Below, in pieces: positions 1 through 64,000 of a DNA stretch of 64,000 nt. This DNA is from Methylophaga sp. (lineage in GTDB: Bacteria > Pseudomonadota > Gammaproteobacteria > Nitrosococcales > Methylophagaceae): the NCBI GenBank assembly GCA_030148085.1, contig JASBUF010000033.1:1-64000 (forward strand), given 5' to 3'. A program made the translations under genes and the position numbers. The first letter of the stretch is position 1, and the number at the start of each line of letters is the position of its first letter. The notes beneath the pieces are model-generated. The model was not told where the DNA came from and ran no database searches. It saw only the letters and a program-made list of their open reading frames with translations.

Positions 1-378
1 AAAGAAACGCAGGTTTTTACCCAACGGAATTTCCTTGCCCTCTTCGTCCATTTCCAGACCAGAGAACAACGCCGAGGTGGGTGAAGTAAGTACACACTGT
101 CCCGCACGAGTCTCTACTTGCTTGGCGAGGCCTTTACCACCCATGGCAAAAATCAGGCAAGCTACACCAGGACGGCCATCCGGTGTTTCATGCGGTTCCA
201 GCGTTCGTTCAATGCCCGCTTCACAACCACAGGCAATGACCGAGGTAGCAAAACCGGTAAAGGCTTGTGCCGAGTTCATCGCCCATTCGAGGTTCTGTGC
301 AGTGATGATGACGCGGGTACCGCGCATCGGAAATGCTTCCGCAAAGGTAGGGTCAATCGTGACGCCGTTGATAATCAT
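1..378 (-). CDS. fhcD: Formylmethanofuran:tetrahydromethanopterin formyltransferase (FhcD/Ftr), N-terminal part
   Basis: The reading frame begins MIINGVTIDPTFAEAF and runs off the left edge, so only about 126 N-terminal residues are present. The segments GTRVIITA and CGCEAGIE match the start of the archaeal Ftr family as I know it. In methylotrophs FhcD moves the formyl group between tetrahydromethanopterin and the methanofuran analogue, within the cytoplasmic Fhc complex that produces formate. Its ATG overlaps the fhcA stop (ATGA), indicating translational coupling. The usual next gene, fhcC, would lie beyond the window. Confidence 0.93.
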   Translation of the reverse strand, partial: MIINGVTIDPTFAEAFPMRGTRVIITAQNLEWAMNSAQAFTGFATSVIACGCEAGIERTLEPHETPDGRPGVACLIFAMGGKGLAKQVETRAGQCVLTSPTSALFSGLEMDEEGKEIPLGKNLRFF

Positions 379-2042
379 AGTTTGCCTCCCTTATGCAACG
401 GCTGTACGGTCAGACTGCCGCGACCGTCATCGATGATTTCATCATCGCTGATCTTGAAGTTGCCCAGTTTCATGGTGTGATACTTATCGAAGTAGGATTT
501 GAGCGATTTTTCAATCGACGCATCGTATTCCGGTTTGACCACATGAGTGGTACCCCAGGTGACTTTCACCAGTTCACCGTTTTTCACAACGATCTGACCA
601 TCTTTGAACACATAATCTGGTGAGCTAAACATACGCTCACGATCAGCATGATCGGTGTAGATAGTGATATCCGCCGCAGCACCAACACCTAAGTGACCGC
701 GATCCGCCAGACCAAGCAGCTTGGCCGCACCGGCGCGGGTCATAATCGCGATGTCATACAAGGAATATTCACGATCCAAGGAGGCCAGATGCGTGGCATT
801 CTGTGCTTCCGGATGTAACGTCGACAGCATATCGTTTCGGAAGGACTTATCCATCAGCAGCTTAATCAGATGTGGATAACTGGTGAACGGTGCGCCATTC
901 GGGTGATCGGTGGTGAGGAATATCCGCCAAGGATCATCCACCATCAGGAAAGTTTCCAGACCAATCATCCATTGCAGCGCATTCACAAAGCTCTGGTCTT
1001 TGTATTTGAACGGCACCACACCGCAACCGGCATCACATTCGATATCCATACACACCCACTTGTTAGGATGCGCATGTGGGGCACCAGCAAACTGACGCAT
1101 GTTATCGCCAGACGCTGTTACTGTCTGACCGAACAGAATCTGGCCGACGTCGACCGTGATGTTCTTATTGCGGTTAATCGCTTCCGCAATTTCAGCCGCA
1201 CCCGAGGAGAATTTAAAGTCACCTTCGGTACCGTAGCTGTGGAACTGAATATGGGTGAGGTGCATTGGCAGACCTTCAATACCCTGAATGGTATCTAAAG
1301 TCGTGTCTTTATTGCCAGGTACACCTAAGTTACAGCCGTGAACGTGCAATGGATGCGGTACACCCAGCTCAGTCATGGCACGAGCCAGACGTTGCAGAAT
1401 TTCACGTGGAGAGACGTTGTAAAAGGTATTTTTCTCGTCCAGATCCAGTTTGCGCTGGTTAAATTTGAACGCGTTGATACCGCCCGGGTTAACTACTTTC
1501 AAACCCAGAGCCTGGGTATGAGTCAGGGTCCAGGCCACGTAGTTGTTGATCGCTTCCTGATCTTCATTCGCCGCCATCATTCTGAGCAGGAAATCATCAC
1601 TGCCCAGCATGGCGTAACCGCCTTTATCGATGATCGGCGTGTCATGCATTTCCATATGCGCCTGACGGGCATTGATTGGTAATACCGCAGGTTCAAAACC
1701 CGCTGTGTAGCCCATTTCAGCATAGCGATAACCTGTGGTCAGCGTACTTGGCGCGGCATGGCCACAACCACTGCGCATTAGTTCGGTACGTTCAATCAGC
1801 GCTTCGGCATGATCTTCCGGCAGCATGGTACGGGCAATATTGACCTTACCGCCACCGATGTGGGTGTGCATATCAATCGCACCGGACATGATGACCTTAC
1901 CGCGCACATCGATTTCTTGATCGACTTTACCGTCTGACGGTGCATCAACAATGCGTCCGTCACGGATATAAATATCGCGTACCACATCGTTCTGCCCGTG
2001 TTCGGGGTCAAAGACACGGCCGCCTGTGAGTTTAGTTAGCAT
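375..2042 (-). CDS. fhcA: Formyltransferase/hydrolase complex subunit A
   Basis: A 555-residue homologue of formylmethanofuran dehydrogenase subunit A and a member of the amidohydrolase family. An HxH metal-binding motif (DMHTHIGG) lies near residue 68, and the TIM-barrel continues to an amidohydrolase-like C-terminal part (ADITIYTDHADRERMF). In methylotrophs this subunit hydrolyses the formyl-methanofuran analogue to formate. I chose the ATG at 2042 (MLTKLTGG) because it has a GGAG about 8 nt upstream; a longer in-frame start exists at 2072 but would run into fhcB. The gene follows fhcB directly and overlaps fhcD, as in the methylotroph order B-A-D-C. Confidence 0.95.
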   Translation of the reverse strand: MLTKLTGGRVFDPEHGQNDVVRDIYIRDGRIVDAPSDGKVDQEIDVRGKVIMSGAIDMHTHIGGGKVNIARTMLPEDHAEALIERTELMRSGCGHAAPSTLTTGYRYAEMGYTAGFEPAVLPINARQAHMEMHDTPIIDKGGYAMLGSDDFLLRMMAANEDQEAINNYVAWTLTHTQALGLKVVNPGGINAFKFNQRKLDLDEKNTFYNVSPREILQRLARAMTELGVPHPLHVHGCNLGVPGNKDTTLDTIQGIEGLPMHLTHIQFHSYGTEGDFKFSSGAAEIAEAINRNKNITVDVGQILFGQTVTASGDNMRQFAGAPHAHPNKWVCMDIECDAGCGVVPFKYKDQSFVNALQWMIGLETFLMVDDPWRIFLTTDHPNGAPFTSYPHLIKLLMDKSFRNDMLSTLHPEAQNATHLASLDREYSLYDIAIMTRAGAAKLLGLADRGHLGVGAAADITIYTDHADRERMFSSPDYVFKDGQIVVKNGELVKVTWGTTHVVKPEYDASIEKSLKSYFDKYHTMKLGNFKISDDEIIDDGRGSLTVQPLHKGGKL

Positions 2043-2055
2043 GTTGGATCTCCGT

Positions 2056-3330
2056 TTACAGGGCTTGTTCAACAGCAGTCAGCACATCAAAGGTGCTGGG
2101 CAAGCCGCTGTCACGTAGTTTTTTGAGTGGCACCGAAACGACACTGTCGCAGCGGAAGGTGCGCCCCGCATGATCGATACCCGGTACACCGACCGGAATA
2201 AACACCTCGGGCTCCTGCTCAAAGGTCATACCCGAACGTCCCAACACCACTGTGGTTGCATCCGTTTTCGGAGGAGTGCCAGCCGTATTAAAGCTCGATA
2301 CCCAGATCAACAGATCCACTTCACCGTCATCCAGCATGCGCTGGCCACGGTTCAGGTACGGGTCATAATCCGGCACATTACGACTGAAAGCGGTACGCAT
2401 CGGATAGCCCGACTGCCAGGCAGATACGGCATTAACCGTGGTATCACCTTCTTTACCACCCAATAGCAAACCATTACAGCGTGTCGTGTTATTGATTTCC
2501 TTGATCATCTCGCAGATGTTCTGGATGGTGACTTCAGCATGTGCATGACTGAGCTGCGTACCCGACCAGCTAATCACGCCGTATTTGGCTTGATTCAATT
2601 TGTCGGCAATCACGGCCAGTTCAGAAACTGGGATACCACCAACCGATTCGGCCTGGACGTTTTTCCCCTTAACCAGGGCACGCAGAACTGAAATGACTTC
2701 TGGCAGATCCGCTTCACTGCATTCGATTACTTGAGCAGCTCGACCAGATGGTGAGGTTGAGGCATTACCTGATGGTTTTTTACCGAGAAAAACGACTTCA
2801 CGTGAGTCGATGTCCTGCCCAAACATGCTTTCTTTTGGCCAGACCATACGTTCAAAGAAACGTGGGAATGTCAATTCGATATCGGTGCCCACCACCAGCA
2901 GAAAATCGACGCGGTTTCTGACTTCAGTCAGCGTCGTGGTCATATAACCGGTGTCCTGCAATACCAGAATGTTTCTAAAAGCGGCATCAGAAAACTGGCT
3001 GTCTACTGTGGCACGGCTGTGATCCGCCAAGGCCATCGCTGCACGCGCCCCATTCAAATCGGTACCCATACCACCGATGAGTGGTTGTTTGCTGTTATTC
3101 AGCAGGCCAGCAATATGCTTGACTGCTTGTTCCAGCGAAACCTCCTGACCATTGATCCGCGGAGAAAGATCCGTGATGGGCGTTTCAAAGCCTGGCGTTG
3201 TTACGCTGTCACCATTTTCTTTCACCGTGACAGTATTGCCATCAACCTGCACCACCAGGTCATCTGAAGCAATACCGCAGAAGGGACTAACGACATCATA
3301 AAAAATGCCGTCGCTTTGCTTGTCCGTCAT
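2056..3330 (-). CDS. fhcB: Formyltransferase/hydrolase complex subunit B
   Basis: A 424-residue protein related to formylmethanofuran dehydrogenase subunit B of the molybdopterin oxidoreductase superfamily. Matching segments include FCGIASDDLVV at the N terminus, IGGMGTDLNGARAA, and the C-terminal FIPVGVPGIDHAGRTFR. In methylotrophs the B subunit is known to have lost the metal cofactor and to be structural; that is family knowledge, not visible here beyond homology. The start MTDKQSDG at 3330 is preferred because a GAGG precedes it; six more codons are possible to 3348. It is the first fhc gene, 72 nt after the SPOR-domain gene. Confidence 0.93.
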   Translation of the reverse strand: MTDKQSDGIFYDVVSPFCGIASDDLVVQVDGNTVTVKENGDSVTTPGFETPITDLSPRINGQEVSLEQAVKHIAGLLNNSKQPLIGGMGTDLNGARAAMALADHSRATVDSQFSDAAFRNILVLQDTGYMTTTLTEVRNRVDFLLVVGTDIELTFPRFFERMVWPKESMFGQDIDSREVVFLGKKPSGNASTSPSGRAAQVIECSEADLPEVISVLRALVKGKNVQAESVGGIPVSELAVIADKLNQAKYGVISWSGTQLSHAHAEVTIQNICEMIKEINNTTRCNGLLLGGKEGDTTVNAVSAWQSGYPMRTAFSRNVPDYDPYLNRGQRMLDDGEVDLLIWVSSFNTAGTPPKTDATTVVLGRSGMTFEQEPEVFIPVGVPGIDHAGRTFRCDSVVSVPLKKLRDSGLPSTFDVLTAVEQAL

Positions 3331-3402
3331 GTCGGTGTCCTCAATCAAAAATTAAACTCAAAAACGGTTTCAGGCTGCCATATCATGCAGCATCGGCTCG
3401 TG

Positions 3403-3975
3403 TTAGCCGTGTTTAGCGCGCAGCAGCAGAGAATCAATATCGTTTTCACGTAATTGTTTCTGCAGCGCATCAGCCTTGCTACGGCCCGCAATCGGCCCGA
3501 CTTGCACACGATGCCATGTTTCTTTGCTATCAATGGTAACGGTTTGTACTTTTGACTCAATACCTAATAAGGCTAATCTGGCTCGAAAGCCATCGGCATC
3601 CGACAGCTTCTTAAATGACCCGACCTGAATCATATAGCTTTCTGTCGGTTCAGGCTGTTGCGGCTCTGCAGGTGTAGCGATTTCCTCTTCAGGGGGTGAG
3701 CTGACAACAGGTGGTTTGCCTTTATTTTTGCTTTCAACCACCGTTTCCATCTCAGGCAGCAGGGTATAAAAATCAAAGGTCGGTTCCACCGACTTGGTTT
3801 TTTGTTCAATCTGCTGTTTTACTTCACTACCGGACTTGTCTTCCGGTACGTTATCTTTGAGATGCAATAAGAACATCACAAAAACGCCGACGGCAAAACT
3901 CAGCAGCATCGGCCCCCAAGGTAAGGTTCTGCCGCTGTCGTTTCGGGTATTACGGGTATTTCGTCTGGCTGCCAC
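3403..3975 (-). CDS. SPOR-domain cell-envelope protein (FtsN-like)
   Basis: A 190-residue single-pass membrane protein. It has a basic N terminus (AARRNTRNTRN), one transmembrane helix at about residues 21-40 (WGPMLLSFAVGVFVMFLLHL), a charged and proline-rich periplasmic linker, and a C-terminal SPOR domain (about 112-188, YMIQVGSFKKLSDADGF). SPOR domains bind denuded septal peptidoglycan, so a cell-division role is likely. Start nine bases after argS; priA-argS-SPOR is a common gammaproteobacterial order in which this gene is labelled FtsN-like. Whether it is the essential FtsN cannot be decided from sequence. Confidence 0.85.
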   Translation of the reverse strand: MAARRNTRNTRNDSGRTLPWGPMLLSFAVGVFVMFLLHLKDNVPEDKSGSEVKQQIEQKTKSVEPTFDFYTLLPEMETVVESKNKGKPPVVSSPPEEEIATPAEPQQPEPTESYMIQVGSFKKLSDADGFRARLALLGIESKVQTVTIDSKETWHRVQVGPIAGRSKADALQKQLRENDIDSLLLRAKHG

Positions 3976-3984
3976 TGTAACCTC

Positions 3985-5742
3985 TTACATCGATTCCGGT
4001 GCTGACACGCCCATCACGGTGAGCGCATTACGTATAACCTGACGCACGGATGCAATCAAAGTTAAACGCGCCTGTGTCATAGCTGCATCGTCACTAATGA
4101 ACTGGTGGGCGTTGTAGTAGGTATGGAAATCACGCGCTAAATCCATCAGGTAGTGCGCCAAAATATGCGGTGTATGATTCAATGCTGCGTTTTCCAGCAC
4201 TTCCGGATAACTGGCAAGGCGGGTCATCAAGGCTTCTTCATGCGCTTCTGTCAGTCTAGACAGATTGTTTTGGCCAACAGTCTCATCCCAGCTCAAGCCA
4301 CGCTCTTCCAATTGACGGAACACACTGCAGACTCGTGCATGAGCGTATTGGACATAATAAACCGGGTTATCGTTACTTTGTGATTTGGCCAGCTCCAGAT
4401 CAAAGTCCATATGTTGATCAGCACCACGCATCACATAAAAGAAACGTGCCGCATCTTTACCGACTTCTTCGCGTAGCTCACGCAAAGTGACAAACTCACC
4501 GCTACGGGTCGACATACCGACTTTTTCAGCGCCGCGATACAGCACCGCAAATTGCACCAGCAACACTTTCAGCTGGTCGACATTTTGCGACATTGCCTGC
4601 ACAGCCGCTTTCACACGTGGAATATAGCCATGGTGATCCGCGCCCCAGATGTCAATGATTTGCTCAAAGCCACGCTGATATTTATTCAGATGGTAGGCGA
4701 TGTCTGACGCAAAATAGGTCGCCTGACCATTGTCACGTACGACAACGCGATCTTTTTCATCGCCATAGTCAGTCGATTTAAACCACCAGGCACCTTTGTC
4801 CTGATACAGCTGACCGGCCGCTTTAAGCTGCTCAATCGCTTTATCGACAACACCAGATTCGACCAAAGAACGTTCAGAAAACCATTCATCGTATTCGGTG
4901 CCGAATTCAGCCAGATCCTGACGGATATCATCCAAAATGGCATTCAGGCCTTTATCAAACACAATGCGATAATCCGCGTCACCCAGCAGGTGTTTGGCAC
5001 GATTGGTCAGTGCATCAATATGCATTTCCTTATCGCCACCTTCAGGTTCATCTGCAGGAATATCTTTGAACACTTCTGTGCCGGCATGACTAAACTTTTC
5101 GCCATATTCCTGCATTAATTCAGCGGCGATGTCTTTGACATAACTGCCTTGGTAACCATTACTCGGGAAGGTGAAGTGCTCACCACAGGCTTGCAAATAA
5201 CGCAGCCAGACACTGGTGCCAAGAATATCCATCTGACGGCCGGCATCGTTAACGTAGTATTCACGATGCACATCAAAGCCTGCCGCCATTAATAGGCTGC
5301 TGACGACCGAACCATAGGCGGCGCCACGGCCATGTCCAACATGTAATGGGCCGGTCGGGTTGGCAGAAACAAATTCGACCTGCACTTTTTTGCCCTGACC
5401 GACTTGGCTGCGGCCATAAGCTTCGCCTTTGCTCAGGATATCCAGCACGACTTGCTGTGAGGCTTCCGCGGTGAGGTAAAAATTAATAAATCCAGGGCCG
5501 GCAATTTCAACCTGACTGACAAATTCAGACTCAGGCAATGCGGCGACAATCTCGGTCGCGATTTGACGTGGATTCATTTTGGCGGGCTTGGCCAGCATCA
5601 TCGCGATATTGCAGGCAAAGTCACCATGCTTTTTGTCTTTGGTGCGATCAATCTGAATTTCTGGCAGATCAATCTCAAGCTGCTGTTGCTGGGTAAAAAT
5701 GGATAACGCCTGGCCAACCAGGTTTTTCAGTTGATCTTTCAA
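3985..5742 (-). CDS. argS: Arginyl-tRNA synthetase
   Basis: A 585-residue class I aminoacyl-tRNA synthetase of normal family length. The N-terminal additional domain is followed by the HIGH-type motif HVGH (134-137, in [10 protein letters not shown]). The KMSKS-equivalent loop reads VGMSTRSG, which is usual for ArgRS because the canonical lysine is replaced. The protein ends in the DALR anticodon-binding domain with the typical terminal GVSAPESM. It charges tRNA-Arg in the cytoplasm. It lies between priA and the SPOR gene on one strand, with 104 nt to priA. Confidence 0.98.
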
Positions 5743-5846
5743 CGTTTTAATGCCCTGAATACAAATAAAAGTGTGTCGCGCATTTTAACCGATCCACGTC
5801 CCCCTGACATCCTTGTTTTTTTCCGGCTTTTAGCCGGTTTTCAGGC

Positions 5847-8030
5847 CTAAAGCAGATCCACCGGGTCAATATCCATCGACCAGCGAAGTTTTCGAGCCAG
5901 TTTATGGCGACTTATCGCGGCCGTATAGGTATCCAATAAACGATGTAAAGGTTTTCTATCCAGACTACTCAAAAGCAGTTGTGCTCGGAATCGCCCGCCT
6001 TTCTTTTCCATAATCGCAGGGACTGGTCCAAGAACCATCACATCCTGTTGCCCTGCTTGATTCAGCATGCAGGCGACATCCTGCAAAAATTCCAAAGCCA
6101 GACTGCGCTCTTTGGCTTCAGCACGAATCACCGCCCAATTCGATGCGGGTGGCATCGCCAGTTCAATCCGTTCCCGCAACAGACTTTGTGCTGCTTTGGC
6201 ATAACCTTCCTTAATCAGCATTTGCCAGAAGGCATGTTGTGGTTGATCAGTCTGAATCAAGACTTCACCGGCTTTATCACCACGTCCCGCCCTGCCAGTG
6301 ATCTGGGTAATCATCTGCGCCAGGTTTTCTGTGGCCCGGTAATCGGCACTGTAAAGGCCTTGATCGGTATCTAATACACCGACCAGAGTGACATCATGAA
6401 AATCATGGCCTTTGGCCAGCATTTGCGTACCGACCAGAATTTGCGGCTCGCCTTTCTTGATATCAGCAACGATGTCATTAAACGCATTGACCCGTTGTGT
6501 GCTGTCACGATCAACACGGATCACTGGATAGTCAGGGAACAGGGTTTGCAGATGCTGCTCGATTTTTTCAGTGCCTGAGCCGTAACTTTTCAGTTCGGAT
6601 GATTCGCAGTCAGGACATTCTTTGGCGAGGCTGATAATAAACCCGCAGTGATGACAAAACAGGATCTGCCGGTGCTGATGTACCACCATTCGGGCATCAC
6701 AGTGCCGGCATTTAGCCTGCCAGCCACAGTCGTGACACATCAATACGGGTGCAAATCCCCTTCGGTTAATAAACAAAATAACTTGGTTACCTGCATTGAG
6801 GTGACTGTGCATGCGTTTGAGCAGTTGATCACTTAAACCATGATCAGGGTGTGCCCCATTACTGTCGACTAGATGCACATTCGGTAATCGTGCGCCAGCT
6901 GCGCGCTGACTTAAATGCAAGGGTTCAAATCGGTTTTGCTGTACTTGATACAGACTTTCTAAAGACGGTGTAGCGCTACCCATCAAAACAGGAATTCCAC
7001 GTTTTTGTGCTCGTACTAGAGCAATCTGCCTGGCGTGATAACGCAGACCATCCTGTTGTTTATAAGAACTGTCATGTTCTTCATCAATGATGATTAATCC
7101 GGCATCCGGTAACGGTGTAAAGACTGCAGAACGGGTACCAATGATGATTTTTCCAAGCCCTTGTTTGGCTAACAGCCAGCCTTGCTTGCGTTCTCCATCA
7201 GATACTGCGGAGTTGAGAATAACGATGCTGGTATCTAGTCGTTTCTGGAAACGTTCAACGAATTGGCCAGTAAGACCTATTTCCGGAATCAGAATAAGAA
7301 CCTGTTTTCCTTCTTGCAGCATGCGTTCACAGAGCTCGATGTAAACCTCCGTTTTACCACTGCCGGTAATACCGTCGAGTAAAAAGCTGTTGAACTGTGT
7401 TCGTTGTTGCCACACCTGTTCAACGGCATTTTGTTGTTCTTCGTTAAGCTGGAAAGGAAGAGTCAGTTCTGAACGCGTCACAGGCAACTTGGCTTGCAGT
7501 TGTTGTTTGACCAACCCCTGATTTTCCAATGCCTGCAGACTATTGGTAATGGCACCTAAGGAAGCTTTTAACGCTGATTGACTAATGCCATCTGGATAAT
7601 CACTCAAGATATCGAGACAGGCTTGCTGTTTTTTACCCAGTTTTTTCTCTATCGCATTATCGGTTTTGGACCACCAAGCCTCTTGTATTAAGTCGGCCTC
7701 AGAGCCGTTTCTTAATAACTTAGGTAGGGCTGTCTGAAAACATTCCCCAAGAGGATGATGATAGTAGCGACTAACCCAAAGTACCGTTTGCATGATTTCG
7801 TCAGGAATCAGTGGTTGAGTATCGACGATGTCTTCAATGCTTTTCAGTTTACTGATGTTTGTATCGGAATCGACTTCACTCACTCGAATGACAATCGCGA
7901 TACAAAGGCGTCCAGCAAAATTCACTTTTACTCGCATACCCGATTGCCAGAATCCCACGGGTTTATCAGACAGGTAGTCAAAAAGCTGTCTTAAAGGGCT
8001 GGGTACGGCAAGATGAATGATGCTGGTCAT
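5847..8030 (-). CDS. priA: Primosomal protein N' (PriA helicase)
   Basis: A 727-residue replication-restart helicase. An N-terminal 3'-DNA-binding domain is followed by Walker A GSGKTE (223-228), the DEEH box (IIIDEEHDSSY, about 319), and the zinc-binding insertion with paired cysteines (CHDCGW, CRHC, CHHCGF, CPDCES). Helicase motifs V and VI are seen in VGTQMLAKGHDF and QITGRAGR. PriA reloads DnaB at stalled forks. Its upstream region (8031-8318) carries the DnaA-box cluster described below, shared with the divergent folA gene. Confidence 0.97.
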   Translation of the reverse strand: MTSIIHLAVPSPLRQLFDYLSDKPVGFWQSGMRVKVNFAGRLCIAIVIRVSEVDSDTNISKLKSIEDIVDTQPLIPDEIMQTVLWVSRYYHHPLGECFQTALPKLLRNGSEADLIQEAWWSKTDNAIEKKLGKKQQACLDILSDYPDGISQSALKASLGAITNSLQALENQGLVKQQLQAKLPVTRSELTLPFQLNEEQQNAVEQVWQQRTQFNSFLLDGITGSGKTEVYIELCERMLQEGKQVLILIPEIGLTGQFVERFQKRLDTSIVILNSAVSDGERKQGWLLAKQGLGKIIIGTRSAVFTPLPDAGLIIIDEEHDSSYKQQDGLRYHARQIALVRAQKRGIPVLMGSATPSLESLYQVQQNRFEPLHLSQRAAGARLPNVHLVDSNGAHPDHGLSDQLLKRMHSHLNAGNQVILFINRRGFAPVLMCHDCGWQAKCRHCDARMVVHQHRQILFCHHCGFIISLAKECPDCESSELKSYGSGTEKIEQHLQTLFPDYPVIRVDRDSTQRVNAFNDIVADIKKGEPQILVGTQMLAKGHDFHDVTLVGVLDTDQGLYSADYRATENLAQMITQITGRAGRGDKAGEVLIQTDQPQHAFWQMLIKEGYAKAAQSLLRERIELAMPPASNWAVIRAEAKERSLALEFLQDVACMLNQAGQQDVMVLGPVPAIMEKKGGRFRAQLLLSSLDRKPLHRLLDTYTAAISRHKLARKLRWSMDIDPVDLL

Positions 8031-8149
8031 GAATAAATAACAGAAAGAAAGAGAGATATTTTTTTAGTGATGTTAATGTTTTATGCCTGTGAATTGTTGG
8101 ATAGATTCGATTTGGTATTCAAATTCAGCATCTTATCGTGATCCGTGCT

Positions 8150-8226
8150 TGTTGATAACTTTTATGCTGCGGGACGGATTTGCTGTGGATAACTAAGCGA
8201 CTTATCCACAGGAAAAGTTATCCACA
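8150..8226. promoter_or_regulatory. Cluster of DnaA boxes between priA and folA
   Basis: Three perfect copies of TTATCCACA occur within 43 bp: 8184-8192 (minus strand), 8202-8210 and 8218-8226 (plus strand). A fourth box with one mismatch (TTATCAACA, minus strand) is at 8150-8158. GATC occurs nearby at about 8140 and twice near 8234. Immediately downstream is GATCTTATTGGGT, which resembles the 13-mers of the E. coli unwinding element. DnaA binding is therefore likely. Whether this is oriC, a DnaA-titrating site, or DnaA control of folA/priA cannot be told from sequence. Confidence 0.75.
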
Positions 8227-8318
8227 GCTTGTGATCGATCTTATTGGGTATTTATACAGGACTTATTGCTGAGCTTGATAAACGGTAGACTGGCAGCACT
8301 TTTTGAGTGGAAGGCAAA

Positions 8319-8813
8319 ATGAAGTTAGCGTTGATTGTGGCCATGGATGAACAAGGGGTGATTGGAAAAGATAATGATCTGCCGTGGCGTTTATCGGCAG
8401 ATTTACAGTATTTCCGCCGAGTGACGATGGGTAAACCAATCATTATGGGGCGCAATACCCATGAGTCGATCGGTCGTCCTTTACTAGGAAGAAGAAATAT
8501 TGTGATTACCCGGCAGTCGGACTTTCAGGCTGATGGCTGTGAGGTGGTGTTTTCGATTGACCAGGCCTTAGCCGTATGTGAAGGCGAAGCAGAAGCCATG
8601 ATCATGGGCGGAGCGTCACTGTATGAGCAAACACTGCCCTTGGTTGATTCTTTGTATTTGACACGTGTCCACGCCAAGGTTGAAGGCGATACCTGGTTTC
8701 CCGACTGGTCAGAAAAAGACTGGCTTCTAGTCAGCCGGGAAGATCATCAGGCCGATGACAAAAACGAGTTTGATTACAGTTTTCTGCAATACCAGCGGAT
8801 TAAGACGTCATAA
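8319..8813 (+). CDS. folA: Dihydrofolate reductase
   Basis: A 164-residue chromosomal-type DHFR that reduces dihydrofolate to tetrahydrofolate with NADPH. It has the N-terminal MKLALIVAMDEQGVIG, the LPW substrate loop, and acidic catalytic residue Asp28 in LSADLQYF. The NADP site reads IIMGRNTHESIGRPL, and GGASLYEQ appears later. The ATG at 8319 has GGAAGG 5 nt upstream and is preferred over the in-frame GTG at 8307. It is divergent from priA across the DnaA-box region and its end overlaps the convergent gene at 8800 by 14 nt. Confidence 0.96.
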   Translation: MKLALIVAMDEQGVIGKDNDLPWRLSADLQYFRRVTMGKPIIMGRNTHESIGRPLLGRRNIVITRQSDFQADGCEVVFSIDQALAVCEGEAEAMIMGGASLYEQTLPLVDSLYLTRVHAKVEGDTWFPDWSEKDWLLVSREDHQADDKNEFDYSFLQYQRIKTS

Positions 8814-9033
8814 TCCGGAGCGCGTGTTGAAGGTGTTCGGCGGCTTCATAACCTAAATCGGTGAGATACCCGCCATCCTGCTGACTGATAAGCCCTTTCT
8901 CATGGAGTTTGGCGGCAGCGTCAACAAGGCCTTCTCGGGCTGTGTGATGGATTTTAATACCTGCCTGAGTACTATCTAAAGGAAATTGCAGCAGAACTTC
9001 CAGTTCATCAATCAGGGCTGTTTTTATGGTCAT
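8800..9033 (-). CDS. TIGR02647-type small conserved protein
   Basis: A 77-residue protein matching, from memory, the TIGR02647 family of small gammaproteobacterial proteins sometimes labelled DNA-binding. Recognisable parts are FPLDSTQAGIKIHH, LHEKGLI and DGGYLTDLGYEAAEH. The layout, short helices then a turn then a helix, suggests a winged-helix-like fold, but no function is established. It converges on folA with a 14-nt overlap of the two 3' ends. Confidence 0.75.
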   Translation of the reverse strand: MTIKTALIDELEVLLQFPLDSTQAGIKIHHTAREGLVDAAAKLHEKGLISQQDGGYLTDLGYEAAEHLQHALRIMTS

Positions 9034-9169
9034 ATTGTTCGCGCCTCTTTGCGGTTGGACTTGGTTTCAACATAGCACAAATTCAGCCTTGTAAACGCCT
9101 TGTTTAATAGCATTTACAGCAGTAGATTCAACTTGTACTCTTGGGGTGGGACACAAAGGAGATCGTGCC

Positions 9170-9514
9170 ATGCCAGTACCTATTATTTCTGATGATCCGC
9201 TGTATCGTTTATTACGAGAAGGCAAGATTGATGAGTTTAATCAGCGTGTGGCAGCAGGTGAGCAGGTCGATTTGACCAACTGTGATTTTCGCCACCTGAA
9301 CCTACAAGGCTTGCAGGCGAAGGGATTGGATTTTTCCAACAGTTATTTTCGTCAGGCGGATTTACGCGGTATTGATTTCACTGAATGTGTGAGTTTGGAA
9401 GGCGCCAGTATTCATGCAGCGAAAATTTCCGGCGTTTATTTCCCGAAACAGTTGCGTGCTGATGAAGTGTTATTGTCGCTGGAGCATGGCACGCGAATGC
9501 GTTACAGCAATTAG
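9170..9514 (+). CDS. Pentapeptide-repeat-type protein
   Basis: A 114-residue protein with a short run of pentapeptide-like repeats (about 37-80: [33 protein letters not shown]). It ends in [17 protein letters not shown]-like sequence (here [17 protein letters not shown]). The repeat run is too short for the long quadrilateral helix of Qnr proteins. Related small proteins occur in Pseudomonas without a known function. Start chosen at ATG 9170, preceded by AAAGGAGA. Its end overlaps the tatC end by 4 nt (convergent). Confidence 0.75.
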
Positions 9515-10242
9515 ACGGCGTCTTGCTCGCGTCGTTTGGGTAACCAGCGGGCACTGAACAGGCCCAGTTCAAATAAAAACCACACGGGTAAGGCCAGCAA
9601 GGTTTGTGAGATGACATCCGGTGGTGTCAGCAGCATGCCAATCACAAAAGCGCCGACAATAATGTAAGGCCGTTTTTCACGCAGACTTTCTACCGTCGAT
9701 ACCCCAGTCCAAACCAGTAATAGGGTTGCTATTGGTACTTCAAAGGCCAAGCCGAAAGCAAAAAACAGTTTCAAAACAAAATCGAGATAACTGCTGATAT
9801 CAGTCATGACCGCGACGCCTTCCGGCGCGGCTTGGGTTAGAAAGCCAAAGATCAGCGGAAAGACGACAAAGAACGCAAACAGGATGCCGAGAAAGAACAA
9901 CACGGTGCTGGCAAACAATAATGGGAATACCAGCTTACGCTCATGGTCGTATAGACCGGGCGCAACAAACGCCCATAACTGATACAGCAGATACGGTATC
10001 GCGAGCATGATAGCGGTGCTCAGGGTCAACTTGAACGGGGTTAGAAACGGCGAAGCCACCTCAGTGGCTATCATTGTGCTGGTTTCGGGTAAATGCCGTA
10101 ATAGCGGCTCAGAGAGTATGAGGTAGAGATCGTTGGCAAAGGGAAACAGGCACAAAGCGATCAGCAAAACGGCCAATACCGCACGAAGCAGCCGGTCACG
10201 TAATTCCACCAGATGCGAAATTAACGGCTGCTGATCATCCAT
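9511..10242 (-). CDS. tatC: Sec-independent translocase subunit TatC
   Basis: A 243-residue inner-membrane protein with six predicted transmembrane helices. Family signatures are [14 protein letters not shown] at the N terminus, FxLTP-like [19 protein letters not shown] and the terminal-loop [12 protein letters not shown]. TatC recognises twin-arginine signal peptides and partners TatB. The ATG at 10242 (MDDQQPL) is chosen over an upstream in-frame start because the family begins just before this segment; it overlaps the tatB end by 8 nt. Confidence 0.97.
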
Positions 10243-10516
10243 CCTGTTTTTTATCCTGAGAAGGGGCTGGTTTATCTTCATCCAGCCGGATCTGTTCATT
10301 CAGATCGGGCATGTTATCCGGCTTTTTCAGCGCGTCCTGCAGCTCCTGCGCACGCAGTTCTTTGGATATTTCACTGCGGATGGCTGTTAAAGAGGCCTGA
10401 GCACGCCCTATCCATAAACCGGTCACACGGATGAGTTTAGGCAGACGCTCGGGTCCCACCACGACCAAGGCGACCACAGCAATCAGCAGGATTTCCCAGA
10501 AACCGATATCGAACAT
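10235..10516 (-). CDS. tatB: Sec-independent translocase subunit TatB
   Basis: A 93-residue protein with one N-terminal transmembrane helix ([21 protein letters not shown]). The GPERLP hinge is typical of TatB, and an amphipathic helix follows ([17 protein letters not shown]), then a charged tail. TatB forms the receptor complex with TatC. It lies 14 nt after tatA. The length is on the short side for the family but shows no sign of truncation. Confidence 0.95.
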
Positions 10517-10530
10517 AGAGTCAGCCCTGT

Positions 10531-10770
10531 CTAGTGGCTGCTTTTATCCTTGTTCTGCTCACGTTGCTGTGTCGATGATGCATCATCGTGCTCAATGACA
10601 TTGTCCTTGTCATCGGCTGAATCTTTACCTTCCTGCATCGAATCTTTGAAGTTTTTAATGGCACTGCCTAAGTCACCGCCCAGAGAGCGCAATTTCTTGG
10701 TGCCAAATAAAAGCACCACGATGACCAGAATAATTAATAGCTGCCAGATGCTGATTCCACCAATACCCAT
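10531..10770 (-). CDS. tatA: Sec-independent translocase subunit TatA
   Basis: A 79-residue protein with one transmembrane helix ([17 protein letters not shown]), the FGTKKLR hinge, an amphipathic helix ([16 protein letters not shown]), and an acidic, lysine-containing tail. TatA oligomers form the passage for folded twin-arginine substrates. It begins the tatABC set, nine bases after the HIT gene, in the his-HIT-tat arrangement common in gammaproteobacteria. Confidence 0.95.
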
Positions 10771-10779
10771 AGCCTGCTC

Positions 10780-11118
10780 CTATTTAAAGCCGGGCAGATT
10801 ACTGCCGCCGAGAATGTGAATATGCAAATGGTCTACTTCCTGTCCGCCACCAGGCCCGGTGTTAATAATGGTGCGGAAACCGGTGTCCAGACCTTGTGAT
10901 TTGGCCAACGTTGGCAGAGAAAGCATCATGTGAGCGAGTAAGTCGGCATGTTCTGTCTTTGCTTCATCCAGTCGGGCAATATGCAGTTTTGGAATCACTA
11001 ACAGGTGTACATCTGCTTTGGGGTAAAGATCTTTGAATACGTAGATCTGATCATCTTCAAAGACTTTCGTGGACGGAATATCCCCGGCCAAAATCTTACA
11101 GAAAATACAGTCACTCAT
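10780..11118 (-). CDS. HIT-family nucleotide-binding protein (HinT-like)
   Basis: A 112-residue histidine-triad protein. It starts with the HinT signature SDCIFCKILAGDIPS and ends with the histidine triad HLHIHILGG (about 97-105). HinT-like proteins hydrolyse nucleoside phosphoramidates and acyl-adenylates. Cytoplasmic. It sits 2 nt after hisE and 9 nt before tatA, a placement seen in other gammaproteobacteria. Confidence 0.93.
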   Translation of the reverse strand: MSDCIFCKILAGDIPSTKVFEDDQIYVFKDLYPKADVHLLVIPKLHIARLDEAKTEHADLLAHMMLSLPTLAKSQGLDTGFRTIINTGPGGGQEVDHLHIHILGGSNLPGFK

Positions 11119-11120
11119 GC

Positions 11121-11435
11121 TTAGCTCCTGCTGGCTTTTTCATCATGACCGGACAAACCGAAGCGGCGATCAAGTTCATCCAGAATCAATTGCGGATCAA
11201 TGTCATTATGCGCCAGTAACACCAGGCTGTGAAACCACAGGTCGGCGGTTTCATAAATGATTTCGTCGCGTTGACCGCCTTTACCGGCAATCACCGTCTC
11301 AGTCGCTTCTTCACCGAGCTTTTTCAGAATCTTGTCGGTGCCGGCGGCATAAAGACTGGCGACATAAGAAGAATCCGGATCGGCATTTTTACGTTCATTC
11401 AGCACGACGCTGAGTTTGTGCAGAATATCGCTCAT
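11121..11435 (-). CDS. hisE: Phosphoribosyl-ATP diphosphatase
   Basis: A 104-residue MazG-like pyrophosphohydrolase of histidine synthesis. The metal-binding EEATETVIA segment and the [13 protein letters not shown] helix are clear. It converts phosphoribosyl-ATP to phosphoribosyl-AMP. Its start overlaps the hisI stop (ATGA), so HisE and HisI are separate proteins here rather than the fused enzyme of enterics. Confidence 0.96.
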
Positions 11436-11812
11436 AAATATATCTCGTCAGGATCTTTCAAAATGGGCTCAATCGCTTGCCACTGGCCGTCTTCCAGTTT
11501 ATTGAAAAAACAGTGATGACGTCCGGTGTGACAGGCGATGCCACCCTTTTGTTCAACTTCCAGCAACACGGCATCTTGATCACAGTCGATGCGGATGGAT
11601 TTGATGATCTGCTGGTGGCCGGATTGCTCACCTTTGTGCCACAGTTTTTGTCGTGAACGTGACCAGTAAACCGCGTGGCCAGTTTCTGCGGTAAGCTGTA
11701 AAGCCTCGCGGTTCATCCAAGCTAAAGTAAGTACTTGCTTAGTCCCAAACTCCTGTGTAATAACAGGAACCAGACCGTCACTATTCCATTTAACCTGATC
11801 CAGCCAGTCCAT
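11432..11812 (-). CDS. hisI: Phosphoribosyl-AMP cyclohydrolase
   Basis: A 126-residue enzyme opening the adenine ring of phosphoribosyl-AMP. It shows the family motifs [26 protein letters not shown] and the metal-binding DCDQDAVLL and [10 protein letters not shown] segments. It starts within the hisF stop (TGATG) and runs directly into hisE, pointing to coupled translation. Confidence 0.96.
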
Positions 11813-12585
11813 CAGAGTCGAACCTCAATACCCTGGCTGGCCATCTGTTGTTTGGCTTCCTGCACGGTGTGTTCGCCGAAGTGGAAAATACTGGCAGCCA
11901 AAACCGCATCGGCATGACCTTCTTTAATACCGTCAGTCAAATCCTGCAGTTGGCCGACACCACCGGAAGCGATGACCGGTACATCGACGGCATCACTTAT
12001 TGCACGGGTTAAAGCCAGATCAAAGCCGGATTTGGTGCCATCGCGATCCATGCTGGTCAGCAGGATTTCACCGGCGCCATAAGCGACCATTTTCTTGGCC
12101 CATTCGACAGCATCGATACCGGTTGGCTTGCGGCCACCATGGGTAAATATTTCCCACTTATCGGCTTCGCCTTCGGCCGAGACTTTCTTGGCATCAATCG
12201 CCACAACAATACACTGCGAGCCGAATTTTTCGGCAGCTTCACGCACAAACTCAGGGTTTTTGACTGCGGCCGAGTTAATACCGACTTTATCGGCACCGGC
12301 GTTGAGCATGCGGCGGATATCGTCAACGGTACGAATACCACCACCGACGGTCAGCGGAATAAACACCTGACTGGCCACGGCTTCAACGACATGCACCATG
12401 GTCTCACGTTCGTGATGAGTGGCGGTGATATCAAGAAAGGTGATCTCATCCGCGCCCTGCTCATCGTAGCGCTTAGCCACTTCAATCGGATCGCCGGCAT
12501 CACGGATATCGACAAACTGCACGCCTTTAACGACGCGGCCATTATCGACATCAAGACAGGGAATTATGCGTTTTGCGAGGCCCAT
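11812..12585 (-). CDS. hisF: Imidazole glycerol phosphate synthase, cyclase subunit
   Basis: A 257-residue TIM-barrel protein. It has the N-terminal [17 protein letters not shown] with catalytic Asp11-type residue, the phosphate-binding VGGGIR and ASGGVGQ loops, and catalytic Asp in TSMDRDGTK. HisF uses ammonia from HisH to make imidazole glycerol phosphate and AICAR. It lies 8 nt after hisA. Confidence 0.98.
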
Positions 12586-12593
12586 AGTGGTAT

Positions 12594-13343
12594 TTAGAAC
12601 TCCAATGGCGGGTTCAGTCTGTCAGCCAGTTCCTGAGCCTGTTTCAGGTCGATACTGCCTTCGTAAATGGCTCGACCCAAAATGGCACCAGTGACACCTT
12701 CACCTTCGGCAGCACAAAGGGCTTCGATATCGTCATAACTGCTGACACCACCTGAGGCAAAGACTGGGATTTGGATAGCGCTGGCCAGTTTGCGGGTTGA
12801 TTCCAGGTTGACGCCCTGCATCATGCCATCACGGCTGATATCGGTGTAAATAATGGCTTCAACACCATCCTGCTCAAACTGCTTAGCAATGTCGATCACA
12901 TCGTGGTTGGACAGTTTTGACCAGCCATCAATCGCCACTTTGCCATCTTTCGCATCAAGACCAATAATGATGTGGCCAGGGAATTCAGCGCAGACATCGC
13001 CAACGAAATGCGGTGCATTAATCGCTTTGGTACCGAGGATGACGTAACGCACACCAGCATGCAGGTAGGTTTCGATGGTTTCTTCATCACGGATACCACC
13101 ACCGACCTGGACATCCAGATTTGGAAACGCTTTACAGATTTCGTGAATGACATCGGCATTGACCGGGTTACCGGCAAAGGCACCGTCCAGATCTACCATA
13201 TGCAATCGCTTCGCCCCTGCTTCTACCCATTTGGCGGCGACGGCTACCGGGTCATCTGAGAACACGGTATTGTCTTCCATGCGTCCCTGACGCAAACGCA
13301 CACAGTGACCTTCTTTCAGATCAATGGCAGGGATTAACAACAT
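12594..13343 (-). CDS. hisA: Phosphoribosylformimino-AICAR-phosphate isomerase
   Basis: A 249-residue TIM-barrel isomerase (Amadori rearrangement of ProFAR). The paired half-barrel signature is seen in [50 protein letters not shown] and FASGGVSS. Normal length. It lies between hisH and hisF in the operon. Confidence 0.97.
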
Positions 13344-13371
13344 ATTTCATTCTCCGTTTATGGGGTGGGGC

Positions 13372-14016
13372 TTAGCTTTGTCCGTCCCAGTTTACAAAAT
13401 TTTTCAGTAATTGCAGGCCTGCATGCTGGCTTTTTTCCGGATGGAACTGTGCGGCAAACACGTTATCCTGCTGGATAGCGACGGTAAATTCGTCGGGATA
13501 GCTCGATGTTGCGGAAGTTACAGCGGGATCTTCCGGGCTGACATAATAGCTGTGGACAAAGTAAAAGCGACTGTCCTGCTGAATATCTTTCCATAAAACA
13601 TGATTGCTGGTCTGATGCACTTGGTTCCAGCCCATATGTGGCACTTTCAGTTTTTCACCATCCGCCATCAGCGGGTTAGGGAAACGCTTGACCTCACCGG
13701 CGATGATATCCAGTGCTTTGACACCGTTGTTTTCTTCGCTGTGGCTTAATAAAGCCTGCATGCCGAGACAAATACCCAGAAACGGTTTGGTCTTGGCGGC
13801 TTCAAGTACCACTTCATCCAGTCCCAGCTTGTTCAGTTCCAGAATGCAGTCACGCATGGCCCCGACACCGGGGAATAAAACGTGACTGGCGGAAAGAATG
13901 GTGTCCGGATCGGCGCTCACCAGCACCTCAGTCTGATTATCAGAAACTGATTCCAGTGCTTTGGAGACAGAGCGGAGATTGCCCATGCCATAGTCGATCA
14001 CTGCTACGCGACGCAT
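13372..14016 (-). CDS. hisH: Imidazole glycerol phosphate synthase, glutaminase subunit
   Basis: A 214-residue class I glutamine amidotransferase. The nucleophile cysteine is in FLGICLGMQ (about residue 82), and the His-Glu pair is in AAQFHPEKSQ near the C terminus. The N terminus VAVIDYGMGNLRSV is typical. It supplies ammonia to HisF. Gap to hisB is 62 nt. Confidence 0.97.
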   Translation of the reverse strand: MRRVAVIDYGMGNLRSVSKALESVSDNQTEVLVSADPDTILSASHVLFPGVGAMRDCILELNKLGLDEVVLEAAKTKPFLGICLGMQALLSHSEENNGVKALDIIAGEVKRFPNPLMADGEKLKVPHMGWNQVHQTSNHVLWKDIQQDSRFYFVHSYYVSPEDPAVTSATSSYPDEFTVAIQQDNVFAAQFHPEKSQHAGLQLLKNFVNWDGQS

Positions 14017-14078
14017 GTTAAACCTGTTTATAAATTCTCGTTAATTCAGCGATGGAGTTGTGTCCGGTAGGAAAAGGC

Positions 14079-14672
14079 TTATAAAGCCCCTTTGGTAGAC
14101 GGCAATTGTTCCAACGCTCGCTGATCCAAAGTCACGGCCATACGCAGCGCACGTCCGAAAGCTTTGAAGATAGTCTCGGCGATATGGTGTGCATTGCGGC
14201 CTTTGAGGTTATCAATGTGCAAGGTAATACCGGCGTGATTAACCAGGCCCTGGAAGAACTCGTAGAACAGATCGACATCGAAGTCACCGATCTTGTCACG
14301 GGTAAAGGTCACGTCAAATTCAAAACCGGGACGGCCTGACAGATCCAGCACAACACGTGACAACGCTTCATCAAGCGGGACATAGGAGTGACCGTAACGC
14401 ACCACGCCTTTTTTATCGCCCAGCGCTTTTTTCAATGCCTGACCAATCGTAATACCGACATCTTCCACAGTGTGGTGGGCATCAATGTGCAGATCGCCGT
14501 TAGCTTTGACGCTCAGATCAAACAAGCCGTGTCGGGCAATCTGATCCATCATGTGGTCAAGGAAGGGAACGCCGGTTTCGGCTTCGAATTTGCCGCTGCC
14601 ATCCAGATTGATGCTGACTTCGATCTGGGTTTCCAGCGTGTTTCGCGCAATGGTCGCGCTACGAGCGGTCAT
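14079..14672 (-). CDS. hisB: Imidazoleglycerol-phosphate dehydratase
   Basis: A 197-residue manganese enzyme that dehydrates imidazole glycerol phosphate. Repeated metal-binding motifs are [11 protein letters not shown] (about 64) and [12 protein letters not shown] (about 163). It lacks the N-terminal histidinol-phosphatase domain of enteric HisB, so it is the monofunctional form. First gene of the his-HIT-tat run; the promoter should lie in 14673-14768, shared with the divergent FNR-type gene. Confidence 0.97.
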
Positions 14673-14768
14673 TGTAAGTCCTGATTTTAATAATAAAACG
14701 AGATAATAACTGTTTCAGACAAGGGTTTGAAGGGTTATTATAAGTGATGTTATGCACAAGGATCAGTA

Positions 14769-15518
14769 ATGGCCCAATTGAACAACGTCACCCCGTTATT
14801 CAGAGACCTCGCCAAAGTAGAGCACGATCATAATATCGCCTGTCAGGAATGTTCTTTGTACAGGCTATGTCTGCCATTAGGCTTGCATAGTAATGATCTG
14901 GCTCAACTCGACAAAATCATCAAGCGTAGTCAGGGCTTCAACCGTGGCCAGTCTTTGTTTTCGACTGAAACGCCGTTCAACTCCATCTTTGTTGTCCGTT
15001 CCGGTTCTTTCAAAACGACCGTGCAGGCCAGTGATGGTCGTGAGCAGGTAACGGGCTTCTATTTCCCCGGTGAGTTCATTGGTATGGATGCCATCTACCA
15101 ACAGTCCTATCAGTCCAGTGCCAAGGCGCTGGAAAGTAGCAGTGTGTGTGAACTGCCGTATGAAAAATTGCAGGAGTTCGGCGCGACCATTCCCCAACTA
15201 CAGGTACAGATGCTCAGCCGGCTCAGCAAGGAACTGTCCGGTGATAAAAGCCTGATGTTCCTGCTCGGCAAGAAAACCGCCGAAGAAAAACTGGCGACGT
15301 TTCTGTTATCCCTCTCTCGTCGTTTTCAGGATCGCGGCTTTTCAGCGCGGGAATTCCAGCTCAGCATGTCGCGCGGTGATATTGCCAACCACCTTGGTTT
15401 GGCCGTAGAAACCGTCAGTCGCCTGTTTACCCGCTTTCAGGATGAAGGCTTGATTGCAACGGAACATAAAGCGGTGTCCCTGCTTGACACCGATAAACTG
15501 CAACAACTCTGCGGTTAA
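14769..15518 (+). CDS. fnr: FNR-type oxygen-responsive transcription regulator
   Basis: A 249-residue Crp/Fnr-family protein. The iron-sulfur cysteines expected for FNR are all present: Cys25, Cys28 and Cys34 in CQECSLYRLC, and Cys127 in SSVCELP. A cyclic-nucleotide-binding-like barrel follows, then a C-terminal helix-turn-helix (SRGDIANHLGLAVETVSRL) in which E-T-V-S-R gives FNR rather than CRP specificity. It should therefore bind TTGAT-N4-ATCAA when oxygen is low. A match to that box lies just after the gene, ahead of ompW. ATG preceded by AAGGATC. Confidence 0.93.
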   Translation: MAQLNNVTPLFRDLAKVEHDHNIACQECSLYRLCLPLGLHSNDLAQLDKIIKRSQGFNRGQSLFSTETPFNSIFVVRSGSFKTTVQASDGREQVTGFYFPGEFIGMDAIYQQSYQSSAKALESSSVCELPYEKLQEFGATIPQLQVQMLSRLSKELSGDKSLMFLLGKKTAEEKLATFLLSLSRRFQDRGFSAREFQLSMSRGDIANHLGLAVETVSRLFTRFQDEGLIATEHKAVSLLDTDKLQQLCG

Positions 15519-15535
15519 CCTTAGCTGACCGATCA

Positions 15536-15549
15536 TTGATCCAGGTCAA
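15536..15549. promoter_or_regulatory. FNR-like box upstream of ompW
   Basis: TTGATCCAGGTCAA matches the FNR consensus TTGAT-N4-ATCAA at nine of ten defined bases. It lies 18 bp after the FNR-type gene and 74 bp before the ompW start. In E. coli ompW is known to respond to FNR, so control of ompW is the simplest reading. Binding itself is inferred. Confidence 0.7.
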
Positions 15550-15622
15550 TGCGGCCTGATCGTACCTCCCCGACAATAGACCCATGTTTGATGGACATGG
15601 GTTGTCCTGGAGGAATCGATAA

Positions 15623-16294
15623 ATGAAAAAATCTGTATTTGCCGCTGTAATGATGACTGCGATGGGCTTAGCTGCCGCTGCCCCCGCGATGGCCTATGAA
15701 GCCGGTGACTGGCTCGTTCGTGGCCGTGTGATCAACGTGAACCCTAATGATGATAGCGGTAATTTGTATATCGGTGGTGTCAGTACCGGTTCTGAAGGCG
15801 TCAAAGTCGATGACGATACCGTGCCGGAGTTGGATATCACCTATATGCTCAGCCGAAACTGGGGTGTGGAGCTTATCCTGGGTTATTCCGAGCACACCGT
15901 AAAAGCACACAAAACATGGTCAGCGCTGGGTGATGTGATTGATAGCAAGGTGCTGCCCCCTACTCTCACGCTGCAGTATCACTTCTTGCCAGACTCTACT
16001 ATCCGTCCCTATGTTGGTGTGGGCGTGAACTACACCTATTTCTTTGACGAAGAAGTCGCAGGCAGTGTGCTTGATATTCCGGGTGCCAAAGTGAAGCTTG
16101 ATAGCTCCTGGGGCTTAGCAGCACAGGCAGGTGTTGATATCGCTATCAATCAGGATTGGTTCGTCAATATGGATGTGAAATACATCGATATTGATACGGA
16201 GGCGCACTTCTCCGGTACACCGGTAGGCAGTGCCAAAATCACCGCTGATATTGATCCCTTTGTCTGGGGTATTGGTATCGGTCGCCGTTTTTAA
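15623..16294 (+). CDS. ompW: OmpW-family outer-membrane protein
   Basis: A 223-residue beta-barrel protein with a clear signal peptide (MKKSVFAAVMMTAMGLAAAAPAMA, cleavage after about residue 24). Family features are AGDWLVRGRVINVNP, the ELDITYMLSRNWGVELI strand pair, LQYHF and RPYVGVGVNYTYFF, ending in the outer-membrane signature WGIGIGRRF with a terminal phenylalanine. OmpW forms a narrow hydrophobic channel. RBS TGGAGGAAT. It is preceded by an FNR-like box and followed by a strong terminator. Confidence 0.95.
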   Translation: MKKSVFAAVMMTAMGLAAAAPAMAYEAGDWLVRGRVINVNPNDDSGNLYIGGVSTGSEGVKVDDDTVPELDITYMLSRNWGVELILGYSEHTVKAHKTWSALGDVIDSKVLPPTLTLQYHFLPDSTIRPYVGVGVNYTYFFDEEVAGSVLDIPGAKVKLDSSWGLAAQAGVDIAINQDWFVNMDVKYIDIDTEAHFSGTPVGSAKITADIDPFVWGIGIGRRF

Positions 16295-16336
16295 GAATAC
16301 GTGACTTTGCCGTTACGTTTGTCCTCGTAGTGCCTT

Positions 16337-16362
16337 AGCCCTCCTCTTGGAGGGCTTTTTTT
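16337..16362 (+). terminator. Rho-independent terminator of ompW
   Basis: A perfect 8-bp stem AGCCCTCC/GGAGGGCT with a TCTT loop is followed by a run of T to 16362. It points along the plus strand and ends at the murJ stop codon. Confidence 0.92.
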
Positions 16363-17902
16363 ACCTGGTCGCCGGACGAACTAACTGGCGTAGGTTGATT
16401 CGCAGTAACCATAGCAAGGCAAAATACACCGCCGCGGCAGCGACAATAAGCATACCCAGCTGGGCACAGCGTTGCCAGACCGTCCAGCTTTGCCATTCTG
16501 TAATAGCTGGTGTAAACCACCACAATAGAGCCACCATCAACCCATTCGCGATAACGATCTTCAACAGAAAACGCAGCCAGCCATGACTTGGCGTATACAC
16601 CTCACGTTTACGCAGACCGATGTATAACAAGGCAGCGTTAAGTGCAGCAGATAAAGCGGTGGCCAGAGCGAGGCCAACATGGGCTAGATAGATCATCAGA
16701 ATAATATTCAGCACCATATTGCTGAGCATCGCGATAATGCCGATTTTAACTGGAGTTTTGGTGTCCTGGCGGGCGAAATAGCCGGGTGCCAGTACCTTGA
16801 TAAAGATAAACGGCAACAGACCGAGTCCATAGGCCATCAAGCTTAACGAGGCTTTGTAGGCATCATCCTGTGTGAATTCACCGTACTGAAATAAGGTCAT
16901 TAACAGCGGTTGTGCCAGTGCAATTAAACCCAGAGCCGCTGGCGTACCGATAATAAACACCCAGCGCAGCGCCCAATCAATCGTATTCGAAAAGCCCTCT
17001 TCGGACTGGCTGGCATGTTTTTTCGACAGGCTGGGCAGGATAACGGTCGATAAAGCAATACCAAACACCCCGAGCGGGAACTCGACCAGCCGGTCGGAAT
17101 AATACAGCCAGGAAATACTGCCAGTGACCAGAAATGAGGCCAACAACGTATCCAGTAGCAAATTAATCTGTGCAACAGAAACACCAAACATGGCTGGAAT
17201 CATCAGCTTGATTATTTTCCGTACCCCTTCACTTTGCCAGCCCCAGCGCGGCCTTGGCAGTGAGTTCATGCCGAGTAAAAATGGTAATTGAAACAATAAC
17301 TGCACTATCCCGCCGATAAATACGCCCCAGGCTAAAGCTTTGACCGGTTCATCAAGTTGCGGTGACAGGTAAATCGCAGCACCGATTAAAGACAGGTTCA
17401 AAAACACCGGCGTAAAGGCTGGTACGGCAAAACGACCGAAGCTGTTCAATATCGCTCCGGCCAACGCAGTCAACGAGATAAACAGCAGGTAAGGAAAGGT
17501 AATCGTCAGTAATTCACCAGCGAGATTCAGCTTGTAGGGATCGCTGATAAAGCCGGGAGCAAAGATCATGATAATGATCGGCGCTGCAATCATACCAATG
17601 GCGGTGATGAGCATCAGAATCGCTGCCAATGTGCCACTCGTCTGCGCGATCAGTTCCTTAAGCGGCTTATCACCGCGCTCTCTGAATTCAGCCAGTACCG
17701 GAATAAACGCTTGTGAAAACGCACCCTCGGCAAACAGGCGGCGTAAAAAATTGGGAATTTTAAAGGCGACGAAAAAAACGTCGGCACCAACACCGGCACC
17801 GAACATTCTAGCGATGACAATATCACGCAGAAATCCCAATATACGGGAGAGGAAGGTCATTACACTGACAACTGCGGTAGACTTGAACAGTTTCTCGCTC
17901 AT
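16361..17902 (-). CDS. murJ: Lipid II flippase MurJ
   Basis: A 513-residue MOP-superfamily protein with about 14 transmembrane helices. The N terminus (TAVVSVMTFLSRILGFLRD) and FKIPNFLRRLFAEGAFSQAFIP are classic MurJ/MviN signatures. It moves lipid II across the inner membrane for peptidoglycan synthesis. It overlaps the ompW terminator tail at its 3' end and is divergent from the SCO-like gene, with 42 nt between starts. Confidence 0.96.
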   Translation of the reverse strand: MSEKLFKSTAVVSVMTFLSRILGFLRDIVIARMFGAGVGADVFFVAFKIPNFLRRLFAEGAFSQAFIPVLAEFRERGDKPLKELIAQTSGTLAAILMLITAIGMIAAPIIIMIFAPGFISDPYKLNLAGELLTITFPYLLFISLTALAGAILNSFGRFAVPAFTPVFLNLSLIGAAIYLSPQLDEPVKALAWGVFIGGIVQLLFQLPFLLGMNSLPRPRWGWQSEGVRKIIKLMIPAMFGVSVAQINLLLDTLLASFLVTGSISWLYYSDRLVEFPLGVFGIALSTVILPSLSKKHASQSEEGFSNTIDWALRWVFIIGTPAALGLIALAQPLLMTLFQYGEFTQDDAYKASLSLMAYGLGLLPFIFIKVLAPGYFARQDTKTPVKIGIIAMLSNMVLNIILMIYLAHVGLALATALSAALNAALLYIGLRKREVYTPSHGWLRFLLKIVIANGLMVALLWWFTPAITEWQSWTVWQRCAQLGMLIVAAAAVYFALLWLLRINLRQLVRPATR

Positions 17903-17944
17903 TGCTTTCTCATATGCGGATCTGCCGCCTCAAACTGACAACAG

Positions 17945-18574
17945 ATGATGGATTTATTCAAAAGAGTTAATTCTAAGGGTTTTTTACTGTTATATCTTGT
18001 TGTCTTCGCCTGCTTGTTGGGTCTTTTGCTGTTTCAGCAGTTACAGGTCGAAAAGGATGAGCGTGTTATTCCTACTGAGCTTGCCCCACGGCTCGTCTCA
18101 CCACCGGCACACATTCCACAGTTTCTGCTCTATTCCAATGATCGCAAGGTACTGACCGATCAGTCCCTACTGGGTAAGTGGAGCTTTATTTACTTCAGTC
18201 ATCCAAACTGTCTCCCGGAGTGCGAAGCGGCCTTTACCGTGCTGAAAAACCTGCAGCGGTTATCAGCTACGAATAGGCGGCAGTTTTTAGTGATTAATTA
18301 TGATTCTGAGAAGGCAACAGCAAGATTGACTGCAGCCAAAGATTTTCAAGTGTATTCGGCCGATAAGGCCATGCTTGAGATGCTGACAGAGGCTTTTGCG
18401 TTTTTATCTCTTCGCACCGACTTTGCGGATCATTATCAGCTTGAACAGCAGCACAGCATCTTTTTGACGGATCCGAAGGGACGGGTCTATGCCCGCTTTG
18501 ATCCGCCCTACACCTCTTTGCAGATACAGGCAGAGTTTATCCAGTTGCGTGACTTCTACGCCCGTACGGAGTAA
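17945..18574 (+). CDS. SCO1/SenC-like membrane-anchored thioredoxin-fold protein
   Basis: A 209-residue protein with an N-terminal transmembrane anchor (about 13-31, LLLYLVVFACLLGLLLF) and a periplasmic thioredoxin-like domain. The metal-binding CxxxC reads CLPEC within FSHPNCLPECEAAF, and a candidate third ligand histidine occurs in QQHSIFLTDPKGR. SCO proteins deliver copper to cytochrome oxidase or act as thiol reductases. No oxidase gene is adjacent, so the partner is unknown. The 3' end overlaps oxyR by 19 nt (convergent). Confidence 0.78.
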   Translation: MMDLFKRVNSKGFLLLYLVVFACLLGLLLFQQLQVEKDERVIPTELAPRLVSPPAHIPQFLLYSNDRKVLTDQSLLGKWSFIYFSHPNCLPECEAAFTVLKNLQRLSATNRRQFLVINYDSEKATARLTAAKDFQVYSADKAMLEMLTEAFAFLSLRTDFADHYQLEQQHSIFLTDPKGRVYARFDPPYTSLQIQAEFIQLRDFYARTE

Positions 18575-19482
18575 TCGGTGTCTTCCAAAGCGTCAGAAAA
18601 CGTCTTTGCCAATTGTTCCAGCGTAGCGGTTCGGCGAAAGCTGGGACGCCAGACCAGACCAATCTCGCGCATAGCTTGGCTGTCGGGGTTTCCCAATGGC
18701 ACCAGACTTATGTCGGAGTGACTCACCATATCGGACGTAATTGCCATATCTGGGATTAAGGTAATACCCAGGCCACTGGCAACCATTTCAATGAGGGTAT
18801 AGAGGCTGGTGGCCTGCACACTCTTTCTTTGTGCTGACGCTGGAAGCTGACAGGCGCTAAGCGCGTGTTCGCGCATGCAGTGTCCTTCTGCCAACAGTAA
18901 TAGTTCGTTGGTAGGCAGTTCGGCAGCCAGCAATTTGTCACGTTTTGCTAAGGGATGCTGCTTTGGTAGTGCCACCCAGAATGGCTCTCTGGCGAAAACA
19001 CGGTGGGTCAGACCGCGGATATTAAACGGAAAGGCAAGTACAGCAACATCAATGGTGCCGGATTCGAGTCTATCCAACAAACGTTCTGACTGATCCTCTA
19101 TCAAGACGATTTCTAAATCCGGTAATTGCTTTCTAACAGTGGGTAAGACTTTGGGTAATAGAAATGGGCTGATGGTCGGAATGATGCCAACCTGAATCCG
19201 GCCGGATAAAGGGTTTTTTTCTGACTGTGCCAGATCAACCAGATCTTCACTTAGCGATAAGATCTGCTGTGCCCTGGAGGCGATTTCCTCCCCTATCGGG
19301 GTTGGAAGCACCTTGCGGTTGGTTCGCTCTAACAGTGACACTTCCAATAGTTCTTCGAGGTCCTGAATGCCGGCACTCAAAGTCGACTGGGTAACAAAGC
19401 ATTTTTCAGCAGCATGACCAAAATGCTTCTCTTCAACCACGGCGGTGAGGTATTGCAACTGACGTAAGGTGGGTAGTCTCAT
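18556..19482 (-). CDS. oxyR: OxyR-like peroxide-sensing LysR regulator
   Basis: A 308-residue LysR protein with an N-terminal helix-turn-helix (LRQLQYLTAVVEEKHFGHAA). The redox pair of OxyR is present, Cys202 and Cys211 in GHCMREHALSAC, with the same spacing as Cys199/Cys208 of E. coli. It should activate peroxide-defence genes when oxidised. It is divergent from the rubredoxin gene, which may be one of its targets (inference). Confidence 0.92.
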   Translation of the reverse strand: MRLPTLRQLQYLTAVVEEKHFGHAAEKCFVTQSTLSAGIQDLEELLEVSLLERTNRKVLPTPIGEEIASRAQQILSLSEDLVDLAQSEKNPLSGRIQVGIIPTISPFLLPKVLPTVRKQLPDLEIVLIEDQSERLLDRLESGTIDVAVLAFPFNIRGLTHRVFAREPFWVALPKQHPLAKRDKLLAAELPTNELLLLAEGHCMREHALSACQLPASAQRKSVQATSLYTLIEMVASGLGITLIPDMAITSDMVSHSDISLVPLGNPDSQAMREIGLVWRPSFRRTATLEQLAKTFSDALEDTDYSVRA

Positions 19483-19717
19483 AATCGGATTTTCCGTTTA
19501 AAAGTCTATTTTTGATTGCATTGTTAAGATAGCACGAAAACTGTCCTGTGTATCTGACTATTTCGTTTATTTTGACTACGCTGTATCTGACTCAGTTATT
19601 AAGAGATAGTTTTCTTGATATCCACTTACTGACCAGCCGTTAAATCAAACTCACAGTGTCCAGATTTGTTAGAATCGCTGCATCGGTTTTTAGTCTATAA
19701 GAGTGGAGTACAACTCA

Positions 19718-19882
19718 ATGAAACAATGGCAGTGTGTCGTTTGTGGTTTTATTTATGATGAAGCAAAGGGCTTACCAGAAGAAGGTATTGCACCAGGCAC
19801 CAAGTGGGAAGATATTCCGGAAGACTGGGAATGCCCGGAATGTGGTGTCGGTAAAGACGACTTCGAGATGGTTGAAATTTAA
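19718..19882 (+). CDS. Rubredoxin
   Basis: A 54-residue protein, complete from ATG 19718 to TAA. It has the two rubredoxin knuckles binding one iron: CVVCG (Cys6, Cys9) and CPECG (Cys39, Cys42), with the family segments [24 protein letters not shown] and VGKDDFE. It is a small cytoplasmic electron carrier. RBS GTGGAG precedes it. It stands alone between oxyR (divergent) and its own terminator, which fits a peroxide-stress or alkane/oxidase electron role; the partner is not in the window. Confidence 0.95.
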
Positions 19883-19891
19883 TTTCAGAAA

Positions 19892-19925
19892 GATACCGGC
19901 GTAGTAATTACGCCGGTGTCTTTTT
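19892..19925 (+). terminator. Rho-independent terminator after rubredoxin
   Basis: A 12-bp stem (19892-19903 with 19909-19920, one G-T pair) closes a five-base loop and is followed by five T. It ends only 19 bases before the recF start codon. Confidence 0.92.
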
Positions 19926-19944
19926 ACTCAAGTGAAAATCTGCC

Positions 19945-21027
19945 GTGCTGGCCAGCATAACTGTTCAACAATTTAGAAATATTCTTCAGGCGGAACTGAG
20001 TCCAGCACCGGCCATAAATTTAATTCTGGGCGAAAATGGTTCTGGAAAAACCAGCCTGCTCGAAGCCATCTTCTTGCTGGCGATGGGTCGATCTTTTCGC
20101 TCCCGTTTTCTCAAAGCCTTAGTCAATAATCAGCACGAACGACTGACAGTGTTCGCTCGCTCATCTGATCAAACCCCTATCGGTCTGCAATACGATTTAT
20201 CTTCGGGTCTGCAAATCCGGCTGAATAATGCGCCGTTAAAAAAGCTATCTGATTTAGCCCTACACCTCCCCGTTCAATTCATTCCTGCCAACTGCCACCA
20301 GTTCTTTGAATTAGGTCCAAAGTTCCGTCGCAGGATGGTCGATTGGGGTGTGTTTCACGTGGAACATCACTTCAATTTTCACTGGCAGTCTTATAAAAAA
20401 TCTCTGCAGCAACGCAATGCGGCAATTAAACAGCGCAAGTCAAAAATTGAGATTTCTTTGTGGGATAAGTATCTCGTTGAGCATGGCAACTCGATAACGC
20501 AGATGCGACAGCGTTACCTGCAGCGACTCGTCGAGTATTTCAAACCGCTTTTTAATGAGCTCTGTCCGGAACTTACAGCTACAGAATTTACCTTGCGCTA
20601 TCTGCAGGGCTGGAATAAAGAAAGTGAGTTTGCACAGTATCTCGCTGATAACTTAGAGCGTGATCTGGCTCTCGGCTATACCCGATCCGGTGCACATGCT
20701 GCGGATTGGTCTTTACGTGTCGACGGAGCTGATCCGTATGAAATGCTCTCCCGTGGTCAACAAAAACTGTTTTTTCTTGCATTGAGTATGGCGCAGATTC
20801 AGCTTCTGGCTGATACAAAACAGCTCACGAACAGCATCTTAATGATTGATGATCTGAGTTCAGAGCTCGATTGGCAGCATCAGCAAACTGTCATTTCTAC
20901 CCTTCGTACCCTTCCCGTTCAGAGCTTTATAAGTACAACGAATGATGAATTGAAATCACTTTTAAGTAGTGAAAATGAAAAGTTGTTTCACGTGAAACAT
21001 GGCGAGATTTCGGCAGAGTTGAGTTGA
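19945..21027 (+). CDS. recF: DNA repair and recombination protein RecF
   Basis: A 360-residue SMC-like ATPase. Walker A is GENGSGKTS (residues 28-36). The signature LSRGQQKL (about 269) and Walker B MIDDLSSELD (about 310) follow, together with the family motif DWGVFHVEH. RecF helps RecOR load RecA at gaps. The start is GTG 19945; no ATG fits the family N terminus. The usual partners dnaA and dnaN are absent upstream. Two parS sequences lie inside the gene (20351-20366 and 20984-20999). The gene starts 19 nt after a terminator and lacks a clear ribosome-binding site. Confidence 0.95.
   Translation: MLASITVQQFRNILQAELSPAPAINLILGENGSGKTSLLEAIFLLAMGRSFRSRFLKALVNNQHERLTVFARSSDQTPIGLQYDLSSGLQIRLNNAPLKKLSDLALHLPVQFIPANCHQFFELGPKFRRRMVDWGVFHVEHHFNFHWQSYKKSLQQRNAAIKQRKSKIEISLWDKYLVEHGNSITQMRQRYLQRLVEYFKPLFNELCPELTATEFTLRYLQGWNKESEFAQYLADNLERDLALGYTRSGAHAADWSLRVDGADPYEMLSRGQQKLFFLALSMAQIQLLADTKQLTNSILMIDDLSSELDWQHQQTVISTLRTLPVQSFISTTNDELKSLLSSENEKLFHVKHGEISAELS
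20351..20366. other. Near-perfect parS (ParB-binding) site in recF
   Basis: TGTTTCACGTGGAACA differs from the palindromic consensus TGTTTCACGTGAAACA at one base. Its reverse complement, TGTTCCACGTGAAACA, fits the known B. subtilis degenerate consensus TGTTNCACGTGAAACA. It encodes part of DWGVFHVEH, a segment conserved in RecF, so coding constraint could contribute. Confidence 0.75.
20984..20999. other. Perfect parS (ParB-binding) site in recF 3' end
   Basis: TGTTTCACGTGAAACA is an exact 16-bp match to the bacterial chromosomal parS palindrome. It lies in the poorly conserved C-terminal codons of recF, so coding constraint does not explain it. It is 633 bp from the other site. parS sites mark origin-proximal DNA in most bacteria. 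Confidence 0.9.
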
Positions 21028-21055
21028 GCTATCAACGAACTTGCAGACATAGTAG

Positions 21056-23512
<2,457 letters not shown>

Positions 23513-23536
23513 CAACGTTATTTGTGAGCTGAGAGA

Positions 23537-23566
23537 AGCCTCGTCGCGCTGCTACGGGGCTTTTTT
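23537..23566 (+). terminator. Terminator of gyrB
   Basis: The arms AGCCTCGT and ACGGGGCT (one G-T pair) enclose a nine-base loop and are followed by six T. It starts 24 bases after the gyrB stop. Confidence 0.85.
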
Positions 23567-23712
23567 ATTGCCTGCAATGTGCTTGTAATGGCCGTTAAGG
23601 CCGAAAATAGCCGCTCAGATTATAAATATCTGTCTGAATTAGTGTTAAGCATGATCAAGGCTGAAATCTGCTTTAGAAGCGTTTTAGGTTGTGAGATAGG
23701 TAGTAGAAAAGA

Positions 23713-23736
23713 AAAAGGCCCTGAAAGGGCCTTTTG
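23713..23736 (-). terminator. Terminator of ndh (bidirectional)
   Basis: A perfect 10-bp stem AAAAGGCCCT/AGGGCCTTTT with a GAA loop. It has T runs when read from either strand and lies 18 bases past the ndh stop. The stretch 23567-23712 holds nothing else I can support. Confidence 0.9.
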
Positions 23737-23753
23737 TCTGTGTGATGAGTTGA

Positions 23754-25067
23754 TTAATGCAGTTTGATTTTCGGGTGTACACTACGACGGAAAATATGCG
23801 ACAGCGAAAGCATGACGACCCTGAATGGCCCGAACAAGGCCATCTGGTGCATCTTGTACAGAGACAGATACATCAGCCGGGCCATTAGGCCTTCAATCAT
23901 CATGCTGCCACGACTCAGGTTACCCATCAGGTTGCCGACCGTGCTGTAGCGACCGAGAGAAACCAAAGAGCCGTAGTCATGGTATTCAAACTCAGGTAAA
24001 TCTTTGCCGTTGAGACGATTGACGATCGATTTGTAGACGACGGAAGCCATCTGATGGGCCGCCTGGGCACGTGGCGGCACGTTCTCGTCGTGGCCCTGCC
24101 ATTTACAGGCGCAGCAGTCACCAATGGCGTAGACATCATCATCCATGGAGGTTTGCAGCGTTTGGCGTGCAACCAGCTGGTTCATCCAGTTGGTTTCAAG
24201 GCCGTCAATATCCTTAAGGAATTCCGGAGCTTTGATACCCGCAGCCCAGACTTTGATTGCAGCCGGGATAACCTTGCCACTTTCAGTTTTGATTTCGTTG
24301 TCGTTGACTTCGATAACACGCTCGCCGGTCATGACATTGACGCCAAGCTTGCTCAGCTCGGACAGCGTGGCTTCAGAAATGTTTTCCGGGAGGCCTGGCA
24401 GAATACGTTCAGCCGCTTCAATGATGCTGATCTTTACATCCTGTGGATTAACTTCATCCAGACCGTAAGCTGACAGCAGGTGTGAAACTTCGTGAAGTTG
24501 CGCGCTTAACTCTATACCAGTCGCACCGGCACCGACAATGGCAATATTGAGCTGCCCTTCATCCAGTGGTTTACCCTGCGTGTGGGCACGCAAATAGGCT
24601 TGCAGCAATTTGTTCTGGAAGGTTTCTGCCTGCTTGGTCGTGTCAAGGAACAGGCAGTGTTCACGAACACCTTTGATACCAAAGTCATGGCTGATACTAC
24701 CTACCGAGATGACCAGATAGTCATAGTCGAAGTTACGGCGGGGAATGATTTCAACGCCGTCATCATTGACTGTCGGAGCAACAGAGATCTGCTTGTTTTT
24801 GCGATCCAGGCCATCCATACGACCGAGACGGAAACGGAAGCCGCTGCAGTTAGCCTGGCTCAGGTATTCGATTTCGTCTTCATGAGAATCCAGCGTGCCT
24901 GCAGCGACTTCGTGCAGTAGAGGTTTCCAGATATGAGTGTGGGTGCTGTCGACCAGAGTAACCTCGGCCTTACCCTTTTTGCCCAGCTTTTTGCCCAGTT
25001 TGGTGACCAGTTCCAGACCACCGGCACCGCCGCCAACAACGACAATTTTTGGAATAGTGTTTGACAT
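23754..25067 (-). CDS. ndh: Type II NADH:quinone oxidoreductase
   Basis: A 437-residue flavoprotein of the non-proton-pumping NDH-2 family. The FAD-binding motif VVVGGGAGGLELV is at the N terminus. The NADH-binding motif NIAIVGAGATGIELSAQL is near 174-191, and a second FAD motif DDDVYAIGDCCACKW near 309. A C-terminal amphipathic stretch would hold it to the inner membrane. It passes electrons from NADH to quinone. It is divergent from the cofactor gene cluster that starts at 25279. Confidence 0.93.
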   Translation of the reverse strand: MSNTIPKIVVVGGGAGGLELVTKLGKKLGKKGKAEVTLVDSTHTHIWKPLLHEVAAGTLDSHEDEIEYLSQANCSGFRFRLGRMDGLDRKNKQISVAPTVNDDGVEIIPRRNFDYDYLVISVGSISHDFGIKGVREHCLFLDTTKQAETFQNKLLQAYLRAHTQGKPLDEGQLNIAIVGAGATGIELSAQLHEVSHLLSAYGLDEVNPQDVKISIIEAAERILPGLPENISEATLSELSKLGVNVMTGERVIEVNDNEIKTESGKVIPAAIKVWAAGIKAPEFLKDIDGLETNWMNQLVARQTLQTSMDDDVYAIGDCCACKWQGHDENVPPRAQAAHQMASVVYKSIVNRLNGKDLPEFEYHDYGSLVSLGRYSTVGNLMGNLSRGSMMIEGLMARLMYLSLYKMHQMALFGPFRVVMLSLSHIFRRSVHPKIKLH

Positions 25068-25278
25068 TCGCTATGGCTCCAATCCAACGCTGAATTCAGA
25101 GCCTGAGGCGAGAATTTGCAAAGCAGCGGACTGCCTCGACAAAAAACAATGAAAACCAACAGACTCTCTAATAAAAACGTGATTTTAACGTAAAAAACCC
25201 TATAAAAACTATCTTATTTTTACTATATAGGCCGAGTCTGGCAAAATTTACAGTCTTGACTGACCTTAGAGACTTAAA

Positions 25279-25827
25279 ATGCAAGCAAGGCCTGAAAAAC
25301 CCCGCCTGGCCTGGGCTGTGACCGGTTCCGGACACTACCTCGAAGAATGCCTGGAAATCGTCCGCGAACTGGAGGATGTTGATCTGTTCTACAGCCGTGC
25401 GGGTGAAGAGGTCGTGCGTATGTACGGCTACGACCCGAAATCCATCGTACCGGAAGGCCGCATTTACCGTGACAGAGCCGCCAGTTCGCCGCCGGTAGGC
25501 CTGTTTTACCGTGGCGATTACCACACCTTGGTGGTAGCACCGGCAACGTCGAATACCGTCGCGAAAATGGTGCTGGGCCTGTCCGATACCCTGGTCACCA
25601 ATATTTACGCACAGGCAGGAAAATGCCGCGTACCAAGCATTGTATTGGCGTGTGACACCATTGCCGAAGTTGACACCCCTGCCCCCGATCGTATGGTCAG
25701 ACTGTGGCCACGTAAAATCGATCTGGAGCACACGGAAAAACTAAAAACCTATGAGGCCACTACCGTCGTTGAATCGGCAGATGAGCTCTTTGCCACGCTG
25801 AAACAGCGCCTGGCAGAGGTGGGTTAA
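25279..25827 (+). CDS. dmrB: Archaeal-type flavoprotein, probable dihydromethanopterin reductase (DmrB-like)
   Basis: A 182-residue flavoprotein of the HFCD/AfpA type. It shows AWAVTGSGHYLEE at the N terminus and the FMN-site segment VVAPATSNTVAKMVLGLSDTLVTN (about 91-114, given in parts: APATSNT, KMVLGLSDTLVTN). Related proteins in methylotrophic and other beta/gammaproteobacteria reduce dihydromethanopterin, the last step of tetrahydromethanopterin synthesis. The next three genes are also of the archaeal-type C1 cofactor set, which supports this role. The symbol is by homology and context only. Confidence 0.72.
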   Translation: MQARPEKPRLAWAVTGSGHYLEECLEIVRELEDVDLFYSRAGEEVVRMYGYDPKSIVPEGRIYRDRAASSPPVGLFYRGDYHTLVVAPATSNTVAKMVLGLSDTLVTNIYAQAGKCRVPSIVLACDTIAEVDTPAPDRMVRLWPRKIDLEHTEKLKTYEATTVVESADELFATLKQRLAEVG

Positions 25828-25836
25828 ACCATCGAA

Positions 25837-27396
25837 ATGGCGCAGAAAATTCTGTTTCTGACCGGCAAACTGGCCGAGCCCAGTGTGCATAAGGTATTGC
25901 AGGAAATGGCGCCGCTGCCGTTTGACTACAGAGTGCATCAGATTGGCGTGTCAGTTGCCGCGTTGATGACTGATAAAATGATTGCTAGACGGCTGACGCC
26001 AGCTGACTATCAGGATTGTCAGGAAATTATTGTGCCTGGCCGTTGCCGGGGCGATTTGGAAAGCCTCAGCCGGGATTTGGGCATTAAAGTCACCCGCGGT
26101 CCGGAAGAGATTAAGGATCTGCCATTACACTTTGGCAAGGCAAAAAAACAGCCCGATCTGAGCCGTTACAGCGTTAATATTTTTGCTGAAATCGTTGATG
26201 CGCCGGAACGCAGTATTGAGAGTTTGATCGAGCGTGCTCAGTACTACCAAGCAAATGGCGCTGATGTGGTTGATATCGGCTGCCTACCGGAAGAACCTTT
26301 CCCGCACTTGGAAGAGGCAATACACGCTCTACATGAAGTGGGTTTGAAAGTAAGTGTAGACTCACTTTCTTTTCCGGACTTGCAACGTGCGGCTAAAGCA
26401 GGCGCGGATTATCTGCTTAGCCTGACCGAAGAAACCATTGATCTGGCGAAAGAGACCGATGCGGTGCCGGTATTAGTGCCAGCAGAACCAGGTTCTTTAG
26501 CCTCGCTGGAACGGGCTATGGAAGCCATGGATAAAATCGGTAAACCTTGGATTGCCGATCCCATCCTTGACCCGATTCATTTTGGTTTGACGGCTTCAAT
26601 TGTGCGTTACCACGAACTGAGGCAGAAATACCCGGATGCGCCCATTATGATGGGAGTGGGTAACCTGACAGAGTTGACCGATGCCGACACCAGCGGGATT
26701 AATGCGATGCTATTCGGTATTATTTCCGAGCTGAATATTAATTGTGTCTTAGTAACCGAAGTCAGCCCGCATGCACGCCGCGCGATTCGTGAAGCTGATG
26801 TGGCGCGACGGATGATGTTTGCTGCCAAGCAGGATAATGCCCTGCCCCGCGATATCACGGCGGACTTGCTGGTGGCCCATGAGCGACGACCGTTTACCGA
26901 TACGGCCCAGGAAATCCGCGAGTTAGCGACCAGCATCAAGGATCCCAACTATCGCATTAAAGTCGCCCGCGAGGGGATATTTATGTTTAACCGCGATGGC
27001 TTAATGCTGGATACCGATCCGTTTGAGTTTTATCCACAGCTACAATTGAAAGACGATCCCGGCCATGCCTTTTACCTTGGCGTGGAACTGGCGCGGGCCG
27101 AAGTCGCTTGGCAATTGGGAAAACGTTATACCCAGGACGAGGATCTGCAGTGGGGCTGTGCGGTTGAACAAGAACAGGAAGATCTGACGCAGCAGAAAGC
27201 CGAAGGCACTACCATGAAAAAGCGCGACAAGGATCGCGCCTGTGGCACGGCAGACAAGCCGGAGAAAAAACAGGATCGTGCCTGCGGTACCGCCGAGAAA
27301 CCCAAAACGAAACAAACACGCGCCTGCGGTACTGCAGAGCCGAGCAAGAATAATAAGGAGCGCCCCTGTGGCACGGCTGACAAGTCGGATACATGA
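25837..27396 (+). CDS. Dihydropteroate-synthase-like protein with a CGTA-repeat tail
   Basis: A 519-residue protein. The core (about 110-380) resembles the dihydropteroate-synthase-like proteins found in methanogens and H4MPT-using bacteria: ADVVDIGCLPEEPFPHLEEA, LKVSVDSLSF, KPWIADPILDPIHFG and MMGVGNLTELTDADTSGINA. It is presumed to act in building the pterin-arylamine of tetrahydromethanopterin. From about residue 452 the chain becomes lysine-rich and carries four copies of R[AP]CGTA[DE], spaced about 15-16 residues, separated by charged linkers. Its end overlaps the next gene by 29 nt, and that gene's ribosome-binding site lies inside the repeat. Confidence 0.8.
   Translation: MAQKILFLTGKLAEPSVHKVLQEMAPLPFDYRVHQIGVSVAALMTDKMIARRLTPADYQDCQEIIVPGRCRGDLESLSRDLGIKVTRGPEEIKDLPLHFGKAKKQPDLSRYSVNIFAEIVDAPERSIESLIERAQYYQANGADVVDIGCLPEEPFPHLEEAIHALHEVGLKVSVDSLSFPDLQRAAKAGADYLLSLTEETIDLAKETDAVPVLVPAEPGSLASLERAMEAMDKIGKPWIADPILDPIHFGLTASIVRYHELRQKYPDAPIMMGVGNLTELTDADTSGINAMLFGIISELNINCVLVTEVSPHARRAIREADVARRMMFAAKQDNALPRDITADLLVAHERRPFTDTAQEIRELATSIKDPNYRIKVAREGIFMFNRDGLMLDTDPFEFYPQLQLKDDPGHAFYLGVELARAEVAWQLGKRYTQDEDLQWGCAVEQEQEDLTQQKAEGTTMKKRDKDRACGTADKPEKKQDRACGTAEKPKTKQTRACGTAEPSKNNKERPCGTADKSDT
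27236..27381 (+). repeat. Four imperfect tandem repeats encoding R[AP]CGTA[DE]
   Basis: The four units start near 27236, 27287, 27320 and 27359. They share a core of the form cgc-gcc-tg(c/t)-gg(c/t)-ac-gc at the codon level, while the linkers differ in length and sequence. Synonymous codons vary between copies (tgtggcacggca, tgcggtaccgcc, tgcggtactgca), so the peptide rather than the DNA appears conserved. Confidence 0.8.
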
Positions 27397-27952
27397 AGTC
27401 ATTGTGACAACGCTGGACGAATCCGGTCAGCCGCATTCGGCACCGATGGGCATCAGCGAAGTGAATGGTTACTTTTTGGTAAAGCCTTTTAAACCCTCAT
27501 CTACCTATGAGAATTTAAAACTTCACCGTCAGTGCACCATAAACTATACTGATGATGTGCGGGTGTTTGCCGGTTCGCTGACCGGACGTCGTAGTTGGCC
27601 CACCCTGCCCTGCAAAAGCATTGAAGGGGCCTACCTGGAGCAGGCCCTGTCACACACGGAACTGGAGCTGACTCGGTTTGATGATGACGAGCCACGCGCT
27701 TGCTTCTATGGTGAGGTGAAAGAAGAAGTCATCCATGCGCCATTCCGTGGTTTCAACCGGGCACAGAGTGCGGTGGTCGAAGCGGCAATTCTGGTGAGTC
27801 GTTTGGGCATGCTGACAGAGCAGAAAATCATTGAGGAGATAAACTATCTCCGTATCGCCATCGACAAGACCGCCGGTGACCGGGAACTCGAAGCCTGGGG
27901 CTGGCTGATGGTTAAAATTCAACAAGCAGGTATTACTCTCGACCATGACTAG
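27368..27952 (+). CDS. DUF447-type flavin-binding-fold protein
   Basis: A 194-residue protein starting at GTG 27368 (MARLTSRIHEVIVTTLDESG), preceded by TAAGGAG at seven bases. The longer frame upstream is the shifted reading of the repeat tail and is not used. The segments HEVIVTTLDESGQPHSAPMG and IINYTDD-like CTINYTDDVRVFAGSL are typical of DUF447, an archaeal/methylotroph family with an FMN-binding split-barrel appearance. No enzyme activity is established. It sits between the dihydropteroate-synthase-like gene and mfnB, so a role in C1 cofactor synthesis is likely. Confidence 0.72.
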   Translation: MARLTSRIHEVIVTTLDESGQPHSAPMGISEVNGYFLVKPFKPSSTYENLKLHRQCTINYTDDVRVFAGSLTGRRSWPTLPCKSIEGAYLEQALSHTELELTRFDDDEPRACFYGEVKEEVIHAPFRGFNRAQSAVVEAAILVSRLGMLTEQKIIEEINYLRIAIDKTAGDRELEAWGWLMVKIQQAGITLDHD

Positions 27953-28640
27953 ATGGCTGGCAAGCGTACAGTCGCTGAATGAGGCGCAGGCATTAGAAAG
28001 CTGTCTGCCGGATATTCTCGATTTAAAAAATCCCAGTAGCGGTGCTTTAGGCGCGCTGCCTTTAACGACGGTTTCAGCGGTGGTCAACTGGCTTGATGGC
28101 CGTTGTCTGAGCAGTGCGACCGTGGGTGATTTGCCGATGCAGGCAGACAAGATCGCTAAAGCAATAGTGGCGATGGCCGAAACGGGGGTCGATTATGTCA
28201 AAGTCGGCCTGTTTGCCGCTACTAATCTCAGAGCTTGTTTAAACGGCTTAACCCCTACGCTTACAGCCATAAAGGCACCGGTCATTGCCGTGCTGTTTGC
28301 TGATGAAGATGTGGAGTTGGATTTGCTTCCCCTTATTCAACAGGCAGGGTTTAGCGGCGTGATGGTGGATACCGCCATCAAAAACGGTCAGAGCTTGCTG
28401 ACCCATTGGAGTCAGGACAGGCTCAGTAACTTTGTCAGCCAGGCCCGACAACTGAATTTATTATGTGGGCTGGCTGGAAGCTTACGGATAGAAGATATCG
28501 ACAAGCTGGAACCTTTGGGTGCTGACTATCTGGGCTTTCGTAGCGCTCTTTGCGATCAGCAGCAGAGAACGCGCGGGCTGCAGGCCGCACGGGCACGTTC
28601 CGTGCAACAGCGGCTGCATCAGTTCGGTATGGCTTGCTGA
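27945..28640 (+). CDS. mfnB: (5-formylfuran-3-yl)methyl phosphate synthase (MfnB)
   Basis: A 231-residue TIM-barrel aldolase-like protein of the former DUF556. MfnB condenses two glyceraldehyde-3-phosphate into the furan precursor of methanofuran. Lysines corresponding to the family's active site are present: Lys28 in DILDLKNPSSGALGA, Lys86 in VDYVKVGLF and Lys146 in MVDTAIKNG. Its start overlaps the DUF447 gene by 8 nt. Together with fhcBAD it indicates that this organism makes its own methanofuran analogue. Confidence 0.88.
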   Translation: MTRWLASVQSLNEAQALESCLPDILDLKNPSSGALGALPLTTVSAVVNWLDGRCLSSATVGDLPMQADKIAKAIVAMAETGVDYVKVGLFAATNLRACLNGLTPTLTAIKAPVIAVLFADEDVELDLLPLIQQAGFSGVMVDTAIKNGQSLLTHWSQDRLSNFVSQARQLNLLCGLAGSLRIEDIDKLEPLGADYLGFRSALCDQQQRTRGLQAARARSVQQRLHQFGMAC

Positions 28641-28643
28641 TAA

Positions 28644-28919
28644 TCAGCTTGTAGCCACTGTGCCCGCGACCAGCCGCATCACTATCGGGCGCACCAGCAT
28701 TACGCAAATAAACGCTGAAGGCATAGCAACCTGATAGGCGTGTACAGCAGCCAGCAGGTAGCCCTCACCCAAGCCCTGATTAACAGCAGTGATAATCAGG
28801 CACATCAATACAGCCATGATGGACGACATATAAAAAGCAAATACAATCGGCGTCAGTTTTGCAGGCAGCTTGCGCCAGTGCAAAAAGCTATCGATCTGTT
28901 GTTCTGTTTTTGTTGTCAT
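28644..28919 (-). CDS. DUF2798-like small membrane protein
   Basis: A 91-residue protein with two predicted transmembrane helices (about 26-46 and 63-84). The segment WRKLPAKLTPIVFAFYMSSIM resembles the DUF2798 family as I remember it. Function unknown. It is divergent from a LysR gene, which may regulate it, and its end lies 3 nt from mfnB (convergent). Confidence 0.7.
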   Translation of the reverse strand: MTTKTEQQIDSFLHWRKLPAKLTPIVFAFYMSSIMAVLMCLIITAVNQGLGEGYLLAAVHAYQVAMPSAFICVMLVRPIVMRLVAGTVATS

Positions 28920-29046
28920 GGCTGACTCCTCCTTACTCTTACCCTCAGAGTGTATGCCTCATACAACACCTGCACTAGCGGTTTACTGCTAAATAGACTA
29001 TTAAGCTAAACTTAATAAATAGCAATAATACTGATAGGTAGTGTTT

Positions 29047-29967
29047 ATGGATAATATGCGAGGCGTGGAAAACTTTGTCAGAGCAGTAGAGCTTGGCAGT
29101 ATTGCTGCGGCAGCCAGAGTCGCAGATATCAGCCCAGCCGCTGCCAGCCAGAATATCGCCCGGCTCGAAGCCGCTTTGGGAGCCAGACTACTCACTCGCA
29201 CCACCCGTAAGCTGGCGTTGACGGATGCCGGTGAGGTGTATTATCAGCGGGTCAAGGGCTTGTTGCAGGAATTGGAGCTGGCTGAGCAGGCGGTATCTGC
29301 CTTACAGGGTGATGTCGGAGGCAAACTCAAAATCGCCTGTTCTGCGGCCTTCGCCCGTCATGTCCTGGCGCCATTGATCCCTGCATTTCAGCAGGCCTAT
29401 CCGCAAATCAGTATTGAAGTCGTGGCGACCGACAGGCGGGTCGATCATCTTCAGGAAAAAGTGGATGTCAGTATCCGTATCCGTCAGCAGCTGGAAGACG
29501 GCATCGTGGCGCGCAAACTGGCCACCGTTCCGCTGCTGTTTTGTGCCACACCGGATTATCTGCAGCGAGCCGGCTGTCCCTCCTCCCCTCAGGCGCTGTT
29601 ACAGCATGATTGCCTGATGTTCCGGGTACCTGTGGATGGCAAGATTTTCCCCTGGGCCTTTATTCGTGATGGCCAGCGCTATCAGCCGGAACTTCGGGCC
29701 CGGTTTATCAGTGATGACATCGATATGCTGGCCCGTATGGCGGCATCTGGTGGCGGCATTACCCGACTGGCAGATTTTGTTGCCCAGCCCTATATCGAGG
29801 ATGGACGCTTGTGCACGTTATTTAATAAGGAGCGTGGCCCCGATGTGGAGGCTGAAGCGGAACCGCTGGAGTATTATTTCTGCGTGATCGACCGTTATGC
29901 TAAAACACCAAAGGTGACGGCACTGTTTGATTTTCTGATGGAAAATTTACCGACAAAATGGCTTTGA
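29047..29967 (+). CDS. LysR-family transcription regulator
   Basis: A 306-residue LysR protein. The N-terminal helix-turn-helix reads VENFVRAVELGSIAAAARVADISPAAASQ-like sequence (SIAAAARVADISPAAASQ). The substrate domain follows, with GGKLKIACSAAFARHVLAP and FISDDIDMLARMAASGGGI. It belongs to the large CrgA/DsdC-like branch; the effector is unknown. The ATG at 29047 is preferred over GTG 29041 because of AGG spacing. The divergent DUF2798 gene is a candidate target. Confidence 0.9.
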   Translation: MDNMRGVENFVRAVELGSIAAAARVADISPAAASQNIARLEAALGARLLTRTTRKLALTDAGEVYYQRVKGLLQELELAEQAVSALQGDVGGKLKIACSAAFARHVLAPLIPAFQQAYPQISIEVVATDRRVDHLQEKVDVSIRIRQQLEDGIVARKLATVPLLFCATPDYLQRAGCPSSPQALLQHDCLMFRVPVDGKIFPWAFIRDGQRYQPELRARFISDDIDMLARMAASGGGITRLADFVAQPYIEDGRLCTLFNKERGPDVEAEAEPLEYYFCVIDRYAKTPKVTALFDFLMENLPTKWL

Positions 29968-29999
29968 AAAAATGAACCGTGCAAAGCTGCACGGTTCAT
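29966..29999 (-). terminator. Terminator of metE
   Basis: A perfect 12-bp stem (29972-29983 with 29988-29999) with a four-base loop. Read on the minus strand it is followed by six T, so it ends metE transcripts; on the plus strand there is no T run. Confidence 0.9.
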
Positions 30000-30018
30000 G
30001 GTTAGGTTAGGACAAGAT

Positions 30019-32298
30019 TCAGGCTGCGGCATCCAGTCGTAGCTGACGAGCGGCTTCAACCATTGCAATCAAGGCAGGTCTGACTTCAGCCCATTGACGG
30101 GTTTTCAAGCCACAGTCCGGGTTCACCCACAAACGTTCCGGCGGGATTCGCTGCGCAGCTTTTTCCATCAGTTCGCGGATTTCTCTCACCGTCGGGATAT
30201 TCGGGCTATGAATATCATAAACACCCGGGCCGATTTCATTCGGGTAGTCAAAGGCATTAAACACGTCCAGCAGCTCCATATCCGATCGCGAGGTTTCAAT
30301 GGTAATCACATCAGCATCCATCGCCGCGATAGCCTCGATAATGTCATTGAACTCGCTGTAGCACATATGGGTGTGGATCTGGGTGTCATCGGCGACACCG
30401 TTCGCCGTGATGCGGAAACAGTTCACTGCCCAGTCCAGATACTGCTGCCAATCCTGGCGACGAAGCGGCAACCCTTCACGCAGAGCGGCTTCATCAATCT
30501 GAATAATGCCGACACCAGCCTGTTCCAGCTCCAGCACTTCATCACGAATCGCCAGCGCCAACTGCAGGCAGGTCGCTGAGCGTGGCTGATCGTCACGTAC
30601 GAAGGACCAGTTCAGCATCGTCACCGGTCCGGTGAGCATGCCCTTGACCGGTTTCTCGGTTAAAGACTGGGCGTATTGAATCCACGTCACGGTCATCGCC
30701 TGTGGACGTGAGATATCGCCGAAAATAATCGGCGGTTTGACGCAGCGTGAGCCATAAGACTGCACCCAGCCATAACGGCTGAAGATATAGCCTTCCAGCT
30801 GCTCACTGAAGTACTCAACCATGTCATTGCGTTCGGCTTCGCCGTGAACCAGTACATCCAGACCGACTTTAAGCTGCTCTTCAATCGCATACTGAATCTG
30901 TTGCTGCATCTGTGCCTGATAGCTGTGTTGATGAAGTTCTCCTTTACGGTACTGTTGGCGGCTCAGGCGGATTTCCGCTGTCTGCGGGAACGAGCCGATG
31001 GTAGTGGTCGGAAACAAAGGCAGCGGTAAACGAGCTTGTTGCTGTCGGATGCGCTGTGTATAACTATTTTGACGTTCGCTCATGTCGGCAGTGACAGCGG
31101 CCAGACGCTGCTGAACAGCCGGGTTATGCACTTTCGCTGAGTGTTTACGTGCGCTGATCGCAGCGTGATTGCTTTGCAGGGCTTCGGTGACCTGTTCCCT
31201 GCCCTGATTCAGCGCAGTGGCAATAATAGTCAGCTCATCCAGTTTTTGTACCGCAAAGGCCAGCCAGTTGGCGATATCGGCATCCAACTCGTCTTCCTGT
31301 GCCAGATCCACGGGCACATGCAGCAAGGAACAACTGGGTGCCAGCCATAGCCGTTCGCCTAGGCGCTGGCTTAGTGGTTCAAGCCAGTCGAGCAGGCTGT
31401 TGAGATCCGTTTTCCAGATATTGCGACCGTTGATAATGCCCAGAGACAGAACTTTGTGGGCCGGTAGCCAATCGATGACCTTAATCACTTCATCGCGGGC
31501 ATTGACGGCATCAATATGCAGGCCAGCGGTGGGTAATTCACAGGCCAGGTTGAGGTTCTCACGCAGTGGCCCGAAATAGCTGGTCAAAAGTAAACGTGCA
31601 GGCGTTTTATTCAACGCAAAATAGGCCTGTTGCAGGGCATGCTGCCAGTCGCTGTCGAGCTCGGTGGCGAGAATCGGTTCATCAATCTGTACCCAGTCGG
31701 CGCCGGCTTCGACCAGTTCGCTGAGGCACTGTTCATATACCGGTAGCAGGTGCTTGAGCAGATCCAGTTTATTACTGTCATCTTTGGCTTTACCTAACCA
31801 TAAGTAACTGACAGGGCCGAGTAATACCGGTTTTGCCTGGTGGCCCTGATTTACGGCTTCCTGATACTGCCCCAGCAAACGTACAGCATTGAGCTCAAAT
31901 GTGGTATCGGCGCTGAATTCAGGCACCAGATAATGGTAGTTGGTATCAAACCACTTGGTCATTTCAGCCGCTGCCGTGGTTTGCTGTTGCAAGGCCGTGC
32001 TGCTGCGTCCGCGTGCTGCCTGAAAATAGCGATCGCTGTCTGCCAGTGATGCATCGGTACGCTCTGGCAGGTTACCCAGTAACAGGCTGGTATCGAGCAC
32101 ATGATCATAAAATGAAAAATCAGCGACCGGCAGCCAGTCGAGTTCTGCTTGTTGTTGCCAGTGGTTTTTGCGCAGATCGGCTGCGGTCTTTTCCAGCTCT
32201 AGCAATGATGATTCACCTTTCCAGTAGCTTTCCAGTGCAAATTTAAGTTCACGGCGTTTACCGATACGCGGAAAGCCGAGGTTATGTGTGGTTGCCAT
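30019..32298 (-). CDS. metE: Cobalamin-independent methionine synthase
   Basis: A 759-residue zinc enzyme transferring methyl from methyl-tetrahydropteroyltriglutamate to homocysteine. It begins [19 protein letters not shown]. Zinc ligands are seen in [12 protein letters not shown] (His and Cys) and NPDCGLKTR (Cys), with [10 protein letters not shown] marking the C-terminal barrel. The ATG at 32298 has AAGGACA upstream; the longer frame to 32379 runs through the metR control region and is rejected. Divergent from metR. Confidence 0.97.
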
Positions 32299-32377
32299 GT
32301 TATGTCCTTGTTTGTGGTTTGGCGGCCATTGTAAGGACGGCAACTGATAAGTAATAATGTTGATTTTCACCTTAATC

Positions 32378-32392
32378 ATAAGAAAATCTTAT
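32378..32392. promoter_or_regulatory. Candidate MetR operator
   Basis: ATAAGAAAATCTTAT is an inverted repeat of two 6-bp arms around AAA, and contains the T-N11-A core of LysR-type sites. It lies in the 96 bp between the metE and metR starts, just ahead of the metR ATG. It does not match the E. coli MetR consensus TGAA-N5-TTCA closely, so assignment rests on position. Confidence 0.5.
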
Positions 32393-32394
32393 AG

Positions 32395-33288
32395 ATGATC
32401 GAGCGTAGCCACTTAAAGATTATTCAGGCCCTGGCCGAGCATGGCAGTTTGACCGCCGCTGCCAATGCCCTGTTTGTGACCCAGCCGGCGCTGTCACATC
32501 AGATCCGTTACCTGGAACAGAAGTTGGAGATCAGTCTGTGGCAGCGAGAGGGCCGTAAACTGCGGCTGACACAGGCCGGCGAGTTACTGCTGCGTGTGGC
32601 GCGTCAGGTCTTGCCGGTGTTGGAGCAGTCCGAACAGACCTTGAAAGCCTTCGCCGATGGTAAACAGGGAATCTTACGACTCGGGGTTGAGTGTCATCCC
32701 TGCTACGAGTGGTTAAAGGGCATCCTTGCTGAATACCTAGTGATGATGCCGAAAATGGACGTGGATATCGTGCATAAATTCCAGTTTTCAGGACTGGAGG
32801 GACTACTCAATTTTCATATTGATTTGCTGGTCACACCGGACAAGGTCAAGCAACAAGGGCTGGTATTCGAGCCTTTGTTTGACTACGAACTGGTGTTGTT
32901 AATCGCCAAAGACCATACGCTTGCGAAAAATGACAGTGTTGAAGCTGAGGAGTTATCGGGTGAGTTATTACTTACCTTCCCCGTTCCACATGAACGGCTC
33001 GATATCTATACCCAGTTTCTGATGCCGGCGGGCATAAACCCGGCTCATAAGGTGATGGAGTCGCTGGATATTATGATTCAGATGGCAGCGCTGGGACGTG
33101 GCGTGACGGTACTGCCTGACTGGCTGGCAAGGCAATACGAATCACAGCTTGCGGTAACGACGGTGCGACTCGGTAAAAAAGGGGTGATGAAAACCCTGTT
33201 TGCTGCAATGCGTGAGGGAGAACAGTCGACACCCTACATGCAACGCTTTGTTGAACTGGGCCAGCAGCGAGGAATTACTCAGTACTGA
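32395..33288 (+). CDS. metR: MetR-type LysR regulator of methionine synthesis
   Basis: A 297-residue LysR protein with helix-turn-helix HGSLTAAANALFVTQPALSHQ and the MetR-like substrate domain (RLGVECHPCYEWLKGIL, QFSGLEGLLNFHIDLLVTPD). MetR uses homocysteine as co-activator for metE. The head-to-head position with metE matches the known enteric arrangement and is the main support for the name. No clear Shine-Dalgarno sequence precedes ATG 32395; the transcript may be nearly leaderless. Confidence 0.92.
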   Translation: MIERSHLKIIQALAEHGSLTAAANALFVTQPALSHQIRYLEQKLEISLWQREGRKLRLTQAGELLLRVARQVLPVLEQSEQTLKAFADGKQGILRLGVECHPCYEWLKGILAEYLVMMPKMDVDIVHKFQFSGLEGLLNFHIDLLVTPDKVKQQGLVFEPLFDYELVLLIAKDHTLAKNDSVEAEELSGELLLTFPVPHERLDIYTQFLMPAGINPAHKVMESLDIMIQMAALGRGVTVLPDWLARQYESQLAVTTVRLGKKGVMKTLFAAMREGEQSTPYMQRFVELGQQRGITQY

Positions 33289-33294
33289 TCGGAA

Positions 33295-34089
33295 TCAACT
33301 GTCCAAAACCCGATAAAGCATTTCACGAATGCTTTGCGGTTCAAACGGTTTATCCATGATGGCCGAGACGCCAGCCTGTTGTACATGATTAAGCCGGGCT
33401 TCATTGTTTTCGGTGGTGGCCATCAGGATCGGCATGACCACATCACCAATATCAGTGCGGACATACTCAACCAACTCCTGCCCATCCATTTCCGGCATAT
33501 TGAGATCGGTGACCATCAGGTCATAACTACCGGCAGCAAGCAGTTCGACAGCCTGACGACCATTTTCAGCAGTATCGATTTGCACTATACCCATACTGCC
33601 CAGAACGCGGCTGATGTGATTGCGCGAGGTATAACTGTCATCAACAATCAATACCTTTAGCTCACTGACGTCATAGCTTTGTAAGTCGAGCTCTTCGGGG
33701 TCGATGACATCCAAGGTCGCACGAATCGCACGCTGTAAGTCATCATGATTAAATGGCTTGGGCAATATGGCCATAACACCAGCCTGGCGAATGGGTTCTA
33801 GAGCGTCGTGGCCGGTTTCACTGGAAATCAGCATAAAAGCCATCTCCTGATCGGCCTGCTGTGTGCGTGCTTTGGCGATCAGTTCTGCGGCACTCATTTC
33901 CGGCAGGTACATTGCGGTAATCACCAGATCCGGCGGATAGATGGCCATCTGGGCAAGTGCCGCTTCGGCACTACTGACGCCTTCAATATTGCTGATACCA
34001 GCCTGTTGCAGGTGACGCATAATCAGTTTGAGCTGCATGGTAGAAGGCTCTACCAGCAGAATTGACAGGTCTGCGCTGGTTAATGACAT
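33295..34089 (-). CDS. Double-receiver response regulator with a degenerate first receiver
   Basis: A 264-residue protein made of two CheY-like receiver domains and no output domain. The second (about 144-262) is canonical: acidic pair Asp150-Asp151 in LIVDDS, phosphoacceptor Asp195 in VTDLNMPEMDG, and Lys in MDKPFE. The first (about 9-126) has VEPST in place of the acidic pair and Ala59 where the phosphorylated aspartate should be (LVITAMYLPEM), though the lysine PKPFN is kept. It may act as a phosphate relay or sensor-binding adaptor. No histidine kinase is adjacent. Confidence 0.88.
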   Translation of the reverse strand: MSLTSADLSILLVEPSTMQLKLIMRHLQQAGISNIEGVSSAEAALAQMAIYPPDLVITAMYLPEMSAAELIAKARTQQADQEMAFMLISSETGHDALEPIRQAGVMAILPKPFNHDDLQRAIRATLDVIDPEELDLQSYDVSELKVLIVDDSYTSRNHISRVLGSMGIVQIDTAENGRQAVELLAAGSYDLMVTDLNMPEMDGQELVEYVRTDIGDVVMPILMATTENNEARLNHVQQAGVSAIMDKPFEPQSIREMLYRVLDS

Positions 34090-34098
34090 AAAGATCTC

Positions 34099-34653
34099 TC
34101 AGGGTCTTACCAGGCCAGTATCGACCTGATCACGGGTGGCTTTATCTGTGAGTAATTCGATAATGTTCAAGGCAAAATCCATTGCTGTTCCTGGGCCGCG
34201 AGAGGTCAGCACCTTGCGGTCAATGACAACCGGTTCATCACGAAGACTGATTTGAGGCCATGTTTCGGTATCCAGCGTGCCCGGATAACAAGTTGCTTGT
34301 TTACCGTTCAATACGCCTGATTCGGCAAGTACCAGGGGTGCAGCACAAATCGCGGCGATAAACTTATCAGCCTGTTGCTGACGTGTGATTAGTGCATGAA
34401 TGCGCTGGTCGGCATTGAGATGCGTGGTGCCGGGCTGACCGCCCGGCAATAACAGCATGTCGAACTCATCGTTGAGTACATTATCCAGCAGGGTATCGGC
34501 AACCAGGGCAACCTGCCGGCTGGCCGTCAGCTGTCGCTGACCGCTCAGGCTGGCCGTGGTCACCGTAATCCCGGCACGTCGTAACAGGTCTATCAGGGTG
34601 ACAGCTTCCAGCTCTTCACAACCTTCAGCCAAGGGAATAAGCACACTGGCCAT
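34099..34653 (-). CDS. yajL: DJ-1/PfpI-family protein (YajL-like)
   Basis: A 184-residue DJ-1 superfamily protein. The reactive cysteine lies in FIAAICAAPLVLAESG (about 104) and the acidic partner is in AEGCEELEAV (about 16). YajL-type proteins protect other proteins from oxidation and carbonyl damage. It follows ctpA by 13 nt and precedes the double-receiver gene by 9 nt on the same strand. The symbol is by closest recalled homologue. Confidence 0.82.
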   Translation of the reverse strand: MASVLIPLAEGCEELEAVTLIDLLRRAGITVTTASLSGQRQLTASRQVALVADTLLDNVLNDEFDMLLLPGGQPGTTHLNADQRIHALITRQQQADKFIAAICAAPLVLAESGVLNGKQATCYPGTLDTETWPQISLRDEPVVIDRKVLTSRGPGTAMDFALNIIELLTDKATRDQVDTGLVRP

Positions 34654-34666
34654 AACACCCTCCAGA

Positions 34667-35992
34667 CTATCGATTCAGGATAGTCATACCTTTCAGCAGG
34701 TTCAACGCTTGAGACAGCATGTAGTCACTGACTTCCAGTGGCTGCTCGACTTGTTTTTCCTCGCTACCAGCCGCGGCATCTGTGTTAGTGCTCTCGTCTG
34801 CTTCACCATTGCCATTTTCCAGATGATGAGCCAAATCACGCTCACGCAGTGGGGTGAATTCGCTTTCTTCGACCTCAGCTATACGGATGCCATTGATTTC
34901 GATATCCGGCACAATGCCTTCAGCCTGAATCGAGCGGCCTGATGGCGTGTAATAACGGGCCGTTGTCATTTTGACAGCGGTTTCATTGGTCAATGGCATC
35001 ACGGTTTGTACCGAGCCCTTACCGAAGGTTTTACCGCCGAGAATGATGGCGCGTTTCTGATCCTGCAGGGCACCGGCAACGATTTCAGAGGCTGATGCAG
35101 AGCCGCCGTTGACCAGCACAATCAATGGTGCGCCCTTGAGCAGATCATCCGGTGTGGCGTGGAATTTCTGATCGGAGTCGGCGATGCGGCCTTCGGTATA
35201 GACAATCATGCCTTTGGTGATAAAGGCATCCGATACGTCTACCGCAGCTTCTAAAACACCGCCGGGATTATTACGTAAATCCAGAACCAGGCCATTCAGT
35301 TTGCCACCATTTTCTTCTTTCAATGCACTGATGGCTTCACGCAGGCTGGCACCGGTACGTGACTGGAAGGTGGTGATACGGATGTAACCGTAACCGGGCT
35401 CCAGCATTTTGCTTTTCACGCTTTCCACTTTGATAATCGCGCGGGTCAGTTCGACCTTGAGTGGCTTGTCTTCACCTTCTCGAATGATAGTAAGTAATAA
35501 CTTCGACCCGGGTTCGCCACGCATAATATCAACAGCTTCGTTAAGGGTCATACCCTTAACTGGGGTGTCATCCAAGCGGATAATCAAATCGCCGGACTTG
35601 ATTCCAGCCTTGGCGGCTGGTGTGTCGTCAATCGGGGTAACGACTTTGACAAAGCCGTCTTCCATGCTGACTTCAATACCGAGTCCACCGAACTGACCGG
35701 AGGTGCCTTCACGTAATTCTTGGAAGTCTTCTAAATTGAGGTAAGTTGAGTGCGGATCCAGACCGGACAGCATGCCTCGGATAGCATTCTCGATGAGCTG
35801 TTTGTCTTCAACCGGTTCGACATAGCTGCTTTTGATTCTGCCGAAGATTTCGGAGAAGGTTCGCAAGTCTTCCAGCGGAAGATCGGGCTTAACGGCTTCC
35901 TTGTCAGCAAACACCATCTGGCCGAATACCAAGCTGGCACCCAGCATGACGCCGCTGGTGATAAGACCGATATCGCGTTTAAACAAGCTCAT
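34667..35992 (-). CDS. ctpA: C-terminal processing peptidase, S41 family
   Basis: A 441-residue periplasmic protease. It has an N-terminal signal sequence or anchor (about 8-29) and a PDZ domain (GGLGIEVSMEDGFVKVVTPI, about 100-175). The S41 catalytic core carries serine in NGGSASASEIVAGALQ and lysine in GGKTFGKGSVQT. It degrades or matures envelope proteins. It follows envC by 26 nt, in the gpmI-envC-ctpA order usual for gammaproteobacteria. Confidence 0.95.
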   Translation of the reverse strand: MSLFKRDIGLITSGVMLGASLVFGQMVFADKEAVKPDLPLEDLRTFSEIFGRIKSSYVEPVEDKQLIENAIRGMLSGLDPHSTYLNLEDFQELREGTSGQFGGLGIEVSMEDGFVKVVTPIDDTPAAKAGIKSGDLIIRLDDTPVKGMTLNEAVDIMRGEPGSKLLLTIIREGEDKPLKVELTRAIIKVESVKSKMLEPGYGYIRITTFQSRTGASLREAISALKEENGGKLNGLVLDLRNNPGGVLEAAVDVSDAFITKGMIVYTEGRIADSDQKFHATPDDLLKGAPLIVLVNGGSASASEIVAGALQDQKRAIILGGKTFGKGSVQTVMPLTNETAVKMTTARYYTPSGRSIQAEGIVPDIEINGIRIAEVEESEFTPLRERDLAHHLENGNGEADESTNTDAAAGSEEKQVEQPLEVSDYMLSQALNLLKGMTILNR

Positions 35993-36018
35993 AAAATATC
36001 CTTCGTTTTAGCCACCGC

Positions 36019-37269
36019 TTAACCTCGACCCGCCAGCCATTTCATGGGGTTGGTCGGATTACCGCGATGGCGAATTTCAAAATAAAGTCCGCTCAGACCG
36101 CGAATTCCCTGCTCGCCTGACTGGGCAATGATTTCACCCGGCTGGACGGTTTCACCCGCCTGTTTCAGCAGCGCATCGTTATTGCCATACAGGGTCATGT
36201 ACTGTTCACCATGATCAATGATGATCAGCAAACCGAAACCTCGCAGCCAGTCAGCAAACACAACGCGGCCAGCCGCAGTGGCTTTGACATCATTGCCGGT
36301 GGGAGAATCTATAACAATACCTTGCCACTTGAGTTTACCAAGATTTCGCGGGCTGCCATAGCTTGCCAGCAGTTTTCCCTGCACGGGCCAGTTCAGCTTA
36401 CCTGTCAGACGTGAAAAAGGGGTATTTGGTTTCGGTGGCGGCAGTATTTTGGGTGGCTTAGTGTTAGCCGTCTGTTGCTTCTCTTGCTTCTGCTGGTTTT
36501 GTTGTTTCTCATGCTCGGCTTTTTCACGGGCAAGTTGCTGCTCGCGCTCACGCGTCAGCCTGTCCAGCAAAGATTGCAGGTTGCTCTCTTCTTCTTTGAG
36601 GTTGGCCAGCTTGGCATCCTGACTGGAGATGGAGCTATCCAACGCGGCGAGTGTGGCTTTACGTTTTTGTGTTTCCTGTTCCAGCAGGCGTTGTTTGTCC
36701 AGTTGTTCCTGTCGGCTGGTTTCCAGTGATTGCTGGGCGAGTAGTAATTCCTGCTGTTCCTCATTGAGTTGACTTAACAGCTGACTGATAGTTTCCAACT
36801 GTTGCTGGCGGGCCTGGTGGAAATAGTGAAAGTAGGTGCTGCCCCGGCTCAGGGTGGCGATATCCTGTTGGTTGAGCAGCATTTCCAGATAGCTAGGTTC
36901 GGCGTTGATAAAGGCGGCACGCATTTGGGCATAGAGTGCATCCAGTTGCTGCTGTTGCTCTGCTTCCTTGATCCCGGCCACTTCACGCAGTTGTTTCAGT
37001 GTCTGGTCTTTCTCGGTGATTTGTTGCTCCAGCGTATGCAACTCACGGTTAAGGGCAGAGACGCGCTGACTCTGTTCTTCCAACTGAGCATAGAGCTCAT
37101 CACGACTGGCTTTTTTGTCAGACAGATCGGCGCTGAGGCTCTTGATTTCCTCGCGCACGGAGTCGAGCTTTTGCGTGTTACTGTCGGCCGCGAGGCCGGC
37201 AGTAAACAGCAAAAACGCAATAGCGAGCGAAACAGGCTTTAACACAAGGCGCTTAAGCTTTTGGCTCAA
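36019..37269 (-). CDS. envC: EnvC-type murein hydrolase activator
   Basis: A 416-residue exported protein. After a signal peptide (about 1-29) come long coiled coils (about 30-265, rich in Gln, Glu and Leu) and a C-terminal LytM/M23 domain (about 300-415). The zinc-binding residues of active M23 peptidases are missing in part: GIVIDSPTG lacks the first histidine and YFEIRHRG lacks the first His of HxH. This fits EnvC, a non-enzymatic activator of amidases at division. Its end overlaps gpmI by 17 nt. Confidence 0.93.
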
Positions 37270-38788
37270 TCAGCAGGTGTTTGCTCATTTCCGCTGGGAT
37301 CGGTAAGCCCATCAGCGTCAACATGGTCGGGGCGATATCTGACAGTGTGCCATGTTCATGGCATACAGCGTCACGACCGGCAAATAGCAGCGGTACGACA
37401 TTATTGGTGTGGGCAGTATGCGGCTGGCCGGTTTCATGGTTTGCCATACGCTCGGCATTGCCGTGATCGGCAGTGACGATCATTTCGCCGCCAACAGATT
37501 CCAGCGCCTGCCAGACAGTGCCAAGGCAGGTATCCAGAGTTTCAATGGCTTTGACTGCAGCATCAAATTTACCGGTATGACCGACCATATCAGCATTGGC
37601 GAAGTTACAGATAATGACGTCGTACTTTTCGCTTTTGATGGCTTCAGCCAGTTTGTCTGCGACTTCCGGTGCGTTCATTTCCGGCTGCAGGTCGTAGGTA
37701 TCCACTTTGGGTGACGGCACCAAGATGCGGTCTTCACCTTCAAACGGGGTTTCTACGCCGCCATTGAAGAAGAAGGTCACGTGCGCATATTTTTCTGTTT
37801 CAGCGATACGTAGTTGTTTGAGGCCGAGAGAAGACAGGTAGGCACCGAGGATGTTTTTCATCTTCTCGTTGGGGAAGGCAATCGGTGAGCTATAGTCTTT
37901 TTTGTACTCCGTCAGCGTCACGTAGTCGGCAAGTTCAATTACACGTAGACGCTCAAAGCCGTCAAAGTCCGGCTGAATAAAGCACTCGGTCAGTTCACGA
38001 GCACGGTCGGCGCGGAAGTTCATAAACACCACGCTGTCACCGTCTTCAATACGAACGGTTTCACCGATAGTGGTGGGCTTCACAAACTCATCTGTTTCTT
38101 CGCGGGAATAGGCCTGGCTGAGTGCTTCAGTAGCAGAGTCAGCATGAAACTCGCCTTCGCCCTCTGAGATCAGACGATACGCTTTTTCAACGCGGTTCCA
38201 GCGCTTGTCACGGTCCATCGCATAAAAGCGTCCGACCATTGAAGCCAGGCGGCCTTTGCCAAGTGCAGCAAACACAGCTTCCAATTTATCAATCGCTGGC
38301 TGTGCGCTCTGTGGTGCGGTGTCACGACCATCAAGGAAAGCATGGACGAATACATCGTTGGCACCGCGGTCGACAGCCAGTTTGACCATAGCGTGGATAT
38401 GTTCTTCATGACTGTGAACGCCACCGTCAGACAACAGTCCGAAGATATGAACGGCTTTGCCGTTAGCGGCCGCTTTATCGACAGCCGCAGTCAATACCGG
38501 GTTATGGAAAAAGGCACCGTCGTCGATGGCTTTGCTGATGCGGGTGAATTCCTGATAGACCACACGTCCGGCGCCCAGATTAAGGTGACCAACTTCCGAG
38601 TTACCCATTTGGTCGCCGGGCAGACCAACGCCCAGGCCGGAGGCATTGATTAATGTGTGAGGGTAACGTTCCCAGAGCTGATCCCAGACAGGCGTGTTGG
38701 CAGCAAGAATGGCATTGTTATCCGGATCTTCGCTGTATCCCCAGCCATCCATGATAATCAGCGCCAATGGTCGGTGTTTACGAGTCAT
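37253..38788 (-). CDS. gpmI: Phosphoglycerate mutase, 2,3-bisphosphoglycerate-independent
   Basis: A 511-residue manganese enzyme of glycolysis/gluconeogenesis. The nucleophile Ser64 lies in [15 protein letters not shown], and further metal ligands in [24 protein letters not shown] and [12 protein letters not shown] 38788 is preferred over TTG 38791; AAGGA lies upstream. It leads the gpmI-envC-ctpA set and is divergent from the rhodanese gene; the 278 bp between them shows no other gene. Confidence 0.97.
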
Positions 38789-39066
38789 CAAAAAGTCCTT
38801 AAAGCTAGTGGTGGTCGGGCTCTCTTGTGGCTGACCTGTGTCTCTTATATTAATCAGCGTAGCAGCCGTGTATTATATGGGCTTTTGTGATGAAATACAG
38901 TCACCAGCCGCTGCGACTTTGTTCGCGGATCAGGCAGGAAAGCGCGGTTTCATCGGCTTTGCGCTGCCATTGGGCAGGAACTATTTGCTGTCAGGCAACG
39001 ATTTTGTCTGATTAGACGCTGGACTCCTGCGGCAGGCATCAACACGATATTTGAGAAAGGGGTGAA

Positions 39067-39486
39067 ATGGAAAATCTGGGTGAGTTTATTGTTAATCACT
39101 GGATTCTGGTCTCTGCCTTTGTGGTTTTGTCCTGGCTGGTGTTTTCTGACTCAATAAACCGCAGACTGAGCGGCCTGCAGCCTTTGGCTGCAACCGAAGC
39201 AGTACGGCTGGTCAATCAGCAGAAAGGTAAATTCCTGGATGTGCGTGATGACAGCGAGTTCGAAAAAGAACATATCGCTGATGCGATTCACCTGCCGCTC
39301 GCCAAACTGGCTGAAGCGGAAAGTCAGATCAAAAACAAAACGCAACCACTGGTGATCGTCTGTGCCAGTGGTCAGCGCTCACGCACTGCGGCCAAGCAGC
39401 TGCGTAAACAAGGCTTTGAACAGGTCTACGTGCTCACAGGCGGTTTACATGCCTGGAAAGAGGCGAAATTGCCTCTGTTCAGTTAA
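39067..39486 (+). CDS. Membrane-anchored rhodanese-like protein (YibN-like)
   Basis: A 139-residue protein with an N-terminal transmembrane helix (about 9-27) and one rhodanese domain. The active-site loop CASGQRSRTAA places the catalytic Cys at 99, so sulfur transfer is possible. The gene opens the rhodanese-grxC-secB-gpsA set that is conserved next to gpmI in gammaproteobacteria. Substrate unknown. RBS AAAGGGGTG. Confidence 0.9.
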   Translation: MENLGEFIVNHWILVSAFVVLSWLVFSDSINRRLSGLQPLAATEAVRLVNQQKGKFLDVRDDSEFEKEHIADAIHLPLAKLAEAESQIKNKTQPLVIVCASGQRSRTAAKQLRKQGFEQVYVLTGGLHAWKEAKLPLFS

Positions 39487-39509
39487 TTCGAATTTGGCAG
39501 GGTTGTATT

Positions 39510-39767
39510 GTGGCTAGCGTTATCGTTTATTCATCCGCTCATTGTCCTTATTGCGTTATGGCTAAGCAGTTACTTGAACGCAAGGGCGTGAACTTTAAGG
39601 AAATTCGCGTTGATTTGGATCCGTCCAAACGCGAAGAAATGATGCAAAAGAGCCGGCAGCGTACCGTGCCTCAGATTTTCATAAATAATAAAGCCATAGG
39701 CGGCTACACTGATTTGGTGGCGATGGATCGTGCCAAACAGTTAGACAGCCTTCTGGCGCAATCTTAA
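39510..39767 (+). CDS. grxC: Glutaredoxin 3
   Basis: An 85-residue dithiol glutaredoxin with the CPYC active site (residues 12-15), the cis-proline loop RTVPQIFINNKAIGGYTDL and the C-terminal helix. It reduces disulfides using glutathione. The start is GTG 39510; no ATG is available that keeps the first beta strand. It lies 23 nt after the rhodanese gene. Confidence 0.95.
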   Translation: MASVIVYSSAHCPYCVMAKQLLERKGVNFKEIRVDLDPSKREEMMQKSRQRTVPQIFINNKAIGGYTDLVAMDRAKQLDSLLAQS

Positions 39768-39784
39768 ACAGAGAAGGAAGAAAG

Positions 39785-40270
39785 ATGGCTGAAGAAAATG
39801 CAGCAGCAGGTGAAGAGCAAAAACCACGCTTTATCATCCAGAAGGTTTACACCAAAGACGTCTCATTCGAGTCGCCTAACTCACCGGAAATGTTCCGTGA
39901 AGAGTGGCGTCCAAAGCTTGACCTGCAATTAGGTAACGAATACAAGCGCATCGACGAAGACAACCACGAAGTGGTGCTGTCGGTCACAGTTACTGCCAAG
40001 GTTGATGATAAAGTCGCGTTTTTGGTCGAAGTCAAACAGGCAGGTATTTTCACCCTGACCGGTTACACCAATGACGAAATGGGTCCCCTGCTAGGCAGTT
40101 ACTGCCCGAACTCGCTGTTCCCGTTTGTACGTGAAGTGGTGTCTGATCTGGTTCTGAAGGGTGGCTTCCCTCAATTGGTGCTGGCACCAGTGAACTTTGA
40201 TGCGATGTACATGCACCAGAAAGAGCTGGCACAGAAACAAGCGCAGGAAAAAGCACAAGCGACCCACTAA
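39785..40270 (+). CDS. secB: Protein-export chaperone SecB
   Basis: A 161-residue protein of normal length. Family segments are FIIQKVYTKDVSFESPNSPEMF, the NGLGSYCPN-type GPLLGSYCPNSLFPFVREVVSDL, and GGFPQLVLAPVNFDAMY. The tetramer keeps preproteins unfolded and delivers them to SecA. It lies 17 nt after grxC and 17 nt before the gpsA ATG. Confidence 0.98.
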   Translation: MAEENAAAGEEQKPRFIIQKVYTKDVSFESPNSPEMFREEWRPKLDLQLGNEYKRIDEDNHEVVLSVTVTAKVDDKVAFLVEVKQAGIFTLTGYTNDEMGPLLGSYCPNSLFPFVREVVSDLVLKGGFPQLVLAPVNFDAMYMHQKELAQKQAQEKAQATH

Positions 40271-40287
40271 TAACGGCATAGTCAGTG

Positions 40288-41301
40288 ATGAAGCTGAATC
40301 CAACGCTGGTGATCGGTGCTGGTGCCTGGGGCACCGCGCTGGCGCTGGCGATTGCCCGTAAAGGCCATGAAGTCTGGCTGTGGGGCCGTGATAAAGAGCA
40401 AATGCAGGCCATGCAGGCAACTCGAACTAATTCGCGTTATCTGCCGGGTATTAAATTTCCGGAGTCATTGAAATTAGTCGATGATTTTGAGCAAGCGGTT
40501 CGCCAAAGTCGTCACGTCTTGGTTTCTGTGCCCAGTAAAGCTTTTGTGTCGATGCTGCAAACTATCAAGCCTCTGTTGGCGGATAATGTCCCGGTCAGCT
40601 GGGCAACCAAGGGGCTGACACCGGATAAAGGTGAATTGCTGTTTGATGCGGCTACAAAGATTTTAGGTGACAAGCATGCGCTGGCGGTGATTTCCGGACC
40701 GTCTTTTGCGGCCGAAGTGGCCAGTAATTTACCGACCGCTGTCACTGTTGCGTCACCGGATCAACCCTTTGCTGATGCGTTAGTCGAACTGATGCATTCT
40801 CAGACACTGCGGATATACACCACGCATGACATGCTCGGTGTGCAAATCGGTGGTACTGTCAAGAATGTCCTGGCAATTGCGGCGGGTATTTCTGATGGGT
40901 TGGGTTATGGTGCCAATGCCCGTGCGGCATTGATCACGCGCGGCATGGCAGAGATTCGTCGGCTGGCTGCGGTATTGGGTGCGGAAACGGAGACCCTCTT
41001 CGGGCTGGCAGGTATTGGTGATTTGATACTGACCTGTACTGATGATCAAAGCCGTAATCGCCAGTTGGGGCTTGCGATCGGTCGTGGTCTGAGTGTCGAT
41101 GACGCGGTCAAAGAGGTTGGCAAAACAGTAGAAGGCATGCATGCTGCGCGAGAAGTGTTGCTGCGGGCCAGACAAGCGAATGTGGAAATGCCGATCGTCG
41201 AACAGGTATGCAAAATTTTGTTTGAAGGTTACGATCCGCGTGAATCAGTCCAAGCATTATTATGCAGGGAACAGAAAGCGGAAATCAGGCGTCCGGCCTG
41301 A
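40288..41301 (+). CDS. gpsA: Glycerol-3-phosphate dehydrogenase [NAD(P)+]
   Basis: A 337-residue dehydrogenase supplying sn-glycerol-3-phosphate for phospholipids. The Rossmann motif VIGAGAWGTALA is at the N terminus. The catalytic lysine region reads QIGGTVKNVLAIAAGISDG, and AGIGDLILTCT and VEGMHAA follow. ATG 40288 is used rather than the GTG three bases earlier. It completes the conserved secB-gpsA pair. Confidence 0.97.
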   Translation: MKLNPTLVIGAGAWGTALALAIARKGHEVWLWGRDKEQMQAMQATRTNSRYLPGIKFPESLKLVDDFEQAVRQSRHVLVSVPSKAFVSMLQTIKPLLADNVPVSWATKGLTPDKGELLFDAATKILGDKHALAVISGPSFAAEVASNLPTAVTVASPDQPFADALVELMHSQTLRIYTTHDMLGVQIGGTVKNVLAIAAGISDGLGYGANARAALITRGMAEIRRLAAVLGAETETLFGLAGIGDLILTCTDDQSRNRQLGLAIGRGLSVDDAVKEVGKTVEGMHAAREVLLRARQANVEMPIVEQVCKILFEGYDPRESVQALLCREQKAEIRRPA

Positions 41302-41331
41302 TACCGGGTTAATTAAAAGAGGAAGAATCTT

Positions 41332-42204
41332 ATGCGAGGCATTGTGAAGTACAGCGCAACGATCGCCGCGGTGATCATGCTCAGCGTGGGCCTGAGCGGC
41401 TGTGGTACGCTCAAACGAGACGAGCCCAAGACCCAGATTAGCGCTGAGGGTAAGACCGTGTTCGAAGCGGGCTTGCAGTATGTGCAGATTGAAAATCGTG
41501 ATGTCGCTGGTGTTGCTAATGATCACCCTCTCTCAATTTCGTCTGAGAGCATGCGTACCGTACTGGAATCCCTGTATGTATCTGAAACAGTGCTGTTCAA
41601 AGAACGTCAGACCCCACTGTTCTCCGCCTATGAGCTGCAGGTTCTTAGTAATGCACTGTCTTCAGGGTTGGCCAGAGCAGAGTCGAATGAGGACGTGACT
41701 TTTGTCATGATTGGTTCTCATCAGGCCACTATTTCAAAAGAACAGATGACTACCTCTGCACGGGTTTTTTACAGCGGGGGTCGGCTGAACTTTATCTTCG
41801 GTAAAGTTCGTGAGATATACCGTGATAAGGATCCAGTCACTGGTCAACCTATTGACCGCCGGACAAATCCTCTGTTGCCGGGTACTCGTCGTGTAGATTC
41901 TGAACCTAATATTCGGGTGGCTCTGGATAATGGTCAGTCCTACTACACCGATCCAGAAACCGGTAAAGAGCGTACAGACTGGATTATTCTGGATATCCCG
42001 ACAGTGCTGGCAACAATGGCTGAGCGTAAGGCTGAAGGCCAAGACGGTTTCCTGAGCCCTGAACTGCGAGAAGATATTGCCCGTAACAAGCAGGAAACCA
42101 GTAATCTGCGTGAAGATATGGCGAATATCAAAGAAGTGCTGTTTGAAATGAGCGACAAGCTCGACAAACTGCAAAAAGAGTTGGATACGATGAAGTCGGA
42201 ATAA
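41332..42204 (+). CDS. Lipoprotein of unknown function with C-terminal coiled coil
   Basis: A 290-residue predicted lipoprotein. The lipobox is LSGC (cysteine about residue 24) after a hydrophobic signal. The middle part contains regularly alternating strands (FVMIGSHQATISKEQMTTSARVFY, in parts) and a proline/arginine-rich segment. The end (about 237-290) is a heptad-rich coiled coil (LREDMANIKEVLFEMSDKL). I do not recognise the family. It lies 30 nt after gpsA and is followed by a strong terminator. Confidence 0.75.
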   Translation: MRGIVKYSATIAAVIMLSVGLSGCGTLKRDEPKTQISAEGKTVFEAGLQYVQIENRDVAGVANDHPLSISSESMRTVLESLYVSETVLFKERQTPLFSAYELQVLSNALSSGLARAESNEDVTFVMIGSHQATISKEQMTTSARVFYSGGRLNFIFGKVREIYRDKDPVTGQPIDRRTNPLLPGTRRVDSEPNIRVALDNGQSYYTDPETGKERTDWIILDIPTVLATMAERKAEGQDGFLSPELREDIARNKQETSNLREDMANIKEVLFEMSDKLDKLQKELDTMKSE

Positions 42205-42219
42205 GCGACATCATCTTCG

Positions 42220-42245
42220 AAAAGGCGCCTCAGGGCGCCTTTTTT
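42220..42245. terminator. Terminator between lipoprotein gene and midA-like gene
   Basis: A perfect 10-bp stem AAAAGGCGCC/GGCGCCTTTT with a TCAG loop. T runs on both strands allow it to end both convergent transcripts. Confidence 0.9.
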
Positions 42246-42248
42246 GTT

Positions 42249-43421
42249 TTACAGCTGGTATCGCCTATCGTTGAGCTTTAGCCGTGGTAGCGTGTGCATA
42301 TCACGACACAAAGACAGCACTTTAAACTGATGCCCCATCGCCCCCGGCAGTAACAGCTGTTTCAAAGCGTTGCTTTGTTGTAACCAGTCTGCTTCATTCA
42401 GATTGTGCTGCAGTCCTGCTGCCAGCATGGTGATATCACCGGCTAGTAAAAAATCAGCCTGCTCTTGAAAGCCACAGATTTGCAGCCCACTGTTAAAAGC
42501 TGTTTCTGCGAGTGAAGTGAACTCAACATGGGCGGTAATATCCTGCAAACCAGGGAGGATCAGCGGATTATCATGCGCCTGATGCTGGTAATAGCAGCGT
42601 AAGCTGCCCTGCGTGCGATCAGCACGATAGTGCTCCTCGAAGCTGTAACCGTAATCGATTAGCAGAATAAGGCCACGCGACAATTTGTGGGCGAGGCTAT
42701 GCAGCCAGTCAGCGGCGAACAGACAGACTTCCGTCCGGTAAGGCAGATCGTCAAGCTGAGACTGAATCTGTTCGGCTTTCTGCTCCAGCCGTGATGATGA
42801 GAGCGACTCTGTTTGCCAGATAAAGTTTTGCTGATCGAGACTAACTCCGACTTCCCCTACGCCATCCTCAGTGAAGTTAAGTAGGTGAACCGGCATCGCA
42901 TCACAGACTTCATTGGCCAGCATCACGCCTTCGAAGTTCTCAGGAATATCTTCGACCCAGTAAATCCGCTGGCTCAGTGCGCTGGGCAGTTGGTTTAGTA
43001 GTTCTTGCTGGCGTTGCTGCAAATCGGCACTGGGCTCTAGTATAAAATAGCGTGATGGCAAGGCATCCAGTTCTGTCAGTCGTTGTACTATTGACTCAGC
43101 CAGCCGCCCGCTGCCTGCACCAAATTCGAGTATGTTGTAATCCGGTATTTGCTTGTGCACATCAGTGAGGTGGGTGGCGATGGCCGCGCCAAATAGAGGT
43201 GAGGTCTCGGGCGCAGTAGTGAAATCCCCGCCCCACCCCAGTTTATGACTACCGGCACTGTAGTAGCCGAGCCCTGGCGTATACAGGCACTGCTGCATAT
43301 AGTCGGCAAAACTGATCCAGCCCTGGTTGGCCACAATCGATTCCCGGATCTGCTGCGCCAGTTGTTCGCTGTGTTGTTGCGCTGTCAGGTCGTCAGGGGC
43401 TATCGTAAACATCTCAGTCAT
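42249..43421 (-). CDS. MidA/NDUFAF7-like SAM-dependent methyltransferase
   Basis: A 390-residue protein of the former DUF185. Segments typical of the family are ISFADYMQQCLYTPGLGYY, GDFTTAPETSPLFGAAIA, the SAM-binding ILEFGAGSGRLAESI, ANEVCDAMPVHLL and LLIDYGYSFEEHY. The mitochondrial homologue methylates an arginine in a complex I subunit; the bacterial target is not known. It is divergent from folM, with 14 nt between starts. Confidence 0.88.
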   Translation of the reverse strand: MTEMFTIAPDDLTAQQHSEQLAQQIRESIVANQGWISFADYMQQCLYTPGLGYYSAGSHKLGWGGDFTTAPETSPLFGAAIATHLTDVHKQIPDYNILEFGAGSGRLAESIVQRLTELDALPSRYFILEPSADLQQRQQELLNQLPSALSQRIYWVEDIPENFEGVMLANEVCDAMPVHLLNFTEDGVGEVGVSLDQQNFIWQTESLSSSRLEQKAEQIQSQLDDLPYRTEVCLFAADWLHSLAHKLSRGLILLIDYGYSFEEHYRADRTQGSLRCYYQHQAHDNPLILPGLQDITAHVEFTSLAETAFNSGLQICGFQEQADFLLAGDITMLAAGLQHNLNEADWLQQSNALKQLLLPGAMGHQFKVLSLCRDMHTLPRLKLNDRRYQL

Positions 43422-43435
43422 CAGGCAAAAAAATC

Positions 43436-44158
43436 ATGTCGCAAAAAAAGGTTTTGGTTACCGGCACCAGTCGCCGGGTGGGTCTGCATATTGCCAAGCG
43501 CTTGCATCAGGATGGCTATGCGGTACTCGCACATTACCGCAGCGAGACCGAGGGTGTCCAAGAATTAAAGGGGCTGGGCATTGAGACCATCCGTGCCGAT
43601 TTTGACAGCCGTGATAGCATTCTGGAGTTTGTCACCCGGCTACGCCATCAGTACCGCAGTCTACGGGCGATTATTCACAATGCCTCAAGTTTCACTCCTA
43701 CAGATGATGACTTGGCCCGTGCTGCAGAACAGTATGAACTGTTCTTCTATGTGCATATGATGGGGCCATTTCTGATTAATCAGGGCCTGCAGGATCGCCT
43801 GCAGGGCGATGAGGGTAATCCGGCCGATATTATTCATATCACCGATATTAATGTGGAAAACCCAACCCCGCGTTTCGATATTTATGGCACGACCAAGGCT
43901 GGCCTGCACAATATGACCTTGGCGCTGGCGAAGAAGTTGGCACCCAACATTAAGGTCAATGCCATAGCCCCGGGGCCGGTGTTATTTACAGAATCACATA
44001 GTGAGGAAGTTCGGCAGGCGATGATGGATGAAACGCCGCTGGCCCGGGAAGGCGGGGCCGAACCGGTGTATCTGGCGATTAAAAGCGTGCTGGACAACCC
44101 TTTTCTGACGGGCGTATCAATCCCGGTGGATGGTGGTCGCCGTCTCTCCAAACGTTAA
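43436..44158 (+). CDS. folM: FolM-like dihydromonapterin/dihydrofolate reductase (SDR)
   Basis: A 240-residue short-chain dehydrogenase. The cofactor loop reads VLVTGTSRRVGLHIA, with the Arg seen in pteridine reductases. The active-site YGTTKAG gives Tyr and Lys, and IHNASSF matches the NNAS-like segment. FolM reduces pterins. Clustering with folK and folB supports a pterin role. Its 3' end overlaps folK on the other strand by 42 nt. Confidence 0.85.
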   Translation: MSQKKVLVTGTSRRVGLHIAKRLHQDGYAVLAHYRSETEGVQELKGLGIETIRADFDSRDSILEFVTRLRHQYRSLRAIIHNASSFTPTDDDLARAAEQYELFFYVHMMGPFLINQGLQDRLQGDEGNPADIIHITDINVENPTPRFDIYGTTKAGLHNMTLALAKKLAPNIKVNAIAPGPVLFTESHSEEVRQAMMDETPLAREGGAEPVYLAIKSVLDNPFLTGVSIPVDGGRRLSKR

Positions 44159-44623
44159 GCCGTCGAGAGTCAGCGCTGTGCCTGATTGCAAAGTCGGCGT
44201 GGCGATATCTTTGATAAGGTAAGCACGCAGCTCATCCATCAAGGGATAGAGAAAATACTCATCGGTAATGCTGCTGGCACTGCGCTGCCAGTCTGAGCGG
44301 CTGCCGAAATGGCATAGAATATCCAGATCGGCTGGGCGATCTTTGTGTTTGCTGTTCGGATCACAGCGGTCGCGGCCTAATGTGACCTCAATCTGGTTAC
44401 ACAGACGTTTGAGTTCATCCTGCGCCATATCGGTTTCGATAAACGCCACGGCATTGAGGAAATGGCGGTGGCTGTTCATGCCGACCGGCGGGATATGTAC
44501 TACCCGGCTCAGATGCAAAGTGCTGAAACATTTCAGCAGCAGATCTATCATGCCGAGTACATTCTGCTCAGGGTCAATATTACTGCCTAGTCCGAGCAGG
44601 TAACCCCCTGCCACTGCCAGCAT
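44117..44623 (-). CDS. folK: 6-hydroxymethyl-7,8-dihydropterin pyrophosphokinase (HPPK)
   Basis: A 168-residue HPPK-like protein that would transfer pyrophosphate from ATP to hydroxymethyl-dihydropterin. The N terminus is YLLGLGSNIDPEQN, FLNAVAFIETDM matches the pterin-binding strand, and the catalytic signature is TLGRDRCDPNSKHKDRPADL with DLDIL. The start overlaps the folB stop (TGATG). The C-terminal third is less like textbook HPPK, so some divergence in function is possible. Confidence 0.88.
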   Translation of the reverse strand: MLAVAGGYLLGLGSNIDPEQNVLGMIDLLLKCFSTLHLSRVVHIPPVGMNSHRHFLNAVAFIETDMAQDELKRLCNQIEVTLGRDRCDPNSKHKDRPADLDILCHFGSRSDWQRSASSITDEYFLYPLMDELRAYLIKDIATPTLQSGTALTLDGLTFGETATTIHRD

Positions 44624-44973
44624 CAGCGGCTACGCTCAATCACGATACGGGCGATATTCTGACCATGTAAGGCGACCGGTTTGCTCAAGGTCAGCTTGAG
44701 TTTCGGAATCGGGAATTCTTCCAGCAACATCGCGCTCAGTTCTTCAGCCAGCGTTTCAATCAACAGGTATTCGCTATTTTTGACAAAGGTGACAATGCGC
44801 TGGGCGATAGCACCATAATCCAGAGTTTTACTGATATCTTCGGTTGCCGCGGCGGGACAGATATCCCAGTCCATTTCCAGATCAAAACTCAGTGTCTGCT
44901 GGGTCTGGCGTTCCCAGTCATAAATACCGATAATCGTGTCTATCTTGAGGTCGTTAAGAAAAATTTTATCCAT
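44623..44973 (-). CDS. folB: Dihydroneopterin aldolase
   Basis: A 116-residue enzyme of folate synthesis. The pterin-binding start IFLNDLKIDTIIGIYDWERQ and the segments YLLIETLAEELSAMLL and KLTLSKPVAL are characteristic. It may act as aldolase or epimerase for pterins. It is translationally coupled to folK. Confidence 0.94.
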   Translation of the reverse strand: MDKIFLNDLKIDTIIGIYDWERQTQQTLSFDLEMDWDICPAAATEDISKTLDYGAIAQRIVTFVKNSEYLLIETLAEELSAMLLEEFPIPKLKLTLSKPVALHGQNIARIVIERSR

Positions 44974-45052
44974 CTGGAGCGCTGCTTTAATGGTGGCAAT
45001 CCACTGTTGACGACTATAATGTCGCCACAGTCATAACAGGTCGCATCATACC

Positions 45053-45646
45053 ATGCTTGAAACATTCGCTTTGCCTCTTGTCTTGCTCTTCATCGCCTAT
45101 TTATTTGGCTCGCTGAACAGTGCCATTGTGTTGTGCAAGTTTGCCAGCCTGCCCGATCCACGTACCCAAGGCTCCGGTAATCCGGGGGCGACCAATGTCC
45201 TGCGTTTTGGTGGCAAGAAACTGGCTGCGACAGTGCTGTTTTTTGATGTGCTAAAAGGCGTGATTCCCGTATTGATTGCCCATCTACTGGATTTGCCTAT
45301 GGTTTGGGTGGCGGCCACCGCTTTCGCTGCGTTTTTGGGGCATCTCTACCCTGTGTTTTTCCAGTTCAAAGGCGGTAAAGGGGTGGCGACGGCATTGGGT
45401 GGTTTTATTGCCTTGTCCCCTACTCTGGCAGTGGCTGGTTTATTAACTTGGCTGATAGTGTTTGCGCTGAGTCGTCTTTCTTCACTGTCGGCTTTAACTG
45501 CCGCCGCATTGGCACCAGTTTATAGCCTGTGGATTATTGACAGTGTCGGTGCGCGCTGGCTGATTTTACTGATGTCACTGATGCTGATTGCCAGACATCA
45601 CACCAATATTCGCCGTCTTATCAGTGGTGACGAAGAAAAATCCTAA
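45053..45646 (+). CDS. plsY: Acyl-phosphate:glycerol-3-phosphate acyltransferase
   Basis: A 197-residue inner-membrane protein with five predicted helices. Conserved loops are [25 protein letters not shown], the [12 protein letters not shown] segment and [10 protein letters not shown]. It makes lysophosphatidate from acyl-phosphate. The placement between folB and tsaD is the usual gammaproteobacterial order; it overlaps the tsaD end by 4 nt. Confidence 0.96.
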
Positions 45647-46650
45647 GGCGGGCTGAGTTCATCCATAGGCCAGCGAGGTCTGACGCCGAAGGTTGGTGAG
45701 TCCTGCATCACAAAGGCCTGCTGGCGAATCGCGCCGGCAAAGGCGATCATTGCGCCATTATCACTACAGAACTGCATACGCGGATAGAACACGTCCACGC
45801 CGGGCATGGCATCGAGTTTTTCACGCAGGGCTTTGTTTGCACTGACACCGCCGGCAACCACCAGGCGCTTATGCCCGGTCTGTTTCAACGCCCTTTTGCA
45901 TTTGATCGCCAAAGTCTCAACCACGGCTGTCTGAAACGCCAGGCAGATATCCGCTTTATCCTGCTCGGTTTGCTCGCTGTCGAGCCAGGTATTCATGGCA
46001 AAGGTCTTGAGACCACTGAAACTGAAATCCAGTCCCGGCCGGTTGGTCATTGGCCTTGGAAATTCAAAACGGCCTGCTGTGCCCTCTTCTGCCTTGGCAG
46101 CGAGATACGGGCCGCCGGGATAATCCATGCCCAGCAGTTTGGCGGTTTTATCAAAGGCTTCACCGACCGCATCATCAATCGATTCGCCCAGTAGTTCGTA
46201 CTCGCCAACACCCTTCACATCAACAAGCAATGTATGCCCACCGGATACCAGTAAGGAGACGAATGGAAACGCCGGGGCGCGATCTTCCAGCAACGGCGAT
46301 AAGAGATGCCCTTCCATATGGTTAATAGGCAGCGCAGGCTTGCCCAATGCCCAGGCTAAGCTGCGGCCAATGGCAGCACCCACCAGTAAAGCGCCGGCCA
46401 GGCCGGGTCCGGCGGTATAAGCCACGGCATCGATATCATCACGTTCGAGGCCTGCTTGCTCCAACACCTCTTCGAGCAATGGCAGGGTTTTACGGATATG
46501 ATCGCGTGAAGCCAGTTCTGGCACCACACCGCCATATTCGGCATGCAGCTCGACTTGGCTGAACAAAGCATGTGCCAGCAGGCCTTTGTCGGTGTCATAG
46601 ACAGCCACACCGGTTTCATCACAGGAAGATTCGATGCCTAAAACGCGCAT
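45643..46650 (-). CDS. tsaD: tRNA t6A37 threonylcarbamoyltransferase TsaD
   Basis: A 335-residue ASKHA-fold protein. It begins [19 protein letters not shown] and has the iron/zinc-binding HMEGH (about 111-115). VSGGHTLLV and the nucleotide-binding [13 protein letters not shown] follow. With TsaB, TsaC and TsaE it makes t6A37 in ANN-decoding tRNAs. Divergent from rpsU as in most gammaproteobacteria. Confidence 0.98.
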
Positions 46651-46719
46651 TTTTGATCCGAATTCAAATTGTTAACAGCCGATATTATGCCTTTTTTTGA
46701 ATTAAAGTGATTTAACTGT

Positions 46720-46747
46720 TTGCTTTCTGAATGATATTTCGTACAAT
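46720..46747 (+). promoter_or_regulatory. Candidate sigma-70 promoter of rpsU
   Basis: TTGCTT at 46720-46725 and TACAAT at 46742-46747 are separated by 16 bp. They lie 39-66 bp before the rpsU ATG in the 135-bp gap shared with tsaD. By base composition and spacing this is the best candidate for the rpsU-yqeY-dnaG-rpoD operon promoter. Confidence 0.55.
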
Positions 46748-46785
46748 TGGGGGTTTTCCAAACAAGAATTGGGTAGGGAATATTA

Positions 46786-47001
46786 ATGCCATCAGTACGA
46801 GTTAAAGAAAACGAGCCGTTTGACGTTGCACTGCGCCGTTTCAAGCGTTCATGCGAGAAAGCTGGCACTGTTGCCGAATCACGCGCTCGTGAAGCTTATG
46901 AAAAGCCAACTACTGCTCGCAAACGTGCAGCAGCAGCGGCAGTAAAACGCCACCAGAAGAAACTGGCTCGCGAAAACGCAAGCCGCGTTCGCCTGTACTA
47001 A
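46786..47001 (+). CDS. rpsU: Ribosomal protein S21
   Basis: A 71-residue basic protein identical in layout to bacterial bS21: [20 protein letters not shown] near the start, then CEKAG and a C-terminal [14 protein letters not shown]. It is part of the 30S subunit and helps initiation. First gene of the macromolecular-synthesis operon that continues with dnaG and rpoD. Confidence 0.99.
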
Positions 47002-47024
47002 GCGTTAAATAAAAGCTCAGAGTT

Positions 47025-47486
47025 ATGCCTGCAGAAGCGAGTCCACTCAAGACTACCATTATGGATAGCGTCAAAGACGCGATGCGCGCCAAAGAAAAAG
47101 AGCGCCTCAGCGTTTTACGCCAGATTACGGCGGCTATCAAACAGGTGGAAGTTGATAATCGTGCTGACTTGTCTGATGACGACATCGTAGTCATTCTCAC
47201 TAAAATGACTAAACAACGTCGAGAAGCGCTGGATCAGTTCGAAAAAGCAGGTCGTGATGATTTGGCTTCGATTGAAAAAGCAGAGTTAGTCGTTATCGAA
47301 GAATTTCTGCCAACTCCATTGAGCGAAGAAGAAATTGCGGAAGCGATTCAGGCAGCGATTGCCGAAGCCGGCGCTTCCAGCATCAAGGATATGGGCGCGG
47401 TGATGAATGTCTTGCGTCCTCAAATCCAGGGTCGTGCCGATATGGGTGCGGTCAGCGGACAAGTTAAGGCGGCGCTGAATAACTAA
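47025..47486 (+). CDS. yqeY: GatB/YqeY-domain protein
   Basis: A 153-residue protein. It resembles the C-terminal tail domain of GatB: MDSVKDAMRAKEKERLSVLRQITAAIKQ, FLPTPLSEEEI and KDMGAVMNVL with GRADMGAVS. It probably binds tRNA, but the role is not established. It stands between rpsU and dnaG, its common position outside enterics. Confidence 0.94.
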   Translation: MPAEASPLKTTIMDSVKDAMRAKEKERLSVLRQITAAIKQVEVDNRADLSDDDIVVILTKMTKQRREALDQFEKAGRDDLASIEKAELVVIEEFLPTPLSEEEIAEAIQAAIAEAGASSIKDMGAVMNVLRPQIQGRADMGAVSGQVKAALNN

Positions 47487-47561
47487 GGCCGTCTTAGTAG
47501 TCATCTGTTTTTCCAGACAGAGGCTTAATGTTTCCGCACGATTTCAGCCATAATAGCGATT

Positions 47562-49283
47562 ATGGCTGGTCAAATCCCCACACAATTCATAGACGAGTTG
47601 CTCGCGCGCATCGATATCGTAGATGTTATCGATGCGCGGGTTGCACTCAAAAAGGCAGGCAAAAATCTCCACGCCTGCTGCCCTTTCCATAACGAAAAAA
47701 CCCCGTCTTTTACTGTCAGTCAGGAAAAGCAGTTCTATCACTGTTTTGGTTGTGGTGCACATGGCACCGCCATCGGCTTTTTGATGGAGTACGATCAGCT
47801 CAGTTTTCCCGAAGCCATTCAGGAACTGGCCGATCAGGTCGGCATGCAGGTACCGACTACGCAGCAGGCCAGCCTGTCGCCTGCCAAACAGAATCTCTAC
47901 GATTTGATGGATAAGGTCGGACGTTACTACGTTCATCAGCTACACAATCACCCGCAACGTCAGCCATTTCAAGACTACCTGCAGCGGCGCGGTCTCTCTG
48001 CCGCTACCATTGAAGCCTTTGGCCTGGGTATGGCGCCGGATGGGTGGGATAACGTGCTTCGTACCTTCGGCAGTGATCAGCCAACGACTAAACAGTTACT
48101 GGATGGCGGACTGCTTATCAAAAACGATCAGGGCCGTACCTATGACCGTTTCCGTAATCGCATTATGTTCCCCATCCGCGACCGTCGTGGGCGGGTGATT
48201 GGCTTTGGTGGCCGGGTATTGGATGACGGTACGCCGAAGTATCTGAACTCGCCGGAAACGCCAATTTTCCACAAAGGTACCGAGCTTTATGGCTTGTATC
48301 AGGCACGAAAAGCCAACCGTAAACTGGAACGCATCCTAATCGTTGAAGGTTATATGGATGTTATTGCGCTAGCCGAGTTTGGTATCAGCAATGCAGTGGC
48401 TACCTTGGGTACATCCACCACAGCTGATCATTTGCGCGTTTTACTGCGTGCCGCGCCGGAAGTGGTGTTCTGCTTCGATGGCGATCGCGCTGGCCGTGAG
48501 GCGGCCTGGCGAGCAGCAGAGAATGCCTTGCCAATGCTCGGTGGAAATCAGCAGTTGAAGTTCATGTTTTTGCCGGAAGGTGAAGATCCGGACAGTCTGG
48601 TCAGAAAGCAGGGTGCTGATGTCTTCAGACGGCGTATTGAACTGGCGCAGAACTACTCGGATTTCTTTTTTGAAACGCTAAGTAGTCAACTGGATATCAA
48701 CTCAATGGATGGTCGGGCTCGGCTGGTAGAGATTGCTAAGCCGTATCTGAAGCATGTGCCCGCCGGTGTTTACCGTGACATGCTCGAGCAGCGTCTGGCT
48801 GAACTCAGCAAAACCAACTTATCGACCTTAAACCGGCACCTTGAAAAGCCGGTGCAGGCAAAACCAAAAGCACGCAAGACGGCAGCCGGTTCGGCAGCGA
48901 TGACGCCAATCCGTATGGCCATTACCATCGTTTTGCAGTATCCGATTCTGGCACGGGAAGTGGATGATATTCGCCTTGTGCAAAGTCTGAATCAACCCGG
49001 CGCAGCAATTTTAGCGGAACTGCTTGAAACCCTGCACCAGCATCCCCATTTAACTACTGCGGCCCTGCTGGAGCGCTGGCGCGATAAAGAAAATGGGGCT
49101 CACCTTCAGAAACTGGCCCTGCAACCGCTAAGCTTATCAGCAGATGCATTAAAACATGAACTCACAGGCATCATTATGCGTCTACATAAAGAAGCCAAAC
49201 AACAGCGAATTCATGAGCTTACCAGCAAGCCGTTCAGCGAGCTAACGGAGGCAGAAAAGGCTGAAGTCAGATCGTATAAGTGA
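47562..49283 (+). CDS. dnaG: DNA primase DnaG
   Basis: A 573-residue primase. The CHC2 zinc finger uses Cys40, His43, Cys61 and Cys64 (CPFHNEKTPSF and CFGCGAHG). The core has FPIRDRRGRVIGFGGRVL and the TOPRIM metal sites EGYMDVIAL and FCFDGDRAG. The C-terminal part binds DnaB. It lays RNA primers at the fork. Initial ATG at 47562; 75 nt after yqeY. Confidence 0.97.
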   Translation: MAGQIPTQFIDELLARIDIVDVIDARVALKKAGKNLHACCPFHNEKTPSFTVSQEKQFYHCFGCGAHGTAIGFLMEYDQLSFPEAIQELADQVGMQVPTTQQASLSPAKQNLYDLMDKVGRYYVHQLHNHPQRQPFQDYLQRRGLSAATIEAFGLGMAPDGWDNVLRTFGSDQPTTKQLLDGGLLIKNDQGRTYDRFRNRIMFPIRDRRGRVIGFGGRVLDDGTPKYLNSPETPIFHKGTELYGLYQARKANRKLERILIVEGYMDVIALAEFGISNAVATLGTSTTADHLRVLLRAAPEVVFCFDGDRAGREAAWRAAENALPMLGGNQQLKFMFLPEGEDPDSLVRKQGADVFRRRIELAQNYSDFFFETLSSQLDINSMDGRARLVEIAKPYLKHVPAGVYRDMLEQRLAELSKTNLSTLNRHLEKPVQAKPKARKTAAGSAAMTPIRMAITIVLQYPILAREVDDIRLVQSLNQPGAAILAELLETLHQHPHLTTAALLERWRDKENGAHLQKLALQPLSLSADALKHELTGIIMRLHKEAKQQRIHELTSKPFSELTEAEKAEVRSYK

Positions 49284-49326
49284 ATGTTTTTAAGTTTAAT
49301 TTGATGCAATATAGTAGGTGGTTCAG

Positions 49327-49332
49327 TATAAT
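49327..49332 (+). promoter_or_regulatory. Possible -10 element ahead of rpoD
   Basis: A perfect TATAAT lies 43 bp before the rpoD start in the 91-bp dnaG-rpoD gap. The best -35-like matches upstream (GATGCA, 18 bp away) are poor, so it may be an extended or regulated internal promoter, or chance. Confidence 0.35.
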
Positions 49333-49374
49333 GAAGTGTTCACGTCCAGAAGCGTCAAGGGTTAAAGGGGCCGC

Positions 49375-51207
49375 ATGAAAGATCAACAATCACGCGTTAA
49401 GGAATTAATCGCCTTAGGTAAAGAACGTGGTTACCTCACATACGGTGAGATTAACGATCACCTGCCAGAAGATTTAGTAGATGCTGATCAGGTTGAAGAT
49501 ATTGTCAGCATGTTCAGCGACCTCGGTATCATGGTCCACGAAGATGGCATGGATACTGACGAGATGGAACGCCTTGCTGAAGCCGTCTCATCCAATGATG
49601 AAGTCTCAGATGAAGAAGCTGCAGCTGTATTAGCCAGCTCAGATGGCGAGTTTGGTCGCACAACCGATCCGGTCCGCATGTACATGCGTGAAATGGGCTC
49701 AGTCGAACTGTTGACCCGTGAAGGCGAAATTGTTATCGCGAAACGCATTGAAGCTGGTCTGCGTGAAAGCCTGCAGATGCTGTCGACTTACCCTGCGTGT
49801 ATCTCTTCATTTCTTGCGATGTTTGAACTGGTTGATGCCGGTGAAATGCGCCTCAATGAAGTGATTAAAGGCTTTGTCTCAGCGGAAGAAATCATGGAAA
49901 CGCAGGATGACGATGATTCTGACTCCCTTGATGATGACTCTGATGTTGATAGTGATGACGACGATGACGATGACGTCAGTAATGTCAGTGATGACGATGA
50001 CTCTGGTGAGATTGACCCAGAGGAAGCTCGTAGCCGCATTGAAGCATTAAAAGAAGCCTACACCAACTACGTACAAAGCAAAGGTGATGCTGCTGATGCC
50101 GCACGTGAGCAAGCCAGTGCTTTGTTTATGGAATTCAAGCTGACGCCGAAAACGTTGGGGCTATTGAATGACCTGATGACTGACACCATCAACGAAATCC
50201 GTAAGCAGGAAAAAACCATTATGGATATCGTTGTTGAGCAGGCGCGAATGAACCGCCGTGACTTCATCGACTCGTTCCAAGGTAATGAAAGCAACACCAA
50301 TTGGGCGGATAAACATATCCGAGCCAAAAAGCACTATTCATCGACCATTAAAAAGTATCACGATGAGATTCTGGCTGCGCAGAGCAAACTAGCGGAAATC
50401 GCTGACGAACGCGCTATTTCGATTTCTGAAATCAAAGAAATCGCCCGTCAGATGTCCATTGCCGAAGCGAAAGCGCGTCGTGCCAAAAAAGAAATGGTCG
50501 AAGCTAACCTGCGTCTGGTTATCTCGATTGCAAAGAAATACACCAACCGCGGTCTGCAGTTCCTCGACCTGATCCAGGAAGGTAACATCGGTCTGATGAA
50601 AGCGGTGGATAAATTCGAATACCAACGTGGTTATAAATTCTCGACTTACGCTACCTGGTGGATTCGTCAGGCGATCACCCGTTCTATCGCAGATCAAGCT
50701 CGTACTATCCGTATCCCGGTTCATATGATTGAAACCATCAATAAGCTGAACCGTGTTGCGCGTCAGATGTTGCAGGAAATGGGCCGTGAGCCAACACCGG
50801 ATGAACTGGCAGAACGTGTTGATATGCCAGAAGACAAAGTGCGTAAAGTACTGAAGATTTCCAAAGAACCGATTTCAATGGAAACCCCGATCGGTGATGA
50901 TGAAGATTCACATCTGGGTGATTTTGTTGAAGACGTCAATGTTATTTCACCGTCAGATTCTGCCATTATCGAAGGTCTGCGTGAAGCGACCACCAACGTG
51001 CTGGATGGCCTGACCGAGAGAGAAGCCAAGGTACTGCGTATGCGTTTCGGTATCGATATGAATACCGATCACACATTGGAAGAAGTCGGCAAACAGTTTG
51101 ATGTCACCCGTGAGCGGATTCGTCAGATTGAAGCCAAGGCTCTGCGTAAGCTGCGTCACCCTTCACGCTCAGACCAACTGAGAAGCTTCCTCGACTCAGA
51201 AAGTTAA
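49375..51207 (+). CDS. rpoD: RNA polymerase sigma-70 factor
   Basis: A 610-residue primary sigma factor. Region 1.1 is at the N terminus. An acidic Asp/Ser-rich linker (about 179-222) sits in the non-conserved region, as in E. coli. Region 2 follows ([20 protein letters not shown], and [20 protein letters not shown] for DNA melting), then region 3 and region 4 ([20 protein letters not shown]) for -35 binding. Last protein gene of the rpsU operon; a tRNA gene follows after 8 nt. Confidence 0.99.
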
Positions 51208-51215
51208 GATAGTCC

Positions 51216-51293
<78 letters not shown>

Positions 51294-51300
51294 ATAAATC

Positions 51301-51337
51301 AAAGCCTTAGCGTTAAACTTAGCGTTAAGGCTTTTTT
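51301..51337 (+). terminator. Terminator after the tRNA
   Basis: AAAGCCTTA (51301-51309) pairs with TAAGGCTTT (51326-51334), with a T run to 51337. It lies inside the element, so it replaces the original terminator of the rpoD-tRNA transcript, which is now at 59699-59730. Confidence 0.85.
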
Positions 51338-51348
51338 GTTTTTATCTC

Positions 51349-51369
51349 ATGTAGACACTATGTAGACAG
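51349..51369 (+). repeat. Integrase arm-type site, left
   Basis: Two direct copies of TGTAGACA, 11 bp apart from start to start, form a 21-bp block that is repeated exactly at 59509-59529. It lies 56 bp inside attL. Confidence 0.75.
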
Positions 51370-51488
51370 CATAAATATTTGTAAGTTTACCCAGAACGAA
51401 TAGAGGTAGCAGGCTATCAGTTAATCTTGGCATCAGAGCATTTCTGCTTTAACGTGGTTGATTATTAAAAAATGATAGGGACTTTATT

Positions 51489-52667
51489 TTGAAAATAGAA
51501 AATATTGAGATTAGTGGTGTGGGAGGCATTGATAACATTGATATTAGCTTTTCACCCGGGTTCAATTTTATTTGTGGACCGAACGGTGTTGGTAAAACAA
51601 CAATTCTAGAGTGTGTCGCTCATAGTTTTACTTCAAGTTCTACGGAAATTTTAAAAAGAAACGTCAGGCATGAAAGAGGCTCTTTCTCGTCGGTTATCGA
51701 GAATGATGGCTCACGAGAAACTATAAATAGTAACGTGCTTGATTTTGAGCCAGGGTCTCAAACAAGGATAATGGGTAGACACCAACTATCAAGAAAGCTT
51801 CTATCCCTAAAGGTAACGAGAACATTTAGTTATCAAGCTTTGAGTGCTGTTGCGCGTGATACAGATAAAGCTGATGGCGTGATTCACAATGAGGTGAAAA
51901 ACGGCGTAAATATACATGAAGTAAAGAACTGGTTCGTCAACAGGTTCCTATACTCAGGTCATGTTGGCGCGCTCAGTGATATTCAGATAGATAATTTAAA
52001 TTTGGCTAAAGAGTGCTTTTCAGTATTGAATCCAGACTTTAGATTCAGAACAGTCAGTGCAGCATCTAATGAAATCATGATTGACACCCCGAGTGGGGAG
52101 ATATACTACGAGTACTTATCTTCAGGATTTAAATCATCTTTATCAATAATCTTTGGGATCATTAAGGATATTGAATACAGGTTCAAAGACCCCGGATTGA
52201 GAGCCAGAGATTTTGATGGAATTATTTTAATTGATGAGCTGGAATTACATCTTCATCCAGAGTGGCAGGCTAGGATATCGGTAATATTAAAAGAGATATT
52301 TCCTTATGCCCAGTTCATAACAACTACTCATAGCCCTCACGTATTGCAAAATGCTGAACCAATGGAAATTATCGCGCTTGGTTTTGATAATGACAGGGTT
52401 GTAAGAAGAGATCTCACTCAATGTGAGTATGGCTTCAAAGGTTGGACTGTGGAGGAAGTGCTGGAGGATGTTATGGGGATGGAAGATACCAGAACACCGA
52501 TTTATCAGGAATACATGAAAGTATTTGAAGATGCCGTTGCTGATGATGACGTAGAAAAGGCCAGCGATGCATATGAGCAACTTGATAAGTTGCTTCACCC
52601 GGAAAATCACCTCAGGAAGCTCTTAAAATTCGATATGGCAACCCTTAGCAAGGGGGAGAGTGAATGA
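51489..52667 (+). CDS. Septu-like ATPase (PtuA-type)
   Basis: A 392-residue ABC/SMC-type ATPase. Walker A is GPNGVGKT (30-37), the signature LSSGFKS (210-216), Walker B IILIDE (245-250) followed by LELHLHP, and a switch histidine in TTTHSPH (281). The middle part is not recognised. The gene overlaps an HNH nuclease gene by 4 nt (ATGA), the arrangement of PtuA-PtuB in Septu anti-phage systems and of the effector pair of some retrons. The start is TTG 51489, with AGGGA at about 9 nt. No reverse transcriptase is nearby, so a stand-alone Septu is favoured. Confidence 0.8.
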   Translation: MKIENIEISGVGGIDNIDISFSPGFNFICGPNGVGKTTILECVAHSFTSSSTEILKRNVRHERGSFSSVIENDGSRETINSNVLDFEPGSQTRIMGRHQLSRKLLSLKVTRTFSYQALSAVARDTDKADGVIHNEVKNGVNIHEVKNWFVNRFLYSGHVGALSDIQIDNLNLAKECFSVLNPDFRFRTVSAASNEIMIDTPSGEIYYEYLSSGFKSSLSIIFGIIKDIEYRFKDPGLRARDFDGIILIDELELHLHPEWQARISVILKEIFPYAQFITTTHSPHVLQNAEPMEIIALGFDNDRVVRRDLTQCEYGFKGWTVEEVLEDVMGMEDTRTPIYQEYMKVFEDAVADDDVEKASDAYEQLDKLLHPENHLRKLLKFDMATLSKGESE

Positions 52668-53398
52668 TCAAATTGCAAAGGAGTGCAAAGCCAGGTTTCT
52701 TAGATCATGCAAAAGTAATTGAACTAACGGATAAGTTCATCCAAACACAAGACTCTGTATGGAATCATCAGGAAATAAAAAGGAACCTACTAAGCTCATC
52801 ATATGAGAAATGTGCATATTGTGAGTGTTTATTGACTGAAGAAAGCAAATATATGGAAGTCGAACACTTCCGGGATAAAAAACATAACCCGCTGCTGGTA
52901 GTTATTTGGAACAATCTGTTGCCAGCATGTAAGCGCTGTAATGGTAAGAAAGGCACGCATGATGTTGATGTTGAGCCGATAGTAAACCCATATGATGATG
53001 ATCCCAGCGACCATCTTTATTCAAAAAATTATCGACTTAAGCCCAAAACAACAGAAGGTAGCAATACTATTGACTCTCTCTCCCTAAACGATAGGGAACG
53101 TTTAGTAATGGCAAGGTTTGATATTGGAGAGAAAGTTCAAGAATTAGTCGGCACGGCGTCAGAACGTCTAGAGTCCTTCATTAATCAGCCCAGCATGATT
53201 CGAAGGAATAAACTAGTCGATATTGTTGAAAATCTTCTGAAAGAAAGCCAAAGAAGGTCAGAATATGCAGCTTGCACTGCATCTGTTTTGATTGGTGATA
53301 ATGAATTTCAAAATATTATTTCAGAAATGAAAAGGCTAAGACTCTGGGATTCAAGCCTGGACGCCCTATATAATGAGGCAGACTCTATAAAACTCTAA
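52664..53398 (+). CDS. Septu-like HNH nuclease (PtuB-type)
   Basis: A 244-residue HNH-fold protein. Structural cysteine pairs are Cys50-Cys53 (CAYC) and Cys89-Cys92 (CKRC). The catalytic core reads VEHF (His68) and WNNLLPACKRCNGKKG, with Asn84. The N terminus (KLQRSAKPGFL) and CAYCE segment resemble the PtuB/TIGR02646-type nucleases. It probably cuts phage or host nucleic acid when the ATPase is triggered. Coupled to the ATPase gene by ATGA; the next gene is convergent. Confidence 0.8.
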   Translation: MIKLQRSAKPGFLDHAKVIELTDKFIQTQDSVWNHQEIKRNLLSSSYEKCAYCECLLTEESKYMEVEHFRDKKHNPLLVVIWNNLLPACKRCNGKKGTHDVDVEPIVNPYDDDPSDHLYSKNYRLKPKTTEGSNTIDSLSLNDRERLVMARFDIGEKVQELVGTASERLESFINQPSMIRRNKLVDIVENLLKESQRRSEYAACTASVLIGDNEFQNIISEMKRLRLWDSSLDALYNEADSIKL

Positions 53399-53446
53399 TG
53401 GATTTAAACCTAAATCGTACAGTTATTGACAGAACTCCAAGTGAAA

Positions 53447-53488
53447 GCCAACTAAACCATCTAAATAGGTTTAGTTGGTTTAGTTGGC
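53447..53488. repeat. Hairpin with two alternative right arms
   Basis: GCCAACTAAACC (53447-53458) can pair with GGTTTAGTTGG at 53468-53478 or with GGTTTAGTTGGC at 53477-53488. The two right arms overlap as a tandem repeat. It lies between two convergent stops. No T run follows on the plus strand, so a factor-independent terminator is not clear. Confidence 0.55.
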
Positions 53489-53504
53489 TGGCAATAATGA
53501 TAAT

Positions 53505-55070
53505 TTATAAAAAAACAGGATTGATCCTGTAGTTAGGCAGGGGAGGCCTTCCCCCGGCACTAGATGCGTTTCTCAGCTCTATATCTAGCCAGTTCTCATC
53601 AATCAAAATCCGGCAAGCAGCCTCTACTTGAGTTCTATCCTTTAGCCCATACCAACCTTTGTTGTAGACATTTTTTGCTGTAAATGGGTTAGGTAAGGCT
53701 TTTTCCTTAATTTTTTTACTTAAAATTATTGCTGCTTCCTGCTCTGGTTTGTCTGCCATCGAATAAATCTTTCTGGCATGACTTTCAAGGTAATTGCACC
53801 AGCTCACGGCAAGACGTGCTGATTGTGCCCTGATTGGGCCGCTGTAGCCCGTTTCGATACAGTCCAAACAATGAAACACTAACGAGAGGCTGGGCATCAG
53901 AGAACGATATTTACCAAAATGCTCAAGCATCAATGGGTTGTCTTCCATAGGTATTTTTTTAGTTTGTAGCTCTGTTAGCCAGGTGTTGAAGACTTTTTGA
54001 GCTTCCTCATCGAACCTGAAATAGGGCCTGCTGTTTTCACCATCGTCATTCGCACCTAACTCTCTAAAGTCGCACTCAGCGAGTTTGAATAAAATATTCT
54101 CAACTTTTTCTTTGGCTTCATAATTGGGCTTTTGGTCTATTAACTCCCATAGTTTTGGTGTTTCGGGCCAGACGGCAAGCTGGAGTCTCTGTATTAGCCC
54201 ATCGTTGTTACCTTTAATAGCTTGAAAGAGGTAACGCTTGAGCTTGTCTGGTTGAATGCCACCTAATAGGCTAATACAAATGTTTTTTGCTTCAGTAAGG
54301 CCCCTGGAGATTTTCATATCGGTGTAACTACCGTTACCATTCCAGCCCTCAAGGAAGTAACCACGCTCATCTGCATGCTCTTCGCGATCCCATCTAACCA
54401 GAAGAGCAGTTAATTCATCTCTAAAGACAAGAAGCCCCCTGTCATTTTGTTCTTGAATCAGGGTCATGCTTTGAACACTTGTTTCGTTGGTTTTAAATAG
54501 ACGTCTGTTAGGTGCCTGTTCTGATTTTCTATGGAGTTCAGCATAATCATGTTTGAGTATAGCCATGGCATCAGCATCAACGGTGCCTGTCACTCCCTTA
54601 CCTTTAGCGAGGTCCTTCATTCTCTTCTCAATATCTTTGAGCTTGAAATCGGTTTCTAACTCATCAGCTATGAAAAGACTTTTTTGGTTCTCATACTCGT
54701 CTCCGTAATGTGCTTGCAGCTTTTCAATCATGCGCATTGCTTCTTGCATACTGGGCGATTTAAGCACCACGGATGGCTGACCAACGCATGCTCCCCATAG
54801 ATTAGGTATTACCTCCCAATTGTCCGCCTGCTTGGGGCGTATCGAGCAACCTGAGCCAATCACAGAAGCAAAGATAACGATCGCAGAGACAGTGGAAAAA
54901 TCTGCTGGGGTTTGCATTCGATGGCTTACATCCCGTAGCCAATCTTTTAAAGGTTCTGGTATCAGCTCTTCAGCCATTTTTGCAACTTCGGGAACCGATG
55001 TTTTTATCTCCCCTGGTTCACCCCATTCTTTATAAGGGGATTCAGCTCTTTTTTCTTTAAAGGAAAACAT
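53505..55070 (-). CDS. DUF3987 (YfjI-like) protein
   Basis: A 521-residue protein of the DUF3987 type found in P4-like and other integrative elements. Family segments are DFSTVSAIVIFASVIGSGC, the P-loop-like GQPSVVLKSPSMQEAMR (about 96-112) and LLGGIQPDKLKRYL. A C-terminal winged-helix-like part follows. It probably works in replication of the element as a helicase/primase-related protein; the activity is not proven. ATG 55070 with AGGAGG upstream. Confidence 0.82.
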   Translation of the reverse strand: MFSFKEKRAESPYKEWGEPGEIKTSVPEVAKMAEELIPEPLKDWLRDVSHRMQTPADFSTVSAIVIFASVIGSGCSIRPKQADNWEVIPNLWGACVGQPSVVLKSPSMQEAMRMIEKLQAHYGDEYENQKSLFIADELETDFKLKDIEKRMKDLAKGKGVTGTVDADAMAILKHDYAELHRKSEQAPNRRLFKTNETSVQSMTLIQEQNDRGLLVFRDELTALLVRWDREEHADERGYFLEGWNGNGSYTDMKISRGLTEAKNICISLLGGIQPDKLKRYLFQAIKGNNDGLIQRLQLAVWPETPKLWELIDQKPNYEAKEKVENILFKLAECDFRELGANDDGENSRPYFRFDEEAQKVFNTWLTELQTKKIPMEDNPLMLEHFGKYRSLMPSLSLVFHCLDCIETGYSGPIRAQSARLAVSWCNYLESHARKIYSMADKPEQEAAIILSKKIKEKALPNPFTAKNVYNKGWYGLKDRTQVEAACRILIDENWLDIELRNASSAGGRPPLPNYRINPVFL

Positions 55071-55103
55071 TAGTGTGTGCCTCCTTTAAAAGCAGTGGAG
55101 TTT

Positions 55104-55501
55104 CTTATAAGGGAAATTCGCTTATAAGCAGTATTCGCTAGGAAAGGTTCGCGTCTTTTTAAAGAAGGGGCTTTTAAAGAACATGCTTTTCTTATATGCA
55201 TTTATTTCTCTTCCTCCCCATATTGAGAAGTTGAGAGTCGCACTTGTTGATCAATGTACTGATCGAGATCATTCTGACGATACCTGACCGCTCGACTTCC
55301 AATCTTGATAAAGGGAATTCGTGCTCCGGCCCAACGATCTCTTTCTAAGAAAGCTTTGCTTACGCCCAAATACGTTGCTGCTTCAGCGGTATCCAAAAGT
55401 TTGTGTGTCATTAATATTTCCTCGTTCAAGTTCAAAACACGAGTCCAATATGCAAACAACAGCAAACTAAAAAAACTCTATTTCTATTTTTCCCTTATAA
55501 G
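55104..55501. repeat. Repeated CTTATAAG palindromes around the AlpA-like gene
   Basis: The 8-bp palindrome CTTATAAG occurs at 55104-55111, 55121-55128 and 55494-55501, with a one-base variant (TTTATAAG) at 55030-55037. The copies flank the AlpA-like gene and precede the DUF3987 start. They could be operators of the AlpA-like protein or iterons for replication. Confidence 0.55.
55202..55411 (-). CDS. AlpA-like excisionase/regulator
   Basis: A 69-residue winged-helix (MerR-like) protein. It shows the AlpA pattern LLDTAEAATYLGVSKAFLER, then IPFIKIGSRAVRYRQNDLDQYI. Such proteins switch integrase genes and help excision. ATG 55411 has GAGG upstream; the longer frame to 55465 is rejected. It lies between DUF3987 and the unrecognised gene on one strand. 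Confidence 0.88.
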   Translation of the reverse strand: MTHKLLDTAEAATYLGVSKAFLERDRWAGARIPFIKIGSRAVRYRQNDLDQYIDQQVRLSTSQYGEEEK

Positions 55502-55544
55502 GAAAAGTAAAAGGGTTTTACTAAGTTAGTAATAGGGTTTTCTG

Positions 55545-56111
55545 CTAGGGCCTGCGACCAGGTTCTCTATTGGGGTTGGATTCTTTTATCCATTTTTGAA
55601 TAGTTGTTGGTTTGTACGTCTTGCCATGGCAGCCAATGTCAGTGAGTTCAGGCTTTTGTGACATTTCAACCTTGGTTAAGCTGGGCTCTTCACGCCAAAA
55701 TAGCTCGGCCAGAGCTGCAACCCGATGCCGGTGAATGGTTTCGGGTCTATCTTTTCTTGCTGTTCCTTTGCGCTTTTGTTCATGTTCAGCTTTCGCCAGA
55801 ATCAACACGGCAGGAATTTGTCCGGGCTCTATGTCTTCTAACCACTCCAGAAACTCAAAAGGATTGATGCGGATGGTGTTGTCTGACTCGCCAGGAATCG
55901 GAGGGTAGCTTGTCAAAGTTCCATTAAGGTTGTTTTTAACAAGCTCTCGTAGAATGGATAAAGCTTTCTCTTCTTGCTCATCTGTTTCGGTTTCAAGTTT
56001 TGAAAAGCAGTTGGGGAGTTTCTGGCCGATAAGCCTGATTGCATCATCAAGTGTCCAGGTGTCGCTGTTCATCCATAATTTGGCTACGGTCTCGAATTTG
56101 TCTGAGCTCAT
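55545..56111 (-). CDS. Unrecognised island protein
   Basis: A 188-residue protein starting MSSDKFETVAKLWMNSDTW; RBS AGAGGAACC. I do not recognise the family. The N-terminal half contains short helices (TLDDAIRLIGQKLPNCFSKL). A central part reads INPFEFLEWLEDIEPGQIP, and the C-terminal half is basic (HEQKRKGTARKDRPETIHRH, then YKPTTIQKWIKES). The last segment could be a DNA-binding helix-turn-helix. Its position upstream of alpA suggests a regulatory or replication role in the element. Confidence 0.7.
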   Translation of the reverse strand: MSSDKFETVAKLWMNSDTWTLDDAIRLIGQKLPNCFSKLETETDEQEEKALSILRELVKNNLNGTLTSYPPIPGESDNTIRINPFEFLEWLEDIEPGQIPAVLILAKAEHEQKRKGTARKDRPETIHRHRVAALAELFWREEPSLTKVEMSQKPELTDIGCHGKTYKPTTIQKWIKESNPNREPGRRP

Positions 56112-56195
56112 GGTTCCTCTTTGATGATCTTTTATAGAAGTATTTATTCTTGGCTGTAGAATGATACCTTTTGAAATTTTGAATAAAAGAGCGAA

Positions 56196-58175
56196 ATGCA
56201 GATTAGATATCGCCCCGAGATTGACGGTCTAAGAACAATTGCGGTTCTGGCGGTCATCATTTATCACGCCCAGTTCATGCTGGGAGGAGAGCACTTTCTT
56301 AAGGGTGGTTTCCTAGGGGTAGATGTCTTTTTTGTGATATCGGGGTTTTTGATTACCTCGATCATCATGAAAGAGCTGAATACAGAGGGTACGTTTTCAT
56401 TTCTTGGCTTTTATGAAAGGCGAGCACGCCGAATCTTGCCTGCATTATTTCTGGTCATTCTTGTCGCTTTACCTTTAGCCTGGTACTTGCTCTTACCTAC
56501 ACAAATGACAGACTTTGGTAAATCGATTCTGAGTACATTGCTGTTTGGGTCTAATTTCTACTGGTTTGATTCATTGCAAGAGTATGGTGCCGAGTCAGCA
56601 TTGCTGAAGCCTTTCTTACATACCTGGTCTTTGGCGGTCGAAGAACAGTATTACATTCTCTTTCCTGTCCTACTGATGGTCATATACAAATGGTTTAAAA
56701 GCTATACGGTGGTACTTCTCACCGCAGGTCTTTTACTAAGTTTGGGGCTATCTGATTATGTGACTGGTAAAAATCAGTCGTTGTCCTTTTACATGCTGCA
56801 CACGCGTTTTTGGGAGCTGTTGGCAGGGTCACTACTTGCCAACATTCTTTATTTTCACCCTCAGAAAGAGAATGATGCTTTTCTGAACAAGACAATGCCG
56901 ATACTGGGCTTATATCTCATTGGCTACTCATTATTTTTTATCGACCTCGATAGTAACCATCCTGGATATGTCACTTTGTTGCCTGTCATTGGCACAGTAT
57001 TAATAATTTGGTTTGCGAACGAAAAAGACTTAGTCACACAGCTCTTGTCGAGTCGGTTGTTCGTCGGTATAGGATTAATTTCATACTCTTTATATCTCTG
57101 GCATTACCCCATCTTCGCATTTGGCAGGATCATAGAACCCTCTCCTGATTGGCTACACAAGACAGCCTGGTTATTTTTGACGGTTATCTTCTCAGTGGCG
57201 GCTTATTTCTGGGTTGAAAAGCCATTTCGCAATAGGAATAGACTCTCACTGAGAGCCTTTTCAACGATTATTGGTGTTACAGCCCTGCTTATTGCCTCAT
57301 TCTCAATCTTTCTGATGTCAGAGCATGATTCAGTACCTAAAAATGATCGTTTGAAAGCCTTGTATGGTGAGAATGTAATAGATAACCAACTTCTTAAAAG
57401 GAAAAGCTGGGATATCTTGGATAAGATTCATTACGAGCTCGGTTATGAAACTGAACGAAAAGGAAATGCTGTAACGGCGCCACGATCGGAGTCGGAAAAG
57501 CTCTGGTTCACCTCAAAAGCAAAACTTAAAGTTCTTATTGTTGGAAATTCTCATGGTAAAGATCTTTTCAATGCATTCACTACTAATGCAGAGCAGTTTC
57601 CTGGTATTGAATTTGCGAGATATGGCATTCATACAAAGTCTTCTAAAGAGGCTATAAAGACAATGAAAGCAGCGCCAAACTTCAAAGCTGCAGATGTGAT
57701 CATTATATCGACAAGGTTTGGAAAATTAGATAAGGCGGATAGAGCTAATCACGTGAGTATTAAAAAGCTGCCAGGCTTTATCGATACCTTAAAAGAATCA
57801 GGTAAAAAAGTGATACTGACTTCGAATACACCTGAGTTTTTTGCGTACAAGGGCTACGACAATATCTTCGATGGTTACATGAGAGAGAAGGGATCACTAT
57901 TTGACAAGGAGGAGCTCAATACCCTTTATTACTCAATGAAAGCGTCAGATGTCGATGAGGTAAATAACAAACTGCGAGAGATAGCCCAGAATAAAAACAT
58001 CACTTATCTTGATAAGCATTCAATCATTTGTAGTGATATCAAAATGCAATGTGATGGTGTAACGGATGATGGCTTAAAAACTTTTTATGACTATGGCCAT
58101 TATACCTTGGAAGGGGCAAAATACTTTGGCTCGAAAATCGCTGAGCAAGGCTGGCTTAAGAAGCTGAGTGAGTAA
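56196..58175 (+). CDS. OafA/YrhL-like O-acyltransferase with SGNH domain
   Basis: A 659-residue protein. The N-terminal acyltransferase-3 domain has about ten transmembrane helices, with catalytic His in IIYHAQF (about 23) and the RxxR-type motif RRARRILPAL. A C-terminal SGNH hydrolase-like domain follows (about 445-659), with serine in VGNSHGKDLF and the Asp/His pair in DYGHYTLEGA. Such proteins O-acetylate lipopolysaccharide or exopolysaccharide, changing phage receptors. RBS weak. AT-rich codon use differs from the chromosome, in keeping with transfer. Confidence 0.88.
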   Translation: MQIRYRPEIDGLRTIAVLAVIIYHAQFMLGGEHFLKGGFLGVDVFFVISGFLITSIIMKELNTEGTFSFLGFYERRARRILPALFLVILVALPLAWYLLLPTQMTDFGKSILSTLLFGSNFYWFDSLQEYGAESALLKPFLHTWSLAVEEQYYILFPVLLMVIYKWFKSYTVVLLTAGLLLSLGLSDYVTGKNQSLSFYMLHTRFWELLAGSLLANILYFHPQKENDAFLNKTMPILGLYLIGYSLFFIDLDSNHPGYVTLLPVIGTVLIIWFANEKDLVTQLLSSRLFVGIGLISYSLYLWHYPIFAFGRIIEPSPDWLHKTAWLFLTVIFSVAAYFWVEKPFRNRNRLSLRAFSTIIGVTALLIASFSIFLMSEHDSVPKNDRLKALYGENVIDNQLLKRKSWDILDKIHYELGYETERKGNAVTAPRSESEKLWFTSKAKLKVLIVGNSHGKDLFNAFTTNAEQFPGIEFARYGIHTKSSKEAIKTMKAAPNFKAADVIIISTRFGKLDKADRANHVSIKKLPGFIDTLKESGKKVILTSNTPEFFAYKGYDNIFDGYMREKGSLFDKEELNTLYYSMKASDVDEVNNKLREIAQNKNITYLDKHSIICSDIKMQCDGVTDDGLKTFYDYGHYTLEGAKYFGSKIAEQGWLKKLSE

Positions 58176-58185
58176 TGAGCATAAG

Positions 58186-59388
58186 TTATGTTGCTGATTG
58201 ACTTGCGTTAAATGAATGCAGCAAAAAGTCGGTGATTATTTGCATGGGCTCTTTTAAGCGAGAGACATCACTAATAATATATCCAGCTGTAACGTCTGCT
58301 TTATCCCGGTGATTAAGTAGTCTTTTTAGTGCGTAAGCCGGGATATCTCTGCTCTCAGCAATCGTTATAAATGTCCGTCTCAAATCGTGGAGCCTGAAAT
58401 CCACGCCTGATATTTCAGAGACTTTCAGGATGGCTTTTCTGGGATCCTGTATGTAGCCGGTTCTGGACTCACTCGGAAACACAAAGTGACCTTGGCGAGA
58501 TTCATGGCGCCTGATCAGCATGGTTTCAATAAAGTCAGAGAAGGGCAACGTATGACTTTCCCCATTCTTGGTGTCCGGGATGGTAAAAGTCTGTTCCTCA
58601 AAGTTCACATACTCCCAGCGTAGTTGAGCTGCTTCTGTTCTTCTTAACCCAGTAAACAGTAAGAAGTGTAAATAGTCTCTGGTGGTTTCCTGGTTAAGTT
58701 GAAGTGTGGCTTCATACCAGTCTTTGAGCTGGTGGGGTTTAATCAGGTTTTTACGTCTCTCCACTTTATACCAGGCTCTTGTCTGGCTGAGCCTTTCAAC
58801 AGGGTTAACGAGAATGATGGGATTGCCCTTAGCATCCTCATATTTACTCATAGCGTGATTAATGAGGGCTCTGAGCACACGCATGGAGTTGTTAGCTCTA
58901 GCTTCACTGCGTTTGCCAAGCTCACGATGTTTTCTTTCCACCATGTCTTTCGTGATTTCAGCAATTGGCTTTTTAAGCCAGTCCTCAAAAGCGGTGTTCA
59001 TGATTCGGTTGTAATCATGGATGGTAGAGTCTTTGAGATCTTTGCGTGTGGCGAGATAGTCCCGATACACTTCCATTAAAGAAACCGAGCGAGCATAGCG
59101 TTCCCGTTTTTCAGCAATGGGATCGCCACCGGTTGCGACCTTGCCTAAGATCTTCATGGCTTCAGTCCGGGCCTGTTCTACCGTCAGGTTGCCGTAGCGT
59201 CCCAGCGTGATCCTTTTAACACGGCCATTAACCCGTTTTTCAACGATGAAAGATTTAGCACCACCACTGGTGACTCTAAGAGCAAAGCCAGGGATAGCGG
59301 TATCGCGATAGAAGTCCTGTGTAGACACTTGACCGGATTTTGGTGTCGGAATTGGCGCCTTGTCTACAAATGATTTGGTGATCCTCAT
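58186..59388 (-). CDS. Tyrosine integrase, P4 family
   Basis: A 400-residue recombinase. It has the DUF4102-type N-terminal arm-binding domain (about 1-90), the SAM-like core-binding domain and the catalytic domain. Catalytic residues are Arg in LLFTGLRRTEA, Lys in DTKNGESH, His and Arg in FRLHDLRRTF, His in LLNHRDK and Tyr in TAGYIIS. It lies next to attR, pointing into the element, as in P4-like islands. ATG preceded by GGAG. Confidence 0.95.
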   Translation of the reverse strand: MRITKSFVDKAPIPTPKSGQVSTQDFYRDTAIPGFALRVTSGGAKSFIVEKRVNGRVKRITLGRYGNLTVEQARTEAMKILGKVATGGDPIAEKRERYARSVSLMEVYRDYLATRKDLKDSTIHDYNRIMNTAFEDWLKKPIAEITKDMVERKHRELGKRSEARANNSMRVLRALINHAMSKYEDAKGNPIILVNPVERLSQTRAWYKVERRKNLIKPHQLKDWYEATLQLNQETTRDYLHFLLFTGLRRTEAAQLRWEYVNFEEQTFTIPDTKNGESHTLPFSDFIETMLIRRHESRQGHFVFPSESRTGYIQDPRKAILKVSEISGVDFRLHDLRRTFITIAESRDIPAYALKRLLNHRDKADVTAGYIISDVSRLKEPMQIITDFLLHSFNASQSAT

Positions 59389-59508
59389 GAGCTCTCCTCG
59401 CTGTCTACATGAGAAATAATCAAATATATACAGTGTGTTACATTATTGGTTAGAAGGTATTTGCAGTTGTTTGAAACGAAACTCACTGCAAAAATCCCAT
59501 TGGTCCCT

Positions 59509-59529
59509 ATGTAGACACTATGTAGACAG
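59509..59529 (+). repeat. Integrase arm-type site, right
   Basis: An exact copy of the 21-bp block at 51349-51369, with two TGTAGACA units, same orientation, 118 bp inside attR. An inverted single copy (CTGTCTACATGAG) is at 59401-59413 ahead of the integrase gene. Confidence 0.75.
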
Positions 59530-59646
59530 TAGCGCTCAAATTCTAGCTATTTTGAGCCAATTTCGTCAAACTCGGGAAAGTGCAAAAACCAATTAAGATA
59601 TTGAAATTAAAAGGTATTAAAAGAATTTCTAATTTAGGACCGGAAA

Positions 59647-59693
59647 ACTCATAATCCCTTGGTCCTAGGTTCAAGTCCTAGTGGGCCCACCAT
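59647..59693 (+). repeat. attR: 47-bp core
   Basis: Exact copy of the 3' part of the tRNA at 51247-51293. It has no 5' half and so is not a functional tRNA gene. Confidence 0.97.
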
Positions 59694-59698
59694 TATTA

Positions 59699-59730
59699 AA
59701 AATCCTTGCCAGCGATGGCAGGGATTTTTT
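59699..59730 (+). terminator. Terminator displaced from the tRNA by the island
   Basis: A 12-bp stem (59699-59710 with 59717-59728, one G-T pair) encloses AGCGAT and is followed by T. Its distance from attR matches what a tRNA terminator would have, so it likely ended the rpoD-tRNA transcript before integration. Confidence 0.85.
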
Positions 59731-59889
59731 ATTTCATGCACTACTAGCCAAGAATAACTCAAGCTGTTTGTTAAGCTGCCGATACTCTAATTGGAAGTTG
59801 CTGAGTTCAGCTTCTCATATGTTCCTTCTTTTGTACTTAAGCTAGGTTGCATACCTGGCTTCTTTTTATGTGCAGAGTACAACGACCGC

Positions 59890-60027
59890 TCAGTAGTTCT
59901 TATTGTCTTTGGCGCTGTTTTCAATGGCGTCACCGGCAGCTTCCATATCTTTGCCGACACCTTCCATCGTGTTACATCCCACAACAAACAACATCGTGCA
60001 GACAGCGGCGAGAATAGATTTAATCAT
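59890..60027 (-). CDS. Entericidin-like small lipoprotein
   Basis: A 45-residue lipoprotein of the EcnA/EcnB type. It has a signal MIKSILAAVCTMLFVVGC with lipobox VVGC (Cys18), then the family pattern NTMEGVGKDMEAAGDAIEN. A well-placed AAGGAGG precedes two adjacent ATG codons; the second (60027) has better spacing. Entericidins are membrane-disturbing peptides or stress lipoproteins of unclear role. A single copy is present, with no paired antidote gene. Confidence 0.9.
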   Translation of the reverse strand: MIKSILAAVCTMLFVVGCNTMEGVGKDMEAAGDAIENSAKDNKNY

Positions 60028-60266
60028 CATAAACCTCCTTAATTTTCTATATGGTTTACAACAGAGTAGCTTAGTAAAGCTGACAATGGCGATATTAAGA
60101 AGGTTCAATGTCGTGACGTTGTAAAACATGCATGGCTTTTTGTGTAAGAGTGTTCACATTTTTATGGGTTTAAGATTTAATAATTGAAAAAAAGCGAATT
60201 GCTGGAAGCAAGTCAAATATGACTGATATTGTCCGGCTAAATAGCTGTTAGCAAAGCGTTATTAAG

Positions 60267-60295
60267 TTGACTTGGCTGAAATAACCATTGATACT
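60267..60295 (+). promoter_or_regulatory. Candidate sigma-70 promoter for the OmpA/TolC genes
   Basis: TTGACT (60267-60272) and GATACT (60290-60295) are separated by exactly 17 bp. Start of transcription near 60302 would leave a leader of about 170 nt before the OmpA-like gene. Confidence 0.5.
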
Positions 60296-60347
60296 TCAAC
60301 TTAAAAGCAAATTCACACAAGTGAGTCGGCATTTCAGGGAGAAATGG

Positions 60348-60461
60348 ATGATGAAGGAAGTGATGCACCAAGCGGCCTTTGCGTCGAAGCTTTTCACCGA
60401 CGGCATTTCTCGCAACGCCCGGCCTTTGTTTCTTGGCTTTAACGCATACAACCTAATTTGA
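60348..60461 (+). CDS. Possible 37-residue leader peptide
   Basis: A short frame MMKEVMHQAAFASKL... of 37 codons with AGGGAG six bases upstream, ending 12 bp before the next start. It lies within the leader predicted from the promoter at 60267. No family is recognised; it could be an attenuator-type leader, a small membrane-free protein, or chance. Confidence 0.3.
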   Translation: MMKEVMHQAAFASKLFTDGISRNARPLFLGFNAYNLI

Positions 60462-60473
60462 AGAGGCATCAGG

Positions 60474-61019
60474 ATGATTAATTTATGCCGTTTGAGTCTA
60501 CCGCTAATGCTCACTCTCGTGGCCACTGGATGTAGCTCTATTCACAACTCAATAGGCCCTGAACAGCAACGTTCAGATCTTCGTGATTCTGTGGATGCAC
60601 CTTTCCAACTTTCTGAAGGTGAATCGCCGTTCTGTAATGTGCCGCCGATGCAGGTTCCAGAAACACCAAAACTGGTTACTGCGCCAGAGCCATTCAGTGC
60701 CAAGCTGTACTTCCTGCTGGATAAAACGGAATTTACGCAAGAGTCGAAAGTCGAATCTCAAGACATTTATCAGGAAATTCTGGATAGAGAATTCAGTGAA
60801 ATCACCATCAGTGGTCATACTGATACCTCAGCATCGAACGCCTACAATGAGGCACTGTCTCTGCGTCGTTCGAAGAAAGTACGTCAGGACCTGATTGATT
60901 TCGGGGTGCCTGCCGAAAATATTCGAATTTCAGCGGAAGGTGAATATCGCTTGCTGGTGTCTACACCGGATGGCACGGTTGAAGTCAGAAATCGTCGCGT
61001 CGAAATCAACGCACGCTGA
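60474..61019 (+). CDS. OmpA-like lipoprotein
   Basis: A 181-residue lipoprotein with lipobox TGCSS (Cys20). The C-terminal OmpA domain (about 80-181) contains ITISGHTDTSASNAYNEALS and the arginine-containing SLRRSKKVRQDL, then NRRVEINA. These bind the diaminopimelate of peptidoglycan. It is followed by a TolC-family gene 16 nt later, suggesting a shared role in a type I secretion or envelope-tethering complex. Confidence 0.88.
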   Translation: MINLCRLSLPLMLTLVATGCSSIHNSIGPEQQRSDLRDSVDAPFQLSEGESPFCNVPPMQVPETPKLVTAPEPFSAKLYFLLDKTEFTQESKVESQDIYQEILDREFSEITISGHTDTSASNAYNEALSLRRSKKVRQDLIDFGVPAENIRISAEGEYRLLVSTPDGTVEVRNRRVEINAR

Positions 61020-61035
61020 GCAATGGAGTGAAGTA

Positions 61036-62379
61036 ATGGTAACTAAATTTAAGCTGCTGACATTAACGGCTTCTATTTTCAGCGCGACAATGATGTTGGC
61101 ACAGTCGGCATCAGCAGAGTCTCTGACAGAAGCGGTTGATAAAACAATCAGAAGTAACCCAACGGTTCTGGCGGACGCGAATTTTCGTCGTAGTGTCGAT
61201 AAGACCATCGATCAGGCCCGAGCAGGTTACTACCCACAAGTTGATTTAAATCTGGGCATTGGCCGTGAGCGTACAGAAAATAATGCTACGGCACCGGGTC
61301 ATCGCCACCTGACGCGCGGTGAAGCAGGCATTAATGCAAGTCAGATGCTCTATGATGGTTTTGCAACAAAAAGCTCGATTGAGCAGACACAGTCTTTGGC
61401 AGAGTCTGCAGGTTACGGTGTTTTTGACACAGCAGAAACCACATCATTAAGAGCGGTTCAAGTTTATCTGGATGTACTGCGTCGACAAGACCTGTTGAAG
61501 TTGACCGAAGCTAATCAGGAAAGTCACGCACGAATATTTTCGCAAATTGAACAACGCAGTCAGAGTGGCGTTGGTAACAGTGCCGATCTGGAGCAAACCA
61601 AAGGTCGTCTGGCTCTGTCTGAAGCCAACCTGACATCTAATCAGGGCAACCTGCAGGATGCGATGAGCAGCTACAATCGTGTGGTTGGCAATATGCCGGA
61701 CTCCTTGGCGGATCCTGGTCTTGACTGCTGCGATAAAGCACCCGCGACGGTGGAAGATGCAATGGCTGTCGCCTATCACCAACACCCTGCACTTCGTGCG
61801 GCAATGGCTCAGCATGAAGCCGCTTTAGCACAGGAGCAGGGCGCTGAAGCACCATTCCATCCACGCGTTGATTTGGAGTTAGGTGCCCGTGCAGATAATG
61901 ATCTGGATGGTGAAAAAGGCCATGAAAAAGAAGTGCTGGCCATGCTTCGTTTGCGTTATAACCTGTTGAATGGTGGTGCAGACCAAGCGCGGCTCGAAGA
62001 GACAGGCTTTTTAAGTCAGCAAGCCAGAGAGGAAGCGAATATCGCCATGCGTGATATCGAGCGCGATGTGCGGTTGGCTTGGAATTCATTGGATAATCTG
62101 TCCCATCAATTGCCAACGCTGAAACAACGTATGGACTCGGCTCAGCAGACACGTGAGGCCTACCAGCAGCAGTTCAATCTGGGACAACGTACCTTACTGG
62201 ATTTGCTGGATACGGAAAATGAGGTGCTAACTGCCAGTGCGGATTACACCAATGCCTATTACGATCACCTCTATGCTTGTTACTGGTTGGCTGAGACAAT
62301 GGGTAAACTGCTTGAAAATCTGGAACTGGAAGCCCCTGAAGAAGCAATTACTGTGGCGAGTCCAGAACCAGCTGAATAA
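61036..62379 (+). CDS. TolC-family outer-membrane channel
   Basis: A 447-residue exported protein with a signal peptide (about 1-30, ending SASA). The TolC pattern is present: SLTEAVDKTIRSNPTVL, PQVDLNLGIGRERTENN, LYDGFATKSSIEQTQ and the second repeat (YHQHPALRAAMAQHEAALAQ, then RYNLLNGGADQAR and FNLGQRTLLDLLDTENEVL). This branch usually serves type I export of large adhesins or RTX proteins. ATG 61036 has GGAG upstream; earlier in-frame starts overlap the OmpA-like gene. No transporter gene is in view. Confidence 0.92.
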   Translation: MVTKFKLLTLTASIFSATMMLAQSASAESLTEAVDKTIRSNPTVLADANFRRSVDKTIDQARAGYYPQVDLNLGIGRERTENNATAPGHRHLTRGEAGINASQMLYDGFATKSSIEQTQSLAESAGYGVFDTAETTSLRAVQVYLDVLRRQDLLKLTEANQESHARIFSQIEQRSQSGVGNSADLEQTKGRLALSEANLTSNQGNLQDAMSSYNRVVGNMPDSLADPGLDCCDKAPATVEDAMAVAYHQHPALRAAMAQHEAALAQEQGAEAPFHPRVDLELGARADNDLDGEKGHEKEVLAMLRLRYNLLNGGADQARLEETGFLSQQAREEANIAMRDIERDVRLAWNSLDNLSHQLPTLKQRMDSAQQTREAYQQQFNLGQRTLLDLLDTENEVLTASADYTNAYYDHLYACYWLAETMGKLLENLELEAPEEAITVASPEPAE

Positions 62380-62397
62380 AAGCTGATAATTACGAGG

Positions 62398-62432
62398 AGC
62401 CCCGCTACCGGAATGGTAGTGGGGCTTTTTTT
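62398..62432 (+). terminator. Terminator after the TolC-family gene
   Basis: A 12-bp stem (62398-62409 with 62415-62426, one G-T pair), five-base loop and seven T. Confidence 0.93.
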
Positions 62433-62489
62433 ATGCCATAAATCTGCAATATGTGGACACTAGTATTAATGATTTAACTCGGATCGTTA

Positions 62490-63755
62490 ATGTCGGCATT
62501 GCCAACGTCATACCTTGCTCGCAGCCATAGTCTTTTTTTATGGCTGCTACCCGTCTTATTACTTTTCTCTCGCGCACTAGCAGATGTCACCGTGGTGTTG
62601 GTCGGGCTGTTATTTCTGTTACGTAGTTATCGTCAAAAAGACTGGGCCTGGCTGCAGCATCTCTGGTTCAGGCTGGCACTGGTATTTTGGGCCTATCTCA
62701 TATTGGTCAACCTACCGATGAGTATATCGCCTGAGCAAAGCCTGAAAAATGCGCTCAGCTTTATACGCTGGCCTATGTTTACGATGGCATTGTCTTACTG
62801 GTTACTAGCTAAGCGCGCACAGCAATGGACATTATTAAAAGGATTGTTGTTCACCTGTCTTTTCGTGACCGTGGATACCTTCTGGCAGTATTTGTTTGAT
62901 GTTGACTGGTTCGGCATTGAACGATTTAACGAAAACAGGCTGACAGGCCCTTTTCGTAACCCTGTGCCTGGCACCTTGATGTTACGAGTCTGGTTTATAG
63001 CCATGTTTGCGGTTTTTTTCTGGCAGTCGTCGGCTAACAGGGCAGACCATCAGGTCATCATTATTCCGATGTTGTTATTGATTGCGATGAGCTTCACTTT
63101 TATTACTGGGGAGCGAATGGCTTTAGTACTAGTCTCTTTGGGGGGAATACTGGTGCTGAGCGCGCTGATGGTTGAGGTGAGAAGGTATCGGCGACAGTTG
63201 TTGATTGGCGTAGCGGGAATGATTCTGGCTGGCAGTTTTATGCTATTGGCATCGCCAGAAATGACGCAGCGCAGTGTGCTGAGCATCGGCGAAAAGCTTG
63301 CAGATTTTGCAGTTTCAGACTATGGACGGGTGTTTAATGCAGCCTGGCGAGTCTGGCAGGCGAATTTCTGGTTCGGCACGGGGTTTGATAGCTATCAACT
63401 GGTTTGTGAGCAAATGCAGGCACCGGCGAGATCCAGGGCGCCGTGTACCCATCCACATAATGTGTATCTGGAGTTGGGCGCAGAAACCGGTCTGATAGGC
63501 CTGCTTCTGTTTATTTGTCTGCTAGCAGCGCTCTATCGGGCAGCTTTGAGCCCAGTAATCCAAGCCAGAGCATGGCTGCATACGTCATTGTCTCTGTCTG
63601 TGCTGACAGTCAGTTTCTGGCCATTAATGGGAGGCATCAGCCTGCTGAGTAACTGGGTTGCAGCACTGGTCTGGTTAGGCGTAGGTTGGGCGTTGGCAAT
63701 TTCGGCAACACCGCTGCGAGTACAGACTCTACAGATAGCTGATCCAACTGATTAA
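62490..63755 (+). CDS. O-antigen ligase-like membrane protein
   Basis: A 421-residue protein with about 11 predicted transmembrane helices. The ligase signature is THPHNVYLELGAETGLIGLL (about 327-346), in the large periplasmic loop of the WaaL/RfaL family. It would join O-antigen to lipid A core. An O-antigen polymerase cannot be ruled out from sequence. The gene's 3' end overlaps the next gene on the other strand by 119 bp. Adjacent to a heptosyltransferase-like gene, which fits lipopolysaccharide synthesis. Confidence 0.82.
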   Translation: MSALPTSYLARSHSLFLWLLPVLLLFSRALADVTVVLVGLLFLLRSYRQKDWAWLQHLWFRLALVFWAYLILVNLPMSISPEQSLKNALSFIRWPMFTMALSYWLLAKRAQQWTLLKGLLFTCLFVTVDTFWQYLFDVDWFGIERFNENRLTGPFRNPVPGTLMLRVWFIAMFAVFFWQSSANRADHQVIIIPMLLLIAMSFTFITGERMALVLVSLGGILVLSALMVEVRRYRRQLLIGVAGMILAGSFMLLASPEMTQRSVLSIGEKLADFAVSDYGRVFNAAWRVWQANFWFGTGFDSYQLVCEQMQAPARSRAPCTHPHNVYLELGAETGLIGLLLFICLLAALYRAALSPVIQARAWLHTSLSLSVLTVSFWPLMGGISLLSNWVAALVWLGVGWALAISATPLRVQTLQIADPTD

Positions 63756-64000
63756 CCTTGAGCGCCTGAAACTGACCACGACGGATGGCAGCACGATCGA
63801 CTGAGGTGTGTGAGCCGAATAGTGCAAGCCCGGGGCTACCGAGACAGGAAGCCAGGTGACTGGGACCCGTATCATTGCCAATCACAAAACTGGCATGTTG
63901 TAGCAGTCCGGCCAGTTCAGACCAGCTGAGTAAGCCATGTGACAGCACCGGGGTGAAGCCGGGTAAGTCATCCGCCAATTCCAGTTCGTCAGGGCCGATG
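63637..64000 (-). CDS. Glycosyltransferase family 9 (heptosyltransferase-like), C-terminal part
   Basis: The frame is open to the right edge; about 120 C-terminal residues are visible. The family-9 motif is clear: ASFVIGNDTGPSHLASCLG then GLALFGSHTSVDRA. These enzymes add heptose or related sugars to the lipopolysaccharide inner core. The last 40 codons lie antisense to the end of the ligase-like gene; the tail after SVESVLAAVLPKL is not conserved, so the extension may be recent. Confidence 0.85.
   Translation of the reverse strand, partial: IGPDELELADDLPGFTPVLSHGLLSWSELAGLLQHASFVIGNDTGPSHLASCLGSPGLALFGSHTSVDRAAIRRGQFQALKVNQLDQLSVESVLAAVLPKLPTPNLRLTRPVLQPSYSAG

What the first reader, a model, noticed from the sequence alone, without database searches (positions are those of the whole stretch)
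51489..53398. Septu-like ATPase/HNH pair as island cargo
An ABC-type ATPase with all motifs overlaps by 4 nt an HNH nuclease gene with two structural Cys pairs, as in PtuA-PtuB. The middle of the ATPase is unlike what I recall of well-known PtuA proteins, so it may be a new subtype. No reverse transcriptase or retron RNA is present.
Basis: partly seen in the sequence, partly recalled or inferred. Interest (0 to 1): 0.7.

Follow-up and report, generated by a model that had tools for sequence, protein, structure and literature searches.

The report
Septu defence pair in tRNA island
This is an ordinary two-gene bacterial anti-phage system called Septu, in a compact form already covered by public models, riding on a small mobile DNA element that related bacteria carry at the same spot with other defence genes.

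Summary
In detail: ptuA (51489-52667, TTG start, 392 aa) overlaps ptuB (52664-53398, 244 aa) by ATGA. Both match PADLOC Septu profiles over full length (PtuA 531 bits, PtuB 314 bits). High-confidence AlphaFold models match the solved E. coli Septu complex and retron PtuA/PtuB. The key ATPase and HNH residues are invariant across 30 and 26 relatives. No reverse transcriptase or msr RNA lies nearby, so this is stand-alone Septu type I.

The 'new subtype' reading is not supported. The middle is about 60 residues shorter than in a tested E. coli PtuA, but PADLOC already holds a 392-residue PtuA profile that fits end to end, and some 30 similar compact pairs exist, mostly in viral and prophage contigs.

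The pair is cargo of an 8.4-kb element with perfect 47-bp att repeats, inserted in a CAT-anticodon tRNA gene (probably tRNA-Ile2) beside rpoD. Two congeners carry the same core (integrase, AlpA-like protein, DUF3987 primase) at the same tRNA with different defence-like genes; others lack it. The core resembles PICMI satellites, but those integrate at fis. Likely function: abortive infection by a PtuA-controlled PtuB nuclease. The target (tRNA or DNA) cannot be read from sequence.

The parts
51489..52667 (+). ptuA, Septu ABC/SMC-type ATPase, 392 aa, TTG start
   Evidence: PADLOC PDLC00305 6.2e-160 over the full length; AlphaFold pLDDT 90.8, best PDB match the E. coli Septu PtuAB complex 8eea, E 1.9e-20
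52664..53398 (+). ptuB, HNH nuclease with two zinc-type Cys pairs, 244 aa, ATGA overlap with ptuA
   Evidence: PADLOC PDLC00342 1.4e-94 over the full length; pLDDT 96, PDB matches retron PtuB and Septu 8eea
51216..51292 (+). tRNA gene, CAT anticodon, target of the element; called Met by ARAGORN, best E. coli match is tRNA-Ile
51247..51293 (+). attL, 47-bp direct repeat overlapping the tRNA 3' part
   Evidence: 100% identical to 59647-59693
59647..59693 (+). attR, second copy of the 47-bp repeat
51301..51334 (+). terminator-like hairpin just inside attL, kept in islands L055 and L056
51349..51369 (.). left copy of 21-bp repeat ATGTAGACACTATGTAGACAG, possible integrase arm site (inference)
   Evidence: also at the left ends of L055 and L056
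59509..59529 (.). right copy of the 21-bp repeat
53505..55070 (-). DUF3987 primase-like protein, element core
   Evidence: PF13148 8e-68; 79% and 71% identical in islands L055 and L056
55202..55465 (-). AlpA/excisionase-like HTH_17 protein, element core
   Evidence: PF12728 1.4e-10, TIGR01764 excisionase; 82% and 67% identical in L055 and L056
55545..56111 (-). 188-aa ORF of unknown function
   Evidence: no Pfam or NCBIfam match, no match in L055/L056
56196..58175 (+). AT3-SGNH surface acyltransferase, second cargo slot
   Evidence: PF01757 and PF19040
58186..59388 (-). tyrosine integrase with arm-binding domain
   Evidence: PF00589, PF13356; 92% and 76% identical in G370 and G383 at the same tRNA

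Best explanation
A complete stand-alone Septu (type I) anti-phage system carried as swappable cargo of a tRNA-inserted, satellite-like integrative element. Shown: gene pair, predicted folds, intact motifs, absence of retron parts, element boundaries, and cargo variation between congeners. Inferred: the PtuA ATPase assembles with the PtuB HNH nuclease and keeps it in check; a phage-triggered change releases it; PtuB then cuts an essential nucleic acid (host tRNA, as in E. coli Septu EcB88 and retron-Eco7, or DNA, as reported for E. coli ATCC 25922 Septu) and stops phage production, probably with growth arrest of the cell. Likelihood that it is a Septu defence system: about 0.9. Likelihood of tRNA against DNA as target: about even.
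For: Full-length PADLOC matches for both genes. AlphaFold models with pLDDT 91 and 96 whose top PDB matches are Septu and retron PtuA/PtuB complexes. Catalytic residues invariant across relatives 37-60% (PtuA) and 32-55% (PtuB) identical. A ptuB-type ORF directly follows ptuA in 41 of 42 examined loci, the exception being a contig end. No retron RNA or RT. Perfect 47-bp att repeats. Same core with different defence-like cargo in G370 and G383; site without the element in G160. Mechanism from PMC13096335 and PMC11555353.
Against: I found no tested member of this compact branch. NCBIfam PtuA/PtuB equivalog cut-offs (built for the retron Ec78 effectors) are not reached (145 of 500 bits; 73 of 150 bits). 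The shorter middle could change assembly or trigger.
Confidence: 0.9

Rival explanations
1. A new Septu subtype with a distinct mechanism because the ATPase middle is different.
For: About 60 fewer residues between Walker A and Walker B than in E. coli Septu EcB88; identity to solved PtuA only 14-20% in structural alignments.
Against: PADLOC already holds full-length 392-residue PtuA and matching PtuB profiles; about 30 relatives have the same compact size; same fold and same gene pairing.
Confidence: 0.06
2. The pair is a retron effector that has lost or lies away from its reverse transcriptase and msr-msd.
For: The NCBIfam matches are to retron Ec78 PtuA/PtuB.
Against: No RT or msr RNA in the element. 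The YxDD-containing ORFs tested near relatives proved to be terminases or a capsid protein. Relatives of this compact branch stand alone as a pair.
Confidence: 0.02
3. The pair serves the mobile element, excluding competing phages or elements from the cell, rather than being kept as host immunity. This can be true together with the best explanation.
For: It is element cargo; most relatives found are in viral contigs, some on contigs with P2-like terminases, and a distant one is next to the KS9 phage integrase; cargo swaps between islands. One of 24 same-genus genomes has the pair.
Against: Not exclusive of host benefit; helper or competitor phages unknown. The viral-contig collection was the main source of relatives, so the share of viral hosts is biased.
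Confidence: 0.4

Closest known systems
Septu type I (PtuA-PtuB), PADLOC PDLC00305/PDLC00342 branch
   Same: Full-length profile match, gene order, compact 392-aa PtuA and 244-aa PtuB
   Different: Nothing found at family level; nearest sequenced relative is 60% (PtuA) and 55% (PtuB) identical (L061)
E. coli Septu (ATCC 25922, PDB 8eea; EcB88, PMC13096335)
   Same: Same predicted folds, same Walker and HNH residues, two-gene system without RT
   Different: About 18% identity in the structural alignment; about 60 residues fewer between Walker A and Walker B
Retron I-A effectors PtuA/PtuB (Ec78/Eco7, Ec83)
   Same: Same predicted folds and gene pair
   Different: No RT, no msDNA; PtuA about 160 residues shorter; below NCBIfam cut-offs
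PICMI satellites of Vibrionaceae (PMC10803314), for the carrier element
   Same: Integrase, AlpA-type PF12728 protein, DUF3987 primase, same order, small size, defence-gene slot beyond the primase
   Different: Sits at a tRNA gene rather than fis, which the authors call a hallmark; no integrase-overlapping gene; mobilisation by a phage not tested

Membership tests
Septu type I | PtuA ATPase matching Septu profiles | tested here: met
   PDLC00305 6.2e-160, residues 1-387 of 392
Septu type I | Adjacent PtuB HNH nuclease | tested here: met
   PDLC00342 1.4e-94, residues 1-244 of 244, ATGA overlap
Septu type I | No reverse transcriptase (PtuC), which would make it type II/retron I-A | tested here: met
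   No RT ORF in the element, no msr RNA; definition in PMC8565338
Septu type I | PtuA and PtuB folds | tested here: met
   Foldseek top hits Septu/retron PtuA and PtuB
Septu type I | Protection from phage dependent on ATPase and nuclease residues | not testable with these tools
   Residues present and invariant; activity needs an experiment
Retron I-A (Eco7-like) | RT and msr-msd next to ptuAB | tested here: not met
   NCBIfam NF041760/NF041761 below cut-off
PICMI satellite (carrier element) | Integrase, AlpA and DUF3987 primase together | tested here: met
   PF00589, PF12728, PF13148
PICMI satellite (carrier element) | Integration at fis | tested here: not met
   Integrated in a tRNA gene next to rpoD; hallmark stated in PMC10803314
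PICMI satellite (carrier element) | Induction and packaging by a helper phage | not testable with these tools

The most novel reading that the evidence does not exclude
The element is a member of a PICMI-like phage-satellite family that uses the tRNA gene beside rpoD instead of fis, has two cargo slots for defence or surface-changing genes, and spreads compact Septu as anti-competitor cargo.
Probability: 0.35. Interest if true: 0.4.

Novelty: new member of a known kind. Interest (0 to 1): 0.22.

Why it matters
It adds one divergent, complete Septu pair to a compact branch that seems untested, and ties it to a small mobile element whose congeners carry other defence genes in the same slots. The pattern (defence cargo swapping on satellites) is already documented for P4-like elements, PICIs and PICMIs.

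Tried and rejected
A search for close relatives in genome contigs with the single protein gave only two loci, so viral contigs and plasmids were used. A whole-class genome search mostly returned weak partial matches of the kind any related P-loop ATPase gives and was not used as evidence. YxDD motif hits near relatives were tested as possible RTs and proved to be terminases or a capsid protein. The hairpin at 53446-53489 was considered as a retron-type RNA: no Rfam match, so not pursued. The consensus promoter hits in the region equal the number expected by chance. The structural papers on E. coli Septu and retron-Eco7 (PMC12318543, PMC12673091) were not in the library; what I say about them comes from papers citing them or from PDB titles. 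The host species could not be named with the tools used.

Full report
OBSERVATION. The two ORFs are present exactly as described: ptuA 51489-52667 (+, TTG start, 392 aa) and ptuB 52664-53398 (+, 244 aa), overlapping by ATGA. The TTG start is supported by homologues that begin at the same residue and by the PADLOC profile, which aligns from its first position.

IDENTITY. PADLOC-DB gives PtuA PDLC00305 at 530.8 bits (E 6.2e-160, protein 1-387, profile 1-390 of 392) and PtuB PDLC00342 at 314.1 bits (E 1.4e-94, full length). Pfam sees AAA_15/AAA_21 and a sub-threshold HNH. NCBIfam models built for the retron Ec78 effectors match only well below their cut-offs, as expected for a different branch. 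AlphaFold models (pLDDT 90.8 and 96.0) match the E. coli Septu complex 8eea (E 1.9e-20) and retron PtuA structures for the ATPase. For PtuB the matches are retron PtuB and, more weakly, Septu 8eea chain G.

MOTIFS. In 30 PtuA sequences (relatives 37-60% identical to the window's) the Walker A G30-N32-G33-G35-K36, signature S211-G213, Walker B D249-E250 and H-loop H281 are invariant. In 26 PtuB sequences (32-55% identical) C50, C53, H68, N84, C89, C92, N93 and K96 are invariant. In E. coli Septu EcB88 substitutions in the same motifs (K43, D316; H75, N91) abolish immunity (PMC13096335). It is shared by the whole compact branch and by the PADLOC profile, so it does not make a new subtype.

RELATIVES. 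tblastn finds compact pairs on plasmids of Pantoea, Klebsiella, Clostridioides, Azospirillum and Deinococcus and a more distant pair beside the integrase of Burkholderia phage KS9. A viral-contig scan gave 62 loci. In 41 of the 42 loci examined a ptuB-type ORF follows ptuA directly, the exception being cut by a contig end. YxDD-containing ORFs near five relatives are terminases or a capsid protein, not reverse transcriptases. The nearest relative is L061 (60% PtuA, 55% PtuB; tree support 99/96). L062 (54%) sits beside filamentous-phage-like genes, by my own reading of its ORFs.

CARRIER ELEMENT. A perfect 47-bp direct repeat (51247-51293 and 59647-59693) marks an 8.4-kb insertion that starts in the 3' part of a CAT-anticodon tRNA gene directly after an ORF that reads as the RpoD sigma factor. 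ARAGORN calls the tRNA Met; the best E. coli match is tRNA-Ile (85%), so it is probably the tRNA-Ile2 gene (the modified-CAU tRNA; in E. coli ileX lies near rpoD, from my own knowledge). Element GC is 41% against 51% on the left flank. Its genes are a tyrosine integrase, an AlpA/excisionase-like HTH_17 protein, a DUF3987 primase-like protein, a 188-aa unknown ORF, an AT3-SGNH acyltransferase and ptuAB.

VARIATION BETWEEN CONGENERS. The same core (integrase 92% and 76%, primase 79% and 71%, AlpA 82% and 67%) lies at the same tRNA in two same-genus genomes, G370 and G383. Their cargo differs: G370 has a putAbiC protein, an HNH type-IV-like protein and the candidate defence protein PDC-S73; G383 has a helicase, the same kind of HNH protein and PDC-S14. 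In G160, G373 and G376 the tRNA is followed by other DNA with no match to this element in the stretch read. ptuB occurs in only 1 of 24 same-genus genomes, the window's own.

COMPARISON OF THE ELEMENT. PICMI satellites are defined by integrase, AlpA (PF12728 accepted), DUF3987 primase and integration at fis, with a defence hotspot between primase and fis (PMC10803314). The present element has the three core genes in the same order and its Septu cargo between primase and the att end, but it fails the fis criterion, and phage induction is untested. I call it PICMI-like, not a PICMI.

MECHANISM. Shown: a complete, intact gene pair of Septu type I (definition with and without RT in PMC8565338). 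Inferred: PtuA controls PtuB, infection releases the nuclease, and cutting of an essential nucleic acid stops phage production. Published targets differ: tRNA-Tyr variable loop for Septu EcB88 and retron-Eco7 (PMC13096335, PMC11555353), nicked DNA for E. coli ATCC 25922 Septu as cited in PMC11555353, probably not tRNA for retron-Eco4. Sequence alone does not decide the target here.

VERDICT. Ordinary: a new, divergent member of a well-known defence family, on a small tRNA-inserted element. The mild point of interest is the element family with exchangeable defence cargo.

Noticed in passing
window 56196-58175: AT3-SGNH acyltransferase (659 aa) fills the slot next to the integrase where G370 carries a putAbiC protein; it might change surface sugars and so phage adsorption (inference).
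   Followed up: partly
L055 (G370:C11) and L056 (G383:C3): Sister elements with the same integrase, AlpA and DUF3987 genes at the same tRNA carry PDC-S73, putAbiC, PDC-S14 and HNH type-IV-like restriction proteins.
   Followed up: yes
window 51349-51369 and 59509-59529: 21-bp repeat ATGTAGACACTATGTAGACAG just inside both ends, also at the left ends of the sister elements; likely integrase arm-binding sites.
   Followed up: partly
window 51301-51334: The element brings a terminator-like hairpin that would end transcription of the rebuilt tRNA gene; it is conserved in the sister elements.
   Followed up: partly
window 51216-51292: The CAT-anticodon tRNA is called Met but is closest to E. coli tRNA-Ile, so probably tRNA-Ile2.
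   Followed up: yes
window 53446-53489: 20-bp, 95% complementary inverted repeat with repeated TTTAGTTGG between the convergent ptuB and DUF3987 genes; terminator or origin-like element, not resolved.
   Followed up: partly
L058 (G374:C1:349000-368990) and L057 (G388:C66:42500-50900): Further insertions of about 19 kb and 7 kb between the tRNA and a second att-like copy at the same tRNA, with distant integrases: the site looks like an integration hotspot.
   Followed up: no
L062: Compact ptuAB (54% identical) beside Zot-like and replication-initiator-like genes of what reads as a filamentous-phage-type element.
   Followed up: no
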